A stretch of DNA of 64,000 nucleotides. It comes from Sphingomonas echinoides ATCC 14820 (GTDB lineage: Bacteria; Pseudomonadota; Alphaproteobacteria; Sphingomonadales; Sphingomonadaceae). The DNA is taken from positions 1,908,723 through 1,972,722 of the forward strand of contig NZ_JH584235.1 in NCBI RefSeq assembly GCF_000241465.1. The letters are read 5' to 3'. Below the pieces are notes generated by a model. It was not told the DNA's origin, did no database searches, and saw only the letters and a list, made by a program, of their open reading frames with translations. A program made the translations under genes and the position numbers. Below are positions 1 to 64,000 of this stretch, in pieces. The stretch's first letter is position 1. The number at the start of each line of letters is the position of its first letter.

Positions 1-1
1 G

Positions 2-505
2 CTCAACCTGTTCGGCTATACCGGGGTCGGCACGCTGGCGCTCGCCGCCAAGGGCGCGTCGATGACGCATGTCGATGCTTCCAAGAAATCGGTCGAGGCG
101 GGCAAGACCAACGCCTTCCTGTCGGACATGGCCGATCGCCCGATTCGCTGGATGGTTGACGACGCCGCCAAATTCGCCGCGCGCGAAGTGCGGCGCGGCA
201 AGCGGTACGACGGCATCTTCCTCGATCCGCCCAAATTCGGGCGCGGGCCTGATGGCGAAGTGTGGCGGCTGGAAGAGGGGCTGCCCGGCCTGATCGCCGA
301 TTGCCGCCGCCTGCTGGACCAGGACAGCAAGTTCCTGGTACTGACCGTCTATGCCGTGCGCATGTCGGCGCTCGCGATCGGCGAGGTAGTGCGCCAGGCG
401 CTGGCCGATCTCGGTGGCACGGTCGAGGTCGGCGAAATGGCGGTGCGCGAGGAAGCGCGCGGGCTGTTGCTGCCCACCGCCATCTTCGCGCGCTGGTCGC
501 GTTAA
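2..505 (+). CDS. Class I SAM-dependent methyltransferase, RlmI-like (5' end cut by window)
   Basis: C-terminal part of an S-adenosylmethionine-dependent methyltransferase; the reading frame is open to the window edge, so the N-terminus is missing. The visible part starts in the Rossmann fold with FGYTGVGTLALAA (SAM-binding glycine loop), continues to an acidic residue after a beta strand (HVDASKKSVE), and has the DPPKF catalytic motif typical of the RlmI/RlmK/RlmL-type rRNA cytosine methyltransferases. Family membership is clear; the modified base is not determinable from this fragment. It ends with TAA, and the next gene begins about 200 bases further on. Confidence 0.85.
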   Translation, partial: LNLFGYTGVGTLALAAKGASMTHVDASKKSVEAGKTNAFLSDMADRPIRWMVDDAAKFAAREVRRGKRYDGIFLDPPKFGRGPDGEVWRLEEGLPGLIADCRRLLDQDSKFLVLTVYAVRMSALAIGEVVRQALADLGGTVEVGEMAVREEARGLLLPTAIFARWSR

Positions 506-712
506 ACCCGTCGCGCCAGCGCGCTCTCCTCATCATATTGGATGGAATGATGGCTCCGCCCCTTTTCTTGGCGTTTGCCGCGCCACACTTATGCCGCTAA
601 TGCGCGGCAATGGAGCCGCCGGAACCGGTCAAAAAGCGGACAAACGCGCCACGTGGATAACATTACGACTGGGCCGACTATCGGCGTTTCGACGCAGAGC
701 GTGACCGCGCAT

Positions 713-1627
713 ATGACCTTGCCGCCAATGCCTGGCCTGTCCGGGGTGCCCGATCTTGCCGGTCTGGAGCCGATGGCACCGCTGACGCGACGCTGGCCGT
801 CCTATCTGGGGGCCGCCGTCACCGTCGTGATGATCGTGTGGCTGGCGCTGAAGCTGCGCGCGCTCGGCGTGGACAATCTGGTTTCGGCGCTGCCGAGCAA
901 CCCGCTTTTCTACCTCTTCTTTGGCCTGCTCTATATCTCCCCCGTTACCGGCGACTTCATCATCTTCCGCAAATTGTGGGGGATTCCGGCGGCGGGCTTC
1001 GTCGCGCTGACCAAAAAACGCATCGCCAACGATGTGCTCAATTATTCGGGCGAGGCGTATTTCTACGCCTGGGCGCGGCAACGCTCGTCAATGGTCGCGG
1101 CCCCGTTCGGTGCTGTAAAAGACGTCAGCATCCTGTCGGCGATTGCCGGCAACATGGTCACGCTCGCCATGATCGCGGTGGCAATGCCGCTCGGCGTGGG
1201 GCTGCTGACCGAACAGCAATTGCACAATGCGATCTGGTCGGTGGTCGTGGTGTTCGCAATGTCGCTGCCCTTCCTGATCTTTTCCAAGCGCGTCTTCTCG
1301 CTGCCGCGCGCGACCTTGTGGTGGATCTTCGGCGTGCATTGCCTGCGCTTGATCGCGGGATCGGTGCTGATCGCCTTTGCCTGGCATTATGGCCTGCCGA
1401 GCGTCTCGCTTGGCATGTGGCTGCTGCTGTCGGCGGCGCGGCTGATCGTCGGGCGGCTGCCACTTGTGCCGAACAAAGACCTTCTTTTCGCCACCTTCGC
1501 CACCCTATTGATCGGTCAGGATGCAGCCTTGTCGGTGCTGATCGCGGTCACCGCGGCGCTGCCGTTGCTGGTCCATGTTGTGCTCGTCGCGATGTTCGGG
1601 CTGGTCGACTTGGTGAGAAAGAGTTGA
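713..1627 (+). CDS. Polytopic inner-membrane protein of unknown function
   Basis: About 304 residues with several hydrophobic segments that look like seven or more membrane helices, for example around SYLGAAVTVVMIVWLAL, LFYLFFGLLYI and the C-terminal VLIAVTAALPLLVHVVLVA. I do not recognise the family. The open frame extends upstream to 575, but the first 46 codons encode a basic, unstructured stretch unlike a membrane protein, so I place the start at the ATG at 713 (a GTG at 701 is also possible). It lies two bases before the DUF2141 gene and shortly before a glycosyltransferase, all on the same strand, so the three are probably one operon. A role in envelope glycoconjugate handling would be a guess from context. 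Confidence 0.75.
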   Translation: MTLPPMPGLSGVPDLAGLEPMAPLTRRWPSYLGAAVTVVMIVWLALKLRALGVDNLVSALPSNPLFYLFFGLLYISPVTGDFIIFRKLWGIPAAGFVALTKKRIANDVLNYSGEAYFYAWARQRSSMVAAPFGAVKDVSILSAIAGNMVTLAMIAVAMPLGVGLLTEQQLHNAIWSVVVVFAMSLPFLIFSKRVFSLPRATLWWIFGVHCLRLIAGSVLIAFAWHYGLPSVSLGMWLLLSAARLIVGRLPLVPNKDLLFATFATLLIGQDAALSVLIAVTAALPLLVHVVLVAMFGLVDLVRKS

Positions 1628-1629
1628 AA

Positions 1630-2157
1630 ATGGTGCGCAAGGTTTTGATGGCGGCGGCAATCACCGGCGCAGCGATTCTGCCCGTCACGGCTAGCGCCGC
1701 GCAGATTCTGGGCAGCGACGCCGCAGCCTGCACCTCGGGCGGGCCCGCGATTCGCGTGACCGTCGACGGGCTGAAGGATCGCACCGGCGAATTGAAGCTC
1801 GAACTGTTCCCCGCCAACGATGCCGATTTCCTGAAGGACGATCGCGATCTGATCAAGGAAGGCAAGTTCTTCCGCCGCGTGCGCCTGCCCACCCCGGCCA
1901 GCGGCCCGATCGTGCTGTGCATCCGCGTGCCGACGCCTGGCCCTTATGCCTTGCTGTTCACGCACAATCGCGACGGCAAGAACAAGTTCAACCTGTGGCA
2001 GGATGGCGCGGGCTTCCCGACCAACGCGCGGCTCGGCCGGTCGCGCCCCAAGCTTGCCATGGCGCGGATCGTCGTGCCGCAGGGGGTGGTATCCACCGAG
2101 ATTCGGGCGCAATATCTGCGCGGGCTCGGGGGGTTCGGGCCGCTCAAGGACGAATAG
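1630..2157 (+). CDS. DUF2141 domain-containing secreted protein
   Basis: A 175-residue protein with a Sec signal peptide (KVLMAAAITGAAILPVTASAA, cleavage probably after residue 23) followed by a small beta-rich domain of the DUF2141 type: IRVTVDGL early, and the characteristic PGPYALLFTHNRDGKNKF stretch near the end. The function of DUF2141 is unknown; the family is commonly periplasmic. The start ATG lies two bases after the stop of the preceding membrane protein gene, and the following glycosyltransferase starts five bases after this gene, indicating one transcript. Confidence 0.82.
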   Translation: MVRKVLMAAAITGAAILPVTASAAQILGSDAAACTSGGPAIRVTVDGLKDRTGELKLELFPANDADFLKDDRDLIKEGKFFRRVRLPTPASGPIVLCIRVPTPGPYALLFTHNRDGKNKFNLWQDGAGFPTNARLGRSRPKLAMARIVVPQGVVSTEIRAQYLRGLGGFGPLKDE

Positions 2158-2162
2158 ACGCC

Positions 2163-3365
2163 ATGCGGATCGTCGACGTCAACGAATTCTACTCGCCGAC
2201 CGGCGGGGGTGTGCGCACCTATATCGATCGCAAGATGGGCATCATGTCCGATCTCGGGCATGAGCTGATCGTGCTCGCGCCCGGTCGCGAGAATGCGGTC
2301 GAGGAGCGTCCCGGCGGCGGCAAGGTGATCTGGATCCAGACCGGGCATTTGCCGCTCGACCAGAATTACGGGCTGTTCTGGGAATCGGCCCCGATCCTGA
2401 AGCTGCTCGACCAATTGCAGCCCGATGTCGTCGAAACCTCCTCGCCGTGGCGCTTGCCCTGGGTGATCGGCAAGTGGCAGCCGAAATATGAGGGCGGTGC
2501 AGTGAAGAGCTTCTTCATGCACAATGACAATATGGCGGCCTATGCGCTGCGCTGGTTTGAAGGCCTCGCGCCGCAGGAGCGGATCGAGCGCGCTTTCTCC
2601 TGGTACAGCCGCTATATGAGCGGCTTCCTCCAGCATTTCGATGCGGTCGTCACCAACGGCCCCGCTCTCGAAAAGCGCTTGAAGGCGCGCGGTGTGCGGA
2701 TCGATGCAGCGATGCCACTGGGGATCGAACGCGGCCATTTCTCGCCAGATCTGCGCGACGATCGCTTGCGCGCCGCCTTGCTCGCGCAATGCGCCCTGCC
2801 GCCGAGCGGGCATTTGCTGCTGGGGCTTGGCCGTCATCATCCCGAAAAGCGCTGGCGGCTGGTGATCGACGCGGTCGAGCGCGCCGGTTCGGATTTGCCG
2901 GTCGGGTTGATCCTGCTCGGCACCGGCGTCGAAAGCCGCCAGATCGAGGCGCGCATCGCGGGTTCGCCGCACATCCGCATGTTCCGCCCGGTCTATGACC
3001 GCGAACGCCTCGCGCGCATCGTTGCGAGCTGCGACGCGCTGATCCACGGGTCCGAAGCGGAGCCCTTCGGTCTAGTCGCATCCGAAGCGATGGCGGGCGG
3101 TTTGCCGCTGATCGTGCCTGATACTGGCGGCTGCGCAGAGGTTGCCGACCGCCATGCGTCCGAATTCTATACCGCGCGCGACGCGCAAAGCGCCGCGGCG
3201 GCGATCCACCGGCTGTTCGCGCGCGACCAGCGCGTGCTGCGCCGTGCCGTGCTGGTGGCGGCCACCAAGGTGCGCAGCGACCGCGACCATGCCGTCGAAC
3301 TGATGGACTATTATCAGGGGCTGGTCGACGCCAAGCGCAATGGAGCGATGCTCAAGGTCGCCTGA
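2163..3365 (+). CDS. Glycosyltransferase family 4-like (GT-B fold)
   Basis: A 400-residue GT-B glycosyltransferase. The N-terminal half starts with RIVDVNEFYSPTGGGVRTYI, a glycine-rich acceptor-domain loop; the C-terminal half has LLGLGRHHPEKR and the donor-binding E-x7-E-like motif in SEAEPFGLVASEAMAGGLPLIV, ending with DTGGCAEV. It should transfer a sugar from a nucleotide donor to an envelope acceptor in the cytoplasm; donor and acceptor cannot be read from sequence. It follows the DUF2141 gene closely. Its last 14 bases overlap the 3' end of the convergent membrane glycosyltransferase gene, so the two genes run tail to tail. Confidence 0.88.
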   Translation: MRIVDVNEFYSPTGGGVRTYIDRKMGIMSDLGHELIVLAPGRENAVEERPGGGKVIWIQTGHLPLDQNYGLFWESAPILKLLDQLQPDVVETSSPWRLPWVIGKWQPKYEGGAVKSFFMHNDNMAAYALRWFEGLAPQERIERAFSWYSRYMSGFLQHFDAVVTNGPALEKRLKARGVRIDAAMPLGIERGHFSPDLRDDRLRAALLAQCALPPSGHLLLGLGRHHPEKRWRLVIDAVERAGSDLPVGLILLGTGVESRQIEARIAGSPHIRMFRPVYDRERLARIVASCDALIHGSEAEPFGLVASEAMAGGLPLIVPDTGGCAEVADRHASEFYTARDAQSAAAAIHRLFARDQRVLRRAVLVAATKVRSDRDHAVELMDYYQGLVDAKRNGAMLKVA

Positions 3366-4800
3366 CGTACAAGCGGAAGCGCGTGCTGTCGATCGCCACC
3401 GTCCGATACCCTCGCGCGATCGCCCAGTGTTCGAGCAAGGCATCGGTGTCGCTGTCGCCCGCCGTCCACGGGGCCTCGCCGCCGATCAGGACGGCGGCAG
3501 GGGGCGCGCGATCGAGGTCGGCTGGACGATCGGCCGACACGACATGGAAGCGCGGCTCGATCGCCGGGTCGGCGAGCTGGTGGGTGCGGTAATAAAACGG
3601 GCCAGCCGCGAAACGCCGGTCGGGCAAACGCCCGGTCACGCCGAGAAACTGCGGCGACAGCGTTGCCACCGGGCCCTGCACCCCCGCCGAGTCGAGCGCG
3701 GTGCGGATCGCCCGTCCCTCGCGCAAGGCAACCAGCATCGATGACCCGTCCAGCGCCTGGACCGCCGCCGCCACGCTCGGCGCGAGGCCAGCAAAGATCG
3801 TTACCACGGTAAAGATCCGCAGCCCCCGCCCCGGCGGTGCCCGGTCCCACACCAACGCCAGCACAACGAACAGCGGCGGCAGAACCGGCAGCAGATATTG
3901 CCGCCAGGTGGGGAACGGCAGCAGCGCGGCGACCAAACCCGCCAGCACCAGCCACTCGACCACGCCGGGCCGCATCAAACGGCGGCGCACCAGCACCAGC
4001 GCGAGCAAAGCAGGCCCGAGCGCGAAGAACTTCAGCGCATCGACCGCCTTGGCGAGATAAGACATCTTCCACGATCCCGGCGTGTAATATTCCGCCGGAG
4101 CCAGCGCCGGGAAGCGCAGCGTGCCGAACACAAAGGCGGCGGGTGCCATCGCCCAGGTCCAGGCGACAAACGCCACCATCGGCATCGCCCCCGCCAACAC
4201 CGCGAGCGGGCGGTGCCGTCGATCGATGAGCGCATACACCCCGTAAGCTGCCGCAGGCAGCGCGTAGGACACTTTCGCCGCTGCGGCTGCGGCTAGCAAC
4301 AGCCCGATCAGCACCGCCTGTCCCGCGCTGCCACGCCCCTGCTGTGCCCGCACGATCGGCACCAGCGCGGCAGCGAGCAAGGCCGCAGGCAAGGCGTCGT
4401 TGCGGGCAGTGGCGATGCTGAACAGCAGAATATCGCTCAGCGCGAGCAACCCCGCCGCGATCAGCGCGGCGCGCGCGGAAGCCCCAGCTTCGCGCGCCGC
4501 GCGCCAGACACAGCTGACCAACACCGCGCCGAGCGTAGCATTGACCAGCCGCAGCGCGGGCCACACCCACGGCCCGGCCAGCCACGCGACGGGCGCAAAC
4601 AGGAACGGCTGCAACGGCGTCTGCAAATAGGCAAAGTCACGAAAGGGCAGGTATCCGTGCGCGGTGAGCACGGCCGCCGCGACATATTGGCTCTCGTCAT
4701 GGTCGACCGAGCGGATCAGCGCGCAGAGCGTGAAAAATACCAAGACACCCGCGCCGTAACGCCAGGGAAATAGCACCGGATCGGTCGTTCGCTCGTCCAT
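3352..4800 (-). CDS. GT-C type membrane glycosyltransferase (ArnT/PMT-like)
   Basis: A 482-residue polytopic protein. After a first membrane helix (GAGVLVFFTLCALI) comes SVDHDESQYV, matching the acidic D-x-D/E first-loop motif of GT-C enzymes that use polyprenyl-phosphate sugars; the next loop has LPFRDFAYLQTPLQP. About ten further hydrophobic segments follow, then a soluble C-terminal domain of about 110 residues. The family (GT39/GT83, dolichyl- or undecaprenyl-phosphate-sugar transferases) adds sugars to lipid A, proteins or other envelope acceptors at the periplasmic face. The substrate is unknown. It converges on the GT4-like gene with a 14-base overlap. Confidence 0.8.
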   Translation of the reverse strand: MDERTTDPVLFPWRYGAGVLVFFTLCALIRSVDHDESQYVAAAVLTAHGYLPFRDFAYLQTPLQPFLFAPVAWLAGPWVWPALRLVNATLGAVLVSCVWRAAREAGASARAALIAAGLLALSDILLFSIATARNDALPAALLAAALVPIVRAQQGRGSAGQAVLIGLLLAAAAAAKVSYALPAAAYGVYALIDRRHRPLAVLAGAMPMVAFVAWTWAMAPAAFVFGTLRFPALAPAEYYTPGSWKMSYLAKAVDALKFFALGPALLALVLVRRRLMRPGVVEWLVLAGLVAALLPFPTWRQYLLPVLPPLFVVLALVWDRAPPGRGLRIFTVVTIFAGLAPSVAAAVQALDGSSMLVALREGRAIRTALDSAGVQGPVATLSPQFLGVTGRLPDRRFAAGPFYYRTHQLADPAIEPRFHVVSADRPADLDRAPPAAVLIGGEAPWTAGDSDTDALLEHWAIARGYRTVAIDSTRFRLYVRRP

Positions 4801-4887
4801 CGAGTGGCTTTAGCCAAGGCCGATCGCACTGTCACGCAGACGCCATATCGAGGGCGCAGGGGCTCGGCATTAGCTGGAGATGTTCCC

Positions 4888-6513
4888 ATGACCCTTCGTA
4901 TCGATCGCCGCTCCTTCCTGCTCACCGGTTCGTTCGGGCTCGGCGCGTTCGCGGTGCCGGGCTTTGCGCAAAGCAACACGGTTGCGAGTGCGCGGGGCTT
5001 CACCCACTCGGTCGCGAGCGGTGAACCCGCCGGCGATTCGATGCTGCTATGGACCCGCTATGTCCCCGCCACCGGCGACACCGCCGAAGTCCGCGTCGAA
5101 CTGTCCGAAACGCCCGATTTCGCCCATGTCGTGGCGGGGGGATCGCAAATCACGGGTGTATGGCGCGATTTCACGGCCAAGATCACCGTCGACGGCCTCG
5201 CGCCGGGCCGCGTCTATCATTACCGCTTCATCGCGCCCGATGGCAGCTTCTCGCCGGTCGGCACCACCAAGACGCTGCCGGTCGGTCCGGTCGATCGCTT
5301 CCGCGTCGCGACCTTCTCCTGCTCGAACATGCCCTATGGCTATTTCAACGCATACGCCCATGCCGCCGCGCGCAACGATCTCGATTTGACGATCCATCTC
5401 GGCGACTATTTCTACGAATACCGCACCGGGGATTATCCCGCGCTGAAAGATCAGGTCGCCGGACGCGTGCCGCAGCCCGCTACGGAATTGCTCCATCTCG
5501 CCGATTACCGCATCCGTTACGCCAGCTATCGCAGCGACCCCGATCTGATGGCGCTGCACGCCAAATTGCCGATGATCGTGCAGTGGGACGATCACGAATC
5601 GTCAAACGACAGCTGGGAAGGCGGTGCCGAAAACCACCAGCCCGACGAAGGCGACTGGAATGCCCGCCGCGCCGCCGCGATCCAGGCCTATCGCGAATGG
5701 ATGCCGGTGTCGGACGAACCGTGGAAGGCGTATGAGATCGGCACGCTTGCCACGCTGTTCCGCACCGAAACGCGCCTGCTCGCGCGCACCAAGCAGCCCG
5801 ATGTCGCAGCGCTGTTCAAGGCGGCCGATCCGATCGCCGCGCTGAAGACCTTCCGCGACGGCGCGTGGATGGATCCGGCGGTAACAATGATGGGCTCGCA
5901 GCAGGAAAGCTGGCTCAACCACGCGCTCGCGCAGTCGGTCCGCCAGGGCCAGCGCTGGCAAGTCGTCGGCTTCGGCACGATCATGGGCGCAACCGTGATG
6001 CCACAGGATGCGCTGAGCTGGGTCGCCCCCGATGCACCGGCGCGCGCCAAAAACTATATTCTCGCGGGCGTTGCGGCGGCCAAACTTGGCTTGCCGTTCA
6101 ATTACGACAATTGGGGCGGCTACCCCGCTGCCCGGGCGCGCTTCCTGAAGGGCGCGCAGGCGCAAGGGGCCAACCTCATCGTACTGTCGGGCGACAGCCA
6201 CAATGCCTGGGCCTATGATCTGGCGCAGGACGGCAAGCCCGCCGGCGTCGAATTTGCCGGCCATTCGGTCACCTCGCCGGGCTATGAAGCCGCCACCAAG
6301 ACCGACCCCAAGCTGATCGCCGCGACGCTCGTCCGCGCCAATTCCGAACTCAAATGGTGCGACACGTCGCGCCGCGGCTATATGGCGATGACGTTGACGC
6401 CCAGCAGCGCCAGCAACGACTGGATCATGGTCGACACGATCAAGACGCACACCCCCGCCGCCAGCATCGGCCACACCGCCACGATCCAGCGCGGGCGCAA
6501 CACCATGGCATGA
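4888..6513 (+). CDS. phoD: Alkaline phosphatase D family (PhoD) metallophosphoesterase
   Basis: A 541-residue exported phosphatase. A twin-arginine signal (DRRSFLLTGSFGLGAFAVPGFA) opens the protein, so it is folded in the cytoplasm and sent out by Tat as expected for PhoD. An N-terminal fibronectin-like domain (about residues 35-130) precedes the metallophosphatase domain, with metal-ligand motifs LGDYFYEYR, QWDDHE and SGDSHNAW. Known PhoD enzymes hydrolyse phosphodiesters and monoesters with calcium and iron. The ATG at 4888 follows CTGGAGA at a suitable distance and gives the Tat signal directly at the N-terminus; the frame open to 4804 is rejected. Nothing indicates phosphate-box control. 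Confidence 0.9.
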   Translation: MTLRIDRRSFLLTGSFGLGAFAVPGFAQSNTVASARGFTHSVASGEPAGDSMLLWTRYVPATGDTAEVRVELSETPDFAHVVAGGSQITGVWRDFTAKITVDGLAPGRVYHYRFIAPDGSFSPVGTTKTLPVGPVDRFRVATFSCSNMPYGYFNAYAHAAARNDLDLTIHLGDYFYEYRTGDYPALKDQVAGRVPQPATELLHLADYRIRYASYRSDPDLMALHAKLPMIVQWDDHESSNDSWEGGAENHQPDEGDWNARRAAAIQAYREWMPVSDEPWKAYEIGTLATLFRTETRLLARTKQPDVAALFKAADPIAALKTFRDGAWMDPAVTMMGSQQESWLNHALAQSVRQGQRWQVVGFGTIMGATVMPQDALSWVAPDAPARAKNYILAGVAAAKLGLPFNYDNWGGYPAARARFLKGAQAQGANLIVLSGDSHNAWAYDLAQDGKPAGVEFAGHSVTSPGYEAATKTDPKLIAATLVRANSELKWCDTSRRGYMAMTLTPSSASNDWIMVDTIKTHTPAASIGHTATIQRGRNTMA

Positions 6514-6583
6514 CGGTTGCCGAGACCCCGCTGGTGCGGCACACCCGTGCGCCACACCAGCGGGGCATTCGGGAGCGGCGACG

Positions 6584-7591
6584 TTGCGCGTAACGATCAA
6601 GGACGTATCTCGCGTTTCAGGGGTATCGATCAAAACCGTGTCGCGCGTCCTCAACAAGGAGCGCTATGTCGGCGAGGAAACGCGCGCCAAGGTCGAGGCG
6701 GCGGTTGCCGCGTTGAACTTCCGCCCGAATGCGGCGGCGCGCTCGCTGGCGGGAAAGCGCAGTTTTCAGATCGCGCTGATCTGCGACAATCCCAGCCCCT
6801 ATTATGTCTACGAAATGCAATCGGGCATTCGCGATCGCTGCGTGGCGGACGGCGTGCGGATGATCGCCCAGCCCTATGATCGCAACTCGACCACCTTGCT
6901 CGACGATATCGAAAATCTGGTCGACGCGACGCATGTCGATGGCTTGATCCTGACGCCGCCGGTCTCGGACTATCCGCAAGTGCTCGATCTGCTGCAGCGA
7001 CGCGGGGTGCGCTTCGTGCGCGTTTCGCCGGGCACCGCGCTTGAGATCGCACCGTCGACCTTCATCGACAATGCCGCCGCCGCCGCGACGATGACCGCGC
7101 ATTTATTGTCGCTCGGCCACCGGCGGATCGGCTTCATCGCCGGACATCCGAGCTATGCGACCAGCGGCCAGCGCTTGCAGGGGTATGCCTCGGCGCTCGG
7201 GCAGCAGGGCATCGCCTTCGATCCCGCACTGGTGCGCGAGGGCAGCTATGATTTCGCCTCGGGCGCAGCGGCGGCCGAGGCCCTGCTCGCGCTGCCGCAG
7301 CCACCAACGGCTGTGTTCGCCTCCAGCGACGACATGGCGGCGGGCGCGCTGACGGCGGCGCACCGGCGCGGCCTGTCGGTGCCGGGCCAGCTGTCGGTCG
7401 CCGGATTCGACGACACCGCGCTGGCCGGCTTCGTCTGGCCGCCGCTTACCACGATCCGCCAGCCAACCCGGAAAATGGCGTATCAGGCCGCCGACCTGCT
7501 ACTCGCCCCCGCGCACGCCGCGATCGAGCGCCGCGAAGTGGCCTATGAGCTGATCGTGCGTGAATCGACCGGGTCGGTGACAAAGGCATAA
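6584..7591 (+). CDS. LacI family transcriptional regulator (first of two)
   Basis: A 335-residue LacI/GalR repressor: N-terminal helix-turn-helix (IKDVSRVSGVSIKTVSRVLN, residues 4-23), hinge with AARSLAGKRS, then a periplasmic-binding-protein-like effector domain ending in FDDTALAGFVWPPLTTIRQP. It starts with TTG behind a strong GGGAGCGG ribosome binding site. It is the only regulator beside the YeiH/MFS/TonB/Gfo-Idh/AKR/monooxygenase group, so it is the natural candidate to bind the TGACA-centred palindromes at 8966, 12717 and 13866. The effector is probably the sugar taken up by that group; this is inference. No such palindrome is visible in front of the gene itself. Confidence 0.9.
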   Translation: MRVTIKDVSRVSGVSIKTVSRVLNKERYVGEETRAKVEAAVAALNFRPNAAARSLAGKRSFQIALICDNPSPYYVYEMQSGIRDRCVADGVRMIAQPYDRNSTTLLDDIENLVDATHVDGLILTPPVSDYPQVLDLLQRRGVRFVRVSPGTALEIAPSTFIDNAAAAATMTAHLLSLGHRRIGFIAGHPSYATSGQRLQGYASALGQQGIAFDPALVREGSYDFASGAAAAEALLALPQPPTAVFASSDDMAAGALTAAHRRGLSVPGQLSVAGFDDTALAGFVWPPLTTIRQPTRKMAYQAADLLLAPAHAAIERREVAYELIVRESTGSVTKA

Positions 7592-7602
7592 GCGCCTTAC
7601 GG

Positions 7603-7708
7603 CTCCCCTCCCTGGAAGGGAGGGGCCGGGGGTGGGTCGGCTGATGGCGAGCGTTTCGCCCGACTACGGGCCCACCCACCCCCTACCCCTCCCTTCCAGG
7701 GAGGGGAG
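7603..7708. repeat. Long GC-rich inverted repeat between convergent genes
   Basis: Two arms of about 35 bases, beginning CTCCCCTCCCTGGAAGGGAG and ending in the reverse complement near 7708, enclose about 30 bases. Each arm also contains its own short palindrome (CCCTCC-CTGG-AAGGGAGG). The element fills the gap between the convergent LacI and YeiH genes and could fold into a strong hairpin on either transcript, so it may act as a bidirectional terminator. Related GC-rich palindromes occur near 24145 and inside bchB. Confidence 0.75.
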
Positions 7709-7744
7709 AACATCAGCCCCCTGGCCTACCCACGGGCAAAACGA

Positions 7745-8818
7745 TCACCCGATCAGCACCAACGCCGCAACCAGCGCCAGCCCGAACGCCACCAGCGTCG
7801 ATGCCAGGATTACCAGCAACGGCTTGGGGCCCGCCTCGAGCAATTGCGACAATGGCGAACGGATTGCTGTCGCGGTCACCGCCGCCGCCAGCATTGCCGC
7901 CGCGATCCGCTCGGCACCGGTCGCGACCACCGCCGGGATCACTCCGAAGGAATTGATCCCCGCCAGCACGAAGAACCCAATCACGAACCACGGCACGCCC
8001 GGCCCCTTGGCATGGCCCTCGCCCCCGCCGCCCCAGCGCGCCAGCCCCATCGCCACCACCGCCAGCACCGGCGCGAGCAAGGCAACGCGCGTCAGCTTGA
8101 CGATTGCGGCGATCGCGCCCGCGCCGTCCGAATAGGAATAGCCCGCGCCGAGCGCCTGCGCGACATCGTGGATCGACGCGCCCAGCAGAAACCCCGCTTT
8201 CAAGTCGCTCATATGGAAAGCGTGCGCGACCAGCGGATACAGCATCATCGCCGACGCGCTCATCGCCGAAATGCCGACCAGCACCAGTGTTAATTGCGCC
8301 TGGGTGGTGCGCTTCTCGCCTAGGGTCGTCGCCAGTGCCATCGCCGCCGACGCCCCGCAAATCGCCACCGATCCGCCCGCCAGCAGCCCGAAGGCGGTAT
8401 CGAAGCCGAAGCGCCGCGCCGCAAACACCCCCGCCGCCATCGTCGCCGCAACGATGCCGACGACGCACAGCAACGCGACCGGCCCCAGCGCAACGATCTG
8501 CCCCGCCGTCACCCGCACGCCGACCAGCACGATCCCCCAGCGCAGGAGCGAGCGCGATGCAAAGGCCAGCCCCGGCGTCAGCCGCCCATCGACGCTGAGA
8601 AAGTTGAGCGACAGGCCGATCAGCAACGCCATCAGCGTCAGCGGCACGCCGTAATGATCCGACAGGAACCCGGCGGCGAGCGTGCCCATCGCCACCACCA
8701 GCAGCCCGGGGACGTAGCCGCGCCAGCTGCTTTTTGGGCTGCTCTCCATGTCGCCGTACAGGTCGCCATACAGGTCCGCCGCCATCGGAAGCGGACGGGT
8801 GCGCTGCGGGATCGTCAT
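7745..8818 (-). CDS. YeiH/UPF0324 family putative sulfate or sulfite exporter
   Basis: A 357-residue polytopic protein of the YeiH family (Cons_hypoth698), annotated in databases as putative sulfate exporters; experimental evidence for the family is thin. Roughly ten helices are visible, with conserved stretches GLSLNFLS, RWGIVLVGVRVT, GGSVAICGASAAMAL and GASIHDVAQALGAGYSYSDGAG, the last two being family signatures. The frame runs upstream to 8932, but those extra codons translate a palindromic repeat, so I choose the ATG at 8818. In context it could remove sulfite released by the SsuD-type monooxygenase encoded 6 kb away; this is inference. Confidence 0.85.
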   Translation of the reverse strand: MTIPQRTRPLPMAADLYGDLYGDMESSPKSSWRGYVPGLLVVAMGTLAAGFLSDHYGVPLTLMALLIGLSLNFLSVDGRLTPGLAFASRSLLRWGIVLVGVRVTAGQIVALGPVALLCVVGIVAATMAAGVFAARRFGFDTAFGLLAGGSVAICGASAAMALATTLGEKRTTQAQLTLVLVGISAMSASAMMLYPLVAHAFHMSDLKAGFLLGASIHDVAQALGAGYSYSDGAGAIAAIVKLTRVALLAPVLAVVAMGLARWGGGGEGHAKGPGVPWFVIGFFVLAGINSFGVIPAVVATGAERIAAAMLAAAVTATAIRSPLSQLLEAGPKPLLVILASTLVAFGLALVAALVLIG

Positions 8819-8837
8819 CGTACTCGCCGCCTTTTCC

Positions 8838-8930
8838 GTCACCCCGGGCTTGTCCCAGGGACCACCGTGCCGCACACCGCACGGACAGGTTTTGCCGCTC
8901 GGTGGCCCCCGGGACAAGCCCCGGGGCGAC
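8838..8930. repeat. Inverted repeat, family A (copy 1)
   Basis: Arms GTCACCCCGGGCTTGTCCC (from 8838) and the reverse-complementary GGGACAAGCCCCGGGGCGAC (ending 8930) flank about 35 bases. The same arm sequence recurs at 23278-23363, so this is a dispersed palindromic repeat of the kind common in sphingomonad genomes. It lies just upstream of the YeiH start and was the source of a false N-terminal extension of that gene. Confidence 0.75.
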
Positions 8931-8965
8931 ACACTGATTTGGACCTAGCCCAAAGCGATCATCTG

Positions 8966-8979
8966 TGACAACGCTGTCC
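8966..8979. promoter_or_regulatory. Operator-like palindrome 1 (TGACAACGCTGTCC) before MFS gene
   Basis: An imperfect inverted repeat TGACA-ACGC-TGTCC, 25 bases before the start of the MFS transporter gene. It matches the palindromes at 12717 and 13866 at most positions (shared form TGACANCGNTGTC). The even symmetry with a central CG is typical of LacI-family operators. Assignment to the LacI protein encoded at 6584 is inference. Confidence 0.6.
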
Positions 8980-9003
8980 CGATAAGAGCCGGGAGCGGAT
9001 CAA

Positions 9004-10239
9004 ATGGCACTACGCGGCGGCGCAGCACGCTGGATCATCGTGGCGATGGTGTTCGTGGCGGTGATGCTGAATTACGTCGATCGCCAGATCCTGGCGCTCC
9101 TCAAACCCACGCTCGAGGCGCAGTTCCGCTGGTCCAACCGGGATTACGCCACGCTCGGCATGGCGTTTCAGGTTGCGACGGCCTTCGCCTTTCTCGGGAC
9201 CGGTTGGTTCCTCGACCGGGTCGGGCTTCGGCTCGGGTTCGCGCTCGGCGTGCTGATCTGGAGCCTGGCCGGAATGGCGCATGCATTTGCCGCGACCGTT
9301 CCCGCATTCTTCGCTGCCCGCATTTTGCTCGGCATCGCTGAATCGGTCGGCACGCCGGCGGCGGTGAAAACTGCCGCGACCTATTTCAACCATAAGGATC
9401 GCCAGCTTGCGCTCGGCATCGGCAATATCGCGCCCAATGTCGGCGCGATCGTCACGCCGTTGTTCATCCCCGCGCTCGCGGTCGCTTATGGCTGGCAAGC
9501 GGCGTTCCTGCTTGCGGGCGGGCTCGGCGTGCTGTGGGTCGGCGTGTGGCTGGCGCTCCGGGTCAAGCCGGTCGCGCTCGACGCCGTGGCCCCCGCGCCC
9601 GTGCCGTGGCTCAGCATCCTGCGCTCGCGCGAGACCGCCGCGATCGCGATCGCGAAGATTCTCTCGGACCAAGTGTGGTTCTTCATGCTGCTGTGGCTGC
9701 CCGACCTGTTCCACCGGCTGTTCGGGCTGGCGCAGGGCACGCTGGGGCTACCGATCGCGCTTGTCTACGGGATGGCGGCGTGCGGCGCGCTGACCGGCGG
9801 CTATCTGCCGACGCGGCTGATCGCGCACGGGTGGAGCGTCAACCGCGCGCGCAAGATGACGATGCTGGGCTATGCCGTGCTCGTGCTGCCGGTGGTGTTC
9901 GTCCAATCGGTCGAAAGTCCGTGGGCGGCGGCCTTGTTGCTCGGTCTGGTACTGTTCGCGCATCAGGGTTTTTCGACCAACGTGTTCGGCGTGACGACCG
10001 ACATTACCCCGGCCCGCGCGGTTGGCAGCCGGATCGGGATCGCGGCCTTTTGCGGCAATCTCTGCTCGGTCGGGATGATCGCGTTCCAGGCCTATGCGCT
10101 CGAACATGGCTGGGGCTATGCGCCCGCGCTCGCGATCTGTGCGGGGTCGTACCTTACCGCGCTGCTGGCGATCCACCTGCTGATCCCGGTGATCGTACCG
10201 GTCGGCGAGCGCAGTGCGGACGTGATCGTCGCACACTGA
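9004..10239 (+). CDS. MFS transporter, anion:cation symporter (hexuronate-permease-like)
   Basis: A 411-residue major facilitator with about twelve helices. The first helix ends in LNYVDRQILALLKP, a signature shared with hexuronate/glucarate permeases of the ACS family, and the loop after helix 2 has GTGWFLDRVGLRLGF (motif A form). The gene is preceded by GGGAGCGG and by operator-like palindrome 1. It is a distant paralogue of the permease encoded at 31655. Within its regulon (TonB receptor, Gfo/Idh protein, aldo-keto reductase, SsuD-like monooxygenase) it should carry the substrate across the inner membrane; an anionic sugar such as sulfoquinovose would fit the family, but specificity is not readable. 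Confidence 0.87.
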   Translation: MALRGGAARWIIVAMVFVAVMLNYVDRQILALLKPTLEAQFRWSNRDYATLGMAFQVATAFAFLGTGWFLDRVGLRLGFALGVLIWSLAGMAHAFAATVPAFFAARILLGIAESVGTPAAVKTAATYFNHKDRQLALGIGNIAPNVGAIVTPLFIPALAVAYGWQAAFLLAGGLGVLWVGVWLALRVKPVALDAVAPAPVPWLSILRSRETAAIAIAKILSDQVWFFMLLWLPDLFHRLFGLAQGTLGLPIALVYGMAACGALTGGYLPTRLIAHGWSVNRARKMTMLGYAVLVLPVVFVQSVESPWAAALLLGLVLFAHQGFSTNVFGVTTDITPARAVGSRIGIAAFCGNLCSVGMIAFQAYALEHGWGYAPALAICAGSYLTALLAIHLLIPVIVPVGERSADVIVAH

Positions 10240-10242
10240 AAC

Positions 10243-10270
10243 ACCCTCCCCCGCGCTGCGGGGGGAGGGT
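10243..10270. terminator. Hairpin between convergent MFS and TonB receptor genes
   Basis: ACCCTCCCCC (10243-10252) pairs perfectly with GGGGGAGGGT (10261-10270) around an eight-base loop. It lies between the stop codons of two convergent genes. There is no T-run, so a bidirectional intrinsic terminator is plausible rather than certain. Confidence 0.6.
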
Positions 10271-10278
10271 TCACAGAA

Positions 10279-12660
10279 TCAGAACGTCACGCGCCCGGTC
10301 ACCCCGAAATAGCGATCGGCGTCGCGCGGGATCTGGTAGCGATAGGCTTGGCCCGGCCCGCCATTGATGATCGATGCGGCAAAGCTCTTGTCGAACAGGT
10401 TGCGCACCTGGAAGGTCAGCTTGTAGCGATCGTCTTTGCTGACCAGCCCGGCGCTGAGGTTGACCAGGCTATACGCCCCGATCGTCCCCAATTGCCGCTG
10501 CACCGCATCGGCCGAGAACAAGCCAAGCTCGCTGCTTTGATAAGAGCCCTGCGCGCCGAGCAGCACATCGGCGAAGCCGCCGGTGCGTACCCGGTAATCG
10601 ACGCTGACATTGCCCTTCCACTTAGGCGCAAAGCCGAGCGGCGTGCCCGCCGGGATCGTCGCCGAACCGGCCGGCGCGTTGAACTTGTCGACATGCGCGT
10701 CGGTATAGGCAGCACCGCCGGTGATGCTCAGGTCGCGCACCGGCCGCAACGTCGCGTCCAGCTCCACACCGCGTGTCGAGACGTCGCCCGCATTGGTGAA
10801 GCGCGTGACGACCACGCCCGCGACCAGATCCGGATTGTTCGCCTGGAAATTCTTATATTTGGCGTAAAATGCGGCGAGGTTGAGCGTCAATTTTCCGCCG
10901 AGCAGCGTGTTCTTCAGGCCGATCTCATAGGAATCGGACGTTTCCGGCGCGATCACATTGGTGCCGGTCGCGGTCAGATTGTAGAACACGTTGAACGCCG
11001 GGCCCTTATAGCCGCGCGCATAGGTCGCATACGCGGTCGAGCCATGCGAAATGTCGAACTGCACGCCCGCCTTGCCCGACAGATTCTCGTTGGTCGCTTT
11101 CGCGCGGAACGGCACGCCATTGGACGCACTCACCGCCTGCGACGCGGCGGTCGTCGCGGAGACGCCGAGCCCGATCAGCCGGACATATTCGTTATACACG
11201 CCCTGATCGAAATTGGCGTTGATCCCCGGCCCCGCCAGCGTGGTGGCGCGCGAATGGAACACGTCGAGCTGATCGACGGTGTAGCGCAAGCCCCCGATCA
11301 GGCGGAAGCGATCGCTGATGTTGAGCGTGCCCTGCCCGAACAGCGCGACATTCTTGAACACCGAGCCGAAATCGGCGGTGCCGGTGGGGAAGGTCGAGGG
11401 GTTGGCCGACGCGCTCGAGCACGGCGTCAGCGCGGTCGGCGCGGGCGTTACCGCTGCTGTGCACACCTGATCGTTGCGCGTGAACACGCGCTCGCTCGCG
11501 GCGCGCGAATAATAGGCCCCGAGCACATAGGTGAGGAACTGATGCCCCGGCGAGGTCAGCCGGATTTCCTGGCTGAACGTGTCGCCGGTCTGGGGCCCGA
11601 AATCGTGGAGCTGGTTGAAACCGATATAGGCAGCAGGCAGGAAATCGCCGTCGCGGATCTCGGTATTCTTGTAGTTGCGATAGGCGGTGATCGACGTGAC
11701 CGTCTGCGTGCCCGCCTGGATATCCGCCTGGAGCGAGAAGCCGTAGCCGGTCTCCTTGGTCCGCGTCGTCAAATTCTGCGCGAGTTCGCGGGTGTCGGTG
11801 CCGCGTGGCGTTGGCAGCGCTGCTGTCGACGCATTGGTGGTAACCGCTCCCGTTGCGGTGTTGATCGGCCCGGTCGCGATCACCTCACCGCAGCAATCGT
11901 CATTGTTGCGGTGATAATCGGCGATGAAGGCGAGCTTCACATTGGGCCCGGCATCGGCATCAACCTGCAACCGCCCGCCATAATGTTCGAAGCCGTTGAC
12001 CAGCTTTCCAGTGGTGACGTTGCGGATGTTGCCGTCATAATTGGTGTAGAAGCCGGTCAGGCGCGAGCGCACATGCTCGCCCAGCGGCACATTGATCGCG
12101 GCGCGTGCGCGATATTCGCTGTCGCTGAAGAACCCGTCCTCGACATAGCCGCCAAACGTGCTCGTCGGCTTCTTCGAGATGATGTTGATGACGCCGGCGC
12201 TCGCATTCTTGCCGAACAGCGTGCCTTGCGGCCCACGCAGCACTTCGATCTGGTCGACATCGACCAGGTCGCCAAACGCCTCGCCCGCACGACTGTAGAC
12301 CACGCCGTCGACCACGGTCGAAATCGATGGCTCGCCCGCGATCGAGAAGGTCGAGGTGCCGACCCCGCGCAGGAACAGCGACTGGTTGAGCGTCGTGCCC
12401 GATTTCAGGAAATTGAGCGACGGCACCAGATATTGCGCGCCCTCCAGGCTGGTCTTGCCCTGCGCGGCGATCGCATCGCCCGACACCACGGTGACGGCGA
12501 GCGGCACGTCCTGCAACCGTTCGGAGCGCTTCTGCGCGGTGACGATGATGTCCCCGGGCGCGTCCTCGGACGCCGCAGGGGCAGGCGCGGTCTGCGCGAA
12601 ACTCGGCGCGGCTGACACCAATGCCAGCGCCGCCGCGCCCGTCAGGTACAATGCTTTCAT
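10279..12660 (-). CDS. TonB-dependent outer-membrane receptor (first of two)
   Basis: A 793-residue TonB-dependent receptor. A signal peptide ([22 protein letters not shown]) is followed by the plug domain from GDIIVTAQKRSERLQDVP, the opening typical of sphingomonad receptors, with plug motifs LRGVGTS and VEVLRGPQGTLFGKNASAGV-like text, then a beta-barrel ending in a C-terminal phenylalanine (GRVTF). The ATG at 12660 follows GAGGAGGG closely; the longer frame to 12792 is rejected. An operator-like palindrome lies 57 bases upstream. It probably imports the substrate of the neighbouring catabolic genes across the outer membrane with ExbB/ExbD/TonB energy; the ligand is unknown. Confidence 0.93.
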   Translation of the reverse strand: MKALYLTGAAALALVSAAPSFAQTAPAPAASEDAPGDIIVTAQKRSERLQDVPLAVTVVSGDAIAAQGKTSLEGAQYLVPSLNFLKSGTTLNQSLFLRGVGTSTFSIAGEPSISTVVDGVVYSRAGEAFGDLVDVDQIEVLRGPQGTLFGKNASAGVINIISKKPTSTFGGYVEDGFFSDSEYRARAAINVPLGEHVRSRLTGFYTNYDGNIRNVTTGKLVNGFEHYGGRLQVDADAGPNVKLAFIADYHRNNDDCCGEVIATGPINTATGAVTTNASTAALPTPRGTDTRELAQNLTTRTKETGYGFSLQADIQAGTQTVTSITAYRNYKNTEIRDGDFLPAAYIGFNQLHDFGPQTGDTFSQEIRLTSPGHQFLTYVLGAYYSRAASERVFTRNDQVCTAAVTPAPTALTPCSSASANPSTFPTGTADFGSVFKNVALFGQGTLNISDRFRLIGGLRYTVDQLDVFHSRATTLAGPGINANFDQGVYNEYVRLIGLGVSATTAASQAVSASNGVPFRAKATNENLSGKAGVQFDISHGSTAYATYARGYKGPAFNVFYNLTATGTNVIAPETSDSYEIGLKNTLLGGKLTLNLAAFYAKYKNFQANNPDLVAGVVVTRFTNAGDVSTRGVELDATLRPVRDLSITGGAAYTDAHVDKFNAPAGSATIPAGTPLGFAPKWKGNVSVDYRVRTGGFADVLLGAQGSYQSSELGLFSADAVQRQLGTIGAYSLVNLSAGLVSKDDRYKLTFQVRNLFDKSFAASIINGGPGQAYRYQIPRDADRYFGVTGRVTF

Positions 12661-12679
12661 CCTATCCCTCCTCAAAAAT

Positions 12680-12696
12680 CCCATCTTTTTGATGGG
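12680..12696 (-). other. Short leader hairpin before first TonB receptor gene
   Basis: CCCATC (12680-12685) and GATGGG (12691-12696) form a six-base stem with a five-base loop immediately upstream of the GAGGAGGG ribosome binding site of the receptor gene. It could affect translation or message stability; no known family is recognised. Confidence 0.4.
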
Positions 12697-12716
12697 TATT
12701 ATTCTTTTTGCGCGGC

Positions 12717-12730
12717 GGACATCGCTGTCA
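12717..12730. promoter_or_regulatory. Operator-like palindrome 2 before TonB receptor gene
   Basis: Read on the minus strand the site is TGACAGCGATGTCC, identical at 13 of 14 bases to the palindrome at 13866. It lies 57 bases upstream of the receptor start, where a LacI-type repressor would block the promoter. Confidence 0.65.
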
Positions 12731-12760
12731 TACTTTTCCGCCGTAAAGCTGGGCTTGGTC

Positions 12761-13852
12761 TCAGAACCCCAGTTCGGCCATCTCCACCACACGGTGCTCG
12801 CGTGCGCTGATCTCGGCGGCGGTGCCGATCGCGACCGCCATCATGCCATCGGTCGCGGTGACCTCGACCGGCCCCGCCCCGCGCACCGCCGCGTTGAAAC
12901 GCTGATGTTCATAGAAGGTCGATCCGTGATGGCTCCCGGCGGCGAGCGCGGCCTGGTCGACCTCGACCACGCGCCGCGTAACCTGCTTGGCATTGCGGAA
13001 GCCGACGCGCGGCGCATGCACCAAAGCGCCTTCGGGGATCAGCACGTCGAGCCGCGCTTTATCGCCGACCGCGGTAATCTCCTCCTGATTTTCCGCGCCA
13101 TCGGCGAACATCGACAGATCGAGCAACGCGCGCACGCCGTTCGCGAAATCCACTGTGGTATAGCTATTGTCGATGATGTCGGGCGTCTCCCCGCCATAAC
13201 GCTCGTCGCGGTGGTTCACGTCCATCGCGCCCGAACAATAGACGCGCACCGCCTCGCTGCCGGTGATCAGCCGCATCAGATCGAAGAAGTGGCAGCATTT
13301 CTCCACCATCGTGCCGCCAGTATTGCGGTTGAAACGGTTCCAGTCGGCGACCTTGACCAGGAATGGAAAGCGATGCTCGCGGATCGACAGCATCTGCAAC
13401 CGCCCGATCGCGCCGCTGCGGATTTCCTCGATAAAGGCGGCCGCCGGCGGCATGTAGCGATATTCCATCGCGGTCCAGAACACGCGGTCGGTCTGCGCGG
13501 CGCGTTCCACGATCCAGCGGCAATCATCGAGCGTCGTCGCCACCGGCTTTTCGCACAGGATGTGGAGACCGGCGTCGAACAATGGCTCCAGCACGCGGCG
13601 GTGCGTGTAATTGGGGCTCGCCACGATCACCGCATCGCACAGTCCGCTTGCCGCCAGCGCCTCGACCGAGTCGAACACCGTCGCCGCGCCCGCCCGATCG
13701 CCCAGCGCGCTCGTCGCCCAACCGATCGATTCCGCCACCGGATCGGCCAGCGCCGTCACCACCGCGCCCGGCGTGATCGCCAGGTTGGTGATGTGCTCGA
13801 CGCCCATCATCCCGGTGCCGACCAGACCGTATCGGACTTGCTCTCCCAACAT
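12761..13852 (-). CDS. Gfo/Idh/MocA family NAD(P)-dependent protein, possible NAD+-dependent sulfoquinovosidase
   Basis: A 363-residue Gfo/Idh/MocA protein. The N-terminal Rossmann domain shows GLVGTGMMG (residues 9-17), SPNYTH (79-84) and the family signature EKPVA (101-105); the C-terminal alpha/beta domain has HFFDLMRLITG. Most relatives oxidise sugars, but some (GH109, GH188) use NAD+ as a redox catalyst to hydrolyse glycosides; GH188 enzymes are NAD+-dependent sulfoquinovosidases found in sulfosugar clusters lacking a classical GH31 enzyme. The SsuD-type monooxygenase and aldo-keto reductase next door make that role attractive here, but I cannot verify active-site residues. The start at 13852 follows AAGGTGAAC. 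Divergent from the aldo-keto reductase with only twelve bases between. Confidence 0.85.
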   Translation of the reverse strand: MLGEQVRYGLVGTGMMGVEHITNLAITPGAVVTALADPVAESIGWATSALGDRAGAATVFDSVEALAASGLCDAVIVASPNYTHRRVLEPLFDAGLHILCEKPVATTLDDCRWIVERAAQTDRVFWTAMEYRYMPPAAAFIEEIRSGAIGRLQMLSIREHRFPFLVKVADWNRFNRNTGGTMVEKCCHFFDLMRLITGSEAVRVYCSGAMDVNHRDERYGGETPDIIDNSYTTVDFANGVRALLDLSMFADGAENQEEITAVGDKARLDVLIPEGALVHAPRVGFRNAKQVTRRVVEVDQAALAAGSHHGSTFYEHQRFNAAVRGAGPVEVTATDGMMAVAIGTAAEISAREHRVVEMAELGF

Positions 13853-13864
13853 GTTCACCTTTAT

Positions 13865-14782
13865 ATGACAGCGATGTCTGAAATCACACTTACACCCGAA
13901 TTGCGTCCCCTCGGCAAGAGCGGAGTGCAGGTCAGTCCGATCGCCTGGGGCATGTGGCGTTTCGCCACCGCTACCGTGGCAGAAGCACGGACGCGAATCG
14001 AGGCTGCGTTCGCCGCCGGAGTGACGCTGTTCGACACCGCCGATATCTATGGATTCGATGGCGTTGGCGGCTTTGGCGACGCCGAAACGCTGCTCGGCAA
14101 AGTGTTCGCCGAAGCCCCCGGCCTCGCCGCACAAATGGTGCTGGCGACCAAGGGCGGCATCCGCCCGCCCGTCCCGTATGACCAGAGCGCGGCCTATCTC
14201 GGCCAAGCGCTCGACGCTTCGCTTGCGCGACTCGGCGTCGATCAGGTCGATCTTTACCAGATCCACCGCCCCGACATCCTCGCCCACCCGCAGGAAGTCG
14301 CGCGCACGCTCGAGGATATGGTCCGCGTCGGCAAGGTCCGCGCGGTCGGCGTGTCGAACTTTACGCTGGCGCAAACGCGCGCGCTCGAATCCTTCCTGAC
14401 AATCCCGCTCGCCAGCCTCCAGCCCGAACTGTCCCCGCTGGAACTCGGCCCGATCGAGACCGGCCTGCTCGATCTGGCGATGGAACGCGATATCGCGGTG
14501 CTCGCCTGGTCGCCGCTCGGCGGCGGACGCATCGGCGCGCCCGAGGACGACCGGTCGAAGGCGGTCGCGGTCGCGCTCGATGTCGTCGCCCAAGCAGCCG
14601 GAGTCTCCCGCGCCGCCGCCGCTTATGCCTGGATCATGGCCCACCCCACCCGCCCGATCCCGATCGTCGGCACGCAGAATCTCGACCGCATCGCCGAGAT
14701 TGGCGAGGTCTATAAGGTCCGCTTCACCCGCCAGAGCTGGTATGATGTGCTGGTCGCATCGCGTGGGGAGCGCCTGCCATGA
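13865..14782 (+). CDS. Aldo-keto reductase, possible 6-oxo-glucose reductase (SmoB-like role)
   Basis: A 305-residue aldo-keto reductase with the complete catalytic tetrad: Asp57 and Tyr62 in FDTADIYG, Lys96 in ATKGG and His134 in IHRPD, plus the NADPH-site stretch IPIVGTQN near the C-terminus. Reduces an aldehyde or ketone with NAD(P)H in the cytoplasm. The next gene, an SsuD-like monooxygenase, overlaps it by ATGA, so the two are translationally coupled. In the known sulfoquinovose monooxygenase pathway of Agrobacterium (smo genes), an aldo-keto reductase (SmoB) reduces the 6-oxo-glucose left after sulfite release; the same pairing suggests the same job. The start could also be the in-frame ATG at 13874; the operator palindrome overlaps both. 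Confidence 0.9.
   Translation: MTAMSEITLTPELRPLGKSGVQVSPIAWGMWRFATATVAEARTRIEAAFAAGVTLFDTADIYGFDGVGGFGDAETLLGKVFAEAPGLAAQMVLATKGGIRPPVPYDQSAAYLGQALDASLARLGVDQVDLYQIHRPDILAHPQEVARTLEDMVRVGKVRAVGVSNFTLAQTRALESFLTIPLASLQPELSPLELGPIETGLLDLAMERDIAVLAWSPLGGGRIGAPEDDRSKAVAVALDVVAQAAGVSRAAAAYAWIMAHPTRPIPIVGTQNLDRIAEIGEVYKVRFTRQSWYDVLVASRGERLP
13866..13879. promoter_or_regulatory. Operator-like palindrome 3 (TGACAGCGATGTCT) in the divergent gap
   Basis: Inverted repeat TGACA-GCGA-TGTCT, 13 bases upstream of the Gfo/Idh start and overlapping the first codons of the aldo-keto reductase. Nearly identical to the reverse complement of palindrome 2. A repressor here could shut off both divergent genes at once. 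Confidence 0.65.
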
Positions 14783-15849
14783 CCGCGCTGCCGCCTTGCG
14801 AAATCAGCTGGTTCTCTGCGCTGTGCGATGACGATTACGAATTTCTCGGCGTCCCCGATGCGCATTTGCAATCGAGCTGGGCGCATTGCCGCGATATCGT
14901 GCTGCAGGCGGAGACCGGCGGCTTCGACAATATCCTGCTGCCCTCGGGCTATGCGCTGGGCATCGACACCACCGCCTTTGCCGCCGGCATCGCGCCGCTG
15001 CTGCGCCGCCTCGCGCTGCTGATGGCGGTGCGCGTCGGCGAAAGCTGGCCGCCGCAACTCGCCCGCCAGATCGCGACGATCGACCAGATGCTGGGCGGTC
15101 GCTTGCGCGTCAACATCATCTCGTCGGACATGCCCGGCGAGACGCTCGGCTCCGCGCCGCGCTACGCCCGCACCGTCGAGGCGATGCACATTCTGAAAAC
15201 GCTGCTCAACGGCCAGCCGCTCGACCATGATGGCGATTTCTGGAAACTGAAGCTGGATCCGCCGCGCCTGCGTACCGTCTCGGGCAAGGCCCCGTTGCTT
15301 TATTTCGGCGGCCTCTCGCCCGACGCGCGCGATGCCGCCGCCAAGGGGGCCGACGTGTTCCTGATGTGGCCCGACCGGCAGGAAGCCGTCGCCGCGATCA
15401 TCGCCGACATGACCGCGCGCGCCGCCGCTTACGGCCGCACGCTGAAATTCGGCTATCGCGCGCATGTCGTGGTGCGCGAGCATGAAGCCGAAGCCCGCAC
15501 CGCCGCCGAGCGCCTGCTGTCCAAGCTCGACGCCGCGCAAGGTGCCGCGATCCGCGCCAAATCGCTCGATTCGCAATCGGTCGGCGTCGCCGCCCAAGCC
15601 GCCCTGCGTGAAAATGCGGGTGATGACGGCTATGCCGAGGCCAACCTGTGGACCGGCATCGGTCGCGCCCGCTCCGGCTGCGGCGCGGCGATCGTCGGCG
15701 ATCCCGATCAGGTGCTCGCCAAGCTCAACGCCTATCGCGCGATGGGGATCGAGGCGTTCATCCTCTCGGGCTACCCCCACGCCGCCGAAGCTGATCTGTT
15801 CGCGCGGCATGTGCTGCCGAAGATCGAGCATGGGCTGTTGGCGGGGTAA
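14779..15849 (+). CDS. LLM-class FMN-dependent sulfonate monooxygenase, SsuD/SmoC-like
   Basis: A 356-residue bacterial luciferase-like TIM-barrel protein that matches alkanesulfonate monooxygenase SsuD along its whole length. Residues aligning by position with SsuD functional residues are present: Trp197 (FLMWPD), Arg227 and His229 (GYRAHVVVRE), Arg298 (GRARSGCG), and the C-terminal SGYPH signature (330-334). The SsuD Cys54 position appears to be leucine. Such enzymes use FMNH2 and oxygen to cleave a C-S bond, giving an aldehyde and sulfite. In a sugar-transport regulon beside an aldo-keto reductase, sulfoquinovose is the best candidate substrate (as for SmoC). No flavin reductase gene lies nearby, so reduced flavin must be supplied from elsewhere. 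Confidence 0.9.
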   Translation: MTALPPCEISWFSALCDDDYEFLGVPDAHLQSSWAHCRDIVLQAETGGFDNILLPSGYALGIDTTAFAAGIAPLLRRLALLMAVRVGESWPPQLARQIATIDQMLGGRLRVNIISSDMPGETLGSAPRYARTVEAMHILKTLLNGQPLDHDGDFWKLKLDPPRLRTVSGKAPLLYFGGLSPDARDAAAKGADVFLMWPDRQEAVAAIIADMTARAAAYGRTLKFGYRAHVVVREHEAEARTAAERLLSKLDAAQGAAIRAKSLDSQSVGVAAQAALRENAGDDGYAEANLWTGIGRARSGCGAAIVGDPDQVLAKLNAYRAMGIEAFILSGYPHAAEADLFARHVLPKIEHGLLAG

Positions 15850-15981
15850 AAACGAGCCGCCCCGTCCTCAGCATACATTTGGCCAGGATCGCGCGCCCAG
15901 TCTTCCTCACCGGGCGTCATTGAAGCATGCTCCACCCCATGATACTTTCTCACAGGGCACGAAACAGGGGAGCGCTACGTC

Positions 15982-16449
15982 ATGGGGAAGATGCGGTGGC
16001 TGCGCGCGATGCTGGCCTTTGCCGCAGCGGTGGTCCCGGTCGTCGCGTCGGCTGAACCCGTCGGCCACATAACCGGTGTCGGCGGGGTCTTTTTAAAGAG
16101 CAAGAACCCGAAGGCGTTGATGGCCTGGTATCGCGACGTTCTGGGGATTCCCTTGGAGAAATGGGGCGGTGCCAGCCTGCCTTACGCGGCTGCTGGCCAC
16201 CCACCGGCCGTGATCTTGAACGCTTTTTCCGAAACCACGGCGTATTTCGAGCCCTCGCAACGCGACATCTTGCTGAACTTTGCCGTCGACGATTTAGCGG
16301 CCTTTCTCGACCGGCTTAAGGCAAAAGGGGTGACGGTGCTCAAGCGCGACGACACGGATCCAAGCGGCAAGTTCGCGTGGATCCTCGATCCCGATGGCAC
16401 GAAGATCGAATTGTGGGAGCCCAAGCGACAGGCCGCCGCCGCTCCATAA
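15982..16449 (+). CDS. VOC-family (glyoxalase-like) protein with signal peptide
   Basis: A 155-residue protein. An N-terminal hydrophobic signal (MRWLRAMLAFAAAVVPVVASAE) precedes one vicinal-oxygen-chelate domain, with ITGVGGVFLKSKNPKALMAWYRDVLG at the start and the usual closing WILDPDGTKIELWEP containing the conserved Glu. VOC proteins are mostly cytoplasmic metalloenzymes or binding proteins, so export to the periplasm is unusual. The gene has its own ribosome binding site (GGGGAGCG) and is 130 bases from the monooxygenase gene; membership in that regulon is unproven. The 131-base gap before it shows no clear element. Confidence 0.82.
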   Translation: MGKMRWLRAMLAFAAAVVPVVASAEPVGHITGVGGVFLKSKNPKALMAWYRDVLGIPLEKWGGASLPYAAAGHPPAVILNAFSETTAYFEPSQRDILLNFAVDDLAAFLDRLKAKGVTVLKRDDTDPSGKFAWILDPDGTKIELWEPKRQAAAAP

Positions 16450-16512
16450 ACTGCGCTGCGCCGGGGTCGCGCAAAAACCGAGCGCATTTCCCTGACCTTT
16501 CCGCAGGAGGTG

Positions 16513-17514
16513 TCACCCAAACCCCTGCGTCCGCGCCCAGCCCAGGAACAGCTCCGGCCACGCCGCCACTGGCTTGCCAACCGTGCCGCGCAGGCCAAAG
16601 CCGTGCCCGCCCTGGGCGAACAGATGCATCTCCACCGGCACGCCCGCGCGCACGCACGCCGCGCGAAAGGCGAGCGTGTTCTCCACCTTCACCACCCCGT
16701 CATCCTCGGCATGGAGCAGGAAGCAGGGCGGCGTGCGTGGCGAGACATTGGCGGCGGTCGAGTGCGCGCGTTCCAGCGCAGCACTCGGCGATGGCCCCAG
16801 CAGCAGCGCGCGCGACCCAGCATGCGCCACTTCCGCCGCCATTGACTGCACGGCATAGATTGGCGCGGCGAGGCACGGTCGCGCGCTCAGGCGGTCGGCG
16901 GCATCGACCGGTGCATAGACCGGCGTGTCGAAGCGTGTCGCCAGATCGCCGCAGACATGCCCGCCCGCCGAAAAGCCCATCGCGCCCACCCGCTCGGGCA
17001 CGATGCCATAATCCGCCGACCGTACCCGGATCAGCCGCATCGCGCGTTGCGCATCTGCCAGCGCCACGTCCGGCCCTGCCGCCCAGCCATCCCCAGGCAG
17101 CCGGTAAAACAGCACGAACACCGTGAACCCGCGCGCCGCGAGCCAGCGCCCGATCTCATAGCCTTCCTTGTCGATCACCACCAAACGATAGCCCCCGCCC
17201 GGCGTCACCAGCAGCGCCGCGCCATTGGGCGTGCTCGGGCGAAACACGACCAGGCGCGGTCGGCTGATGCCCTGCACCGCACGGTCGTTCAGCGCGTGAT
17301 CCTTGCTGCGTTCGTCGACCGTCTCCACCGGCAGCGTCGGCGGCGCGCCCGGCGCACCCTTGGGCCACAGGTCGATCGTTTCGTCGGGTTCGGGCAGCGC
17401 CGTCGCCGGTGCGGCACCGCCGACTCGCGGCGGCGGCGTCTGCGCCAGCCCGCGCGCCGCCCACCCGCTCGCCAAGGTTCCGAGGATGGCGCTGCGGCGG
17501 TCGATCACGGGCAT
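16513..17514 (-). CDS. Exported alpha/beta hydrolase (carbohydrate-esterase-like)
   Basis: A 333-residue alpha/beta hydrolase related to BD-FAE/acetylxylan-esterase-type enzymes. The N-terminus (IDRRSAILGTLASGWAARGLAQ) is a probable Tat signal. The oxyanion loop is VTPGGGYRLV, the nucleophile elbow GFSAGGH (Ser about residue 177), and the acid and base lie in HAEDDGVV and GGHGFGL. It would remove acyl groups from plant polysaccharide fragments outside the cytoplasm. It lies 69 bases downstream of the second TonB receptor on the same strand, with a hairpin between, so expression may depend partly on read-through. The substrate is inferred from the uronate locus only. Confidence 0.85.
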   Translation of the reverse strand: MPVIDRRSAILGTLASGWAARGLAQTPPPRVGGAAPATALPEPDETIDLWPKGAPGAPPTLPVETVDERSKDHALNDRAVQGISRPRLVVFRPSTPNGAALLVTPGGGYRLVVIDKEGYEIGRWLAARGFTVFVLFYRLPGDGWAAGPDVALADAQRAMRLIRVRSADYGIVPERVGAMGFSAGGHVCGDLATRFDTPVYAPVDAADRLSARPCLAAPIYAVQSMAAEVAHAGSRALLLGPSPSAALERAHSTAANVSPRTPPCFLLHAEDDGVVKVENTLAFRAACVRAGVPVEMHLFAQGGHGFGLRGTVGKPVAAWPELFLGWARTQGFG

Positions 17515-17530
17515 GCTCCTGAAAAACGAA

Positions 17531-17558
17531 CGGGCGTCGCCAGCATTGGCAACGCCCG
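17531..17558 (-). terminator. Hairpin with T-run after second TonB receptor gene
   Basis: Read on the minus strand, CGGGCGTTGCC pairs (with one mismatch) with GGCGACGCCCG, and five T residues follow (17522-17526) after a few bases. This is a plausible intrinsic terminator or attenuator between the receptor gene and the downstream hydrolase gene, whose start codon is only eight bases from the T-run. Confidence 0.55.
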
Positions 17559-17583
17559 AACGGAGAGGAAGGGTGGTCCAGAC

Positions 17584-20487
17584 TTACATCTTCACGCGCG
17601 CACCGAACAGGATGGTGCGACCGAAATGGTTGTTCTCATAATTCCGGTTCGCGTCGAGATCGGTGTAGCGATAGCGATAGGTGTCGGTGAGGTTGGTGCC
17701 CTCGACCGAAACCTCGAGCCATTTGGTCAGGCGATAGCGCACCGAGGCATCGAAATTGGTGGTCGCGGCATAGCCCTCGAACACGTTGCCGGTGCCGCTA
17801 TTCTGGTCAACATACGGCCCGCGATAGCTGATCGAACCGCGCGCACTGAACTTGGCGTCCTCATAATAGAGCGTGCCATTGAACGCTTTCTTCGACAGGC
17901 CGAACAGAGTCGAGGTCCGCTGAACCGCGCTCGGCGCGACGAGCTTGCAGGTAAACTGCGTTGCGCAGACCAGCGTCGATGGCCCAACCACGCCATAGCC
18001 GGCCGTGCTGTCGATGAAGGTCGCGTTGGCGATGCCGCCGAAGTTCTTCAGGAAGCCCGGCAGGAATTTGAACGGTGCCTGGACCGAAAGCTCGATGCCC
18101 TTAAGCGAGGCACCGGTGCCGTTGATCGTATTGGAGACGGTGTAGAGCTGGTTCGGATCGTTCTTGATATAGCCAGCCGAGCTCGGCAGCAGCACGTCGC
18201 GCGTCAGCCCCGCCTCGGCCAGCGTCTGCGTGACGCTGTTGGACACGGGGAAGCTGTCGATCGATTTCTTGAACACCGCGATCGACGCGATCGACTGCGG
18301 CGCGAAATACCATTCGATCGCCAGATCATAAGCGGTCGCGCGGAACGGATCGAGGAACGGATTGCCGTTGGTGATCTTGTAATTGTTGCCATCCGCCGAT
18401 CCGCCCGGCGTCAGGTTGCCGAGCGTCGGGCGCGTCATCACCTTGGCCACCGCGCCGCGCACGATAATGTTCTCGGTCGGATAAAAGGCCAGGTTGAGTG
18501 CGGGCAGCCAGTCATCATAGTCCCGCTTAACCGTCAGGGTCGCGCTGTTGATGATGCCCGTCGAAACCTGGTTGGTCTTCACATAGCGCACGCCCGCATT
18601 GAAAGCATAGCGCAGGCCGAACAGTTCGCCCTTGGCATCGAATTCGAGATAGCCGCCCTTCACCTCTTCCGAGACACTGCGGGTATTGCCGGCATCGGGG
18701 TTCAACGCACGGCTATAGAGGTTGGTCAAAGCGGCGGCGGCGGGGATATTGGCCACGACATATTGCGAGGTCGTCCCCGCCGATTGCCCGGCCGAACCGA
18801 GATTGACGAGATCGGTCAGCGCCGCCGTCACCGGGAAGCCATAGACCGAACCCGGCGCAATCGCCGATGTCGGCGAGCAGGTCAGCGTGCCAAGCACCAG
18901 ATCCTTGCCGCCATTGCCGCACACCACGGTATCGCGGGTGAAGCCGACCGTATCGAAGGTGAACTTGCGATAGACGCCGCCCGCCTTGACCTGGAACCCC
19001 TCGGCCACATCCCATTCGGTGCGCAATTGCACGGTGCGGAATTTGTTGACGGTATCCGACGGACGATCGCGGATTTCGGACAGCTGATAGGCGCTCGGGT
19101 CGGTCACGCTGCTGCCATAGGTCAGCGTCGGGCTCGACATGTTGGTATAGTCGTATGTGAAGCCCTGCGCCGCTTTGTTGTCGAGCAGGATCGTCGTTTC
19201 GACCGGGATGTTCGCATCCGATTTCGACAGGCCGCCCAACAGCGTGAAGCGGAACTTGTCGCTCACATCCTGATCCCAGGTGCCGCCGATCTGATAGAAT
19301 TCGGTGCTCGACTTGCGCAGATAATGCTCGTTGCGATTATACGCGTCGTTCAGCGTCGCCGAGACGATGTTGTTGTTCGCATCATAGACCGGATTGACGA
19401 GGTCGATCGAACGCTCGTTGCTGCGCGCCAGCACTTCGAGCCATTGCTCCTCGCGGGTTTCCTTGAACTTGGAATAGAGGCCATCGATCGAGATCTTGGT
19501 CTGGTCGGTCGGCGCGAACTGCACGCTGGCGGTGATGCCCAGGCGCTCGCGATCATGCTTGATCACGCCGTAGCGCGGGATGCGCGGATGGAAGGCTTGG
19601 GCCGCTTTGTCGCACGCCGCACTCTGCCGATAGACGCCGCCGCTATTGGCGGCGGGGGTGGTGAAGGCCTGTGCCGCGCCGGTGCCGGTGGTGTTGTAAT
19701 AGCATGGCGTACCATTGACCGAGTCGAACTGCGCCTGCGCCCAGCGCGTGGTGTTGTTGCCGAGTTCGAGCGTGTTGACCTTGGAATAGGCCGCCGACAC
19801 CGATGCGCCGAAGGTGCCCGCCTCGTTCCGCCACGACAATAGCCCGGCAACGCGCGGTCCGACGGTCTTGGCGAGATCGTTATACGACCCCTGCATCGAC
19901 AGCGCGCCCGAGAAGCCGGCTTTCTTGCCGCCAAGCGGGTTGCCGGTGTTGAGATCGACGACCGCGCCCAGCGACCCTTCGTCGAGCGAGGCTTCCGCCG
20001 TCTTGTGAACCACCAGCGAGCTGAACAGTTCGGACGCAAACACGTTGAAGTCGAACGCGCGGTCGCGGTTGGCGCTGGCACCGTCGGTCGAGGTCGCCAC
20101 CGTCTCCATGCCGTTTACGCGGACGCGGGTGAATTGCGCGCCAAGCCCGCGCACAGTGATCGCGCGGCCTTCGCCGCCATCGCGCTGGATCGAAATGCCG
20201 GGGATGCGCTGCAGCGATTCGGCCAGGTTCTGGTCGGGGAACTTCGCGATGTCTTCGGCGACGATCGAATCGACCGCAGCGACCGAGTTTTTCTTCACAT
20301 TGAGTGCAGCCTGAAGCGACTGGCGGAAGCCGGTGACGACGATGTCCTGCCCGGTATCCTCGGTCGCAGGCGCACGCGGCGTTGGCTCGGTCTGCGCCAG
20401 GGCAACGCCCGGCAAGAACAGTGCGAGCGCAAGCGCGCCTGCCGAGACACCGTGCTGCACCGTCGCTGCCGCAGAAATCTTGCGCAT
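17584..20487 (-). CDS. TonB-dependent receptor, Caulobacter type (second of two)
   Basis: A 967-residue outer-membrane receptor. Signal peptide (VSAGALALALFLPGVALAQ), then a plug domain with DIVVTGFRQSLQAALNVKK and AEDIAKFPDQNLAESLQRIPG, the opening typical of the large TonB receptors for plant-derived oligosaccharides in Caulobacter and sphingomonads. The barrel ends in FGRTILFGARVKM. The start ATG follows a GGGGGGATGAAG ribosome binding site. Two operator-like palindromes lie upstream (20528 and 20673), linking it to the uronate genes. It probably imports uronate oligosaccharides; the ligand is inferred from context. Confidence 0.93.
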   Translation of the reverse strand: MRKISAAATVQHGVSAGALALALFLPGVALAQTEPTPRAPATEDTGQDIVVTGFRQSLQAALNVKKNSVAAVDSIVAEDIAKFPDQNLAESLQRIPGISIQRDGGEGRAITVRGLGAQFTRVRVNGMETVATSTDGASANRDRAFDFNVFASELFSSLVVHKTAEASLDEGSLGAVVDLNTGNPLGGKKAGFSGALSMQGSYNDLAKTVGPRVAGLLSWRNEAGTFGASVSAAYSKVNTLELGNNTTRWAQAQFDSVNGTPCYYNTTGTGAAQAFTTPAANSGGVYRQSAACDKAAQAFHPRIPRYGVIKHDRERLGITASVQFAPTDQTKISIDGLYSKFKETREEQWLEVLARSNERSIDLVNPVYDANNNIVSATLNDAYNRNEHYLRKSSTEFYQIGGTWDQDVSDKFRFTLLGGLSKSDANIPVETTILLDNKAAQGFTYDYTNMSSPTLTYGSSVTDPSAYQLSEIRDRPSDTVNKFRTVQLRTEWDVAEGFQVKAGGVYRKFTFDTVGFTRDTVVCGNGGKDLVLGTLTCSPTSAIAPGSVYGFPVTAALTDLVNLGSAGQSAGTTSQYVVANIPAAAALTNLYSRALNPDAGNTRSVSEEVKGGYLEFDAKGELFGLRYAFNAGVRYVKTNQVSTGIINSATLTVKRDYDDWLPALNLAFYPTENIIVRGAVAKVMTRPTLGNLTPGGSADGNNYKITNGNPFLDPFRATAYDLAIEWYFAPQSIASIAVFKKSIDSFPVSNSVTQTLAEAGLTRDVLLPSSAGYIKNDPNQLYTVSNTINGTGASLKGIELSVQAPFKFLPGFLKNFGGIANATFIDSTAGYGVVGPSTLVCATQFTCKLVAPSAVQRTSTLFGLSKKAFNGTLYYEDAKFSARGSISYRGPYVDQNSGTGNVFEGYAATTNFDASVRYRLTKWLEVSVEGTNLTDTYRYRYTDLDANRNYENNHFGRTILFGARVKM

Positions 20488-20502
20488 TCTTCATCCCCCC
20501 TT

Positions 20503-20524
20503 GGCGTCGCAGCCGTGCGACGCC
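20503..20524 (-). other. Leader hairpin before second TonB receptor gene
   Basis: A perfect nine-base inverted repeat, GGCGTCGCA (20503-20511) and TGCGACGCC (20516-20524), with a four-base loop, lies directly upstream of the ribosome binding site of the receptor gene. It may stabilise the message or modulate translation. The first TonB receptor gene has a hairpin at the same place. Confidence 0.45.
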
Positions 20525-20527
20525 GAT

Positions 20528-20542
20528 TGACACCGGTAGCCA
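20528..20542. promoter_or_regulatory. Uronate-regulon operator candidate, copy 1 (degenerate)
   Basis: TGACACCGGTAGCCA differs at two positions from the consensus TGACACCGGTTACCA. It lies 41 bases upstream of the TonB receptor start. The core ACCGGT is fully symmetric, as in many LacI-family operators. Confidence 0.55.
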
Positions 20543-20672
20543 GGCCGCGCCGACGAATCAGCGGCGGAGTGGCGGGCGGAAGAAGGGAAAGGCGCACTTT
20601 CGCGGCGCATCGCTCCTCTCCTGCCCAACGGTCGCTCTCTGGCAACTCGTCCTGACGCTTAAATGTCGCGTT

Positions 20673-20687
20673 TGGTAACCGGTGTCA
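20673..20687. promoter_or_regulatory. Uronate-regulon operator candidate, copy 2 (exact)
   Basis: TGGTAACCGGTGTCA, the exact reverse complement of TGACACCGGTTACCA and identical to the copy at 26571. It is 15 bases beyond the stop codon of the carboxylesterase gene and 186 bases upstream of the TonB receptor start, so it most likely serves the receptor promoter. The remaining 20543-20672 region shows no gene. Confidence 0.7.
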
Positions 20688-20701
20688 ATCAGCTTTTTGG
20701 C

Positions 20702-22270
20702 TTATGTGCCCGGCTGAATATACGGAACGCGCGCAAACAGTTCGCGCTGCCAGCGGCGGGGATCATCCTCGCGATGCGCCACCGTGTCGAACACCATCGT
20801 CGCACGTCGCGGCAGATCGTAGCGGGGCCATTGCGGCAACCCTGTGTGATTGGGGTCACCCGTTTGCGCAAAGGCGACGAAGCTGTTCTGCATCGCCTGC
20901 GACGCCGCCTGCGCATCCGCTCCGGTGCCGGTGTGCGAGCCCTTCGCGCCGATCGTGCCAAACACCAGCGGGATGTCGATGGTGTGAAAGGCACCGCGCC
21001 GAGGGTCGAGCCGCGACGTGAAATCGACCTGATAGACAAAGGCCGGAGCCCCGGCCTGCGCGCGCGATTCCGCCTCGATCACTTGCCCGCGCCAGCTCCG
21101 CCCGGCGGTGGTCGCGCCGTAAAACACTTCGGTCGGCGACCAATCGGGGAAGTGCGCGCGATACTGCGCCACCACCCATTCGGGCAGGATGTCGATGCGC
21201 AATTCGGGCGCAATCCGCGCGGCGACATTGTCCCAGGTGAGCCCGCGCACCTTGTCCGAATCGGGCGAGAGAAAGCCGCGCGTCTCATCGCGGACATTGC
21301 CCAGGATCATCGGGATGCCGAGCCCTTGCGGATTGGCATCGGGCCAAAAGGGATGCCGTGTGAGCCATTTCATATCGAGCACCGGCCCGAAATAAACGCC
21401 ACCGCCGAGGATGGGGTCGATAGCGTCAAGCGCGGCCACCAGGCGGTCCTGCGGCATCGTCAGCAACGGCGACAGGTCGCCCGCATCCACGCCGAGCCGA
21501 GCGAGATAGGCGCGCGCGCGTGCGGTCGCGTTGAGCGGGCCGGAGGCGGTGACTTGTTGCCCGCTCATCGTCGCGGCGCGGTGAAACAGCCCCTTGGCCG
21601 CGGGCATTCCCAGCATCGTCGCGATCTTGGCCCCGCCGCCCGATTGGCCGAACACCATCACCCGCCCCGGATCGCCGCCAAACGCCGCGATATTGTCGCG
21701 CACCCACTGCAGCGCCAGGATCAGATCGAGCTGCCCGGCATTGCCGCTATCGGGAAAGCGCGGATTGAGCCGTGCGAGATAGAGGTAGCCAAAGGCGTTG
21801 AGCCGGTGATTGACCGTCACCACCACAACATCGCCGCGTGCCGCCAGCGCCGCACCATCGTTGAGCGGATCGGTCACGCTGCCGCCCGAATAGGCCCCGC
21901 CATGGATGTAGAGCATCACCGGCAGCTTGGCCGCGCGATCCGGCCGCGCCGTCCAGATGTTGAGGAACAGGCAATCCTCGCTTTGCAGGCCATAGGTGCC
22001 GCCCGCTTGCGGGGCGACCGGGCCGAAGGTGTCGGCTGGATGCGGCGCAGGCCCGTATACGAACGGCGCCGGTGCGCGAAAGCGTTCGGCCCGCCCGTAG
22101 CGGATGCCGCGATAGGCGCGGATCCCGTTCGCCTCTGCCGTACCGAAGAAGCGCCCCGCCGAGCACGCAACCGGCGGGGCCAGCGCCGCGCGCAACGGTG
22201 TGGCGGCGGCGGCCAGCGCTGCCGCGCCGCTGCCGAGCAGCGCGCGGCGGGTCAGCTCAGCGCCGGACAT
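20702..22270 (-). CDS. Exported type-B carboxylesterase
   Basis: A 522-residue carboxylesterase/lipase. A twin-arginine-like signal (TRRALLGSGAAALAAAATPLRA) leads, then the type-B signature SEDCLFLNIW, the oxyanion loop LYIHGGAYSGGS and the nucleophile elbow FGQSGGGAK (Ser about residue 207); a late His lies in FHTIDIPLVFG. The ATG at 22270 overlaps the end of kdgK by 14 bases, so it is the last gene of the uxaC-kduI-kduD-kdgK operon. It probably removes acyl or methyl esters from uronate-containing oligosaccharides in the periplasm; the exact ester is unknown. Confidence 0.87.
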   Translation of the reverse strand: MSGAELTRRALLGSGAAALAAAATPLRAALAPPVACSAGRFFGTAEANGIRAYRGIRYGRAERFRAPAPFVYGPAPHPADTFGPVAPQAGGTYGLQSEDCLFLNIWTARPDRAAKLPVMLYIHGGAYSGGSVTDPLNDGAALAARGDVVVVTVNHRLNAFGYLYLARLNPRFPDSGNAGQLDLILALQWVRDNIAAFGGDPGRVMVFGQSGGGAKIATMLGMPAAKGLFHRAATMSGQQVTASGPLNATARARAYLARLGVDAGDLSPLLTMPQDRLVAALDAIDPILGGGVYFGPVLDMKWLTRHPFWPDANPQGLGIPMILGNVRDETRGFLSPDSDKVRGLTWDNVAARIAPELRIDILPEWVVAQYRAHFPDWSPTEVFYGATTAGRSWRGQVIEAESRAQAGAPAFVYQVDFTSRLDPRRGAFHTIDIPLVFGTIGAKGSHTGTGADAQAASQAMQNSFVAFAQTGDPNHTGLPQWPRYDLPRRATMVFDTVAHREDDPRRWQRELFARVPYIQPGT

Positions 22271-23261
22271 CCAGCCCGCCTGCGAGATAGGCATCGATAT
22301 CGGCCTGGCGGAACAGACTCGCATCGCCCGGCAACGAATGTTTGAGCGCGGCCAGCGCAAGCCCGGTGCGGGCCGCCTCGGCACTGTCGCCGCCGCGCCG
22401 CAGTGCGTGCAACACGCCTGCCGCAAACGCATCCCCGCCGCCGATCCGGTCGACGATCCCGGCCAGCACCACCTCCTCGGTCTGCGCCGAGTCCGTGCGG
22501 GTATCGACCCGCGCCGATAGCCGATGAAGATCGACATGCTCGACATGCCGCGCGGTCGACGCAATCGTCTGGAGCTTGGGGAACGCCGCGAAGGCCGCGT
22601 CCACCGCCTCGCGCCGCCGCGCCTCGCCCTCACCGCCGAAATCGCGGCCGAGCAGCAGCGCGATGTCGCGGTGGTTGCCGAACAGCAAATCGGCCTCGGC
22701 GACGAGGTGCGTCAGGATGCCGCGCGGATCGCTATCCCAACGCTCCCACAATTTGCCGCGCCAATTGCCGTCGAACGACACCGCAATCCCGCGCGCCGCC
22801 GCCGCCTGCGCCGCGGCGATCGCGCTGGCAGCGGGCACCGGCCCGAGCGCGGGGGTAATGCCCGACAAATGCAACCGGTCGACGCCGTGCAGCAATGTGT
22901 CCCAATCCCAGGCATCGCTCGGCATTTCGGCAAAGGACGATCCGGCGCGGTCGTAAATCACTTCGGTCGCGCGCAAGCCGGCACCCGAGGTGACGAAATA
23001 CAGCCCCATGCGATCACCGCGAAGCTGGATGCCGGCGGTATCGACGCCCGCGCCGCGCAAATAGGTCAGCGCCGCGCGGCCCAGATCATTGTCGGGCACG
23101 GCACTCGCGAAGGCGACGTCATGGCCAAGCCGGGCGAGCGCACCCGCGACATTGGCCTCGGCCCCGGCCACCCACACGTCCAGCTTGGGCGTCTGCAACA
23201 GCAACTCACGCCCCGGCGGCGAGAGGCGCAGCATGATTTCCCCAAAGGCCAGAAACGTCAT
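22257..23261 (-). CDS. kdgK: 2-dehydro-3-deoxygluconokinase (KDG kinase)
   Basis: A 334-residue PfkB/ribokinase-family sugar kinase, the step after KduD or UxaA: phosphorylates 2-keto-3-deoxygluconate with ATP to KDPG. It begins FLAFGEIMLRLSPPG, as KdgK proteins do, has the WVAGAEANVAGALARLG sugar-site stretch, and the ATP-site signature DRIGGGDAFAAGVLHAL with the catalytic Asp near the C-terminus. The ATG at 23261 follows GAGGGTAGGG; the frame upstream to 23351 is repeat sequence. A KDPG aldolase, needed next, is not in the window. Confidence 0.92.
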   Translation of the reverse strand: MTFLAFGEIMLRLSPPGRELLLQTPKLDVWVAGAEANVAGALARLGHDVAFASAVPDNDLGRAALTYLRGAGVDTAGIQLRGDRMGLYFVTSGAGLRATEVIYDRAGSSFAEMPSDAWDWDTLLHGVDRLHLSGITPALGPVPAASAIAAAQAAAARGIAVSFDGNWRGKLWERWDSDPRGILTHLVAEADLLFGNHRDIALLLGRDFGGEGEARRREAVDAAFAAFPKLQTIASTARHVEHVDLHRLSARVDTRTDSAQTEEVVLAGIVDRIGGGDAFAAGVLHALRRGGDSAEAARTGLALAALKHSLPGDASLFRQADIDAYLAGGLDVRR

Positions 23262-23277
23262 TACCCTACCCTCTCGC

Positions 23278-23363
23278 GTCACCCCGGCCTTGTGCCGGGG
23301 TCCACTCCTCAAATCGGTCGCACGCTTGCGGCGCGGTGGTCCCCGGGACAAGCCCGGGGTGAC
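23278..23363. repeat. Inverted repeat, family A (copy 2)
   Basis: Arms GTCACCCCGGCCTTGTGCC (from 23278) and GGGACAAGCCCGGGGTGAC (ending 23363) match the arms of the element at 8838-8930. It fills the gap between kduD and kdgK inside an operon, so it does not appear to stop transcription completely, and may instead shape message processing. Confidence 0.75.
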
Positions 23364-23375
23364 GATGAGGCTCCC

Positions 23376-24131
23376 TTATCGCGCCAGCCACCCGCCATCG
23401 ACCGCCAGAATATGCCCCTGCACATAGTCCGCCGCTCGGCTGCACAGAAACACCGCCGCGCCGCCCAGATCGGAGGGATCGCCCCATTTGCCCGCCGGAA
23501 TGCGCTCGAGGATCGAGCGGTTGCGCGTCTCGTCAGCCTGCAAAGCCGCGGTATTGTTGGTCGCGATATAGCCCGGCGCAATCGCATTGACGTTGATGCC
23601 CTTGCCCGCCCATTCATTGGCGAGCAGCTTGGTCAGCCCGCCAATGCCGCTCTTGGACGCGGTATAGCTTGGCACGCGAATGCCGCCCTGAAAGGTCAGC
23701 ATCGACGCGATGTTGACGATCTTGCCGGAGCCTTTCGCGATCATGTGCCGCCCCGCCGCCTGGCACAGGAAGAACACCGATTTGAGATTGGTGTCGATCA
23801 CTGCATCCCAATCGTCCTCGGTAAAATCGACCGCATCGGCGCGGCGGATGATGCCGGCATTGTTGATGAGAATATCGAGCCCGCCAAGCTTATCCACAGC
23901 CTCATCCACAACCCTTTGCACAGGCTCGATCGTGGAAAGATCGGCGGAAATGATCTCGGCGCGACGCCCCAGCGCGCGGATCTGCTGCGCGGTGTCCTCA
24001 GCCGGTGTCCGCCCGACACAGGCCACATCCGCGCCAGCCGCCGCCAGCGCCACCGCAATCGCCTGGCCGATGCCGGTATTGGCCCCGGTGACGACGGCAA
24101 CCTTGCCGGTGAGATCGAAGGGATTGGTCAT
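23376..24131 (-). CDS. kduD: 2-dehydro-3-deoxy-D-gluconate 5-dehydrogenase
   Basis: A 251-residue short-chain dehydrogenase. It has the NAD(P) motif TGANTGIGQ at the N-terminus, NNAGI, and the catalytic YTASKSG (Tyr and Lys separated by three) with the Ser before it in IASML. It reduces 3-deoxy-D-glycero-2,5-hexodiulosonate, the KduI product, to 2-keto-3-deoxygluconate. Length agrees with E. coli KduD (253). It lies between kduI and kdgK in a minus-strand operon, each gap filled by a palindromic repeat. Confidence 0.92.
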   Translation of the reverse strand: MTNPFDLTGKVAVVTGANTGIGQAIAVALAAAGADVACVGRTPAEDTAQQIRALGRRAEIISADLSTIEPVQRVVDEAVDKLGGLDILINNAGIIRRADAVDFTEDDWDAVIDTNLKSVFFLCQAAGRHMIAKGSGKIVNIASMLTFQGGIRVPSYTASKSGIGGLTKLLANEWAGKGINVNAIAPGYIATNNTAALQADETRNRSILERIPAGKWGDPSDLGGAAVFLCSRAADYVQGHILAVDGGWLAR

Positions 24132-24144
24132 GTTTCATTCCTTT

Positions 24145-24233
24145 CCCCTCCCGCTTGCGGGAGGGGTTAGGGGAGGGAATTGGGAAGGACCTGCGACGAT
24201 GCCCTCCCAGCCCCTCCCGCGCGCGGGAGGGGG
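24145..24233. repeat. GC-rich palindromic repeat, family B
   Basis: Two palindromes, CCCCTCCCGCTTGCGGGAGG (from 24145) and CCCCTCCCGCGCGCGGGAGG (in 24210-24233), in inverted arrangement around about 50 bases. The first 33 bases (24145-24177) match the reverse complement of 50398-50430, inside bchB, at all but one base. It sits between kduI and kduD. Confidence 0.75.
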
Positions 24234-24235
24234 CG

Positions 24236-25075
24236 TTACGCCAGCTGGCAAATATCCAGCACGCTCATGTCAGTATAATCCTGGTTCTCGCCCGCCATCG
24301 CCCAGATGAAGGCATAGGCCTTGGTGCCCGAGCCCATATGCACCGACCAGGGCGGGGAAATCACCGCTTCCTCATTGGCCATTACGATGTGGCGCAACGC
24401 TTCGCCTTCGCCCATATAATGGAACACGCGGTCGTTCGGCCCATCCAGTTCGAAGTAGAAATAGATTTCGCTGCGGCGTTCATGAATGTGCGGCGGCATC
24501 GTGTTCCACACCGAACCCGGCTTCAGCACCGTCAGCCCCATCACCAATTGCGCGCTGTCGCAAATGCCGGGGATGACCATCTGGTAGATCGTCCGCTCGT
24601 TCGATTCCTCCAGGCTGCCGCGCTCCAGCTTGGTCGCGTCGGCAACCGAAATCACGCGCGTCGCGAACGCCTTGTGCGCCGGGCACGACGCCAGATAGAA
24701 ACGCGCGCCTTCGCCGGAAAACACTACGTCCTTCGCGCCCATCGTCACGTACAGGCAATCCTTATTGCCGAGCGTGAACACCTCGCCATCGACCGTGACC
24801 GTGCCCTGCGCGCTACCCACATTGACCACCGCCAACTCGCGCCGCTCCAGGAACGGGTGTCCGGCAGCCGAAGCCGGCTCGGTCTGGTCGGGCAGTTTCA
24901 CCGCAGCATCAGCAATGGCCACGCCGCCGATCACGAACCGATCGGCATGGGTGTAATTGAGCACGCACTCCCCTGCGCGGAACAGGTCCTGGATCAGATA
25001 GCGATCGCGCAATTCGTCGTTGGAAACGCATTCCATCATGTCGGGATGCGTGGCGTAATAAGTGCGGTCGAACAT
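24236..25075 (-). CDS. kduI: 5-dehydro-4-deoxy-D-glucuronate isomerase
   Basis: A 279-residue cupin-type isomerase (E. coli KduI has 278). The metal-binding signature [18 protein letters not shown] carries two His and the Glu, and a further His lies in WSVHMGSG. It converts 4-deoxy-L-threo-5-hexosulose uronate, formed from the unsaturated end of lyase-cut pectin or glucuronan, to 3-deoxy-D-glycero-2,5-hexodiulosonate. Its presence implies a lyase feeding the pathway, yet no classical polysaccharide lyase is recognised in the window. Second gene of the uxaC operon, 15 bases after uxaC. Confidence 0.94.
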
Positions 25076-25090
25076 GGGGCTCTCCGGGGG

Positions 25091-26533
25091 TCAGGCCGCT
25101 TTGGCGGCGATTTCGGGGGAATCGATACGATAAGCGCGGCGGACGAGGCCGCTGGTCAGCTCCTGCGCCAGTTCGGCGGCTTCCCAATCCGCAAGGCGAT
25201 GCTCGGCCACCAACCGTGCCAGGAAGCCGCAATCGACGCGCCGGGCGACATCGTGCCGCGCCGGGATCGACAGGAAGGCGCGAGTATCGTCGTTAAAGCC
25301 GACGGTGTTGTAGAAACCCGCCGTCTCGGTGGTCATCTCGCGGAAGCGGCGCATCCCCTCGGGGCTGTCATGGAACCACCACGATGGCCCCAATTTCAGG
25401 CACGGATAATGCCCGGCCAGCGGGGCCAGTTCGCGCGCATACACACTCTCGTCGAGCGTGAAGAGGATGATCGACAGCTCGGTCGAGGTGCCGAAGCGAT
25501 CGAGCAGCGGCTTCAGCGCATGGACATAATCGGTGCGCATGGGGATGTCGGCCCCCTTGTCGCGGCCATGGCTCGCGAACAGCCCGGCATTGTGGTTGCG
25601 GAACGAGCCGGGGTGGATTTGCATCACCATGCCATCCTCGACCGACATCGCCGCCATTTCGGTCAGCATCTGCGCGCGGAACAGCTCGGCATCGGCGGCG
25701 GTCCAGCGGCCACCGACGATTTTGCCGAACAAAGCTTCGGCTTCGACCGGGGACAGATTGGCGGTCGCGGCGGTCGGGTGGCCGTGATCGGTCGCGGTCG
25801 CGCCCGCCGCACGGAAATCCGCCCGGCGCTTGCGGTGCGCGGCGAGATAGCCCTTCCAGCTATAGACATCTTCGCCGGTCAGCTCGGCAAAGCGCGCCAT
25901 TGCGCCCGCGAAGTGCTCATGCTCGACATCGATGACGCCGTCCGGGCGATAGGTCGTGACGACGCGCCCGCCCCAGCCCGAGGCGCGGATGCGGTGGTGC
26001 GCGCCCAGATCGTCCTGCGGTCCCTCGGTCGTCGCCAGAAAATCGATCTTGAAGCGATCGAACAGCGCGCGCGGGCGGAAGGCCGGGCTGGCCAGCTTCT
26101 CGGCGATCGTATCGAAATACAGGTCGGCAGTATCAGCCCCGAGCGCCACCTCGAACCCGAACACCTCGGCAAAGACATGGTCGAGCCACATCCGCGAGGG
26201 CGTACCGCGAAACAGATGCAGGTTCTGCGCGAACACCCGCCATGCCGCGCGCGGATCGGTCGCGGGCGTGCCGCTGCGGCGCGGAATGGCGAGCGCGTCG
26301 AGGTCGATGCCCTGGCTGTAGAGCATCCGGAAAATGTAATGATCGGGCGCGAGCAGCAACGCGGTCGCGTCGGTCCAGGCGGTGTCGTCGGCAAACCACC
26401 CGGCATCGGTGTGGCCATGCGGGCTGACGATCGGCAGGTCCGCGATTTCCGCGTAAAGCGTGCGCGCAATGGCCCGCGTCGTTGGATCGCTCGGAAACAG
26501 GCGATCGGGGTTCAGGTCGAGCGGCCGTGCCAT
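25091..26533 (-). CDS. uxaC: Glucuronate/galacturonate isomerase
   Basis: A 480-residue uronate isomerase of the amidohydrolase superfamily. It opens ARPLDLNPDRLFPSDP, then IVSPHGHTDAGWFADD with the two metal-ligand histidines, and ends in a segment common to UxaC proteins. It interconverts D-glucuronate with fructuronate and D-galacturonate with tagaturonate. The ATG at 26533 matches the usual family start; an in-frame ATG two codons upstream (26539) is closer to the GGGAGGGAGA ribosome binding site and may be used instead. First gene of the operon uxaC-kduI-kduD-kdgK-esterase, with an exact operator candidate 37 bases upstream. Confidence 0.94.
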   Translation of the reverse strand: MARPLDLNPDRLFPSDPTTRAIARTLYAEIADLPIVSPHGHTDAGWFADDTAWTDATALLLAPDHYIFRMLYSQGIDLDALAIPRRSGTPATDPRAAWRVFAQNLHLFRGTPSRMWLDHVFAEVFGFEVALGADTADLYFDTIAEKLASPAFRPRALFDRFKIDFLATTEGPQDDLGAHHRIRASGWGGRVVTTYRPDGVIDVEHEHFAGAMARFAELTGEDVYSWKGYLAAHRKRRADFRAAGATATDHGHPTAATANLSPVEAEALFGKIVGGRWTAADAELFRAQMLTEMAAMSVEDGMVMQIHPGSFRNHNAGLFASHGRDKGADIPMRTDYVHALKPLLDRFGTSTELSIILFTLDESVYARELAPLAGHYPCLKLGPSWWFHDSPEGMRRFREMTTETAGFYNTVGFNDDTRAFLSIPARHDVARRVDCGFLARLVAEHRLADWEAAELAQELTSGLVRRAYRIDSPEIAAKAA

Positions 26534-26570
26534 TGTCATTCTCCCTCCCCGCACTGTTTTATGCGGGCTC

Positions 26571-26585
26571 TGGTAACCGGTGTCA
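26571..26585. promoter_or_regulatory. Uronate-regulon operator candidate, copy 3 (exact)
   Basis: TGGTAACCGGTGTCA, identical to the copy at 20673. It lies in the 84-base gap between the LacI gene end and the uxaC start, where it would control the uxaC operon separately from the regulator gene. Confidence 0.72.
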
Positions 26586-26617
26586 GCTTGCGTCGCAAGC
26601 CCGTTAATCGACGCCCG

Positions 26618-27643
26618 CTAGGCGCTCGGTGCCGCCACCGAACCGCGCCGAATCAGCGTCGACAGGAACAGCGACGGTTCCTCGACAATCGCTTCCCCGT
26701 CCAGCCCCGCCGTCAGCTTTAGCGCGGCCGAGCGCGCCATCGATGCGATCGGCCAGCGTACCGTCGTAAGCGGCGGCCAGACATGCGCCGCGACGGGCGT
26801 ATCGTCGAAGCCGACGATCGACAGATCCTTCGGAATATCGAGCCCGCGCTGCCGTGCGGCATGCATCACGCCCGCCGCCATTTCATCATTGCTGGCAAAG
26901 ATGGCGGTCGGGCGCGGCATCAGGTCGAGCAACCGCTCGGCTGCGGTCAAGCCAGACTCGAAGGTATAATTGCCATCCGCAATCATGCTGCGCGGGAGCG
27001 CGATGCCGGCTTTGCTCAGCGCTTCCTCAAAGCCTAAACGGCGCTCGCGCGCCGAACGGAAGCCATGCGGCCCGGCGATCAAGCCGATCCGGCGGTGCCC
27101 CTGATCGATCAGATATTCGGTCGCGGCGCGCACCGCCTCGCAATCATTGGAGGCAACCATATGATCGTTATCGTCGAGCGGGGCCGACCCCATACGGACA
27201 TAGCGGCAGCCGATTTCCGCGCACAATTTGGCGATCGTGTCATTCTCGCTGATCGGCGGCAGCAGGACGAGCCCGAACAAGCGCTGGCGTTCCAGAAAGT
27301 GCCGCAGGTCGACCAGCATCGTCGCCGATCCGCGATCGACCGGGCGCACCACCAGTTCGAATTCGGTGCCGTGCAGCGCCTCCAAAATCCCCTGCTGCAC
27401 ATTCATCACCATTTGCGCATTGGGGTTGTCGTGGACGAGCCCGATCAGGAAATTGCGGCGCAGCGCGAGCGCACGCGCCTGCGGATTGGGAATATAGCCG
27501 AGTTCGCCGATCACATCCTCGACGCGCCGCCGGGTGTCGTCGTTGAGCAAGGGTGAGCGGTTGATGACGCGGCTGACGGTCTTTTTGGAAACGCCCGCGA
27601 TCCGCGCAACATCGTTGATCGTCGGTTGACCGGTGCTTTTCAT
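26618..27643 (-). CDS. LacI family regulator of the uronate locus
   Basis: A 341-residue LacI/GalR regulator: helix-turn-helix INDVARIAGVSKKTVSRVIN (residues 9-28), hinge ARALALRRNF, and an effector domain ending FDDTPVAAHVWPPLTTVRWP. It sits between uxaC and uxaA, which diverge from its two sides, so it is the best candidate to bind the TGACACCGGTTACCA sites. One of those sites lies in its divergent gap with uxaA, which would make it autoregulated. The effector is probably a uronate or 2-keto-3-deoxygluconate; inference only. It is distinct from the LacI protein encoded at 6584, and the two sets of palindromes differ accordingly. Confidence 0.9.
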   Translation of the reverse strand: MKSTGQPTINDVARIAGVSKKTVSRVINRSPLLNDDTRRRVEDVIGELGYIPNPQARALALRRNFLIGLVHDNPNAQMVMNVQQGILEALHGTEFELVVRPVDRGSATMLVDLRHFLERQRLFGLVLLPPISENDTIAKLCAEIGCRYVRMGSAPLDDNDHMVASNDCEAVRAATEYLIDQGHRRIGLIAGPHGFRSARERRLGFEEALSKAGIALPRSMIADGNYTFESGLTAAERLLDLMPRPTAIFASNDEMAAGVMHAARQRGLDIPKDLSIVGFDDTPVAAHVWPPLTTVRWPIASMARSAALKLTAGLDGEAIVEEPSLFLSTLIRRGSVAAPSA

Positions 27644-27746
27644 GCGGTCGGCTTAACCCCAGGATGGCGGGCTTGGCTAGTCCGGGCGCGCACCGCCGCG
27701 ATATCGCGCGCCCCTTGCCAAGCGCCGGTCGGCTGGGGCAGAGCGA

Positions 27747-27761
27747 TGATACCGGTTACCA
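27747..27761. promoter_or_regulatory. Uronate-regulon operator candidate, copy 4
   Basis: TGATACCGGTTACCA, one mismatch from consensus, in the divergent region between the LacI gene and uxaA. It overlaps the upstream in-frame ATG of uxaA (27746), which argues that uxaA really starts later. Confidence 0.68.
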
Positions 27762-27778
27762 ACAAGCGAGCGACGCGC

Positions 27779-29275
27779 GTGGCAAAAGCCCTTCTGGTGC
27801 ATCCCGACGACAGCGTCGTAACCTTGGTCGAGCCCGTGCTGGCGGGCGATGCCGTCACCTTCGACGGGCGCAGCACCTCGGCGCTGACCGATACGCCAAG
27901 CGGCCACAAGATTGCGATCATGCCCATCGTGGCGGGCGCGCCGGTGGTGAAGTTCGGCTTTCCGATCGGCACCGCCACCGCCGCCATCGCAGTCGGCGCG
28001 CACGTCCATTCGCACAATCTGGCGACCGCGCTCGACGGGACGCTCGCCTATCGCTTCACGCCAAAGGCCCCCGCGCCAACGCGCGAACCCGAGGAAACAG
28101 CGACTTTTGAAGGCTATGTCCGCGCCGACGGGCGTGTTGGCACGCGCAACGAAATCTGGATCTTGCCGACGGTCGGGTGCGTCGCGCGCACCGCCACGCG
28201 CATCGCCGCACAGGCCAATGCCGCCCTGGTCGGCGATGGCGCGGATGGCATTGTCGATGGCGTCCACGCCTTCACCCATCCCTTTGGCTGTTCGCAGCTT
28301 GGCGACGATCTTGACGGGACGCGCAGCATTTTGGCGGCGCTCGCGTGCCACCCCAATGCCGGCGGCGTGCTGATCGTCGGGCTGGGGTGCGAATCGAACC
28401 AGATCGACGCCTTGCTGCGCGAAATTCCCGAAGCGCGCCGCCCCGCCATCCGCACGCTCGTCACGCAATTGGCCGGGAACGAGATTGACGAGGGCCTGGC
28501 CAAGGTCGCCGAACTGGTCGCGCTCGCCCGCAGCCAGCGCAGCACCGTCGCGCTCGACCGGCTGGTGCTCGGGGTGAAATGTGGCGGGTCCGATGGCTTG
28601 TCGGGCCTCACCGCCAACCCACTGGTCGGCCGCATCAGCGAGCGCGTGGTCGCGGCGGGCGGAAGCGTGTTGCTAACCGAAATCCCGGAAATGTTTGGCG
28701 CGGAACGCCTGCTGATGGACCGCGCGGTCGATGAAAGCGTGTTCGACGGCATCGTTACGATGGTCAATGATTTCAAACGCTATTTCCTCGACCATGGCGA
28801 ACCGGTGTCGGAGAATCCTTCGCCCGGCAATGTTGCGGGGGGCATCACCACGCTTGAAGAAAAATCGCTGGGTGCAGTGCAAAAGGCCGGACGCGCACCG
28901 GTCTCGCATGTCATACCCTATGGCGCGCGCGTCGGCGGGCGGGGGCTCACCGTGCTCGAGGCACCGGGCAACGATGCCGTGTCCTGCACCGCGCTGGCCG
29001 CCGCAGGGGCGACCGCCATTCTGTTCACCACCGGGCGGGGAACGCCGCTCGGCTTCCCGGTGCCGACGCTCAAGATCGCCTCGAACAGCGCACTCGCCAC
29101 GCGCAAGCCAGGCTGGATCGATTTCGACGCGGGCGAAGTGCTCGATCACGGCTTCGACCCGGTGGCGCAGGCGCTGGCCATGCACGTGTGCGCGATTGCG
29201 TCTGGCGCGGCGACCGCTGCCGAGCGTAATGGTGAACGCGAAATCGCAATCTGGAAGCGGGGCGTAACCTTATGA
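27779..29275 (+). CDS. uxaA: Altronate dehydratase
   Basis: A 498-residue UxaA (E. coli 495). The N-terminal SAF domain (KALLVHPDDSVVTLVEPV) is joined to the catalytic region with VGTRNEIWILPTVGCVARTA, FGCSQLGDD, KCGGSDGLSGLTANPLVG and GRGTPLGFPVPTLKIASN. It is an iron-dependent enzyme that dehydrates D-altronate to 2-keto-3-deoxygluconate. The start is uncertain: an ATG at 27746 is in frame, but the operator overlaps it; the GTG at 27779 gives the family length and follows AAGCGAG. The uxuB-type gene overlaps it by ATGA. Confidence 0.92.
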   Translation: MAKALLVHPDDSVVTLVEPVLAGDAVTFDGRSTSALTDTPSGHKIAIMPIVAGAPVVKFGFPIGTATAAIAVGAHVHSHNLATALDGTLAYRFTPKAPAPTREPEETATFEGYVRADGRVGTRNEIWILPTVGCVARTATRIAAQANAALVGDGADGIVDGVHAFTHPFGCSQLGDDLDGTRSILAALACHPNAGGVLIVGLGCESNQIDALLREIPEARRPAIRTLVTQLAGNEIDEGLAKVAELVALARSQRSTVALDRLVLGVKCGGSDGLSGLTANPLVGRISERVVAAGGSVLLTEIPEMFGAERLLMDRAVDESVFDGIVTMVNDFKRYFLDHGEPVSENPSPGNVAGGITTLEEKSLGAVQKAGRAPVSHVIPYGARVGGRGLTVLEAPGNDAVSCTALAAAGATAILFTTGRGTPLGFPVPTLKIASNSALATRKPGWIDFDAGEVLDHGFDPVAQALAMHVCAIASGAATAAERNGEREIAIWKRGVTL

Positions 29276-30711
29276 CGCGTTTGGGATATGGCACGCTCGA
29301 TCTTGTACCAGCACGCGTGACTCGCCCCAATCGCACCGCGCCGCCAACCACCGGGATCGTCCATTTCGGCCCCGGCGCGTTCCACCGCGCGCACCAGGCG
29401 GCGTATATCGATACGCTGCTCGACAGCGAGCCCGATTGGGGCATTGCTGCGGTGTCGCTGCGCAGCGCAGCAACGGTGGCGGCGCTGACCGAGCAACAAG
29501 GGCTGTACACGCTCGCCGTCCGCGACATCACGCCTGCCTATCGCATCATCGGTGCGCATAGCCGCTTTCTGGGCCCCGACGACGCGGAGCAGACGCTCGC
29601 GCTGCTCGCCGACCCGGCGGTGCGGCTGGTGACGACGACGGTGACCGAGAAGGGTTATTGCCTCGCCGCAGGCGGCACGCTCGATCTGACGCATCCCGAC
29701 ATCGCGCACGATCTCGCGGCTCCCGCCGTGCCGCGCAGCGTGATCGGGTGGATCGTCGCTGGGCTCGCCGCGCGCCACGCGCGCGGGATAGCACCGTTCA
29801 TGGTTATGCCGTGCGACAACCTCGCCAATAACGGAGCCAAAGTGCGGGCCGCGCTGATCCGCTTTGCCGAGGCGCAGACGCCGGAGCTGGCGGCGTGGAT
29901 CGCCACGCAGGTGCGCGTGCCCGGCACGATGGTCGATTCGATCACCCCTGCGGCGGACGACGCGCTCTATGCCGATGTCGCGGACGTGCTGGGCGTCGAA
30001 GACCGCGCCGCCGTGCAGCGCGAAGCGTTCACGCAGTGGGTGATCGAGGATCTGGGCGATCCGGTCTGCGCGGCGTTGGGTCGCGCCGGAGCGACGCTGA
30101 CCGACAATGTTGCCGGCTATGAACAAGCGAAGCTGCGTATCCTCAACGGGTCGCATTCGACGCTGGCTTATGCCGGTTTGTTGCGTGGCCATGCCAGCGT
30201 GGCCGATGCGATGGGTGATGCCACGCTGGCGGACTTCATCGATACGATGATCCGCGACGACATTATCCCCACCTTGCCGCCCGTCGCCGGGCTCGATCTC
30301 GATGGCTATCGTGCGGCGGTGCTGGCCCGCTTCCGCAACCCCGCGATCGTCCACCGGCTGGAGCAGATCGCCGCCGATGGCAGCCAGAAGATCCCCTATC
30401 GACTCGGCGATACGCTGGCCGCGCAGCGCGCGCAGGGCCGGTTGCCGCGCCATGTGCTGGCCGCGCTCGGCTGCTGGATCGCCTTTTTGATGCAGCGCGC
30501 ACGGGCGGGCGTGCCGATCCTCGACCCGGCGGGCACCGCCCTCGCCGATTGCGCAGCAACCGGCGACGCGCACGCGGTGCTGGCGCGGCTGATCGCGGCA
30601 AAATTGGGGTTTTCCGAGGCGTTGGCGCACGATTCGGACGCGACGCGGTCGATCGCGCGCGCCGCCCAGGCGGCGTTTGAGGGCGATTGGGCGAGCGCCT
30701 TTCCCGGCTGA
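29272..30711 (+). CDS. uxuB: UxuB-type fructuronate/tagaturonate reductase (mannitol dehydrogenase family)
   Basis: A 479-residue polyol-specific long-chain dehydrogenase. The opening IVHFGPGAFHRAHQAAYI, the central TVTEKGYC, and LRILNGSHSTLAYAG with KIPYRL toward the end match UxuB and mannitol dehydrogenase more than UxaB as I recall them. These enzymes use NADH to reduce fructuronate to mannonate (UxuB) or tagaturonate to altronate (UxaB). The only dehydratase beside it is UxaA, which needs altronate, and no uxuA is present, so in this pathway the enzyme may in fact make altronate. The symbol follows sequence resemblance, not proven activity. Confidence 0.8.
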   Translation: MTRLGYGTLDLVPARVTRPNRTAPPTTGIVHFGPGAFHRAHQAAYIDTLLDSEPDWGIAAVSLRSAATVAALTEQQGLYTLAVRDITPAYRIIGAHSRFLGPDDAEQTLALLADPAVRLVTTTVTEKGYCLAAGGTLDLTHPDIAHDLAAPAVPRSVIGWIVAGLAARHARGIAPFMVMPCDNLANNGAKVRAALIRFAEAQTPELAAWIATQVRVPGTMVDSITPAADDALYADVADVLGVEDRAAVQREAFTQWVIEDLGDPVCAALGRAGATLTDNVAGYEQAKLRILNGSHSTLAYAGLLRGHASVADAMGDATLADFIDTMIRDDIIPTLPPVAGLDLDGYRAAVLARFRNPAIVHRLEQIAADGSQKIPYRLGDTLAAQRAQGRLPRHVLAALGCWIAFLMQRARAGVPILDPAGTALADCAATGDAHAVLARLIAAKLGFSEALAHDSDATRSIARAAQAAFEGDWASAFPG

Positions 30712-30742
30712 TCGCGCCAACCCGCGATCAGCCTCTTGTCAA

Positions 30743-30757
30743 TGACACCGGTTTCCC
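30743..30757. promoter_or_regulatory. Uronate-regulon operator candidate, copy 5
   Basis: TGACACCGGTTTCCC, two mismatches from consensus, 50 bases upstream of the FAH-family gene that starts the downstream transporter and glycosidase operon. Confidence 0.6.
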
Positions 30758-30807
30758 ATACCCAGTCGTGGAGATCGTCTTAGCGGTCCATGAGGGGATA
30801 AAGCCAC

Positions 30808-31602
30808 GTGCCGGCCAAGAAACGTCAAGACAATATCGCGCGAGTCGCAACCGAATTTGTCAGCGCACGGCGCAGCGCGTCTGCACTCGTCGATTACCCC
30901 GGTACCATGCCCGCCGCGCTTGCCGAAGCCTATGCGATGCAGGACGCCGCCATCGCGCTCGCCGACCGCGTGATCGCCGGCTGGAAGGTCGGGCGGATCA
31001 ACCCGCCACTGGAGGGGGCCGACCGCCTTGCCGGGCCGATCTTCGCCGACCAGACCTTCGACGCCGGGGAAACCCCACGCGCAATGACCGTCTATGCCGG
31101 TGGATTCGCGGCGGCCGAGGCGGAATTCCTGCTGCGGATCGGCGCTGCACCCGATCCTGCCAAAACCCATTATACGCTGGCCGAAGCGACCGCGCTGATC
31201 GATCGGGTGTGTGTCGGCATCGAGATCGCTAGTTCGCCCTTTGGCGGCATTAATGACCATGGCCCCGGTGTCACCATTTCCGATTTCGGCAACAATAACG
31301 GGCTGGTAATCGGCCCCGATATTGCCGACTGGCGCGACCTCGACCTCAATCAATGGCCGGTCGAGCTGACCATCGACGGCGCGTCGACCGGAATCGCCAC
31401 CGCCGCGACGATGCTTGACGGCCCATTTGGTGCCGCGCGCTTCCTGTTCGAATTGATGGCGCAGCGTGGCATCGCGCTGACCCCGGGCCAGTGGATTTCA
31501 ACGGGTGCGGTCAGCGGGGTTCACCAGGTTGAAATCGGCGCGCAAATCGCGGCCATTTTCGACGACCGGCTGATGGTGGCGTGTAGCATCGCAGCGCAAT
31601 AA
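30808..31602 (+). CDS. 2-keto-4-pentenoate hydratase / FAH-superfamily protein
   Basis: A 264-residue member of the fumarylacetoacetate hydrolase superfamily, hydratase branch. Metal-ligand region AEAEFLLRIG, then GIEIASSPF, and ISDFGNNNGLVIG and QWISTGAVSG later. Family members hydrate or cleave 2-keto acids with a divalent metal. It starts with GTG behind GAGGGGATA, under an operator candidate, and leads the operon with the hexuronate permease, LamG protein, DUF885 protein and GH43. A role in an alternative branch for 2-keto-3-deoxy sugar acids is possible, but the substrate is not known. Confidence 0.82.
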   Translation: MPAKKRQDNIARVATEFVSARRSASALVDYPGTMPAALAEAYAMQDAAIALADRVIAGWKVGRINPPLEGADRLAGPIFADQTFDAGETPRAMTVYAGGFAAAEAEFLLRIGAAPDPAKTHYTLAEATALIDRVCVGIEIASSPFGGINDHGPGVTISDFGNNNGLVIGPDIADWRDLDLNQWPVELTIDGASTGIATAATMLDGPFGAARFLFELMAQRGIALTPGQWISTGAVSGVHQVEIGAQIAAIFDDRLMVACSIAAQ

Positions 31603-31654
31603 CCGCGATTAGGATCCGGCAAAGGTTCGAAACAGGGCCGCCGACAGGAGAGAG

Positions 31655-32965
31655 ATGATGGCGACGGCCGAACTTCCGATCGACACGGGTGCAAGCGGGA
31701 CCAAAACGGCCGACGCAAGCGCGGTCGGGCGCTATCGCTGGGTGATTTGCGGCCTGCTCTTTGCCGCAACCGCGATCAACTACGTCGACCGGCAGATGAT
31801 CGGGCTGCTCAAGCCCAACATTTCGAGCGAATTCGGCTGGGACGAAAATGCCTATGCCGACATCGTCTTCTGGTTCCAGGCGGCCTATGCGATCGGCTAT
31901 ATCAGCTTCGGCTCGATCGTGGACCGGGTCGGCGCACGCATCGGCTATTCGATCGCCTTCATCATCTGGACGCTCGGCCATACCTTGTGCGGCTTTGCCG
32001 GATCGACCTTGCAGTTTGCGGCAGCACGTGCGGTGCTGGGTCTGGGCGAATCGGGCAATTTCCCGGCAGGCATCAAGGCGGTGTCGGAATGGTTTCCTGC
32101 GCGCGAGCGGGCGCTGGCGACGGGCGTGTTCAATGCCGGGGCCAATATCGGCGCGGTGGTGACGCCCTTGATCGTCCCCGCTGTCACGCTCGCCTTTGGC
32201 TGGCGGATGGCATTCATCGTCACTGGCGTCGCCAGCCTGGTGTGGCTGGTCGCCTGGATCGCCATCTACCGCCGCCCGCGCGAACAGCCGCGCCTCAGCG
32301 CTGCCGAACTCGCCCATATCGAAAGCGACCCCGCCGACCCCGCACAGAAGATCGCATGGGCGCGGCTGCTCGGCTATCGCGAGACATGGGCCTATGCGCT
32401 CGGCAAATTTCTGATCGACCCGATCTGGTGGCTGTTCCTGTTCTGGACGCCCGATTTCCTGTCCAAGGCCTATCATCTCGATTTGAAGAGCTTCGGCCCG
32501 CCCTTGGTCGTGATCTACCTGATCTCGGACTTTGGCAGCATTGCCGGGGGCTGGTCCTCCTCACGGCTGATGAAGCGCGGCTGGTCGGCCAATGCCGCGC
32601 GCAAGACGACGATGCTGGTCTGCGCCTTTCTGGTGATGCCGATCTTCTTTGCGCAATATATCGCCAATCTATGGGCAGCAGTGGCGATCGTCGGGCTGGC
32701 GACGGCGGCGCATCAGGCGTTTTCGGCCAATCTCTACACAATCCCATCCGACATGTTCCCGCGCAAGGCGGTGGGGTCGGTGGTCGGCATTGGCGGCATG
32801 GTCGGCGCGATTGGCGGCATGGGGATGGCCAAGTTCACCGGTTACATCCTGCAGACGACGGGCAGCTACACGCTGATCTTCGCGGTCGCGGGCAGCGTGT
32901 ATCTCATCGCCGTCGGCGTTATCCATCTGCTCTCACCGCGACTGGCGCGTGTCGATGCGCTGTAA
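31655..32965 (+). CDS. Hexuronate-type MFS transporter (ExuT-like)
   Basis: A 436-residue ACS-family MFS permease with about twelve helices. Hallmarks are AINYVDRQMIGLLKP in helix 1, SIVDRVGARIGYS as motif A, and LGLGESGNFPAGIKAVSEWFPARERALATG, a sequence typical of hexuronate transporters. It should bring galacturonate or glucuronate in with protons. It lies 52 bases after the FAH-family gene and overlaps the next gene, so it is part of the operon. Among MFS proteins the ExuT assignment is more secure here than for the paralogue at 9004. Confidence 0.9.
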   Translation: MMATAELPIDTGASGTKTADASAVGRYRWVICGLLFAATAINYVDRQMIGLLKPNISSEFGWDENAYADIVFWFQAAYAIGYISFGSIVDRVGARIGYSIAFIIWTLGHTLCGFAGSTLQFAAARAVLGLGESGNFPAGIKAVSEWFPARERALATGVFNAGANIGAVVTPLIVPAVTLAFGWRMAFIVTGVASLVWLVAWIAIYRRPREQPRLSAAELAHIESDPADPAQKIAWARLLGYRETWAYALGKFLIDPIWWLFLFWTPDFLSKAYHLDLKSFGPPLVVIYLISDFGSIAGGWSSSRLMKRGWSANAARKTTMLVCAFLVMPIFFAQYIANLWAAVAIVGLATAAHQAFSANLYTIPSDMFPRKAVGSVVGIGGMVGAIGGMGMAKFTGYILQTTGSYTLIFAVAGSVYLIAVGVIHLLSPRLARVDAL

Positions 32966-35900
32966 GCTCGGGCTGGCGAGCCTGCTCGCCATTGCCATCG
33001 CGACACCCGTTTGCGCGCAGGATGCCAATGGCCTGTTGTTCCGCGTCTCCGCCGACAAGAGCCTGACCGCAGACGTTGCCGCAGGCGATCCCGTGCCCAA
33101 TTTCCGCAGCGGTGTCAGCGTCGTGCCCGATGGCGCGATCGGCGGCGCGGCGCGCTGGGCCGATGATGGCTATGTCGCGTGGAAGGCACCCGGCAATATG
33201 CGCGCGCAGCGCGGCACGCTCAGCTTCTTCTGGCGACCACGCGAACCGCTCGGCGTCGCGCCCTTCGTGATCTTCCGCGCGGGCTTTGCCGATCACAGCA
33301 GTTGGGACATGGCCTTCCTGCGGATCGACTGGAACGGCCACGGCTTCGACGCCTTCGTCACCGACGCCAACCTGTCGCGCATCCGCGTCTCCTGGACGAT
33401 CGACAGCACGCCCGCCGCCGATGCGTGGAAGCACATCGCCTTCGCCTGGGATGAGACCAAGGGCGTTCGGCTCTTCGTCGATGGCCGCGAAGTCGCGCGC
33501 AAGGATCAGGTCGTCGATCTCGATTCGGGGCTCGATCAGTTCGGCCTCGCCGGGCGCGTGCTATCCCCCCACCAAGTGCAGAGCCGCTACCATTTCATGC
33601 GCGGCAGCGATCTCGACGAGATTCGCGTGTACGACCGGATGCTGGCCGCCAGCGACATGGCCGCCTTGGCCGACAAGCGTGATCCGGCCCCCGCCCCTTC
33701 CGAGGACGCCCCCGCCCGCCGCACCGCCTGGCTGCACCGTTATGGCTGGGACACAGGCGTGCCGCCCGTGCTCGATGCCCCCGTCACCACCGTGCGCAAG
33801 GTAGAGTTCGCCGACGCCAAGGATTTGAAGGAATGGATGTGGAAGGGCGTCGACGGCATCGCCGAGACGACCTGGCCCGGCGTCTATAACCGCTCCAAAC
33901 TGCCCGGCCGCGACGATTATTTCGAGCTGCCCGACTGGAACGTCTATGTCGAAGGCGGCAAGCGCTATGACCTGACCGTGCCGCCCGGCGAACGCTTCAA
34001 CCGCGTTGAAATTCGCGGCGCGGCTTATGGATCGCTGCTATGGTCGGACGGTGGACAAACCACAACGCTCGCCACCCGCGCGCAAGGCACCGTCCGCAGC
34101 GTCAGCGCGATACCCGAGCGGCAAGGCGGCACGCTCAGCTTCGTCAACACGGTGCAGGAGCAGCCGATCCAGGAGCTATGGGCCTATGACGTGAGGCCGG
34201 GCGCGGAACCGGCGGGATCGTTCAAACTCTCCTACACCGTGGACGCCACCGCCTCGACCCGGATCGCCGCGCTCGCCACCCTCGAATCCTTCATCGCTGG
34301 TCGGTATGCCCCCGATGAGCGCAGCATGGTCGTCGCCTTGCCCAGCTCCGGCATCAAGGCGGCGGTCGGCGCCGCGGCAGCGGGGGCGGGCGCGCCAGCG
34401 CAGACACGGACGCGCGGCCTGCCGATCGTCCACATCCTGATCCCGGCGAGCCTGGGCGATGCCTATGCCGACAAGCCGCTGGCGCGCGCCTTCGATTATG
34501 GCTGGCAGAATCTGCATGACGGGCTCGATGGCATCGCGATCGACCTGCCCGCGCTTAAGGGAAGCGGCGCGATCCCGCTCAACCTCCGCGTCAAGGACCC
34601 GATCTGGCCCGCGCGCGACCTGATCGACCTGTCGGTCAGCGTGCCGGCAGGCACGCCGCGCACGCTGTGGCTCGATCTGCGCGACCGCATCCTGTCGAAT
34701 GACAGCCTCTATCTCAGCATCGCCTCGGCCCTGCCCAGCTTCGATGCCGCCGCGCTCAACGGTGCGAAAATCCGTTTGGTGTTCAAGGATCGTGCGGCGG
34801 CGCTGCCCGAACATATCGCCGACCGGCTCAACCAGGTGAAGGACAATTGGGGCTTTCTGGTCGAGGAGCATACCGCCTCCAAGCGCGAAGCGCTCTATGC
34901 GCGCCTGTTCGGCGATATTACCGACCTGCTGCGCGTCGACCCTGACAATGTGACGGCCCGCCAATATTGGGCCGACATCAATTACCGCCCCGAAAACATG
35001 CCCACCGTCACCCAGCCGACCGCGCCACCCGGCGTGCCGCTCTGGGCGTTCCGCCAGCTTGAGGATTTGAAGCTGGTCCGCCAGTTCGTCACCTGGTGGA
35101 TCGACCATCGCCAGGTGCCTTATGGCGATTTTGGCGGCGGTATTTCCGATGATACCGATCTGACGCAGCAATGGCCCGGCCTCGCGCTGATGGGGGTCGA
35201 GCCTGACAAGATCAACGCCTCGCTGCGCGCCCTCGCCGATGCCGCATACAAAAACGGGATGCGGGTAAACGGCCTCGGCTATATCACGACCGACGAGCTT
35301 CACGCGTATGAGGAGGGGCTCAACTCGGATGCCGAGCGGCTCTATCTCAACTGGGGCGAACCGCGCTCGATCGAGCGGCTGATGACGACCACCAAGGCGC
35401 TGCAAGGCGTGATCCTGAAGAACCCGGCCGGCCATCTGCATTTCGCGAGCAATTGGTATGGCGGGCGCACGATGTACCGCGAGGGGGCGTGGGAATGGCA
35501 GAAACCCTATAGCTTCACCGTGCTGCACGCGCCGATCCTGCTCGGCCTGTATAATGGCAGCGCACCCGCGCGCGCCCTGGTGACCGGCGTGATCGACGGC
35601 TGGATGGCGCACGGCAAACAGGGTGCCGATGGCGCGTGGTCCTACCCCAATGAGATCAACTGGCGCAGCGATGCCGAGCGCGTTGGCGATGGTGGCGGGG
35701 TGAGCACGCCGCTCCAGGCAAGCTGGGCGGCATGGCGCTTTACCGGCGACGCCAAATATCTGCGCCCGATCGAGGCGCGCGTCGCCAAAAGTCCGGCGGG
35801 GCTGGCGGAATTCAACGAAAACGCCTTCACCGCCTTGCCCGATGGAGCGGCACTGGGCGCGCGTGCGGCAAAGAGCGAGGAGCCGTTCGGACGCTATGCC

Positions 35901-36713
35901 GCCTGGTCGGCGACGGGTGACCTCGCCGTGCTGGCCACGCTGCACGGCGAGGCGATCGCCGACAAGATGCAGCACATGGCGATGTACACCGAAGGCCATT
36001 GGTGGAGCGACCGCGTCGAACAGCCGAGCGACATCCTCCAGCGCGAACGGCTCGGCGGCATCGCGTTGAAGCGCAACCAGACCTGGCCCGGCAATACGGT
36101 AAGCTGGCGTTTTGCCACGCCGGGTGCTGCCGAACAGGTCGCGATCCTGCTGCCCGGTGCGACGCGCGACCGCTTCCGCGTGATTGCCTATAACACCAGC
36201 GACCGCCCGCAAGCCGCGACGATGACGGCGTGGAACGTCACCGCCGGAAGCTGGTCGATGACGGTCGCACGCGGCGCGGTGTCGTCGCCCATAACGATCC
36301 CGCTCGAGCGCAGTGCCGCGATCCCGCTGACCTTCGCGCCCGGCGAAACCGTGCTGGACTTTGCGCTGGTGGCACCCGCCACCCCGGTGGAGACCCGCCC
36401 TGACCTCGGTATCGGTCGCGACGATGTGGCCGTTGCGGGGCAGCGCGTCACGGTCACCGTCCATAGCCTGGGCGCGGTGCCGACACCGGCGGGGCGCGTG
36501 GCGCTGTGGCAGGGAAACCGCGTGATCGCCACCGCCCCGGTGCCGCCGCTCCCCGCGCCAAGCGACCTCACTCCCAAAACCGCGCGCGTGACGCTGGCCG
36601 TGCCCGCAGGCATCGATCCCGAACACCTGCTCGTGCGCGTCGAACAGGGCGATGGCACCGCCGAAGTCACCCAGCAGAACAACGCCGTCGCCATCGCCGA
36701 TCGCACGCCATGA
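32955..36713 (+). CDS. Large secreted LamG/CARDB protein, candidate new carbohydrate-active enzyme
   Basis: About 1,252 residues, unrecognised as a whole. A signal peptide ends at VCAQ (about residue 22). Residues about 25-230 form a LamG/concanavalin-like beta-sandwich (GTLSFFWRPRE, WKHIAFAWDETKGVRLFVDG, LDEIRVYDRML). The middle, about 690-1030, has regularly spaced aromatic and charged helices (WAFRQLEDLKLVRQFVTWWI, YGDFGGGISDDTDLTQQWPG, NWYGGRTMYREGAWEW), suggesting an alpha/alpha toroid as in many lyases and hydrolases. The last 100 residues look like a CARDB Ig-like domain ending TQQNNAVAIA. It overlaps the permease gene; a GTG two codons upstream is an alternative start. Position in a regulon with kduI suggests a uronate lyase or hydrolase; inference. 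Confidence 0.8.
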   Translation: MRCKLGLASLLAIAIATPVCAQDANGLLFRVSADKSLTADVAAGDPVPNFRSGVSVVPDGAIGGAARWADDGYVAWKAPGNMRAQRGTLSFFWRPREPLGVAPFVIFRAGFADHSSWDMAFLRIDWNGHGFDAFVTDANLSRIRVSWTIDSTPAADAWKHIAFAWDETKGVRLFVDGREVARKDQVVDLDSGLDQFGLAGRVLSPHQVQSRYHFMRGSDLDEIRVYDRMLAASDMAALADKRDPAPAPSEDAPARRTAWLHRYGWDTGVPPVLDAPVTTVRKVEFADAKDLKEWMWKGVDGIAETTWPGVYNRSKLPGRDDYFELPDWNVYVEGGKRYDLTVPPGERFNRVEIRGAAYGSLLWSDGGQTTTLATRAQGTVRSVSAIPERQGGTLSFVNTVQEQPIQELWAYDVRPGAEPAGSFKLSYTVDATASTRIAALATLESFIAGRYAPDERSMVVALPSSGIKAAVGAAAAGAGAPAQTRTRGLPIVHILIPASLGDAYADKPLARAFDYGWQNLHDGLDGIAIDLPALKGSGAIPLNLRVKDPIWPARDLIDLSVSVPAGTPRTLWLDLRDRILSNDSLYLSIASALPSFDAAALNGAKIRLVFKDRAAALPEHIADRLNQVKDNWGFLVEEHTASKREALYARLFGDITDLLRVDPDNVTARQYWADINYRPENMPTVTQPTAPPGVPLWAFRQLEDLKLVRQFVTWWIDHRQVPYGDFGGGISDDTDLTQQWPGLALMGVEPDKINASLRALADAAYKNGMRVNGLGYITTDELHAYEEGLNSDAERLYLNWGEPRSIERLMTTTKALQGVILKNPAGHLHFASNWYGGRTMYREGAWEWQKPYSFTVLHAPILLGLYNGSAPARALVTGVIDGWMAHGKQGADGAWSYPNEINWRSDAERVGDGGGVSTPLQASWAAWRFTGDAKYLRPIEARVAKSPAGLAEFNENAFTALPDGAALGARAAKSEEPFGRYAAWSATGDLAVLATLHGEAIADKMQHMAMYTEGHWWSDRVEQPSDILQRERLGGIALKRNQTWPGNTVSWRFATPGAAEQVAILLPGATRDRFRVIAYNTSDRPQAATMTAWNVTAGSWSMTVARGAVSSPITIPLERSAAIPLTFAPGETVLDFALVAPATPVETRPDLGIGRDDVAVAGQRVTVTVHSLGAVPTPAGRVALWQGNRVIATAPVPPLPAPSDLTPKTARVTLAVPAGIDPEHLLVRVEQGDGTAEVTQQNNAVAIADRTP

Positions 36714-37930
36714 CGACGCGGCGGGCGCTGCTCGCCGGGGGCGCGGCGCTGGCGCTCGCCAGCGGTGTGCGGGCCTCCTCCCCTGCGCCCTTGCGCGCCG
36801 CGCTCGATGCGGCGGCGGCGATGCCGCACGATCCGGGGGCAGCGCTGGCGCTGCTGGCGGGATTTGACCGGAAGGGCCTGCCCCTCGCCGCGCAGCTCGA
36901 CCTCGACACCGCCCGCGCCGGGCTGGCGATCGACGGTGAGATTGTGCGGCGGTTCGCGGTCGACCCGCGCGCCAAGGGGCCACCGCGCAACCCGGAGCAC
37001 GCCCTCCTGCTGCTCCGCCGCAAGTTCGGCGATGACCTCGATCCGCGCGCGCTCGAGGGCCAACTGGAGACCGAACGCCGCCGCTGCGCCGCCCGCGCCG
37101 ATGCGCTGTTCGCGCGACTGGGGGTGGCGGGGGCCACCACCGGCGCGCGCTTCTCCGCTTTGTGGCGCGACCCGCGCCAGGCTTATGCCAGCCCCGACGC
37201 CGCTGTGGCCGATATGAACCGCTGGCTGGCCGTGATGCGCGCGCATGTCCCGGCCCTGGTCGGCGCGGTGCCGCCCTGGTGCCTGAACGTCGCCGCCAAT
37301 CCGCCAACCGCCGCCGACCGCACCGCCGCCCATTACGGCTATCGCACGCTACCCACGCCCACGCAGCCCGGCGGCTATGTGCCCGATCTTCAGCGCCTCG
37401 CCGATCGCCCGGCGTTCACGCTGCCGAGCGTCGTCGCGCACGAATTGCTCCCCGGCCATATGGTGCAACTGCCGCTGGAGGCCGCTGCCGATCCGCACCC
37501 GCTGCGGCTCGATTATGCGCCGGGCTTTGCCGAAGGGTGGGCGATTTATACCGAACGCCGTGTTGCCGATGCGGGCTTCTACGCCGCCGATCCGCTGGCC
37601 GCACTCGGTTATCTCCATTGGCGGCTGTTCCGCATCGGGCGCGCGCTGGTCGATCTCGCTATCCATCTGCACGGCCTGTCGCTGCCCGAGGCACGCGCGC
37701 GGCTGGTCGCCTGGCAGGGCGAACCCGCGTATTTCGCGCCGTTCGACGCCGATCTCGCGCGGATCGTGCAGGAGCCGATGACGCGCGCTGCAGAAATGCT
37801 GTTCGCGCTCGCCATCGAAGACAGCGCGCGCGGGCGATCGGGCACGGCGCTGGCCCGCTATCACCATCTGCTGCTCGATCACGGTCGGATGCGCAGCGGC
37901 GCACTGGCGCGCCGCGCCCGGAGGGTTTGA
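36710..37930 (+). CDS. DUF885 family protein, short metallopeptidase-like form
   Basis: A 406-residue protein with an RR-containing signal (TTRRALLAGGAALALASGVRA, probable Tat). The DUF885 signature is present: VAHELLPGHMVQL (residues about 241-253; His, Glu, His as possible zinc ligands) and PGFAEGWAIYTE (third ligand Glu) about 30 residues later. DUF885 proteins are usually near 550-600 residues; this one is shorter at the N-terminal side. They are classed as putative metallopeptidases, but no substrate is known for this type. It overlaps the LamG gene by ATGA and the GH43 gene by one base, so the three are co-translated. Confidence 0.83.
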   Translation: MTTRRALLAGGAALALASGVRASSPAPLRAALDAAAAMPHDPGAALALLAGFDRKGLPLAAQLDLDTARAGLAIDGEIVRRFAVDPRAKGPPRNPEHALLLLRRKFGDDLDPRALEGQLETERRRCAARADALFARLGVAGATTGARFSALWRDPRQAYASPDAAVADMNRWLAVMRAHVPALVGAVPPWCLNVAANPPTAADRTAAHYGYRTLPTPTQPGGYVPDLQRLADRPAFTLPSVVAHELLPGHMVQLPLEAAADPHPLRLDYAPGFAEGWAIYTERRVADAGFYAADPLAALGYLHWRLFRIGRALVDLAIHLHGLSLPEARARLVAWQGEPAYFAPFDADLARIVQEPMTRAAEMLFALAIEDSARGRSGTALARYHHLLLDHGRMRSGALARRARRV

Positions 37931-39513
37931 TGCGCCTCACGCGCCGCGACGCGCTCGCCGCCGCTGGCGGCAGCGCTGCATTGCTGCTCCCCACCAGCAC
38001 CGCCGCCGCACCCGACACCCCCGCCGCGTATCGGCGCGAGCTGGACCAGCAACGCATCGCCGATCTTGGCGACGGGCGCTTCCTCAATCCCGTGCTGTCG
38101 GGCGATCGGCCCGACCCCGCCATCCTGAAAGACGGGCAGGACTATTACCTGACCTTCTCCAGCTTCGATTCCTATCCCGGCCTGATCCTGTGGCATTCGC
38201 GCGATCTGGTGAACTGGCGGCCGATCGGCCCCGCGCTCCACCGCAACATCGGCTCGGTCTGGGCGGTGAGCCTCGCCAAGCATGACGGGCGCTATTTCCT
38301 CTATATCCCGACCAAAGCCTCGCCCAATTCGATCTGGGTGATCCATGCCGATCGCATCGAAGGGCCGTGGAGCGAGCCGATCGATCTCGGCCTGCACGCG
38401 CATATCGATCCGTGCCATGTCGTCGGCGAGGACGGCTCGCGCTGGCTGTTCCTGTCGGGCGGCGACCGCGTGCGCCTGTCCGCCGATGGCCTGTCGACCG
38501 TCGGCACGCCCGAACATGTCTATGATCCGTGGCGGTATCCGAGCGACTGGGTGGTCGAGGGTTTCTCGCCCGAAGGCCCCAAGATCGTCCGCCACGGCGG
38601 CTATTTCTACCTCATCACCGCCGTCGGCGGCACCGCCGGGCCACCGACCGGCCATATGGTGATCGCCGCCCGCGCACGCTCGATCCACGGGCCGTGGGAA
38701 GACTGCCCCGCCAACCCGCTGGTGCGCACGCGCGACCGGTCCGAGCGCTGGTGGTCGCGCGGTCACGCCTCGCTGGTCGAAGGGCCGGCGGGTGACTGGT
38801 GGGCGCTCTATCACGGCTATGAGAAGGACTATTGGACGCTCGGGCGGCAGACGCTGCTCGATCCCGTCGCCTGGACCGCCGATGGCTGGTTCAAAATGAC
38901 CGGCGGTGATCTGTCGCGCCCGCTCGCCAAGCCCAGGGGCGGCAGCGCGGTGCCGCACGGCATGGCGCTGTCCGACGATTTCCAGACGCTCGCGCTCGGC
39001 ACCCGCTGGAGCTTCTTCCGCCCGCGCCCGAACGAGGCCGATCGCCTGTCGCTCGCCAACCGCACGCTGACGCTCACCGCCAGCGGTACCGCACCGGTCG
39101 ATTCGGCACCCTTGCTGTTGATCGCGGGCGACACCGGCTATCGCTTCGACTGCGACATCGAAATCGATCCCGGCACCACCGCCGGGCTTATCCTCTTTTA
39201 TGACGACAAACTCTATTGCGGCCTCGGCTTCGATCAGCAGCGCTTCGTCACGCATCAATATGGGCAGGAGCGCGGTCGCCCGCATAATCCGCACGGGCGC
39301 CAAATGCGGCTGCGCGTCACCAATGATCGCCACATCGTCACCTTCGATACCAGTGGCGATGGCGGACGCCATTGGACGCGCTTCGATCGCGGGATGGAAG
39401 TGTCGGGCTATCACCACAATGTGCGTGGCGGCTTCCTGATGCTCAGGCCCGGCCTTTATGCAGCGGGCACCGGTACCGCGCGCTTTCGCGACTTCCGGTT
39501 TACCGCGCTCTAA
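37930..39513 (+). CDS. Glycoside hydrolase family 43-type enzyme with C-terminal beta-sandwich
   Basis: A 527-residue exported enzyme with a Tat-like signal (TRRDALAAAGGSAALLLP). The five-bladed propeller of GH43 shows LSGDRPDPAILKDG (general base Asp), HIDPCHV, and FSPEGPKI (general acid Glu), then the repeated blade pattern. From about residue 350 a beta-sandwich follows (DDFQTLALGTRWSFF, then LFYDDKLYCGLGFD), as in GH43 enzymes with a DUF1349-like module. Expected to cleave arabinosyl, xylosyl or galactosyl side chains. It is the last gene of the FAH-MFS-LamG-DUF885-GH43 operon, consistent with attack on a branched uronate polysaccharide. Confidence 0.9.
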   Translation: MRLTRRDALAAAGGSAALLLPTSTAAAPDTPAAYRRELDQQRIADLGDGRFLNPVLSGDRPDPAILKDGQDYYLTFSSFDSYPGLILWHSRDLVNWRPIGPALHRNIGSVWAVSLAKHDGRYFLYIPTKASPNSIWVIHADRIEGPWSEPIDLGLHAHIDPCHVVGEDGSRWLFLSGGDRVRLSADGLSTVGTPEHVYDPWRYPSDWVVEGFSPEGPKIVRHGGYFYLITAVGGTAGPPTGHMVIAARARSIHGPWEDCPANPLVRTRDRSERWWSRGHASLVEGPAGDWWALYHGYEKDYWTLGRQTLLDPVAWTADGWFKMTGGDLSRPLAKPRGGSAVPHGMALSDDFQTLALGTRWSFFRPRPNEADRLSLANRTLTLTASGTAPVDSAPLLLIAGDTGYRFDCDIEIDPGTTAGLILFYDDKLYCGLGFDQQRFVTHQYGQERGRPHNPHGRQMRLRVTNDRHIVTFDTSGDGGRHWTRFDRGMEVSGYHHNVRGGFLMLRPGLYAAGTGTARFRDFRFTAL

Positions 39514-39639
39514 ACCGCTCTGGACGGAGGAGCGAAAGCGCGACCGGGCCGTCGGCGGTGTCAATTTTTCTGGACAGTCATGGCACGATAGTGTCGAATG
39601 TGCGTTCGGGAGAGTCGATAAAAAGCAGGAGCAGGACTG

Positions 39640-40188
39640 ATGCAAACAGGACCCATCAAGCGTCTCGGCCGCGTGACCTTTGGCGTGGCATGCGCCACCC
39701 TCGCGCTCACGGCCTGCGCCAAGAAAGCCGAAAGCGACAGCAGCACGACGACGACCACCACCACTGCCGCGACGACCACGCCAGCCGCCGCACCCGCAGC
39801 GGAACCGGCAGCGCCAAAGCCTGCCGCCGTCGCCGCCGACAATACCGACACCATCGCCGGGGTGAAGCTCGCCGCCTATACCGGCGACGCCAAGAAGGGC
39901 GAGACCGACTTTATCACGTGCAAGACGTGCCACGCGATCGAAGCCGGCGTGAACAAGATCGGGCCATCGCTGCACGGCGTGGTTGGCCGCAAGGCCGGCA
40001 GCATTCCGGGCTTTACCTATTCGACCGCCAACAAGAATAGCGGCATCACCTGGACTGAGGAAAAGCTGTTCCAATATCTGGAAAATCCGCAGCGCGTTGT
40101 GCCCGGCACCAAGATGACCTTCGCCGGGTGGCCAACCGATCCGCAAAAGCGCGCCGATGTGATCGCCTATCTCAAGAGCAATTCCTGA
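39640..40188 (+). CDS. Lipoprotein-anchored class I cytochrome c (c2-like)
   Basis: A 182-residue cytochrome. The N-terminus has a lipobox LTAC (Cys26), so the protein is probably lipid-anchored, followed by a 40-residue Thr/Ala/Pro/Lys-rich flexible linker. The haem domain has CKTCH and a Met ligand in GTKMTFAGW, with the c2/mitochondrial-type stretch KIGPSLHGVVGRKAGSIPGFTYS. Next to photosynthesis genes, it could carry electrons from the cytochrome bc1 complex to the reaction centre while tethered to a membrane; this role is inferred from position. It has its own ribosome binding site and a strong terminator. Confidence 0.88.
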   Translation: MQTGPIKRLGRVTFGVACATLALTACAKKAESDSSTTTTTTTAATTTPAAAPAAEPAAPKPAAVAADNTDTIAGVKLAAYTGDAKKGETDFITCKTCHAIEAGVNKIGPSLHGVVGRKAGSIPGFTYSTANKNSGITWTEEKLFQYLENPQRVVPGTKMTFAGWPTDPQKRADVIAYLKSNS

Positions 40189-40211
40189 ACCCTGCGCGCG
40201 CGATCAACCCG

Positions 40212-40239
40212 AGGCCCGGCAGCGATGCCGGGCCTTTTT
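40212..40239 (+). terminator. Intrinsic terminator after cytochrome c gene
   Basis: AGGCCCGGC (40212-40220) and GCCGGGCCT (40227-40235) form a perfect nine-base stem with a six-base loop, followed by four or five T. A textbook rho-independent terminator, 24 bases after the cytochrome stop codon, facing the convergent bchP-tspO transcript. Confidence 0.9.
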
Positions 40240-40562
40240 CATGCGCGACGGCTACGCACCAGATCCGCGACATGCACCGGAAAGGACGCCGCAAGTGGCA
40301 ACGCGACCCACGGCCATGGCATCCCGGTCAAGGCCGCGCGCACCGCAAGCACCATGCACGCCCCCGGCACCAGCCGCAGCGCAACCGCAACGGCCGACCA
40401 GCCACGCGACCGCATCAGCCAGCCCCCTTCCAGCAGCAGGATCACAAGAATGATGTCGACCGCATGGCCCTGCGCGAACAGCCATGTGGCCAGCGGGTTC
40501 AGCCGAACGGTCCGTTCAGCCGGACGATCGTCATGTTGAGATAGCCTGCAAAGGTCACCCAT
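40239..40562 (-). CDS. Small membrane protein overlapping tspO
   Basis: An open frame whose last 80 residues look like a real membrane protein: NPLATWLFAQGHAVDIILVILLLEGGWLM, then two more hydrophobic stretches and a basic end (DLVRSRRA). No usable ATG or GTG lies just before this part; the first candidate ATG (40562) is inside tspO and gives a 64-base overlap. Either the start is internal to tspO, a rare CTG is used, or the two were once separate genes. I do not recognise the family. It is the last possible gene of the bchG-bchP-tspO transcript. Confidence 0.5.
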   Translation of the reverse strand: MGDLCRLSQHDDRPAERTVRLNPLATWLFAQGHAVDIILVILLLEGGWLMRSRGWSAVAVALRLVPGACMVLAVRAALTGMPWPWVALPLAASFPVHVADLVRSRRA

Positions 40563-41002
40563 CCCAGATAGGGGAGCAACAACAGCCCGGCAGACATTGA
40601 GCGCGGCCACACCAGATAAATCCAGACCGCGATCGACACCCACAGGCCGACCACCTCGACCGCCGCCCAATCCGGCCGATGCAGGCGAAAGAACAAAAAG
40701 CTCCACAGGATATTGAGAAAGCCGTTGAGCGCGAACAGCCCGATCATCCAGTCCGCGCCCGATCGATCGGGCATTGCGCGCCACCCCGTCACCGCCGCCA
40801 TCGCCGTGCACACATAGATGGCGGTCCAGGCGACGCTATAGGCCGCCTCGGGCGGGGCCCAGCGCGGCTGGAGCAGGGTGCGATACCAGGGCCCGACTTC
40901 GGTAATCGTCGATCCCATCACCGCGACGACCAGAGCCATCAGGGCGGCAATGACAATCGGCAACCCCCAGGAGCGATGCAGCATGGGTGCCCCCGCCCTC
41001 AC
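40499..41002 (-). CDS. tspO: TspO/MBR family tryptophan-rich sensory protein
   Basis: A 167-residue five-helix protein with TspO hallmarks: WYRTLLQPRWAPPEAAYSVAWTAIY after helix 1, FALNGFLNILWSFLFF, and PYLGWVTFAGYLNMTIVRLN at the end. TspO binds porphyrins and cholesterol-like molecules, and in Rhodobacter sphaeroides it modulates photosynthesis-gene expression in response to oxygen, so its place here fits. It starts with a GTG overlapping the bchP stop (GTGA), showing translational coupling; an ATG six codons further on is also possible. Confidence 0.93.
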   Translation of the reverse strand: MRAGAPMLHRSWGLPIVIAALMALVVAVMGSTITEVGPWYRTLLQPRWAPPEAAYSVAWTAIYVCTAMAAVTGWRAMPDRSGADWMIGLFALNGFLNILWSFLFFRLHRPDWAAVEVVGLWVSIAVWIYLVWPRSMSAGLLLLPYLGWVTFAGYLNMTIVRLNGPFG

Positions 41003-42195
41003 GCCGATGCCAGCCCGAGCAAATGCCGCATATCCTTCCAGAAGATGCGCAAATGCGCACCCGGCTTGGCGCGGACCAGGCGCTTGTTCATATACGCGTC
41101 CCAGGTCAGCCGTTGGACATCGGGGTCCTCGCAGATCTTGACGAAGCGTTCGCGGCGCGTGTCGCTGGAATACCAGAAATATTGCATAATCCCGAGGATC
41201 CAGAACACGCGGCCATGCGCCCGCAGGAAGCGCTTGCGGGCAAGGCGCAGCGCGGAGGCCTTGCCGGTCGCCAAGAACACCGTCACCGCTTCGGCTGCAT
41301 GGCGGCCGCCCGCCATTGCATAATAGATCCCCTCGCCAGAGGCCGGTGCCACCACGCCTGCGGCATCGCCTGCCACCACGACATCGCGACCATTGTCCCA
41401 GCGCTTGAGCGGCTTGAGCGGGATCGGGGCCCCCTCGCGCCGCAGCGTCGCACAGCCATCAAGGCCGGTCTGCGTGCGCAGCGCCGCAACCGCCTCGCGC
41501 AGTGCAAAGCCTTTCTGCGCGCTGCCCACCCCGATGCTGGCAGTCGCGCCATGCGGGAAAACCCAGGCGTAAAAGTCGGGGGAGTGCTTGCCCTGATAGA
41601 AGACATCGCACCGCTCTGGCGCGAAATCGACGCGCTCGCCCGCGCCGGTCGCGGGTGCCGCGATGATTTCGTGATAGGCGAACACGCACGGTACGGTGCC
41701 GCCCCCTTTCACCTCGTCGCGCGCCACTCCCGAGCGCGCACCATCGGCACCAATGACGCAGCGTGTCGTCACCCGGCGCTCATCCGCACCGCGGGCGTCG
41801 CGATAAACAACGGTCGCGACATCAGCGGCTTCGCGCTCGATCCGGACGAAGGTACCGCTGCGGCGTTCAGCACCAGCCAGCGCCGCGCGCGCGCGCAACC
41901 ATTCGTCGAACACCTCGCGATCGACCAACCCGACAAAGCCGTCCCCGACCGGCATGTCGACCGTCTTGCCCGAAGGCGCGACCATCCGCGCGGCGCTGGC
42001 CTTGGCGACCAGCAAATGGTCGGGAATCGCGAAATCGGCGATCGCGCGCGGCGGGATTGCCCCACCGCAGGGCTTTATCCGCCCCGCCCGATCGAGCAGC
42101 AGCACATGGTGGCCACCGCGCGCCAGATCCGTGGCGGCGGTGGCACCGGCCGGGCCGCCGCCGACGACGACACAATCAAAGTCCGCGATCGTCAT
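40999..42195 (-). CDS. bchP: Geranylgeranyl-bacteriochlorophyll reductase
   Basis: A 398-residue flavoprotein of the geranylgeranyl reductase family. FAD-binding motif VVVGGGPAGATAATDLARGG near the N-terminus, the GGAIPPRA stretch, and VVVAGDAAGVVAPASGEGIYYAMAGG in the second FAD motif. It reduces three double bonds of the geranylgeranyl tail to phytyl with NADPH. The start at 42195 overlaps the stop of the PucC-like gene (ATGA). A C-terminal segment with YFWYSSDTRRERFVKICEDPDVQRLTWDAYMNK is the usual BchP ending. Confidence 0.96.
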   Translation of the reverse strand: MTIADFDCVVVGGGPAGATAATDLARGGHHVLLLDRAGRIKPCGGAIPPRAIADFAIPDHLLVAKASAARMVAPSGKTVDMPVGDGFVGLVDREVFDEWLRARAALAGAERRSGTFVRIEREAADVATVVYRDARGADERRVTTRCVIGADGARSGVARDEVKGGGTVPCVFAYHEIIAAPATGAGERVDFAPERCDVFYQGKHSPDFYAWVFPHGATASIGVGSAQKGFALREAVAALRTQTGLDGCATLRREGAPIPLKPLKRWDNGRDVVVAGDAAGVVAPASGEGIYYAMAGGRHAAEAVTVFLATGKASALRLARKRFLRAHGRVFWILGIMQYFWYSSDTRRERFVKICEDPDVQRLTWDAYMNKRLVRAKPGAHLRIFWKDMRHLLGLASA

Positions 42196-43496
42196 ATCAC
42201 AACCTCCCCACCAAGATGGGCGACGCGTGGCGGCGCGCGCAGCGAGAGGGCGGCGGCCAACAGGAACAGCAACGCCTCGGCCCCGAAGACCAGCATGAAG
42301 CTTTCCGGAACCGATCCGGTCAGGGCTTCGGCCGCGTCGACCGCGACTGCACCGGTCAGCCCGCCCAGCCCGAACGCAATCGCCTGCGCCGCGCCCCACA
42401 CGCCCATCCGCAGCCCGGCCCGGCTTGATCCACCGTCTCCGGCCAGCGCCATCATCCGGCCGATCGCCGCCACGGCAAAGACGCCATTGGCAAAACCGAG
42501 CAAAAAGATCGTACCGACAATCGGCCAACCCGGCCCGTAGCGCGCCGCCAGCACCAGCCCGGTCAACGCCAAGGCCGACCCGATGCACCCGCCGACGATC
42601 CAGCGTGCGAGCGTGGCCGCGTCACGCCCGCCGAACGCACTGCCGCCAACGCCCACCAACACCATGCCCAGCAACACGCCGCTATGCTGCACGCTCGACA
42701 TCTGCGTCGATTGGCCCGGCGTCATGGCAAAGCGCAGGCCGCTAAACGGCTCCAGGATCAAATCCTGCATGGAATAAGCGAGCATCGAGAGAAACACGAA
42801 CATCGTGAAACGCCGGTGTTCCGGATCGACCCAGATTTCCGCCAGCGCCACCGCGAATGGCGGAGACGGGGGCCCTGCGGCGACGCGTGCCGCATCCCCG
42901 CGTTCCACGCCGAGCACCGCGACCGTCGACAGCAGAAAGGCCATGCCCGCGACGCCAGCGACGACGCCTTCAAGGCGGGCCAGCGAGAAGGGATCGATCC
43001 AGTGGCCCGCCGCCGCCGAGGACACAATGATTCCGGCGATCATCATGATCCAGGTGAGCGAGGCCGCCGCCGCGCGCCGGGCGGGCGCAACCTGCGCGGC
43101 GAGCAGCGCCAGCAGCGACGTTCCCGCGGCACCCACGCCCGCGCCGATCAGCGAAAAAGCGAGGATCGCCAGCGCATACCCCACCCAGCCGTGCGCGACG
43201 ATCACGCGGAGCGATTCGGCCGCCAGCATCGCACCCGCCGCCAGCACGCCCATCCCGCCGATAATCCACGGCGTCCGGCGACGCCCGCTATCCGATTCAT
43301 GCCCCCATAAGGGGCGCGACAGCTGCACCGCATAATGCCACGCCACCAGCCCGGCCGGGAGGGCGGCAGGCAGGGCATATTCCACCACCATCACGCGGTT
43401 GAGCAACGATGTCGCGAGCATCACGATCGCACCGATCGCGGCTTGCACCAGCCCGAGCCGTGCGATGCCAAGCCAGCTCAGGCCGCGCGGGGTCAC
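42192..43496 (-). CDS. PucC-family MFS protein (bchG-bchP linked)
   Basis: A 434-residue PucC/LhaA-type membrane protein with about twelve helices: LLNRVMVVEYALPAALPAGLVAWHY, ESDSGRRRTPWIIGGMGVLA, AYSMQDLILEPFSGLRF and FANGVFAVAAIGRMMALAGDGG. The family also includes LhaA and PucC, thought to help deliver bacteriochlorophyll to light-harvesting complexes. This copy between bchG and bchP is a standard neighbour in alphaproteobacterial clusters; a second copy, lhaA, is encoded at 55848. GTG start overlapping the bchG stop. Confidence 0.9.
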   Translation of the reverse strand: MTPRGLSWLGIARLGLVQAAIGAIVMLATSLLNRVMVVEYALPAALPAGLVAWHYAVQLSRPLWGHESDSGRRRTPWIIGGMGVLAAGAMLAAESLRVIVAHGWVGYALAILAFSLIGAGVGAAGTSLLALLAAQVAPARRAAAASLTWIMMIAGIIVSSAAAGHWIDPFSLARLEGVVAGVAGMAFLLSTVAVLGVERGDAARVAAGPPSPPFAVALAEIWVDPEHRRFTMFVFLSMLAYSMQDLILEPFSGLRFAMTPGQSTQMSSVQHSGVLLGMVLVGVGGSAFGGRDAATLARWIVGGCIGSALALTGLVLAARYGPGWPIVGTIFLLGFANGVFAVAAIGRMMALAGDGGSSRAGLRMGVWGAAQAIAFGLGGLTGAVAVDAAEALTGSVPESFMLVFGAEALLFLLAAALSLRAPPRVAHLGGEVVI

Positions 43497-44404
43497 AGCC
43501 CCAGGACCCCGCCAAGCCCGAAGGCCGCCGCGAGCATGCCCAGCACATACAGGCTGGTGCCCGTGGCGTTGTACCACGGCGTGAACTGCAGCGGATCGCG
43601 CAGCAATCGCCGCATCAGCGCCACTTGTCCGATCAAAAATCCCCCCACGACGCCGGCGACGATCGCATGCCCCCAAGACGCGAGCAGCGCGATGACGAGG
43701 ATTTGTGGCAGCGCCATCGCCAGACACGCGATCCGCGCCGCGCGGTCGACGCCCAGCATCGCCGGCAGCGAGCGGATGCCCATCGCGCGATCCCCCTCGA
43801 CCGCTTTGAAATCGTTGAGCGTCATGATGCCGAACGCGCCCGCGCTGTACAAAATCAGGATCGTCAGAATGGAGGCGGAGGGCAGTGCCCCCGCCATCAC
43901 GCTTGCGCCGGTAAACCAGGTCAGCCCCTCATAGGTCAGCGCGACGGCAGCCGGCCCCCATATGCCGCTCATCTTCAGGCGAAACGGCGGCGCGCTATAG
44001 GCCCAGGCAAAGACGAGGCCGACACAGGTCGCCGCCAGCACCCATTGGCCCGTGCCCGCCGCAACCGCGAGCGCGACCGCCGTCCCGATCAGCGCGATCC
44101 ACAGCCCCCAGCGCCCGGCGATACGACCAGAGGGAATGGGGCGATTGGGCTCGTTGATCGCATCGACATGGCGGTCGAACCAATCGTTGACGGCTTGGCT
44201 GGTGCCACACACCAGCGGCCCGACCAGCAGCATCCCCGCCAGCACGAACGGCCAGCGGCTCCCGATGGGAACGCCCGAGGAAACGACGCCGCACACAAAC
44301 GCCCAGATCGGCGGAAACCATGTGATCGGCTTGAGCAGTTCGGCAACGTCGCGCAAGCGCGGAACGGGGACCAGTGCCAGCGGATGAGTCGTCGCGCGCG
44401 CCAT
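43493..44404 (-). CDS. bchG: Bacteriochlorophyll synthase (geranylgeranyl transferase)
   Basis: A 303-residue UbiA-type prenyltransferase. First Asp-rich motif NDWFDRHVDAINEPNRPIPSG, second motif LNDFKAVEGDRAMGIRSLPAMLG, and about eight membrane helices. It attaches geranylgeranyl diphosphate to bacteriochlorophyllide a. It begins the operon bchG-PucC-like-bchP-tspO, 66 bases downstream of ppsR. An 18-base palindrome lies about 30 bases upstream of its start. Confidence 0.96.
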   Translation of the reverse strand: MARATTHPLALVPVPRLRDVAELLKPITWFPPIWAFVCGVVSSGVPIGSRWPFVLAGMLLVGPLVCGTSQAVNDWFDRHVDAINEPNRPIPSGRIAGRWGLWIALIGTAVALAVAAGTGQWVLAATCVGLVFAWAYSAPPFRLKMSGIWGPAAVALTYEGLTWFTGASVMAGALPSASILTILILYSAGAFGIMTLNDFKAVEGDRAMGIRSLPAMLGVDRAARIACLAMALPQILVIALLASWGHAIVAGVVGGFLIGQVALMRRLLRDPLQFTPWYNATGTSLYVLGMLAAAFGLGGVLGL

Positions 44405-44433
44405 CCCATAAGGCTATACTTGACACTTTATGC

Positions 44434-44451
44434 CGTCAAATTTATTTGACA
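44434..44451. promoter_or_regulatory. PpsR operator candidate at bchG promoter
   Basis: Read along bchG transcription the site is TGTCAAATAAATTTGACG, TGTCAA-N6-TTGACG, matching the PpsR/CrtJ form TGT-N12-ACA except in the last base. The TTGACG half resembles a -35 box, and TAGCCT lies 17 bases further. The site 47046-47063 has the same ends and symmetry. Confidence 0.7.
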
Positions 44452-44470
44452 GTCGTCGCCGACAATTCGG

Positions 44471-45916
44471 TCACTCGCCGCCGGCGACCAAATTTCCCAA
44501 CCCGTGACGGTGCAGCTTCGAATAGAGGCTTTGGCGGCTTACCCCCAAAATCTCCGCCGCTGAGGCGCGGTTGTCCGAGGTGTAGGCAAGCGCCGCCTCG
44601 ATGCACAACCGCTCGATCAAATCGGTCGATTCCCGCACAATGTCCTTGAGCGACATGCGACCGACCAATTCGGTCAATTGTTCGACCGACCGCGGCAGAT
44701 CGCGCTCCGGCGTCGCGACACTGCGCAACCGCCGCCCGACATTGCGGATCGTGAAGCCATAGCAATCGCCTTCGCTGCGCGGGGCCGCCACGCCCGAGAC
44801 TTCGACCTCCTCCCGCGCACCGGCGGAGCCGCGCAGAATGGTGGCGACGTTGCGCACCGAGCCATGCTCGCGCAACTGGCCCAGGATGAGCTGCAGATCA
44901 ATGCCGGGCCGACCGAGCCAGGTCGCCAGCGGTTGCCCGGTCACCCGATGCACCGACGCTGCACCCGACAGTTCAACAAAGGCCGCATTCGCGACGAGAA
45001 TGTTCAGATCGGCATCGACCAGCACAAAGGCGTCGGGCATATGCTCGACCACGTCGCCAAGCGCCGCCGCGTGATCGGTGCCCGTCCGGACCGACTCCGC
45101 CGAAAGGATGCGCACCAGCAAGAGTGCCGCGCGCCCCTGACGGAACAGCCGTGCACACATCCGCGCCTCGGCCATGGTGCCCGCAAGCCGCGCCGCAAAG
45201 GGGACCAGATCATCGCTGGCGCTCGCCGCGCCGAGATGCGCGATAAAGCCATCCCGATCGGAGGGTTGTACGATTGCGCCGACGGGTTGATCCACCCATT
45301 CGCCGTCGCCCGCGCCGAGCAAGCGCTGCGCCGCCGGATTGATCTCCCGAATGCGGCGGGTGGTGGCATCGACGATCAGCACCGGTTCGCTGCCCAGATC
45401 GAACAGCAAGCGATACCGGGCTTCTGCCTGGCGCAACTTGATATAATCGCGTTCCAGCGATTGCTGGGTCTGCAGCAGCCGCTGCTGGATGGCGGCGGCG
45501 GCGCGCATATCGCGCCCGATCGCAATCGCACCACCGTCGTGACCAATCTTCATCACGAGATACCGGATCGGCACATCGCCATTGGGCGTCGTATGATTGA
45601 CCTGCCGCCAGCGCCGCGGTCCGGCATCGCCAATATCGGCCAGCATTTCCGTGATCTTGCCGGTACTGTCTACCCCGACCAGCGAATCCCAGCGCTTGCC
45701 TTGCCAATCGCCAAACCCCTGTCGCAGCCAATCCGGATTGGCGACCGCGACATCGCGGATCGTCCCATCACCATCCAGCACGAGCGCAACGTCGCCCACA
45801 GCGGCAAGCAGCGCAACAGCGACCTGGGGAGACAGCGCGTCAGACAGCAAGGCAGGGTTGTCAAAAGCATCCGGTGCGCCAAGGGGGGGACGATCGCTCA
45901 TCGACGAACCGCTCAT
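44471..45916 (-). CDS. ppsR: Transcriptional regulator PpsR (CrtJ), photosynthesis repressor
   Basis: A 481-residue PpsR. Three PAS-type regions (about residues 30-140, 165-270 and 285-395) with a coiled linker near 140-170, then a Fis-type helix-turn-helix at the C-terminus (ASAAEILGVSRQSLYSKLHRHGL, about residues 451-473). Cys438 in LIERLCIEAAL lies where CrtJ/PpsR have their redox-active helix-turn-helix cysteine, and Cys254 lies near the position of the other known cysteine. Known PpsR represses bch, crt and puc genes in air by binding TGT-N12-ACA pairs. The ATG at 45916 is preferred, with the ATG at 45901 or a GTG at 45949 as alternatives. Gene lies 60 bases after aerR, with which it forms one transcript. 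Confidence 0.93.
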   Translation of the reverse strand: MSGSSMSDRPPLGAPDAFDNPALLSDALSPQVAVALLAAVGDVALVLDGDGTIRDVAVANPDWLRQGFGDWQGKRWDSLVGVDSTGKITEMLADIGDAGPRRWRQVNHTTPNGDVPIRYLVMKIGHDGGAIAIGRDMRAAAAIQQRLLQTQQSLERDYIKLRQAEARYRLLFDLGSEPVLIVDATTRRIREINPAAQRLLGAGDGEWVDQPVGAIVQPSDRDGFIAHLGAASASDDLVPFAARLAGTMAEARMCARLFRQGRAALLLVRILSAESVRTGTDHAAALGDVVEHMPDAFVLVDADLNILVANAAFVELSGAASVHRVTGQPLATWLGRPGIDLQLILGQLREHGSVRNVATILRGSAGAREEVEVSGVAAPRSEGDCYGFTIRNVGRRLRSVATPERDLPRSVEQLTELVGRMSLKDIVRESTDLIERLCIEAALAYTSDNRASAAEILGVSRQSLYSKLHRHGLGNLVAGGE

Positions 45917-45976
45917 GCTCCAATACGTCCTATGCCCCACGGCTCCCACCCAGGACCGCGAGACCTCATAGCGAGA

Positions 45977-46897
45977 TCAACCGGACATTGGCGAAACCGC
46001 CTCCCGCGCGACGGCGTCGACCAAATCGCTGGCGACCCCTAGCGCAATCCTCGCGTCGGGTGCCGTTCCGTCCGCGCCGACCGACACGGCCAGCTCAGCG
46101 TTGTTGATGAACACCCGCCCCCCGACCATCACGCAAATCCTGGGGTTTCGCGAAGACACCCGGAGGGCGCGGACGATAGAAGGCAAAGGCGCGATATGAC
46201 AGTCACAGGTGATCGTCAATCCGGCCAGATCGAACCATTCGCTACGGACGCGGTCCATCAACTCGGACGTGGAGGCTTCGTTGATGCGGTGCGTCGTCCA
46301 GCCGTTCGAGCCGAACAGTTCGTCGATCACGACCGTGCCGAAGCTGTGCTGATCCCCCTCCAGCGAGGCAAACAAGGCCCGACGCACCGGGCCGGGCCCT
46401 TGCTGCAGCCCGTAGGCCGATCGGCCCGATATCTCATGGACGACCTGTTGCAGCCGCCAAAGGCCCATCGTCACATCGACAAAATCGCAGCGGTCATCCT
46501 CCCACAACTCCCCCAGCAGCCGCGCCGCCGGAGCGAGCAAATCGACCAGCAGCGTTTCGTGGGACACGCCCCGCGCGATCAAGCGATCGACATGTTCCAG
46601 CAGCTCGTCCGCCTCGACTTGCAACGTGAGCGGCGCAAAGGTGGCGACGTCATCGGGCAGCACGGCACCGCCACGCGGGTCGGCTGGCACCCCGTGCGCG
46701 CCGTTGCTATGCGCGACCAGCAGGCGGGGGATGATCTCGCTCTCGATCAAACGGGTCAGCGATCGGGCATATTCCATGTCGGCGCGATGGCGAAAGCCTG
46801 CCAGATCATGCGCCGGTGCCGATTCCCGACCGGGACCGGTCCGGCGCTGTGGATGGGCGCTGGCACCAATGTGGTCGATCCTCATCACCGAAGCCAT
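45977..46897 (-). CDS. aerR: B12-binding antirepressor partner of PpsR (AerR/PpaA)
   Basis: A 306-residue protein with a helical N-terminal half and a cobalamin-binding domain: DQHSFG (residues 182-187) is the D-x-H-x-x-G motif whose His binds cobalt, followed by WFDLAGLTITCD and CVMVGGRVFINN. This matches AerR/PpaA, which binds PpsR/CrtJ in a light- and B12-dependent way and relieves repression. Order aerR-ppsR is conserved in many phototrophs. The ATG at 46897 follows GGGAGGG at good distance; the frame upstream to 46948 is rejected. Divergent from bchF across a 216-base control region. Confidence 0.92.
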   Translation of the reverse strand: MASVMRIDHIGASAHPQRRTGPGRESAPAHDLAGFRHRADMEYARSLTRLIESEIIPRLLVAHSNGAHGVPADPRGGAVLPDDVATFAPLTLQVEADELLEHVDRLIARGVSHETLLVDLLAPAARLLGELWEDDRCDFVDVTMGLWRLQQVVHEISGRSAYGLQQGPGPVRRALFASLEGDQHSFGTVVIDELFGSNGWTTHRINEASTSELMDRVRSEWFDLAGLTITCDCHIAPLPSIVRALRVSSRNPRICVMVGGRVFINNAELAVSVGADGTAPDARIALGVASDLVDAVAREAVSPMSG

Positions 46898-47045
46898 GCC
46901 CGACCCTCCCGGTCTGGTTGAACACGCAGTTACGGCATGGATCACCATCGTTTGGCTGATCCGGCGACTCGCACCGTATGCCTCTTGAAAGCGTCTGGCA
47001 ACGCACTAACGATGCCGCGCTGCAGCATGTGTCCATTTTATTTTA

Positions 47046-47063
47046 CGTCAAATCTTGTTGACA
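47046..47063. promoter_or_regulatory. PpsR operator candidate at bchF/aerR divergent promoter
   Basis: CGTCAA-ATCTTG-TTGACA, the reverse complement of TGTCAACAAGATTTGACG, with the same half-sites as the palindrome at bchG. It lies in the region separating the bchF operon from aerR-ppsR, and each half resembles a -35 box in one direction, so one bound repressor could block both transcripts. Confidence 0.72.
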
Positions 47064-47086
47064 CTTAAACGCGGTCGGACCTACCT
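47058..47086 (+). promoter_or_regulatory. Putative bchF operon promoter
   Basis: TTGACA (47058-47063) as a perfect -35 box, 17 bases, then CTACCT (47081-47086) as a weak -10. The -35 is the right half of the PpsR operator candidate. The bchF start lies 27 bases after the -10. Confidence 0.55.
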
Positions 47087-47113
47087 TCCCTGGCAGAGAG
47101 GCGGACCCGAACG

Positions 47114-48918
<1,805 letters not shown>

Positions 48919-48952
48919 CCGTCGCCCGCTTCCTGCTGTCGCGGAGGCCGCG

Positions 48953-50576
48953 ATGCAATTGACCGTGTGGACCTATGAAGGCCCGCCGCATGTCGGCGCG
49001 ATGCGCATCGCCACCGCGATGGAGGGCGTGCATTACGTGCTGCACGCGCCGCAGGGCGATACTTATGCCGATCTGCTGTTCACCATGATCGAACGGCGCG
49101 GCAAGCGCCCGCCGGTCACCTACACCACCTTCCAGGCGCGCGATCTCGGCAAGGACACCGCCGACCTGTTCCAGAGCGCCGCGCGCGACGCCTATGCGCG
49201 CTTCGCCCCGCAGGCGCTGCTGGTCGGTGCCTCCTGCACCGCCGAATTGATCCAGGACGATCCCGCTGGCCTCGCCGAAGCGCTGCGCTTGCCGATCCCG
49301 GTGATCGCGCTCGAACTGCCAAGCTATCAGCGCAAGGAGAATTGGGGCGCGGCAGAGACCTTCTACCAATTGGTGCGCGCGCTTGCCGATACCGGGGCGC
49401 GGCCACCGCGCGAAGGTCGGCGGTCCAGCGTCAATCTGCTCGGACCGACCGCACTCGGTTTTCGCCACCGCGACGATGTGGCCGAGATCACGCGCTTGCT
49501 CGCCACGCTTGGCATCGAGGTCAACGTCACCGCGCCGCTCGGCGCGACTCCGGCAGACTTGGCGCGGCTGGGTGACGCCGATTTCAACATCTGCCTCTAT
49601 CCCGAAATCGCCGACACCGCCTGCCGCTGGCTGGAGCGGCAGTTCGGTCAGAAGACCGTGCGCACCGTGCCGATCGGCCATAATGCAACGCGCGACTTCA
49701 TCGCCGAGGTTGCCGCGCTGGCCGACGTCGATCCCGCCGCCGCGTTGGATAGCTCACGCCTGCCCTGGTGGAGCCGCTCGGTCGATTCGACCTATCTCAC
49801 CGGCAAACGCGTCTTCATCTTCGGCGACGCCACCCACGCCATCGCCGCCGCCCGCGTCGCGCGCGACGAACTCGGTTTCGAAGTCGTCGGCCTGGGCTGC
49901 TACAATCGCGAATTCGCCCGCGATCTGCGCGCCGCCGCGGCGGACCATGGGCTCGAACCGCTGATCACCGACGATTATCTCGAAGTCGAAGAGGCGATCG
50001 CCACGCTGCAGCCCGAACTGGTGCTGGGCACGCAAATGGAGCGCCACATCGCCAAACGCCTGCGCATTCCCTGCGCGGTGATCTCGGCCCCGGTCCACGT
50101 GCAGGATTTCCCCGCGCGCTACAGCCCGCAAATGGGGTTTGAAGGGGCGAACGTGCTGTTCGACACCTGGGTGCACCCGCTGGTGATGGGGCTGGAGGAA
50201 CATCTGCTGACGATGTTCCGCGACGATTTCGAATTTTCCGACGCCGCTGGCGCAAGCCATTTGGGGCATGGTGCCTCTGCAATCCTCCCCGGCACGGGGA
50301 GGGGGACCGGCGAAGCCGGTGGAGGGGGCGTGCCCCAAGCGACCACGTCTCCGGTGGCAATCTCCCTCCACCCTTCGCCGGAAGAGGCGAACGGTTCCCC
50401 TCCCCTAGCCCCTCCCGCAAGCGGGAGGGGGACTTGGTCCCCCGAGGCCGAGCGCGAACTGCTCAAAATCCCGTTCTTCGTGCGCGGCAAGGCCCGCCGC
50501 AATACCGAGAAATATGCCGCCGAGATCGGCGTCCGCGCGATCACGCTCGACACCCTCTATGACGCGAAGGCGCATT

Positions 50577-50587
<11 letters not shown>
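48953..50587 (+). CDS. bchB: Light-independent protochlorophyllide reductase subunit B, with repeat-derived linker
   Basis: A 544-residue BchB. The N-terminus reads [15 protein letters not shown], and Asp36 (PQGDTYAD) is at the position of the known fourth cluster ligand. The C-terminal domain is normal ([20 protein letters not shown], then ETLY-like [11 protein letters not shown]). Between them, residues about 444-493 are a Gly/Pro/Ser-rich stretch ([25 protein letters not shown]) encoded by a palindromic repeat that is intergenic elsewhere in the window. It stays in frame without stop codons, so the protein is likely functional with an altered linker. It starts with ATG behind GCGGAGG and overlaps bchH by 11 bases. 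Confidence 0.95.
50281..50431 (+). repeat. Palindromic repeat inserted in frame within bchB
   Basis: The segment begins with CCTCCCCGGCACGGGGAGGG and ACCGGCGAAGCCGGT palindromes and ends with CCCCTCCCGCAAGCGGGAGG. Positions 50398-50430 match the reverse complement of 24145-24177 (between kduI and kduD) at 32 of 33 bases. The element has no stop codon in the bchB frame and keeps the frame on both sides. Confidence 0.8.
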
Positions 50588-55164
<4,577 letters not shown>

Positions 55165-55165
<1 letters not shown>

Positions 55166-55851
55166 TGACGACGGCCAGCTACACCCAGTTTCGCGGCAAT
55201 CTCGAAACCTATTTCGACCGCACCGCCGCCAGCGCCTGGGCGCAATTGACCTCGGATGCGCCGGTCAGCGGCATTCGCGCGACGGTGCGCGCGGGGCGCA
55301 CCGAAATGCGCGAAACGCTGCTGTCGTGGTTGCCCGCCGACATGCGCGGGCTGCGGCTGCTCGATGCGGGCTGCGGCACGGGCGCGCTGGCGGTGGCGGC
55401 GGCCGAGCGCGGCGCGAGTGTGGTGGCGATCGATGTTGCCGCCAGCCTGGTGCAGATCGCGCGCAATCGGGCACCGGCAGATTTGGCGATCGACTGGCGC
55501 GTCGGCGATATGCTCGACCCCACGCTCGGCCAGTTCGACCATGTCGTCGCGATGGATTCGCTGATCCATTACCGCGCGTTCGACATCGTCACCGTGGTGC
55601 AGCAATTGGCCGAGCGCACGCGCGGCTCGGTCGCCTTCACCTTCGCGCCGCAAACGCCGCTGCTGATGGCGATGCTCGGCATCGGCCGGCTATTCCCGCG
55701 CGCCGACCGCTCGCCCGCGATCCTGCCGGTGCGCGACCGCTTGCTGCGCACCTTGCTGCGCAACGCCGTTCCCGGCGCAAAGCTCGGGCGCGACCGCAAG
55801 GTTTCGGCGGGTTTCTACAAAAGCCATGCGCTGGAGCTGATCCCGGCATGA
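55165..55851 (+). CDS. bchM: Magnesium protoporphyrin IX methyltransferase
   Basis: A 228-residue SAM-dependent methyltransferase: YFDRTAASAWAQL near the start, SAM loop LLDAGCGTGALAVAAAERG, and DSLIHY. It methylates the propionate of Mg-protoporphyrin IX, making the substrate of AcsF. Overlaps bchL by one base and lhaA by four. Confidence 0.96.
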
Positions 55852-57347
55852 GCAACATCGCCGCCTTGAAAGTCTCGCTGGCCCCGCGCACCGATGTCAC
55901 CCGCGCTGCGGACAAGCTCGCTGCACTCAAGAGCGGCAGTTTCTGGAATCGCCTGGGCACGCGCTTCTTGCCCTTCGCCGATGCGGCCTCCCCCGACCTG
56001 CCACTCGCGCGCTTGCTCCGGCTGTCGCTGTTCCAGGTGTCGGTCGGCATGGCGGCGGTGTTGCTCACCGGCACGCTCAACCGCGTGATGATCGTCGAAC
56101 TTGGCATGGCCTCCTCCGCCGTCGCCGCGATGGTGTCGCTGCCCTTGCTGTTCGCGCCGCTGCGGGCGTTCATCGGCTTCAAGTCGGACCATCACCAGTC
56201 GCTCCTCGGGTGGAAGCGCGTGCCCTATATCTGGTTCGGCACGCTGCTGCAGTTTGGCGGCTTCGCGCTGCTGCCTTTCGCCTTGCTGGTGATGACGGGG
56301 CTTGGCCATGGTCCGGCGATCATCGGCCAGATCGGCGCAGGACTCGCTTTCCTGATGGTCGGCGCCGGGATGCACACCACGCAGACCGCGGGGCTCGCGC
56401 TCGCCACCGATCTGGCACCGCCCGAAACCCGCCCGCGCGTCGTCGCCTTGCTGTATGTCATGCTGCTGCTCGGGATGATGGTCAGCGCGATCGTGATCGG
56501 GCGGCTGCTCGACCATTTCACCCCGACGCACCTCGTGCAGATCGTGCAGGGCGCGGGCCTGCTGACGGTGGTGCTCAACATCACCGCTCTGTGGAAGCAG
56601 GAAGCACGGCGGCGCGGCGGCACCGCGCCCGAGCCCGACCGGCCGAGCTTCGGCGAAGTGTGGGCGATCTTCGTCAAGCGCCCGCGCACGCTGCGACTGC
56701 TCGCCGCGACCGGCCTGGGCGCTGCCGCCTTCTCGATGCAGGACGTGCTGCTCGAACCCTTTGGCGGACAGATCCTCGGCCTGTCGGTCGGTGCGACGAC
56801 CTCGCTCACCGCCTTGTGGGCGGTCGGTATGCTCAGCGGCTTCGCGCTCGCCGCGCGCAGCCTGGCGGCGGGCGGAGAGCCGCACCGGCTGGCGGGCTTT
56901 GGCGGCGTCGCCGGGGTGGCGGCGTTCCTCTGCGTCATCTTCTCGGCCCCGCTTCACGCGACCGCGCTGCTGGCGATTGGGGCAACGATCATCGGCTTTG
57001 GCGGGGGGCTGTTCTCGGTCGGCACGCTGACGGCGGCGATGGCGATTTCGGACAGCGAGGAGCTGGACGGTCGCACCGGCCTCGCGCTCGGGGCCTGGGG
57101 CGCGGTGCAGGCAACCTGCGGTGGCGCGGCCATCGCGATCGGCGCGGTGGTGCGCGATCTCGTTTCCGCCGCTGCGGTGGCGCGCGACATGGGCGCGACG
57201 CTGGCCAATCCGGCCACGGGATACGGCGCGGTCTATGCGCTCGAAATCGTCTTGCTGCTCGCCACGCTGGTCGTGCTCGGGCCGCTCGTCCGCCCCGTCA
57301 CCGATACCAGCCAAAAGCGCTTCGGCCTCGCTGAATTCCCGGCCTGA
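55848..57347 (+). CDS. lhaA: Light-harvesting complex assembly protein LhaA (PucC family)
   Basis: A 499-residue membrane protein of the PucC/LhaA family, with GTLNRVMIVELGMASSAVA, FKSDHHQSLLGWKRVPYIWFG, SMQDVLLEPFGGQILG and a glycine-rich late helix. Known LhaA is needed for assembly of the LH1 antenna around the reaction centre. Position between bchM and puhA is the usual one. Paralogue of the protein encoded at 42192. Confidence 0.95.
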   Translation: MSNIAALKVSLAPRTDVTRAADKLAALKSGSFWNRLGTRFLPFADAASPDLPLARLLRLSLFQVSVGMAAVLLTGTLNRVMIVELGMASSAVAAMVSLPLLFAPLRAFIGFKSDHHQSLLGWKRVPYIWFGTLLQFGGFALLPFALLVMTGLGHGPAIIGQIGAGLAFLMVGAGMHTTQTAGLALATDLAPPETRPRVVALLYVMLLLGMMVSAIVIGRLLDHFTPTHLVQIVQGAGLLTVVLNITALWKQEARRRGGTAPEPDRPSFGEVWAIFVKRPRTLRLLAATGLGAAAFSMQDVLLEPFGGQILGLSVGATTSLTALWAVGMLSGFALAARSLAAGGEPHRLAGFGGVAGVAAFLCVIFSAPLHATALLAIGATIIGFGGGLFSVGTLTAAMAISDSEELDGRTGLALGAWGAVQATCGGAAIAIGAVVRDLVSAAAVARDMGATLANPATGYGAVYALEIVLLLATLVVLGPLVRPVTDTSQKRFGLAEFPA

Positions 57348-57365
57348 GAGAAAGGGAGAACGACC

Positions 57366-58139
57366 ATGCATCCCACTTTGACCCCCGGCATCGATGTCGC
57401 GATGGTGGTGTTTTACGCCTTCGTGTTGTTCTTCCTCTGTCTCATTTTCTACCTGCGCCGCGAGGATCGGCGTGAAGGCTATCCGCTCGAAGACGAAATG
57501 AGCGGACGGCTCGATACGCGCGGCGGGCCGCTGCTTGAGGCCGAACCCAAGACCTTCCTGCTCCCCTTCGGGCGTGGCACAGTGACGACCCCGACCAAGG
57601 GACGCGAGCCGTTCGACATTGCCGCGCGCCGCACCGACCGCTTTGGCGGCGCGCCATATGCGCCGACCGGCAACCCGCTGGTCGATGGCGTCGGCCCGGC
57701 AGCCTATGCCAATCGCGCGAAATGGCCCGATCTCGATATGGAAGGGCATCCGCGCATCGTGCCCTTGGGCGCGGCGCTCGATTATGCGATCGAACGCCGC
57801 GATCCCGATCCACGCGGCTGGCCGATCTTCGGCTGTGACGGGCTGCAGGGCGGCACCGTCTCCGAAGCCTGGGTCGACCGCGCCGACCGCCTGATCCGCT
57901 ATCTCGCGGTCGATCTCCCCGCTTCGGGCGGCACCGTGCTGGTGCCGATGATGATGGTGTCGGTCGACCGCCGCCAGGCCCGCATCGTGTGCGACGCGGT
58001 AACCGCCGCCCAATTCGTCGATGCCCCGCGCATCGCCGCTGCCGACCACATCACGCTGTACGAGGAAGACCGCGTGCTCGGCTATTTCGGCGGCGGTTAT
58101 CTCTACGCAACCCCGGATCGTCAGGAGCCGTTTCTGTGA
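57366..58139 (+). CDS. puhA: Photosynthetic reaction centre subunit H
   Basis: A 257-residue H subunit: short periplasmic start, one membrane helix (VAMVVFYAFVLFFLCLIFYLR, about residues 12-32), then a cytoplasmic PRC-barrel-containing domain with REGYPLEDEM, the proline-rich PKTFLLPFG and the stretch GWPIFGCDGLQGGTVSEAWVDR. It caps the L/M core and guides protons to the quinone site; pufL and pufM are not in the window. Ribosome site AGGGAGAA. Confidence 0.97.
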   Translation: MHPTLTPGIDVAMVVFYAFVLFFLCLIFYLRREDRREGYPLEDEMSGRLDTRGGPLLEAEPKTFLLPFGRGTVTTPTKGREPFDIAARRTDRFGGAPYAPTGNPLVDGVGPAAYANRAKWPDLDMEGHPRIVPLGAALDYAIERRDPDPRGWPIFGCDGLQGGTVSEAWVDRADRLIRYLAVDLPASGGTVLVPMMMVSVDRRQARIVCDAVTAAQFVDAPRIAAADHITLYEEDRVLGYFGGGYLYATPDRQEPFL

Positions 58140-58786
58140 CCGAGCATGATTATGAGCCGATCCCCGGCCTGCCTGGGTTGCTGCCCAAGGACGAACGCAT
58201 CCTGTGGCAGGGCGCGCCCGATTGGCGCGTGCTGGCGCGCACCGCCTTCCACACGCGGCTGGTAAAAGGCTATTTCGCGCTGCTGGGGGCGTGGGCGCTG
58301 GCCGCCGCGATCGCGCGCGGGCTGCACGGGCTGGGCGACCTTTCGGGCGTGGCGCTAACCGCGATGTTCGGCATACTCGCCATCGGCCTGCTCAACCTGC
58401 TCGCCTGGGGGGCGGCCAAGACCACGCTCTACACGCTGACCAATCGCCGGATCGTGCTGCGCATTGGCGTCGCCTTTTCCAAATGCATCAATCTGCCGCT
58501 GTCGCGCGTCGGCACGCTGGGCCTCGCCACCTATGCCGATGGATCGGGCGACGTGCCGATCGCGCTGACCGGGGACCGCAAGCTCGGCTATCTCGCTTTG
58601 TGGCCGCACGCCCGGCCGTGGCATGTCAGCACCCCGCAGCCGATGCTGCGCGCGGTGCCCGATGCCGCCGAGGTCGCAGCCCTGCTTGGCCGGACCTGCC
58701 TCGCCGCAAATCCGCACGGGCAATTGGTGCCGCCCGCGCCCGTCGCTCAGGCCGAGACCGGCTTTACCGGGGCGATCGCAGCATGA
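58136..58786 (+). CDS. puhB: Photosynthetic complex assembly protein PuhB
   Basis: A 216-residue membrane protein with PuhB-type start DYEPIPGLPGLLPKDERILWQGAPDW, two or three helices, and the PH-like region TTLYTLTNRRIVLRIGVAFSKCINLPL. Known PuhB assists reaction-centre assembly. It begins with a GTG that overlaps the puhA stop (GTGA) and overlaps puhC by four bases. Confidence 0.94.
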   Translation: MTEHDYEPIPGLPGLLPKDERILWQGAPDWRVLARTAFHTRLVKGYFALLGAWALAAAIARGLHGLGDLSGVALTAMFGILAIGLLNLLAWGAAKTTLYTLTNRRIVLRIGVAFSKCINLPLSRVGTLGLATYADGSGDVPIALTGDRKLGYLALWPHARPWHVSTPQPMLRAVPDAAEVAALLGRTCLAANPHGQLVPPAPVAQAETGFTGAIAA

Positions 58787-59262
58787 GCCACAGTCATGAA
58801 GTGCATTTGCCGCGCGGCGCGCTGATCCTGGCGGGGACGCTGGTCGCCTTTGCCTTCACCCTCACTGCGACGATGCGCATCGCGCATGTGCCGCCCGCCG
58901 CCTCGCCCGTGCTGCTGCGCAGTGCCGAGCATGTCGCCCCGGTCAAATCGCGCACCTTGCGCTTCATCGATGCTGCCGATCGCGGCGTGCGGATCGAGGA
59001 TGTCGGCACGGGGGCAACCGCAGCGACGATCGTACCGGGCCAACAGACCGGCTTCATCCGCGGCGTGATGCGAGGGTTAGCGCGCGAGCGGCGGCTGCAC
59101 GGCATCGGCAGCGCGCCGCCCTTCGTGCTCACCCAGTGGCAGGATGGCGAATTGTCGCTGACCGACACCGCAACCGGTCGCGCGATCGAACTCAACGCCT
59201 TCGGCACCACCAATCGCGCCGCTTTTGCCGCCCTGCTGAATGCCCCGGAGACCACGCGATGA
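58783..59262 (+). CDS. puhC: Photosynthetic complex assembly protein PuhC
   Basis: A 159-residue protein with one N-terminal membrane helix (GALILAGTLVAFAFTLTATM) and a periplasmic domain including IVPGQQTGFIRGVMRGLARERR and LTDTATGRAIELNAFG, typical of PuhC. It promotes reorganisation of the reaction-centre/LH1 complex in Rhodobacter. Overlaps both neighbours by four bases. Confidence 0.93.
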   Translation: MSHSHEVHLPRGALILAGTLVAFAFTLTATMRIAHVPPAASPVLLRSAEHVAPVKSRTLRFIDAADRGVRIEDVGTGATAATIVPGQQTGFIRGVMRGLARERRLHGIGSAPPFVLTQWQDGELSLTDTATGRAIELNAFGTTNRAAFAALLNAPETTR

Positions 59263-59555
59263 TCGCCTTCCGCCGCGCCAGCTTCGAGACGCCGTGCCGG
59301 ATCGAGATCGAACATAGCGACGAATTCCTGTGCGCGCATGTCGAGCTGGCAGATGGCGTCGCGATCAACCCCGGCGACCAGGTGCGCGTGCATGGCGCGC
59401 CGATCGAAGTGCCCTTTGGCGAACGCCGCGTGTTCAACCGCCTCGCCACCGTCGAGCGCGCCGGCGCGATCGAGCGGCTGTGGACCAAGCTGCTCGGCCA
59501 TTTCGAAATGGCGGATTTGTACGAAGTCAGCTTCTCGGATCGGAGACTGTCATGA
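59259..59555 (+). CDS. Small conserved protein between puhC and acsF, function unknown
   Basis: A 98-residue soluble protein. Mostly beta-strand and acidic near the start ([30 protein letters not shown]), then helical around [24 protein letters not shown] know of small unnamed genes at this place in other alphaproteobacterial clusters, but I know no function. Overlaps puhC and acsF by ATGA on both sides, so it is stoichiometrically coupled to them; an AcsF partner or assembly role is a guess. Confidence 0.8.
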
Positions 59556-60613
59556 CCATGCATCGCCCGGTGACCGCCACCGACACGCTCGCCATCGCCC
59601 GCAGCGAGACGATGCTGTCGCCGCGTTTCTACACCACCGATTTCGCGGCGATGGACCGCATCGACGTATCGCCGGTGCGCGCCGAATGGGATCAGTTGAT
59701 CGCCGAGATGGTCGCCGATCCCAACCACCGCCATTTCCGCCGGACTGATGCGTTTGACGGGGTGATCGAAAGCCTGCCCGATGGCCTGCGCGAGGAATTC
59801 ATCGATTTCCTCGTGAGTTCGCTGACCGCCGAATTTTCCGGCTGCATCCTCTATGCCGAAATTCAGAAGCGCGCGCAGAACCCCGACATCAAGATGCTGT
59901 TCAAGCTGATGAGCCGCGACGAGAGCCGCCATGCCGGTTTCATCAACGATACGCTGAAGGATGCGGGCATCGGGGTGAACCTCAGCTTCCTCACCAAGAC
60001 GAAAAAATACACCTATTTCCGCCCGAAATTCATCTTTTACGCCACGTATTTGTCCGAAAAAATCGGCTATTCGCGCTATATCACCATCTTCCGGCACCTG
60101 GCGCAGCACCCGCAGTGGCGCTTCCACCCGATCTTCAACTGGTTCGAGGAATGGTGCAATGACGAGTTCCGCCACGGCGAAGCCTTCGCCATTTTGATGC
60201 GGACCGACCCGAAATTGCTGAGCGGCCATAACAAACTGTGGATCCGCTTCTTCCTCGTCGCGGTCTATGCGACGATGTATGTGCGCGATCACAACCGCCC
60301 GGCCTTCCATACCGCGCTCGGCATCGATCCGACCGATTATGACCACCGCGTGTTCAGCGTCTGCTCGGCGATCACGCGGCAAGTGTTCCCGGTCGTGCTC
60401 GACACCGATTCCCCCGCCTTCCGCGCCGGGTTGGAGCGGATGCGCAAGATCGCTGCCCGGATCGACGACGCCAAGGCGCAAGGCGGGGTGATCGGCGCGG
60501 CCAAGCGCGTCGCGCTGACCGGTGCCGCCGCGCTCGCCTTCGCCCGGCTGTATCTCACCCCGGTGCAGCGCAACACGATTCCGGTGTCGGCGCGGCTGGC
60601 CCCGGTCTGGTGA
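59552..60613 (+). CDS. acsF: Aerobic Mg-protoporphyrin IX monomethyl ester oxidative cyclase
   Basis: A 353-residue diiron enzyme. Iron-ligand motifs are [11 protein letters not shown] and [11 protein letters not shown], with a further Glu in [15 protein letters not shown]. It forms the isocyclic ring using molecular oxygen, which marks an aerobic phototroph; the oxygen-independent alternative bchE is not in the window. The ATG overlaps the stop of the small gene before it, and puhE follows with a GTGA overlap. Confidence 0.97.
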
Positions 60614-61389
60614 CCATTCCACCGCTTCTCTTCGCGCTGATGCTGTGGTTCATCGGGACGGCGGCGGTGGTGTGGCTCGACAGCCGCCCGCAGCATACCT
60701 TCCGCACCAGCTTCACGCTGGTCGGCTGGCTGGCGCTCATCGCCACCGGCGCGGTGTGGGCACGCGCGGACGATGCGAGTTGGGGCGGTGCCTATCTCGG
60801 CTTTGCCGCGGCGATCGTAATCTGGGGCTGGCACGAAATGGGCTTTCTGATGGGCTTCGTCGCCGGGCCCAACCGCGCGCCCTGCCCGCCGGGCGTGGTC
60901 GGCTGGGCGCGCTTTCGTGCCGCCACCGCGACCGTGATCCATCACGAAGTGGCGATCGCCGCGACCGCATTGCTGCTGTTCGCGCTCACTTGGGGCCAGC
61001 CCAACCAGGCCGCGCCGCTCACTTTCCTGCTGCTGTTCGTGCTGCGGCTCAGCGCCAAGTTCAACCTGTATCTGGGCGTGCCCAATCTCAGCGACGAAGT
61101 GTTCCCGGCGCACCTTGCCTATCTCAAAAGCTATTTCCGCAAGCGCGCGTTCAACGCGCTGCTGCCGCTGTCGATCGGCGGATCGGCCGCGCTTGCCGGG
61201 TGGGCGTGGACGCTGGCCGAGGCCGCGCCTGCGCAAAGCGGCGCTGCCACCACCGCGACCTTGCTCGCTGGCCTGGCCGCTTTGGGCGTGGTCGAACATC
61301 TTTTCCTTGTGTTGCCGCTCAGGGATGCCAAACTCTGGCACTGGGCGTCGGCGAAGAACCAAGCGGCAAAAGCCGCGATACGCGATTGA
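60610..61389 (+). CDS. puhE: Putative photosynthetic complex assembly protein PuhE
   Basis: A 259-residue polytopic protein with about seven helices, including [48 protein letters not shown] and [31 protein letters not shown], all typical of PuhE. Mutants in Rhodobacter show altered pigment production; its mechanism is unknown. Begins with GTG overlapping the acsF stop. Confidence 0.93.
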
Positions 61390-61404
61390 TCGGGGAGGTA
61401 CGCC

Positions 61405-62625
61405 ATGGACTATGAGGCATTCTTTTCGGGGCAACTCGATACGCTGAAGGAAGACGGGCGCTACCGCATCTTCGCCGAACTGGAACGCAAGGCGGGCAGC
61501 TTCCCGCGCGCGAAGCACCACACAGACGACGGCATTGGCGAAGTCACCGTATGGTGCAGCAACGATTATCTCGGCATGGGCCAGCACCCCAAGGTGCTGG
61601 ACGCGATGCACCAGACGCTCGACGCCTGCGGCGCGGGCGCGGGCGGCACGCGCAACATTTCGGGCACCACCCACGCGCATGTCCAGCTCGAGGCCGAACT
61701 CGCCGATCTGCACGGCAAGGAAGCCGCTTTGCTGTTCACCTCGGGCTATGTCTCCAATTGGGCGGCGCTGTCGACGCTCGCCGCACGGCTGCCCGATTGT
61801 GTCGTGCTGTCCGACGCGCTCAACCACGCCTCGATGATCGAAGGCATTCGCCACAGCCGCGCCGAGTGCATCCGCTTCAAGCATAGCGACCCCGAGGACC
61901 TCGACCGCCGCTTGTCCGAGATCGCGCCCGACCGGCCCAAATTGGTCGCGTTCGAAAGCGTTTATTCGATGGATGGCGACATCGCCCCGATCGCGGAGAT
62001 TCTCGACGTGTGCGAACGCCACGGCGCGATGTCCTATCTCGACGAAGTCCACGGCGTCGGCCTGTACGGCCCGCGCGGCGGCGGCGTGGCCGAGGCGCGC
62101 GGGCTGATGGACCGCATCACCGTGATCGAGGGGACGCTGGGCAAGGCGTTCGGCGTGATGGGCGGCTATATCGCGGGGACGGCGGCGATGTGCGATTTCG
62201 TGCGCAGCTTCGCCAGCGGCTTCATCTTCACCACCGCTCTGCCGCCGGCGCTGGCCGCGGGCGCGACCGCCAGCATCCGCCATTTGAAGCAAAGCAACTG
62301 GGAGCGCGAGCAGCACCACGCCCGCGTTGCGCAAGTGCGGCGGCGGCTTGATGCGATCGGCATTCCGACGATGGACAATCCCAGCCACATCATCCCGGTG
62401 ATGGTGGGCGATGCGCACAAGTGCAAGATGATCAGCGACTGGCTGCTGGAACATCACGGCATCTATGTGCAGCCGATCAATTACCCGACCGTCCCCGTCG
62501 GCACCGAGCGCCTGCGGCTGACGCCCTCGCCGGTGCATTCCGACGGCGATGTCGACCGCCTGGTGAGCGCGCTGTCGGAGATCTGGTCGCAATGCGCGCT
62601 GGCGCGGCGCGCGATGGCGGCTTGA
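61405..62625 (+). CDS. hemA: 5-aminolevulinate synthase
   Basis: A 406-residue pyridoxal-phosphate enzyme that condenses glycine and succinyl-CoA, the first step of tetrapyrrole synthesis in alphaproteobacteria. [30 protein letters not shown] and the PLP-lysine motif [13 protein letters not shown] are present. As the last gene of the operon it ties precursor supply to pigment synthesis. Ribosome site GGGGAGGT; 15 bases after puhE. Confidence 0.97.
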
Positions 62626-62671
62626 GGGGGGCGGAGGGGGCACTCTGAACCACGCGGTGATTGCGAGCCAA

Positions 62672-62702
62672 CGTTCCCGATCCACGCTCCTGATCGGGAA
62701 CG
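62672..62702. terminator. Hairpin at the convergent end of hemA and the HTH gene
   Basis: CGTTCCCGATC (62672-62682) and GATCGGGAACG (62692-62702) form a perfect eleven-base stem with a nine-base loop. It lies between convergent genes. No T-run, so a bidirectional terminator or a transcript-end stabiliser is likely but unproven. Confidence 0.6.
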
Positions 62703-62712
62703 GAACAGCCCG

Positions 62713-63426
62713 CTATTGCACACCTACCTTGATCCCGAAATTGGTGTTGAGTGCGTGCGCGCCAGCCCGCGTTATTGAGATCGTCCGCGAACCATCGATG
62801 CGGCGTATCCAGTCGTGTTCGAAGCACGCAGTCAACAACGCCGCACCAATCGTTCCGGCGATGTGCGGGCGACGTTCGCTCCAATCTAGGCAGGGACGAC
62901 AGAACAGCCTGCGCGCCGTTGTACGGTTGAACGCAGTATCCACATCGACGCCGATCGATCGGAGGAACGCCACCCCTTCGGCGGATAGCTGGCCACCATC
63001 CGCCAGATCCGTGATGTATCCCTGCTCGCTCATACGATCAGCGACCGTCACCGCAATGCTGCCGGCAAGGTGGTCGTAACAGGAGCGAGCACGGCGCATC
63101 GCCGCGTCTCGAGGCCCCGTTCTCACCTTACGTTTAATGCTGTTCGTCGGCTCGGCGGCAACCGCCATGATACCTTCGATCATGGTGGCGACGGTTTCCG
63201 ATGCCAGCCGATGATAGCGATGGCGTCCCTGCCGTTCGACAGCCAGCAGCCCCGCAACCGTCATCCGTCCCAAGTGGCTGCTCGCTGTCTGAGGCATTAT
63301 TCCCGCAACGTTGGCAAGTTCACTTGCTGTAAGCGCGCGCCCGTCCATGAGCGCAACGAGCATCGCGCTTCGGGCCGGATCACCGATAAGGGCGGCGATT
63401 TCGGCAATTCCGGTCGTGGTCAGCAT
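62713..63426 (-). CDS. ArsR-type winged-helix regulator with extra C-terminal domain
   Basis: A 237-residue protein. The first 80 residues are an ArsR-like winged helix ([20 protein letters not shown], then [20 protein letters not shown] and [12 protein letters not shown]). The rest, about 150 residues, includes [19 protein letters not shown] and [18 protein letters not shown], a conserved-looking region with two close cysteines that occurs in a family of such regulators. The ligand is unknown. It is convergent with hemA and divergent from the NIPSNAP gene, which it may control. Confidence 0.85.
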
Positions 63427-63564
63427 CTATCTTTCACTCGAAACAAGCCCTCTTGCAGGCCACTTCGCATATATGCCCCCCTTCATGCTTCGATGGCGGT
63501 CGAAGCATCGATCGATGCGTGCAGCCTACACTGGTCCGGTTACGACAATACCGGAAGGCTAGCT

Positions 63565-63894
63565 ATGATAACGTGTTTCATCCGCTACGAAATCGACCCG
63601 TTTCGTGTCGATGCGTTCGAGGAATATGCCCGCAACTGGGGGCAGGCGATACCGCGTTGCGGGGCCGATCTGATAGGCTATTTCGCGCCGCACGAAGGGT
63701 CAGCCACGACAGCCTATGGGCTCTACAACATCGAAGACCTCACCGCTTACGAGGCTTACCGTGCCCGACTTCGCGATGATCCCCTCGGCCGTAGCAATTA
63801 CGAGTTCGCGAAACGCGAGCGTTTCATCCTGCGTGAAGATCGCATGTTTCTCCGGCTTGCTTCTACCCCCCATGCGCAGCTGGTAAAACCATGA
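63565..63894 (+). CDS. NIPSNAP family protein
   Basis: A 109-residue ferredoxin-like-fold protein: [37 protein letters not shown], then [23 protein letters not shown], as in NIPSNAP proteins. Bacterial function is unclear. Its ATG follows GGAAGG, and the next gene overlaps by ATGA. The 138 bases between this gene and the divergent regulator hold no other gene. Confidence 0.85.
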
Positions 63895-64000
63895 TCGCCG
63901 TCATCTTCGAGGTCGAGTTGGCCGAAGGGCGGATGGATCGATATCTCGAGCTCGCCGCCGCATTGCGCGGCGAGCTCGAAACGATCGACGGCTTCCTGTC
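63891..64000 (+). CDS. Antibiotic-biosynthesis-monooxygenase (ABM) domain protein, 3' end cut by window
   Basis: The first 36 codons of a gene overlapping the NIPSNAP gene. [20 protein letters not shown], then [14 protein letters not shown], resembles the start of ABM-domain proteins, small dimeric proteins that include haem oxygenases and quinol monooxygenases. The window ends before the rest can be seen. Confidence 0.7.

Follow-up and report, generated by a model that had tools for sequence, protein, structure and literature searches.

Introduction

The Rickettsia palindromic elements (RPEs) are palindromes of about 150 bp that belong to ten families, and when they were first reported nearly half of them were located in genomic ORFs, with translational fusion (PMC10969869). 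Intragenic REPs have likewise been reported for a wide range of bacteria, with tRNA synthetase genes as hosts in S. alaskensis and 'E. lithoralis' and uvrA as a host elsewhere, while in recB different REPs occupy about the same site in two Xanthomonas species; repeats of the CGTC type are described as being without a dedicated transposase, and bchB is not named as a host in the parts of that article considered here (PMC3733652).

In the present study, we analysed a window of 64,000 nucleotides from Sphingomonas echinoides ATCC 14820 (contig NZ_JH584235.1), in which bchB carries such a repeat, together with the bchB genes of related genomes. The repeats resemble RPEs in that they are dispersed, palindromic and in frame in unrelated protein genes; they differ in that the host is a free-living, G+C-rich phototroph and that several families are found in the linker of one enzyme. 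In-frame palindromes are thus already known elsewhere and the BchB case joins that kind; it is unusual in that so many unrelated families occur in a single linker. Among the literature matches listed, judged by title and the start of the abstract, none of those on such repeats concerned BchB or the families called A, B and D below, and none of those on BchB concerned its linker; PMC7948495, in the part considered, concerns BchL.

Results and Discussion

The BchB protein has an inter-domain linker

The bchB gene (positions 48953-50587, forward strand) is an open reading frame whose product of 544 residues matches PDB chain 9buo_B over its whole length (830 bits, 7.7e-249), and this product is subunit B of the light-independent (dark-operative) protochlorophyllide reductase. 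It has both the nitrogenase-like core and the C-terminal PCP_red domain of this protein, with matches to PF00148 and PF08369 that are above the respective cut-offs. The core domain (Oxidored_nitro, PF00148) covers residues 12-410 and the PCP_red domain (PF08369) residues 495-539 (positions 50435-50569, forward strand), the latter being encoded in frame and directly 3' of the repeat. These limits bear out the view, put forward in a sequence-only reading of the window, that the repeat is placed between the core and the conserved C-terminal domain. When delimited by the motifs applied here, with the core ending at ..RDDFEF, the linker DNA comprises 74 codons (positions 50237-50458, forward strand).

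In a predicted structure, residues 426-490 are modelled without secondary structure at a pLDDT of about 30. Overall, this model is of moderate quality, with a mean of 65.9; residues 379-425 are poorly modelled too, whereas the C-terminal domain is well modelled. The solved structure 9buo also shows a linker at the same place in the alignment, PDB chain 9efu (419 residues) matches residues 1-423 of BchB only, and the C-terminal part has been deposited alone as 2kru. An ORF that we take to be bchH follows directly 3' of bchB on the same strand.

A composite palindromic repeat is in frame in bchB

The repeat in bchB is a composite palindromic element of 149 bp (positions 50282-50430), which codes in frame for approximately residues 444-493 and which was delimited by its matches to the profiles of two families. 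Family A (17 reference copies of 88-105 bp) carries a 22-base palindrome of the CCCCTCCCGC-GCGGGAGGGG type at each end and has a variable middle, while family B (8 copies of 128-143 bp) is bounded by ATCCTCCCCGG-type ends and contains inner hairpins; copies of both are composite palindromes in the same and in related genomes. Positions 50282-50406 match the left end and the inner stems of family B (59 bits in nhmmer, with a profile from which bchB copies were excluded), and positions 50393-50430 match the terminal palindrome of family A (30 bits), which replaces the usual right end of B. As judged from these matches, the bchB element is a joint of families B and A and not a single repeat. Among the relatives, L031 likewise has B on the left and A on the right, and L041 shows the reverse joint. 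The sequence-only reading had described one palindromic repeat of intergenic type that keeps the frame at residues of about 444-493; its type and its frame stand, but the one repeat has become a joint of two.

The match on which that reading was based was confirmed, as positions 50398-50430 are identical to the reverse complement of positions 24145-24177 at 32 of 33 bases. The second site is part of an A-family element of the same window (positions 24145-24232) that is intergenic by reading. With up to three mismatches allowed, the 33 bases are found at two sites only in the window and at none in 100 dinucleotide shuffles of it. A chance match was dismissed, because no shuffle reached the scores of either the linker or the 33-base match.

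The bchB element starts on a codon boundary, has no stop codon in the coding frame and is open in four of the six frames, although its length is not a multiple of three. Its translation would yield a Gly/Pro/Ser-rich spacer. As single-stranded RNA, positions 50281-50440 fold better than 200 of 200 shuffles (z -4.2). A search of positions 49900-50700 against Rfam returned no family at its gathering score; the two matches obtained (E 0.5-0.7) were far under these scores, and a known structured RNA in bchB was therefore dropped.

The repeats belong to families that are dispersed over many genomes

With the bchB element as the query, at least 68 matches were obtained in its own genome (40 of 87 candidates scored), and a B copy as the query gave 24; strands were counted separately in both cases, so that these are not numbers of elements. 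Two further families, C and D, which show no evident sequence kinship to A or B, were encountered in the linkers of relatives. Of 46 genomes, 33 gave matches to the linker-derived query for family A, 41 to that for B, 40 to that for C and 34 to that for D, frequently with tens of matches per genome. BchB of genomes G117, G213 and G243 has a fifth family in another loop, at about residue 146, and the query for this family matched nine of the ten genomes searched. In the genome of S. echinoides, two A elements (L025 and L030) are interrupted in their right half by another palindromic repeat.

The repeat copies have terminal inverted repeats. Being short, dispersed and bounded by inverted repeats, they resemble MITEs, though no target-site duplication or partner transposase was seen for them. 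Families A, B and D differ from the GTAG and CGTC types of REPs, since they have neither tag by reading; the bchB element, judged by the A and B copies read, has none either, and only family C, which is absent from this element, has CGTC. By reading, family C resembles the CGTC-type REPs in its CGTC tag, 8-bp stem, CCA tail and head-to-head pair. However, its second stem pair is C-G, whereas nearly all CGTC REPs have A and T, as far as the parts of the article on these repeats go (PMC3733652).

Repeats are frequent in BchB linkers but do not account for the linker

The search of congeneric genomes covered 295 genomes. Matches of some kind came from 168, in many cases to the repeat-coded peptide alone, and a reading of the match list left 41 genomes with a clear bchB. 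A scan of named genomes contributed the best 80 of 580 loci, nine of which are contigs already in the congeneric set; within these best 80, the nearest named relatives belong to Sphingomonas and other Sphingomonadales, and the more distant ones to other Pseudomonadota and one Myxococcota bin. The resulting 121 BchB loci (L031-L071 and L081-L160) were parsed. Five parser failures (L062, L126, L130, L136 and L160) and nine duplicates on the same contig were left out, so that 107 distinct genes remained. No profile match above 8.7 bits was present anywhere in the five failed loci, and none above 4.4 bits in L062. The profiles of families A to D were built solely from copies outside bchB (n = 35).

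Every one of the 107 parsed homologues has a linker, with a length of 34-78 residues in the 105 rows that are in frame. Repeat profiles matched 24 of these linkers (9.1-111 bits), whereas the highest score among 2,140 dinucleotide-shuffled linkers was 6.9 bits; 83 linkers were without a detectable repeat. The best-matching family was A in nine cases, B in six, C in three and D in six; none of the linkers assigned to C or D matched the A or B profiles. Nineteen of the 41 congeneric genomes have a repeat linker and 22 have no detectable repeat there (L062 is counted among the 41), while the five other repeat linkers belong to other Sphingomonadales. The copies in L035 and L044 are weak and look decayed. 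When whole genes were scanned, all 24 had a match in the linker, which makes up 9.7% of the bases scanned, the shuffle control covering linkers alone. Two matches were located outside the linker, with 8.5 and 10.4 bits (L038 and L070, respectively), and that in L070 exceeds the weakest linker matches.

Linkers with a repeat are longer than those without (median of 62.5 versus 50 residues, the two out-of-frame rows being left out), and repeats thus do go with longer linkers. The Mann-Whitney p-value of 3e-7 for this difference overstates the evidence, since the rows are related. Linkers of about the same length can nevertheless consist of unrelated DNA, as is the case in L132 (76 residues, no detectable repeat) and in L047 (71 residues, with another family). 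This outcome, which the sequence-only reading had itself named as a refutation, refutes an origin of the linker from the repeat, though not the presence of the repeat. The proposal that the repeat may show how linkers arise was therefore abandoned: the linker is present in all parsed homologues as well as in 9buo, and in most of the homologues it has no detectable repeat.

Repeat content differs between closely related genes

A tree was built by a quick method from the BchB core alone (107 rows), in which 38 of the 104 inner branches are open. On this tree, family state requires a minimum of 16 changes and presence or absence a minimum of 11, a count that is blind to gain versus loss. The starred branches alone force seven changes for absence and four, three, three and four for families A, B, C and D, respectively. 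The family labels are clustered (16 changes against a mean of 23.5 when they are shuffled), which indicates that part of the pattern is due to inheritance. Sister genes also differ from each other: L035 (B) is opposed to L037 (C), and L033 (C) to L036 (none). Family D is present in Sphingomonas and, separately, in Erythrobacteraceae that are surrounded by relatives in which no repeat is detectable.

Alignments of sisters show blocks of unrelated sequence and not clean inserts, the pair L033/L036 looking more like a replacement; insertion, exchange and decay may therefore all act. No target-site duplication or clean empty site was seen, but the closest relative has 87% BchB identity over the whole length and the sister alignments are unclear. 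Between L069 and L070, the element part has five differences, with four residue changes in 50 codons versus four in 200 core codons (counted against neutrality).

The reading frame is mostly kept

The frame is kept in 22 of the 24 repeat linkers. Copies of families B and D have more open frames than base-shuffled sequences (means of 4.5 versus 2.9 of the six frames for eight B copies, and of 5.8 versus 2.9 for five D copies), and A and C copies have about as many as their shuffles. The low number of stop codons in families B and D is therefore probably of additional help in keeping the frame. However, the length is a multiple of three in 12 of the 35 reference copies and not in the 149-bp element, so that further small changes would be needed. 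The maintenance of the frame is hence probably due to selection on the outcome, most likely because frame breaks cost the C-terminal domain.

In genomes G116 (L052/L209) and G243 (L071/L208), a single A palindrome is left in the linker and PCP_red is in the -1 frame. The linker in both cases is 82 bases shorter than that of L039, which holds an in-frame A element. In G243, the frame of the core is free of stop codons through the following gene, presumably bchH, for a total of 1,777 codons. The displaced PCP_red sequences of the two genomes are still conserved, differing at 12 bases in 42 codons, 11 of them at third positions, with one residue change. A second full bchB was not present for either genome in the congeneric match list. 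An error, a recent loss or recoding may lie behind these frame breaks.

Repeats are probably tolerated in a pre-existing linker

The identity of the repeats, the open frame, the linkers of most relatives without a detectable repeat, the four families at one place and the differing sisters can be read from the sequences themselves. Since the repeats keep the frame and related species bear different ones in the same joint, we regard the presence of a repeat in BchB as recurrent, and as an instance of a general kind already known. Our interpretation, of which we are rather confident, is that palindromic repeats are tolerated in a disordered BchB linker that existed before them, and that they are exchanged or lost over time, in the manner of RPEs and intragenic REPs. 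Dispersed sphingomonad repeats would reach the linker by some form of mobilisation, after which recombination with other copies would exchange, shorten or remove them. Such recombination may also give rise to chimeras like the B/A joint of bchB. The repeats would be tolerated and not selected for, and frame-breaking events would be removed since the C-terminal domain is lost with them. As to mobilisation, PF01797 (Y1_Tnp, RAYT/IS200-type), the sole model used, was matched in five of 26 genomes that are part of the 46 searched for repeats, with no match in the other 21 and with one match, on contig 2, in the genome of S. echinoides. Transposition by RAYTs was therefore dropped as an unlikely general cause.

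The clustering of the labels on the core tree would also be expected from one old insertion in an ancestor, with the present variety stemming from ectopic gene conversion and decay instead of repeated insertion. The sites of A and B elements almost coincide, chimeras of the two exist in either order (L031 and L041), and the decayed look of the copies in L035 and L044 fits such a history as well. However, the lack of evident kinship of C and D to A or B, and of any A or B match in the C and D linkers, is difficult to derive from a single insertion, as are the separate occurrence of D in Sphingomonas and in Erythrobacteraceae amid relatives without any detected repeat and the linker without a detectable repeat in the sister of L033. 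We therefore consider one ancestral insertion unlikely.

A selected role of the repeat, either in tuning bchB and the next gene through an mRNA hairpin or in tuning the enzyme through a linker property, appears even less probable. The strong fold of the strand and the same-strand ORF directly after bchB would suit such a role, but a bchB linker without a detectable repeat in 22 of the 41 congeneric genomes, the replacement of one family by another and the lack of an Rfam family at its gathering score in positions 49900-50700 all speak against a selected role. Palindromes of high G+C content are hard to sequence, and G116 and G243 are frame-broken at just such a repeat, so that an assembly or sequencing artefact was also considered. 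This is very hard to reconcile with the intact frame and flanks in S. echinoides, with in-frame repeats at the same place in 21 other genomes, and with an assembly of six contigs that is 100% complete and 0.09% contaminated; we regard an artefact as extremely improbable.

The 41 congeneric genomes, in which a closely related core is joined to varied repeat-coded linkers or to none, amount to a series of linker exchanges made by nature in a well-studied enzyme. Such a series allows tests of selfish repeats as a supply of spacer peptides, of the tuning of the reductase by the length or the letters of the linker, and of the frequency of gene breakage. A further-reaching view, which we put forward with considerable doubt, is that the BchB linker is a rewritable segment that continually exchanges letters with unrelated genome-wide palindromes under selection for length, flexibility and frame, and that the C-terminal domain is still made in G116 and G243. 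If so, the displaced but conserved domain of these genomes would be produced by frameshifting or as a separate chain.

Other enzymes carry in-frame repeats

Host genes in the genome of S. echinoides were looked for at 27 distinct loci with 40 spanning frames, 20 of which were given to Pfam; the loci were those obtained with the bchB element as the query. In a genome this rich in G+C, repeats are often spanned by long frames without a stop, and such frames do not indicate a gene. A gene was therefore counted only if matches to a solved protein flank the repeat on both sides, and this was the case for three genes besides bchB. Methylmalonyl-CoA mutase (L002) has an in-frame copy between its two domains, with an insert of about 40 residues relative to the solved homologue. 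UvrA (L015) and isoleucyl-tRNA synthetase (IleRS, L029) have in-frame palindromic inserts of about 55 and 40 residues, respectively, by the same comparison. L006 (DUF934) was not counted, as the repeat may be an N-terminal extension, and L009, L014 and L017, near gene starts, were judged intergenic by reading.

Among other genomes, four congeneric ones (L072, L074, L075 and L079) have a B-like peptide midway along the beta subunit of glycyl-tRNA synthetase (GlyS). Family B is also matched at the DNA level in L072 and L074, the latter having an insert of about 43 residues relative to the solved homologue. By the look of the match list, further congeneric genomes appear similar at this gene. A peptide similar to the one encoded by the bchB repeat is also contained in leucyl-tRNA synthetase (LeuRS) of one other genome (L076). 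S. alaskensis and 'E. lithoralis', the tRNA synthetases of which were mentioned above as hosts of REPs, are presumably sphingomonads as well.

The insertion of such a repeat into an essential enzyme without loss of frame was called rare in the sequence-only reading. With repeats at this place in 19 of 41 congeneric bchB genes and in-frame copies in at least three other conserved enzymes of the same genome, this is not supported. Several conserved enzymes of free-living sphingomonads are thereby added to the proteins with in-frame palindromic repeats, which are best known from Rickettsia.

Lastly, an A element is located within a gene that we presume to be sufC, at L013 (region C1:3434317 of the S. 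echinoides genome). The frame shifts from 0 to 1 across this element, and this change may reflect a sequencing error or a broken gene.
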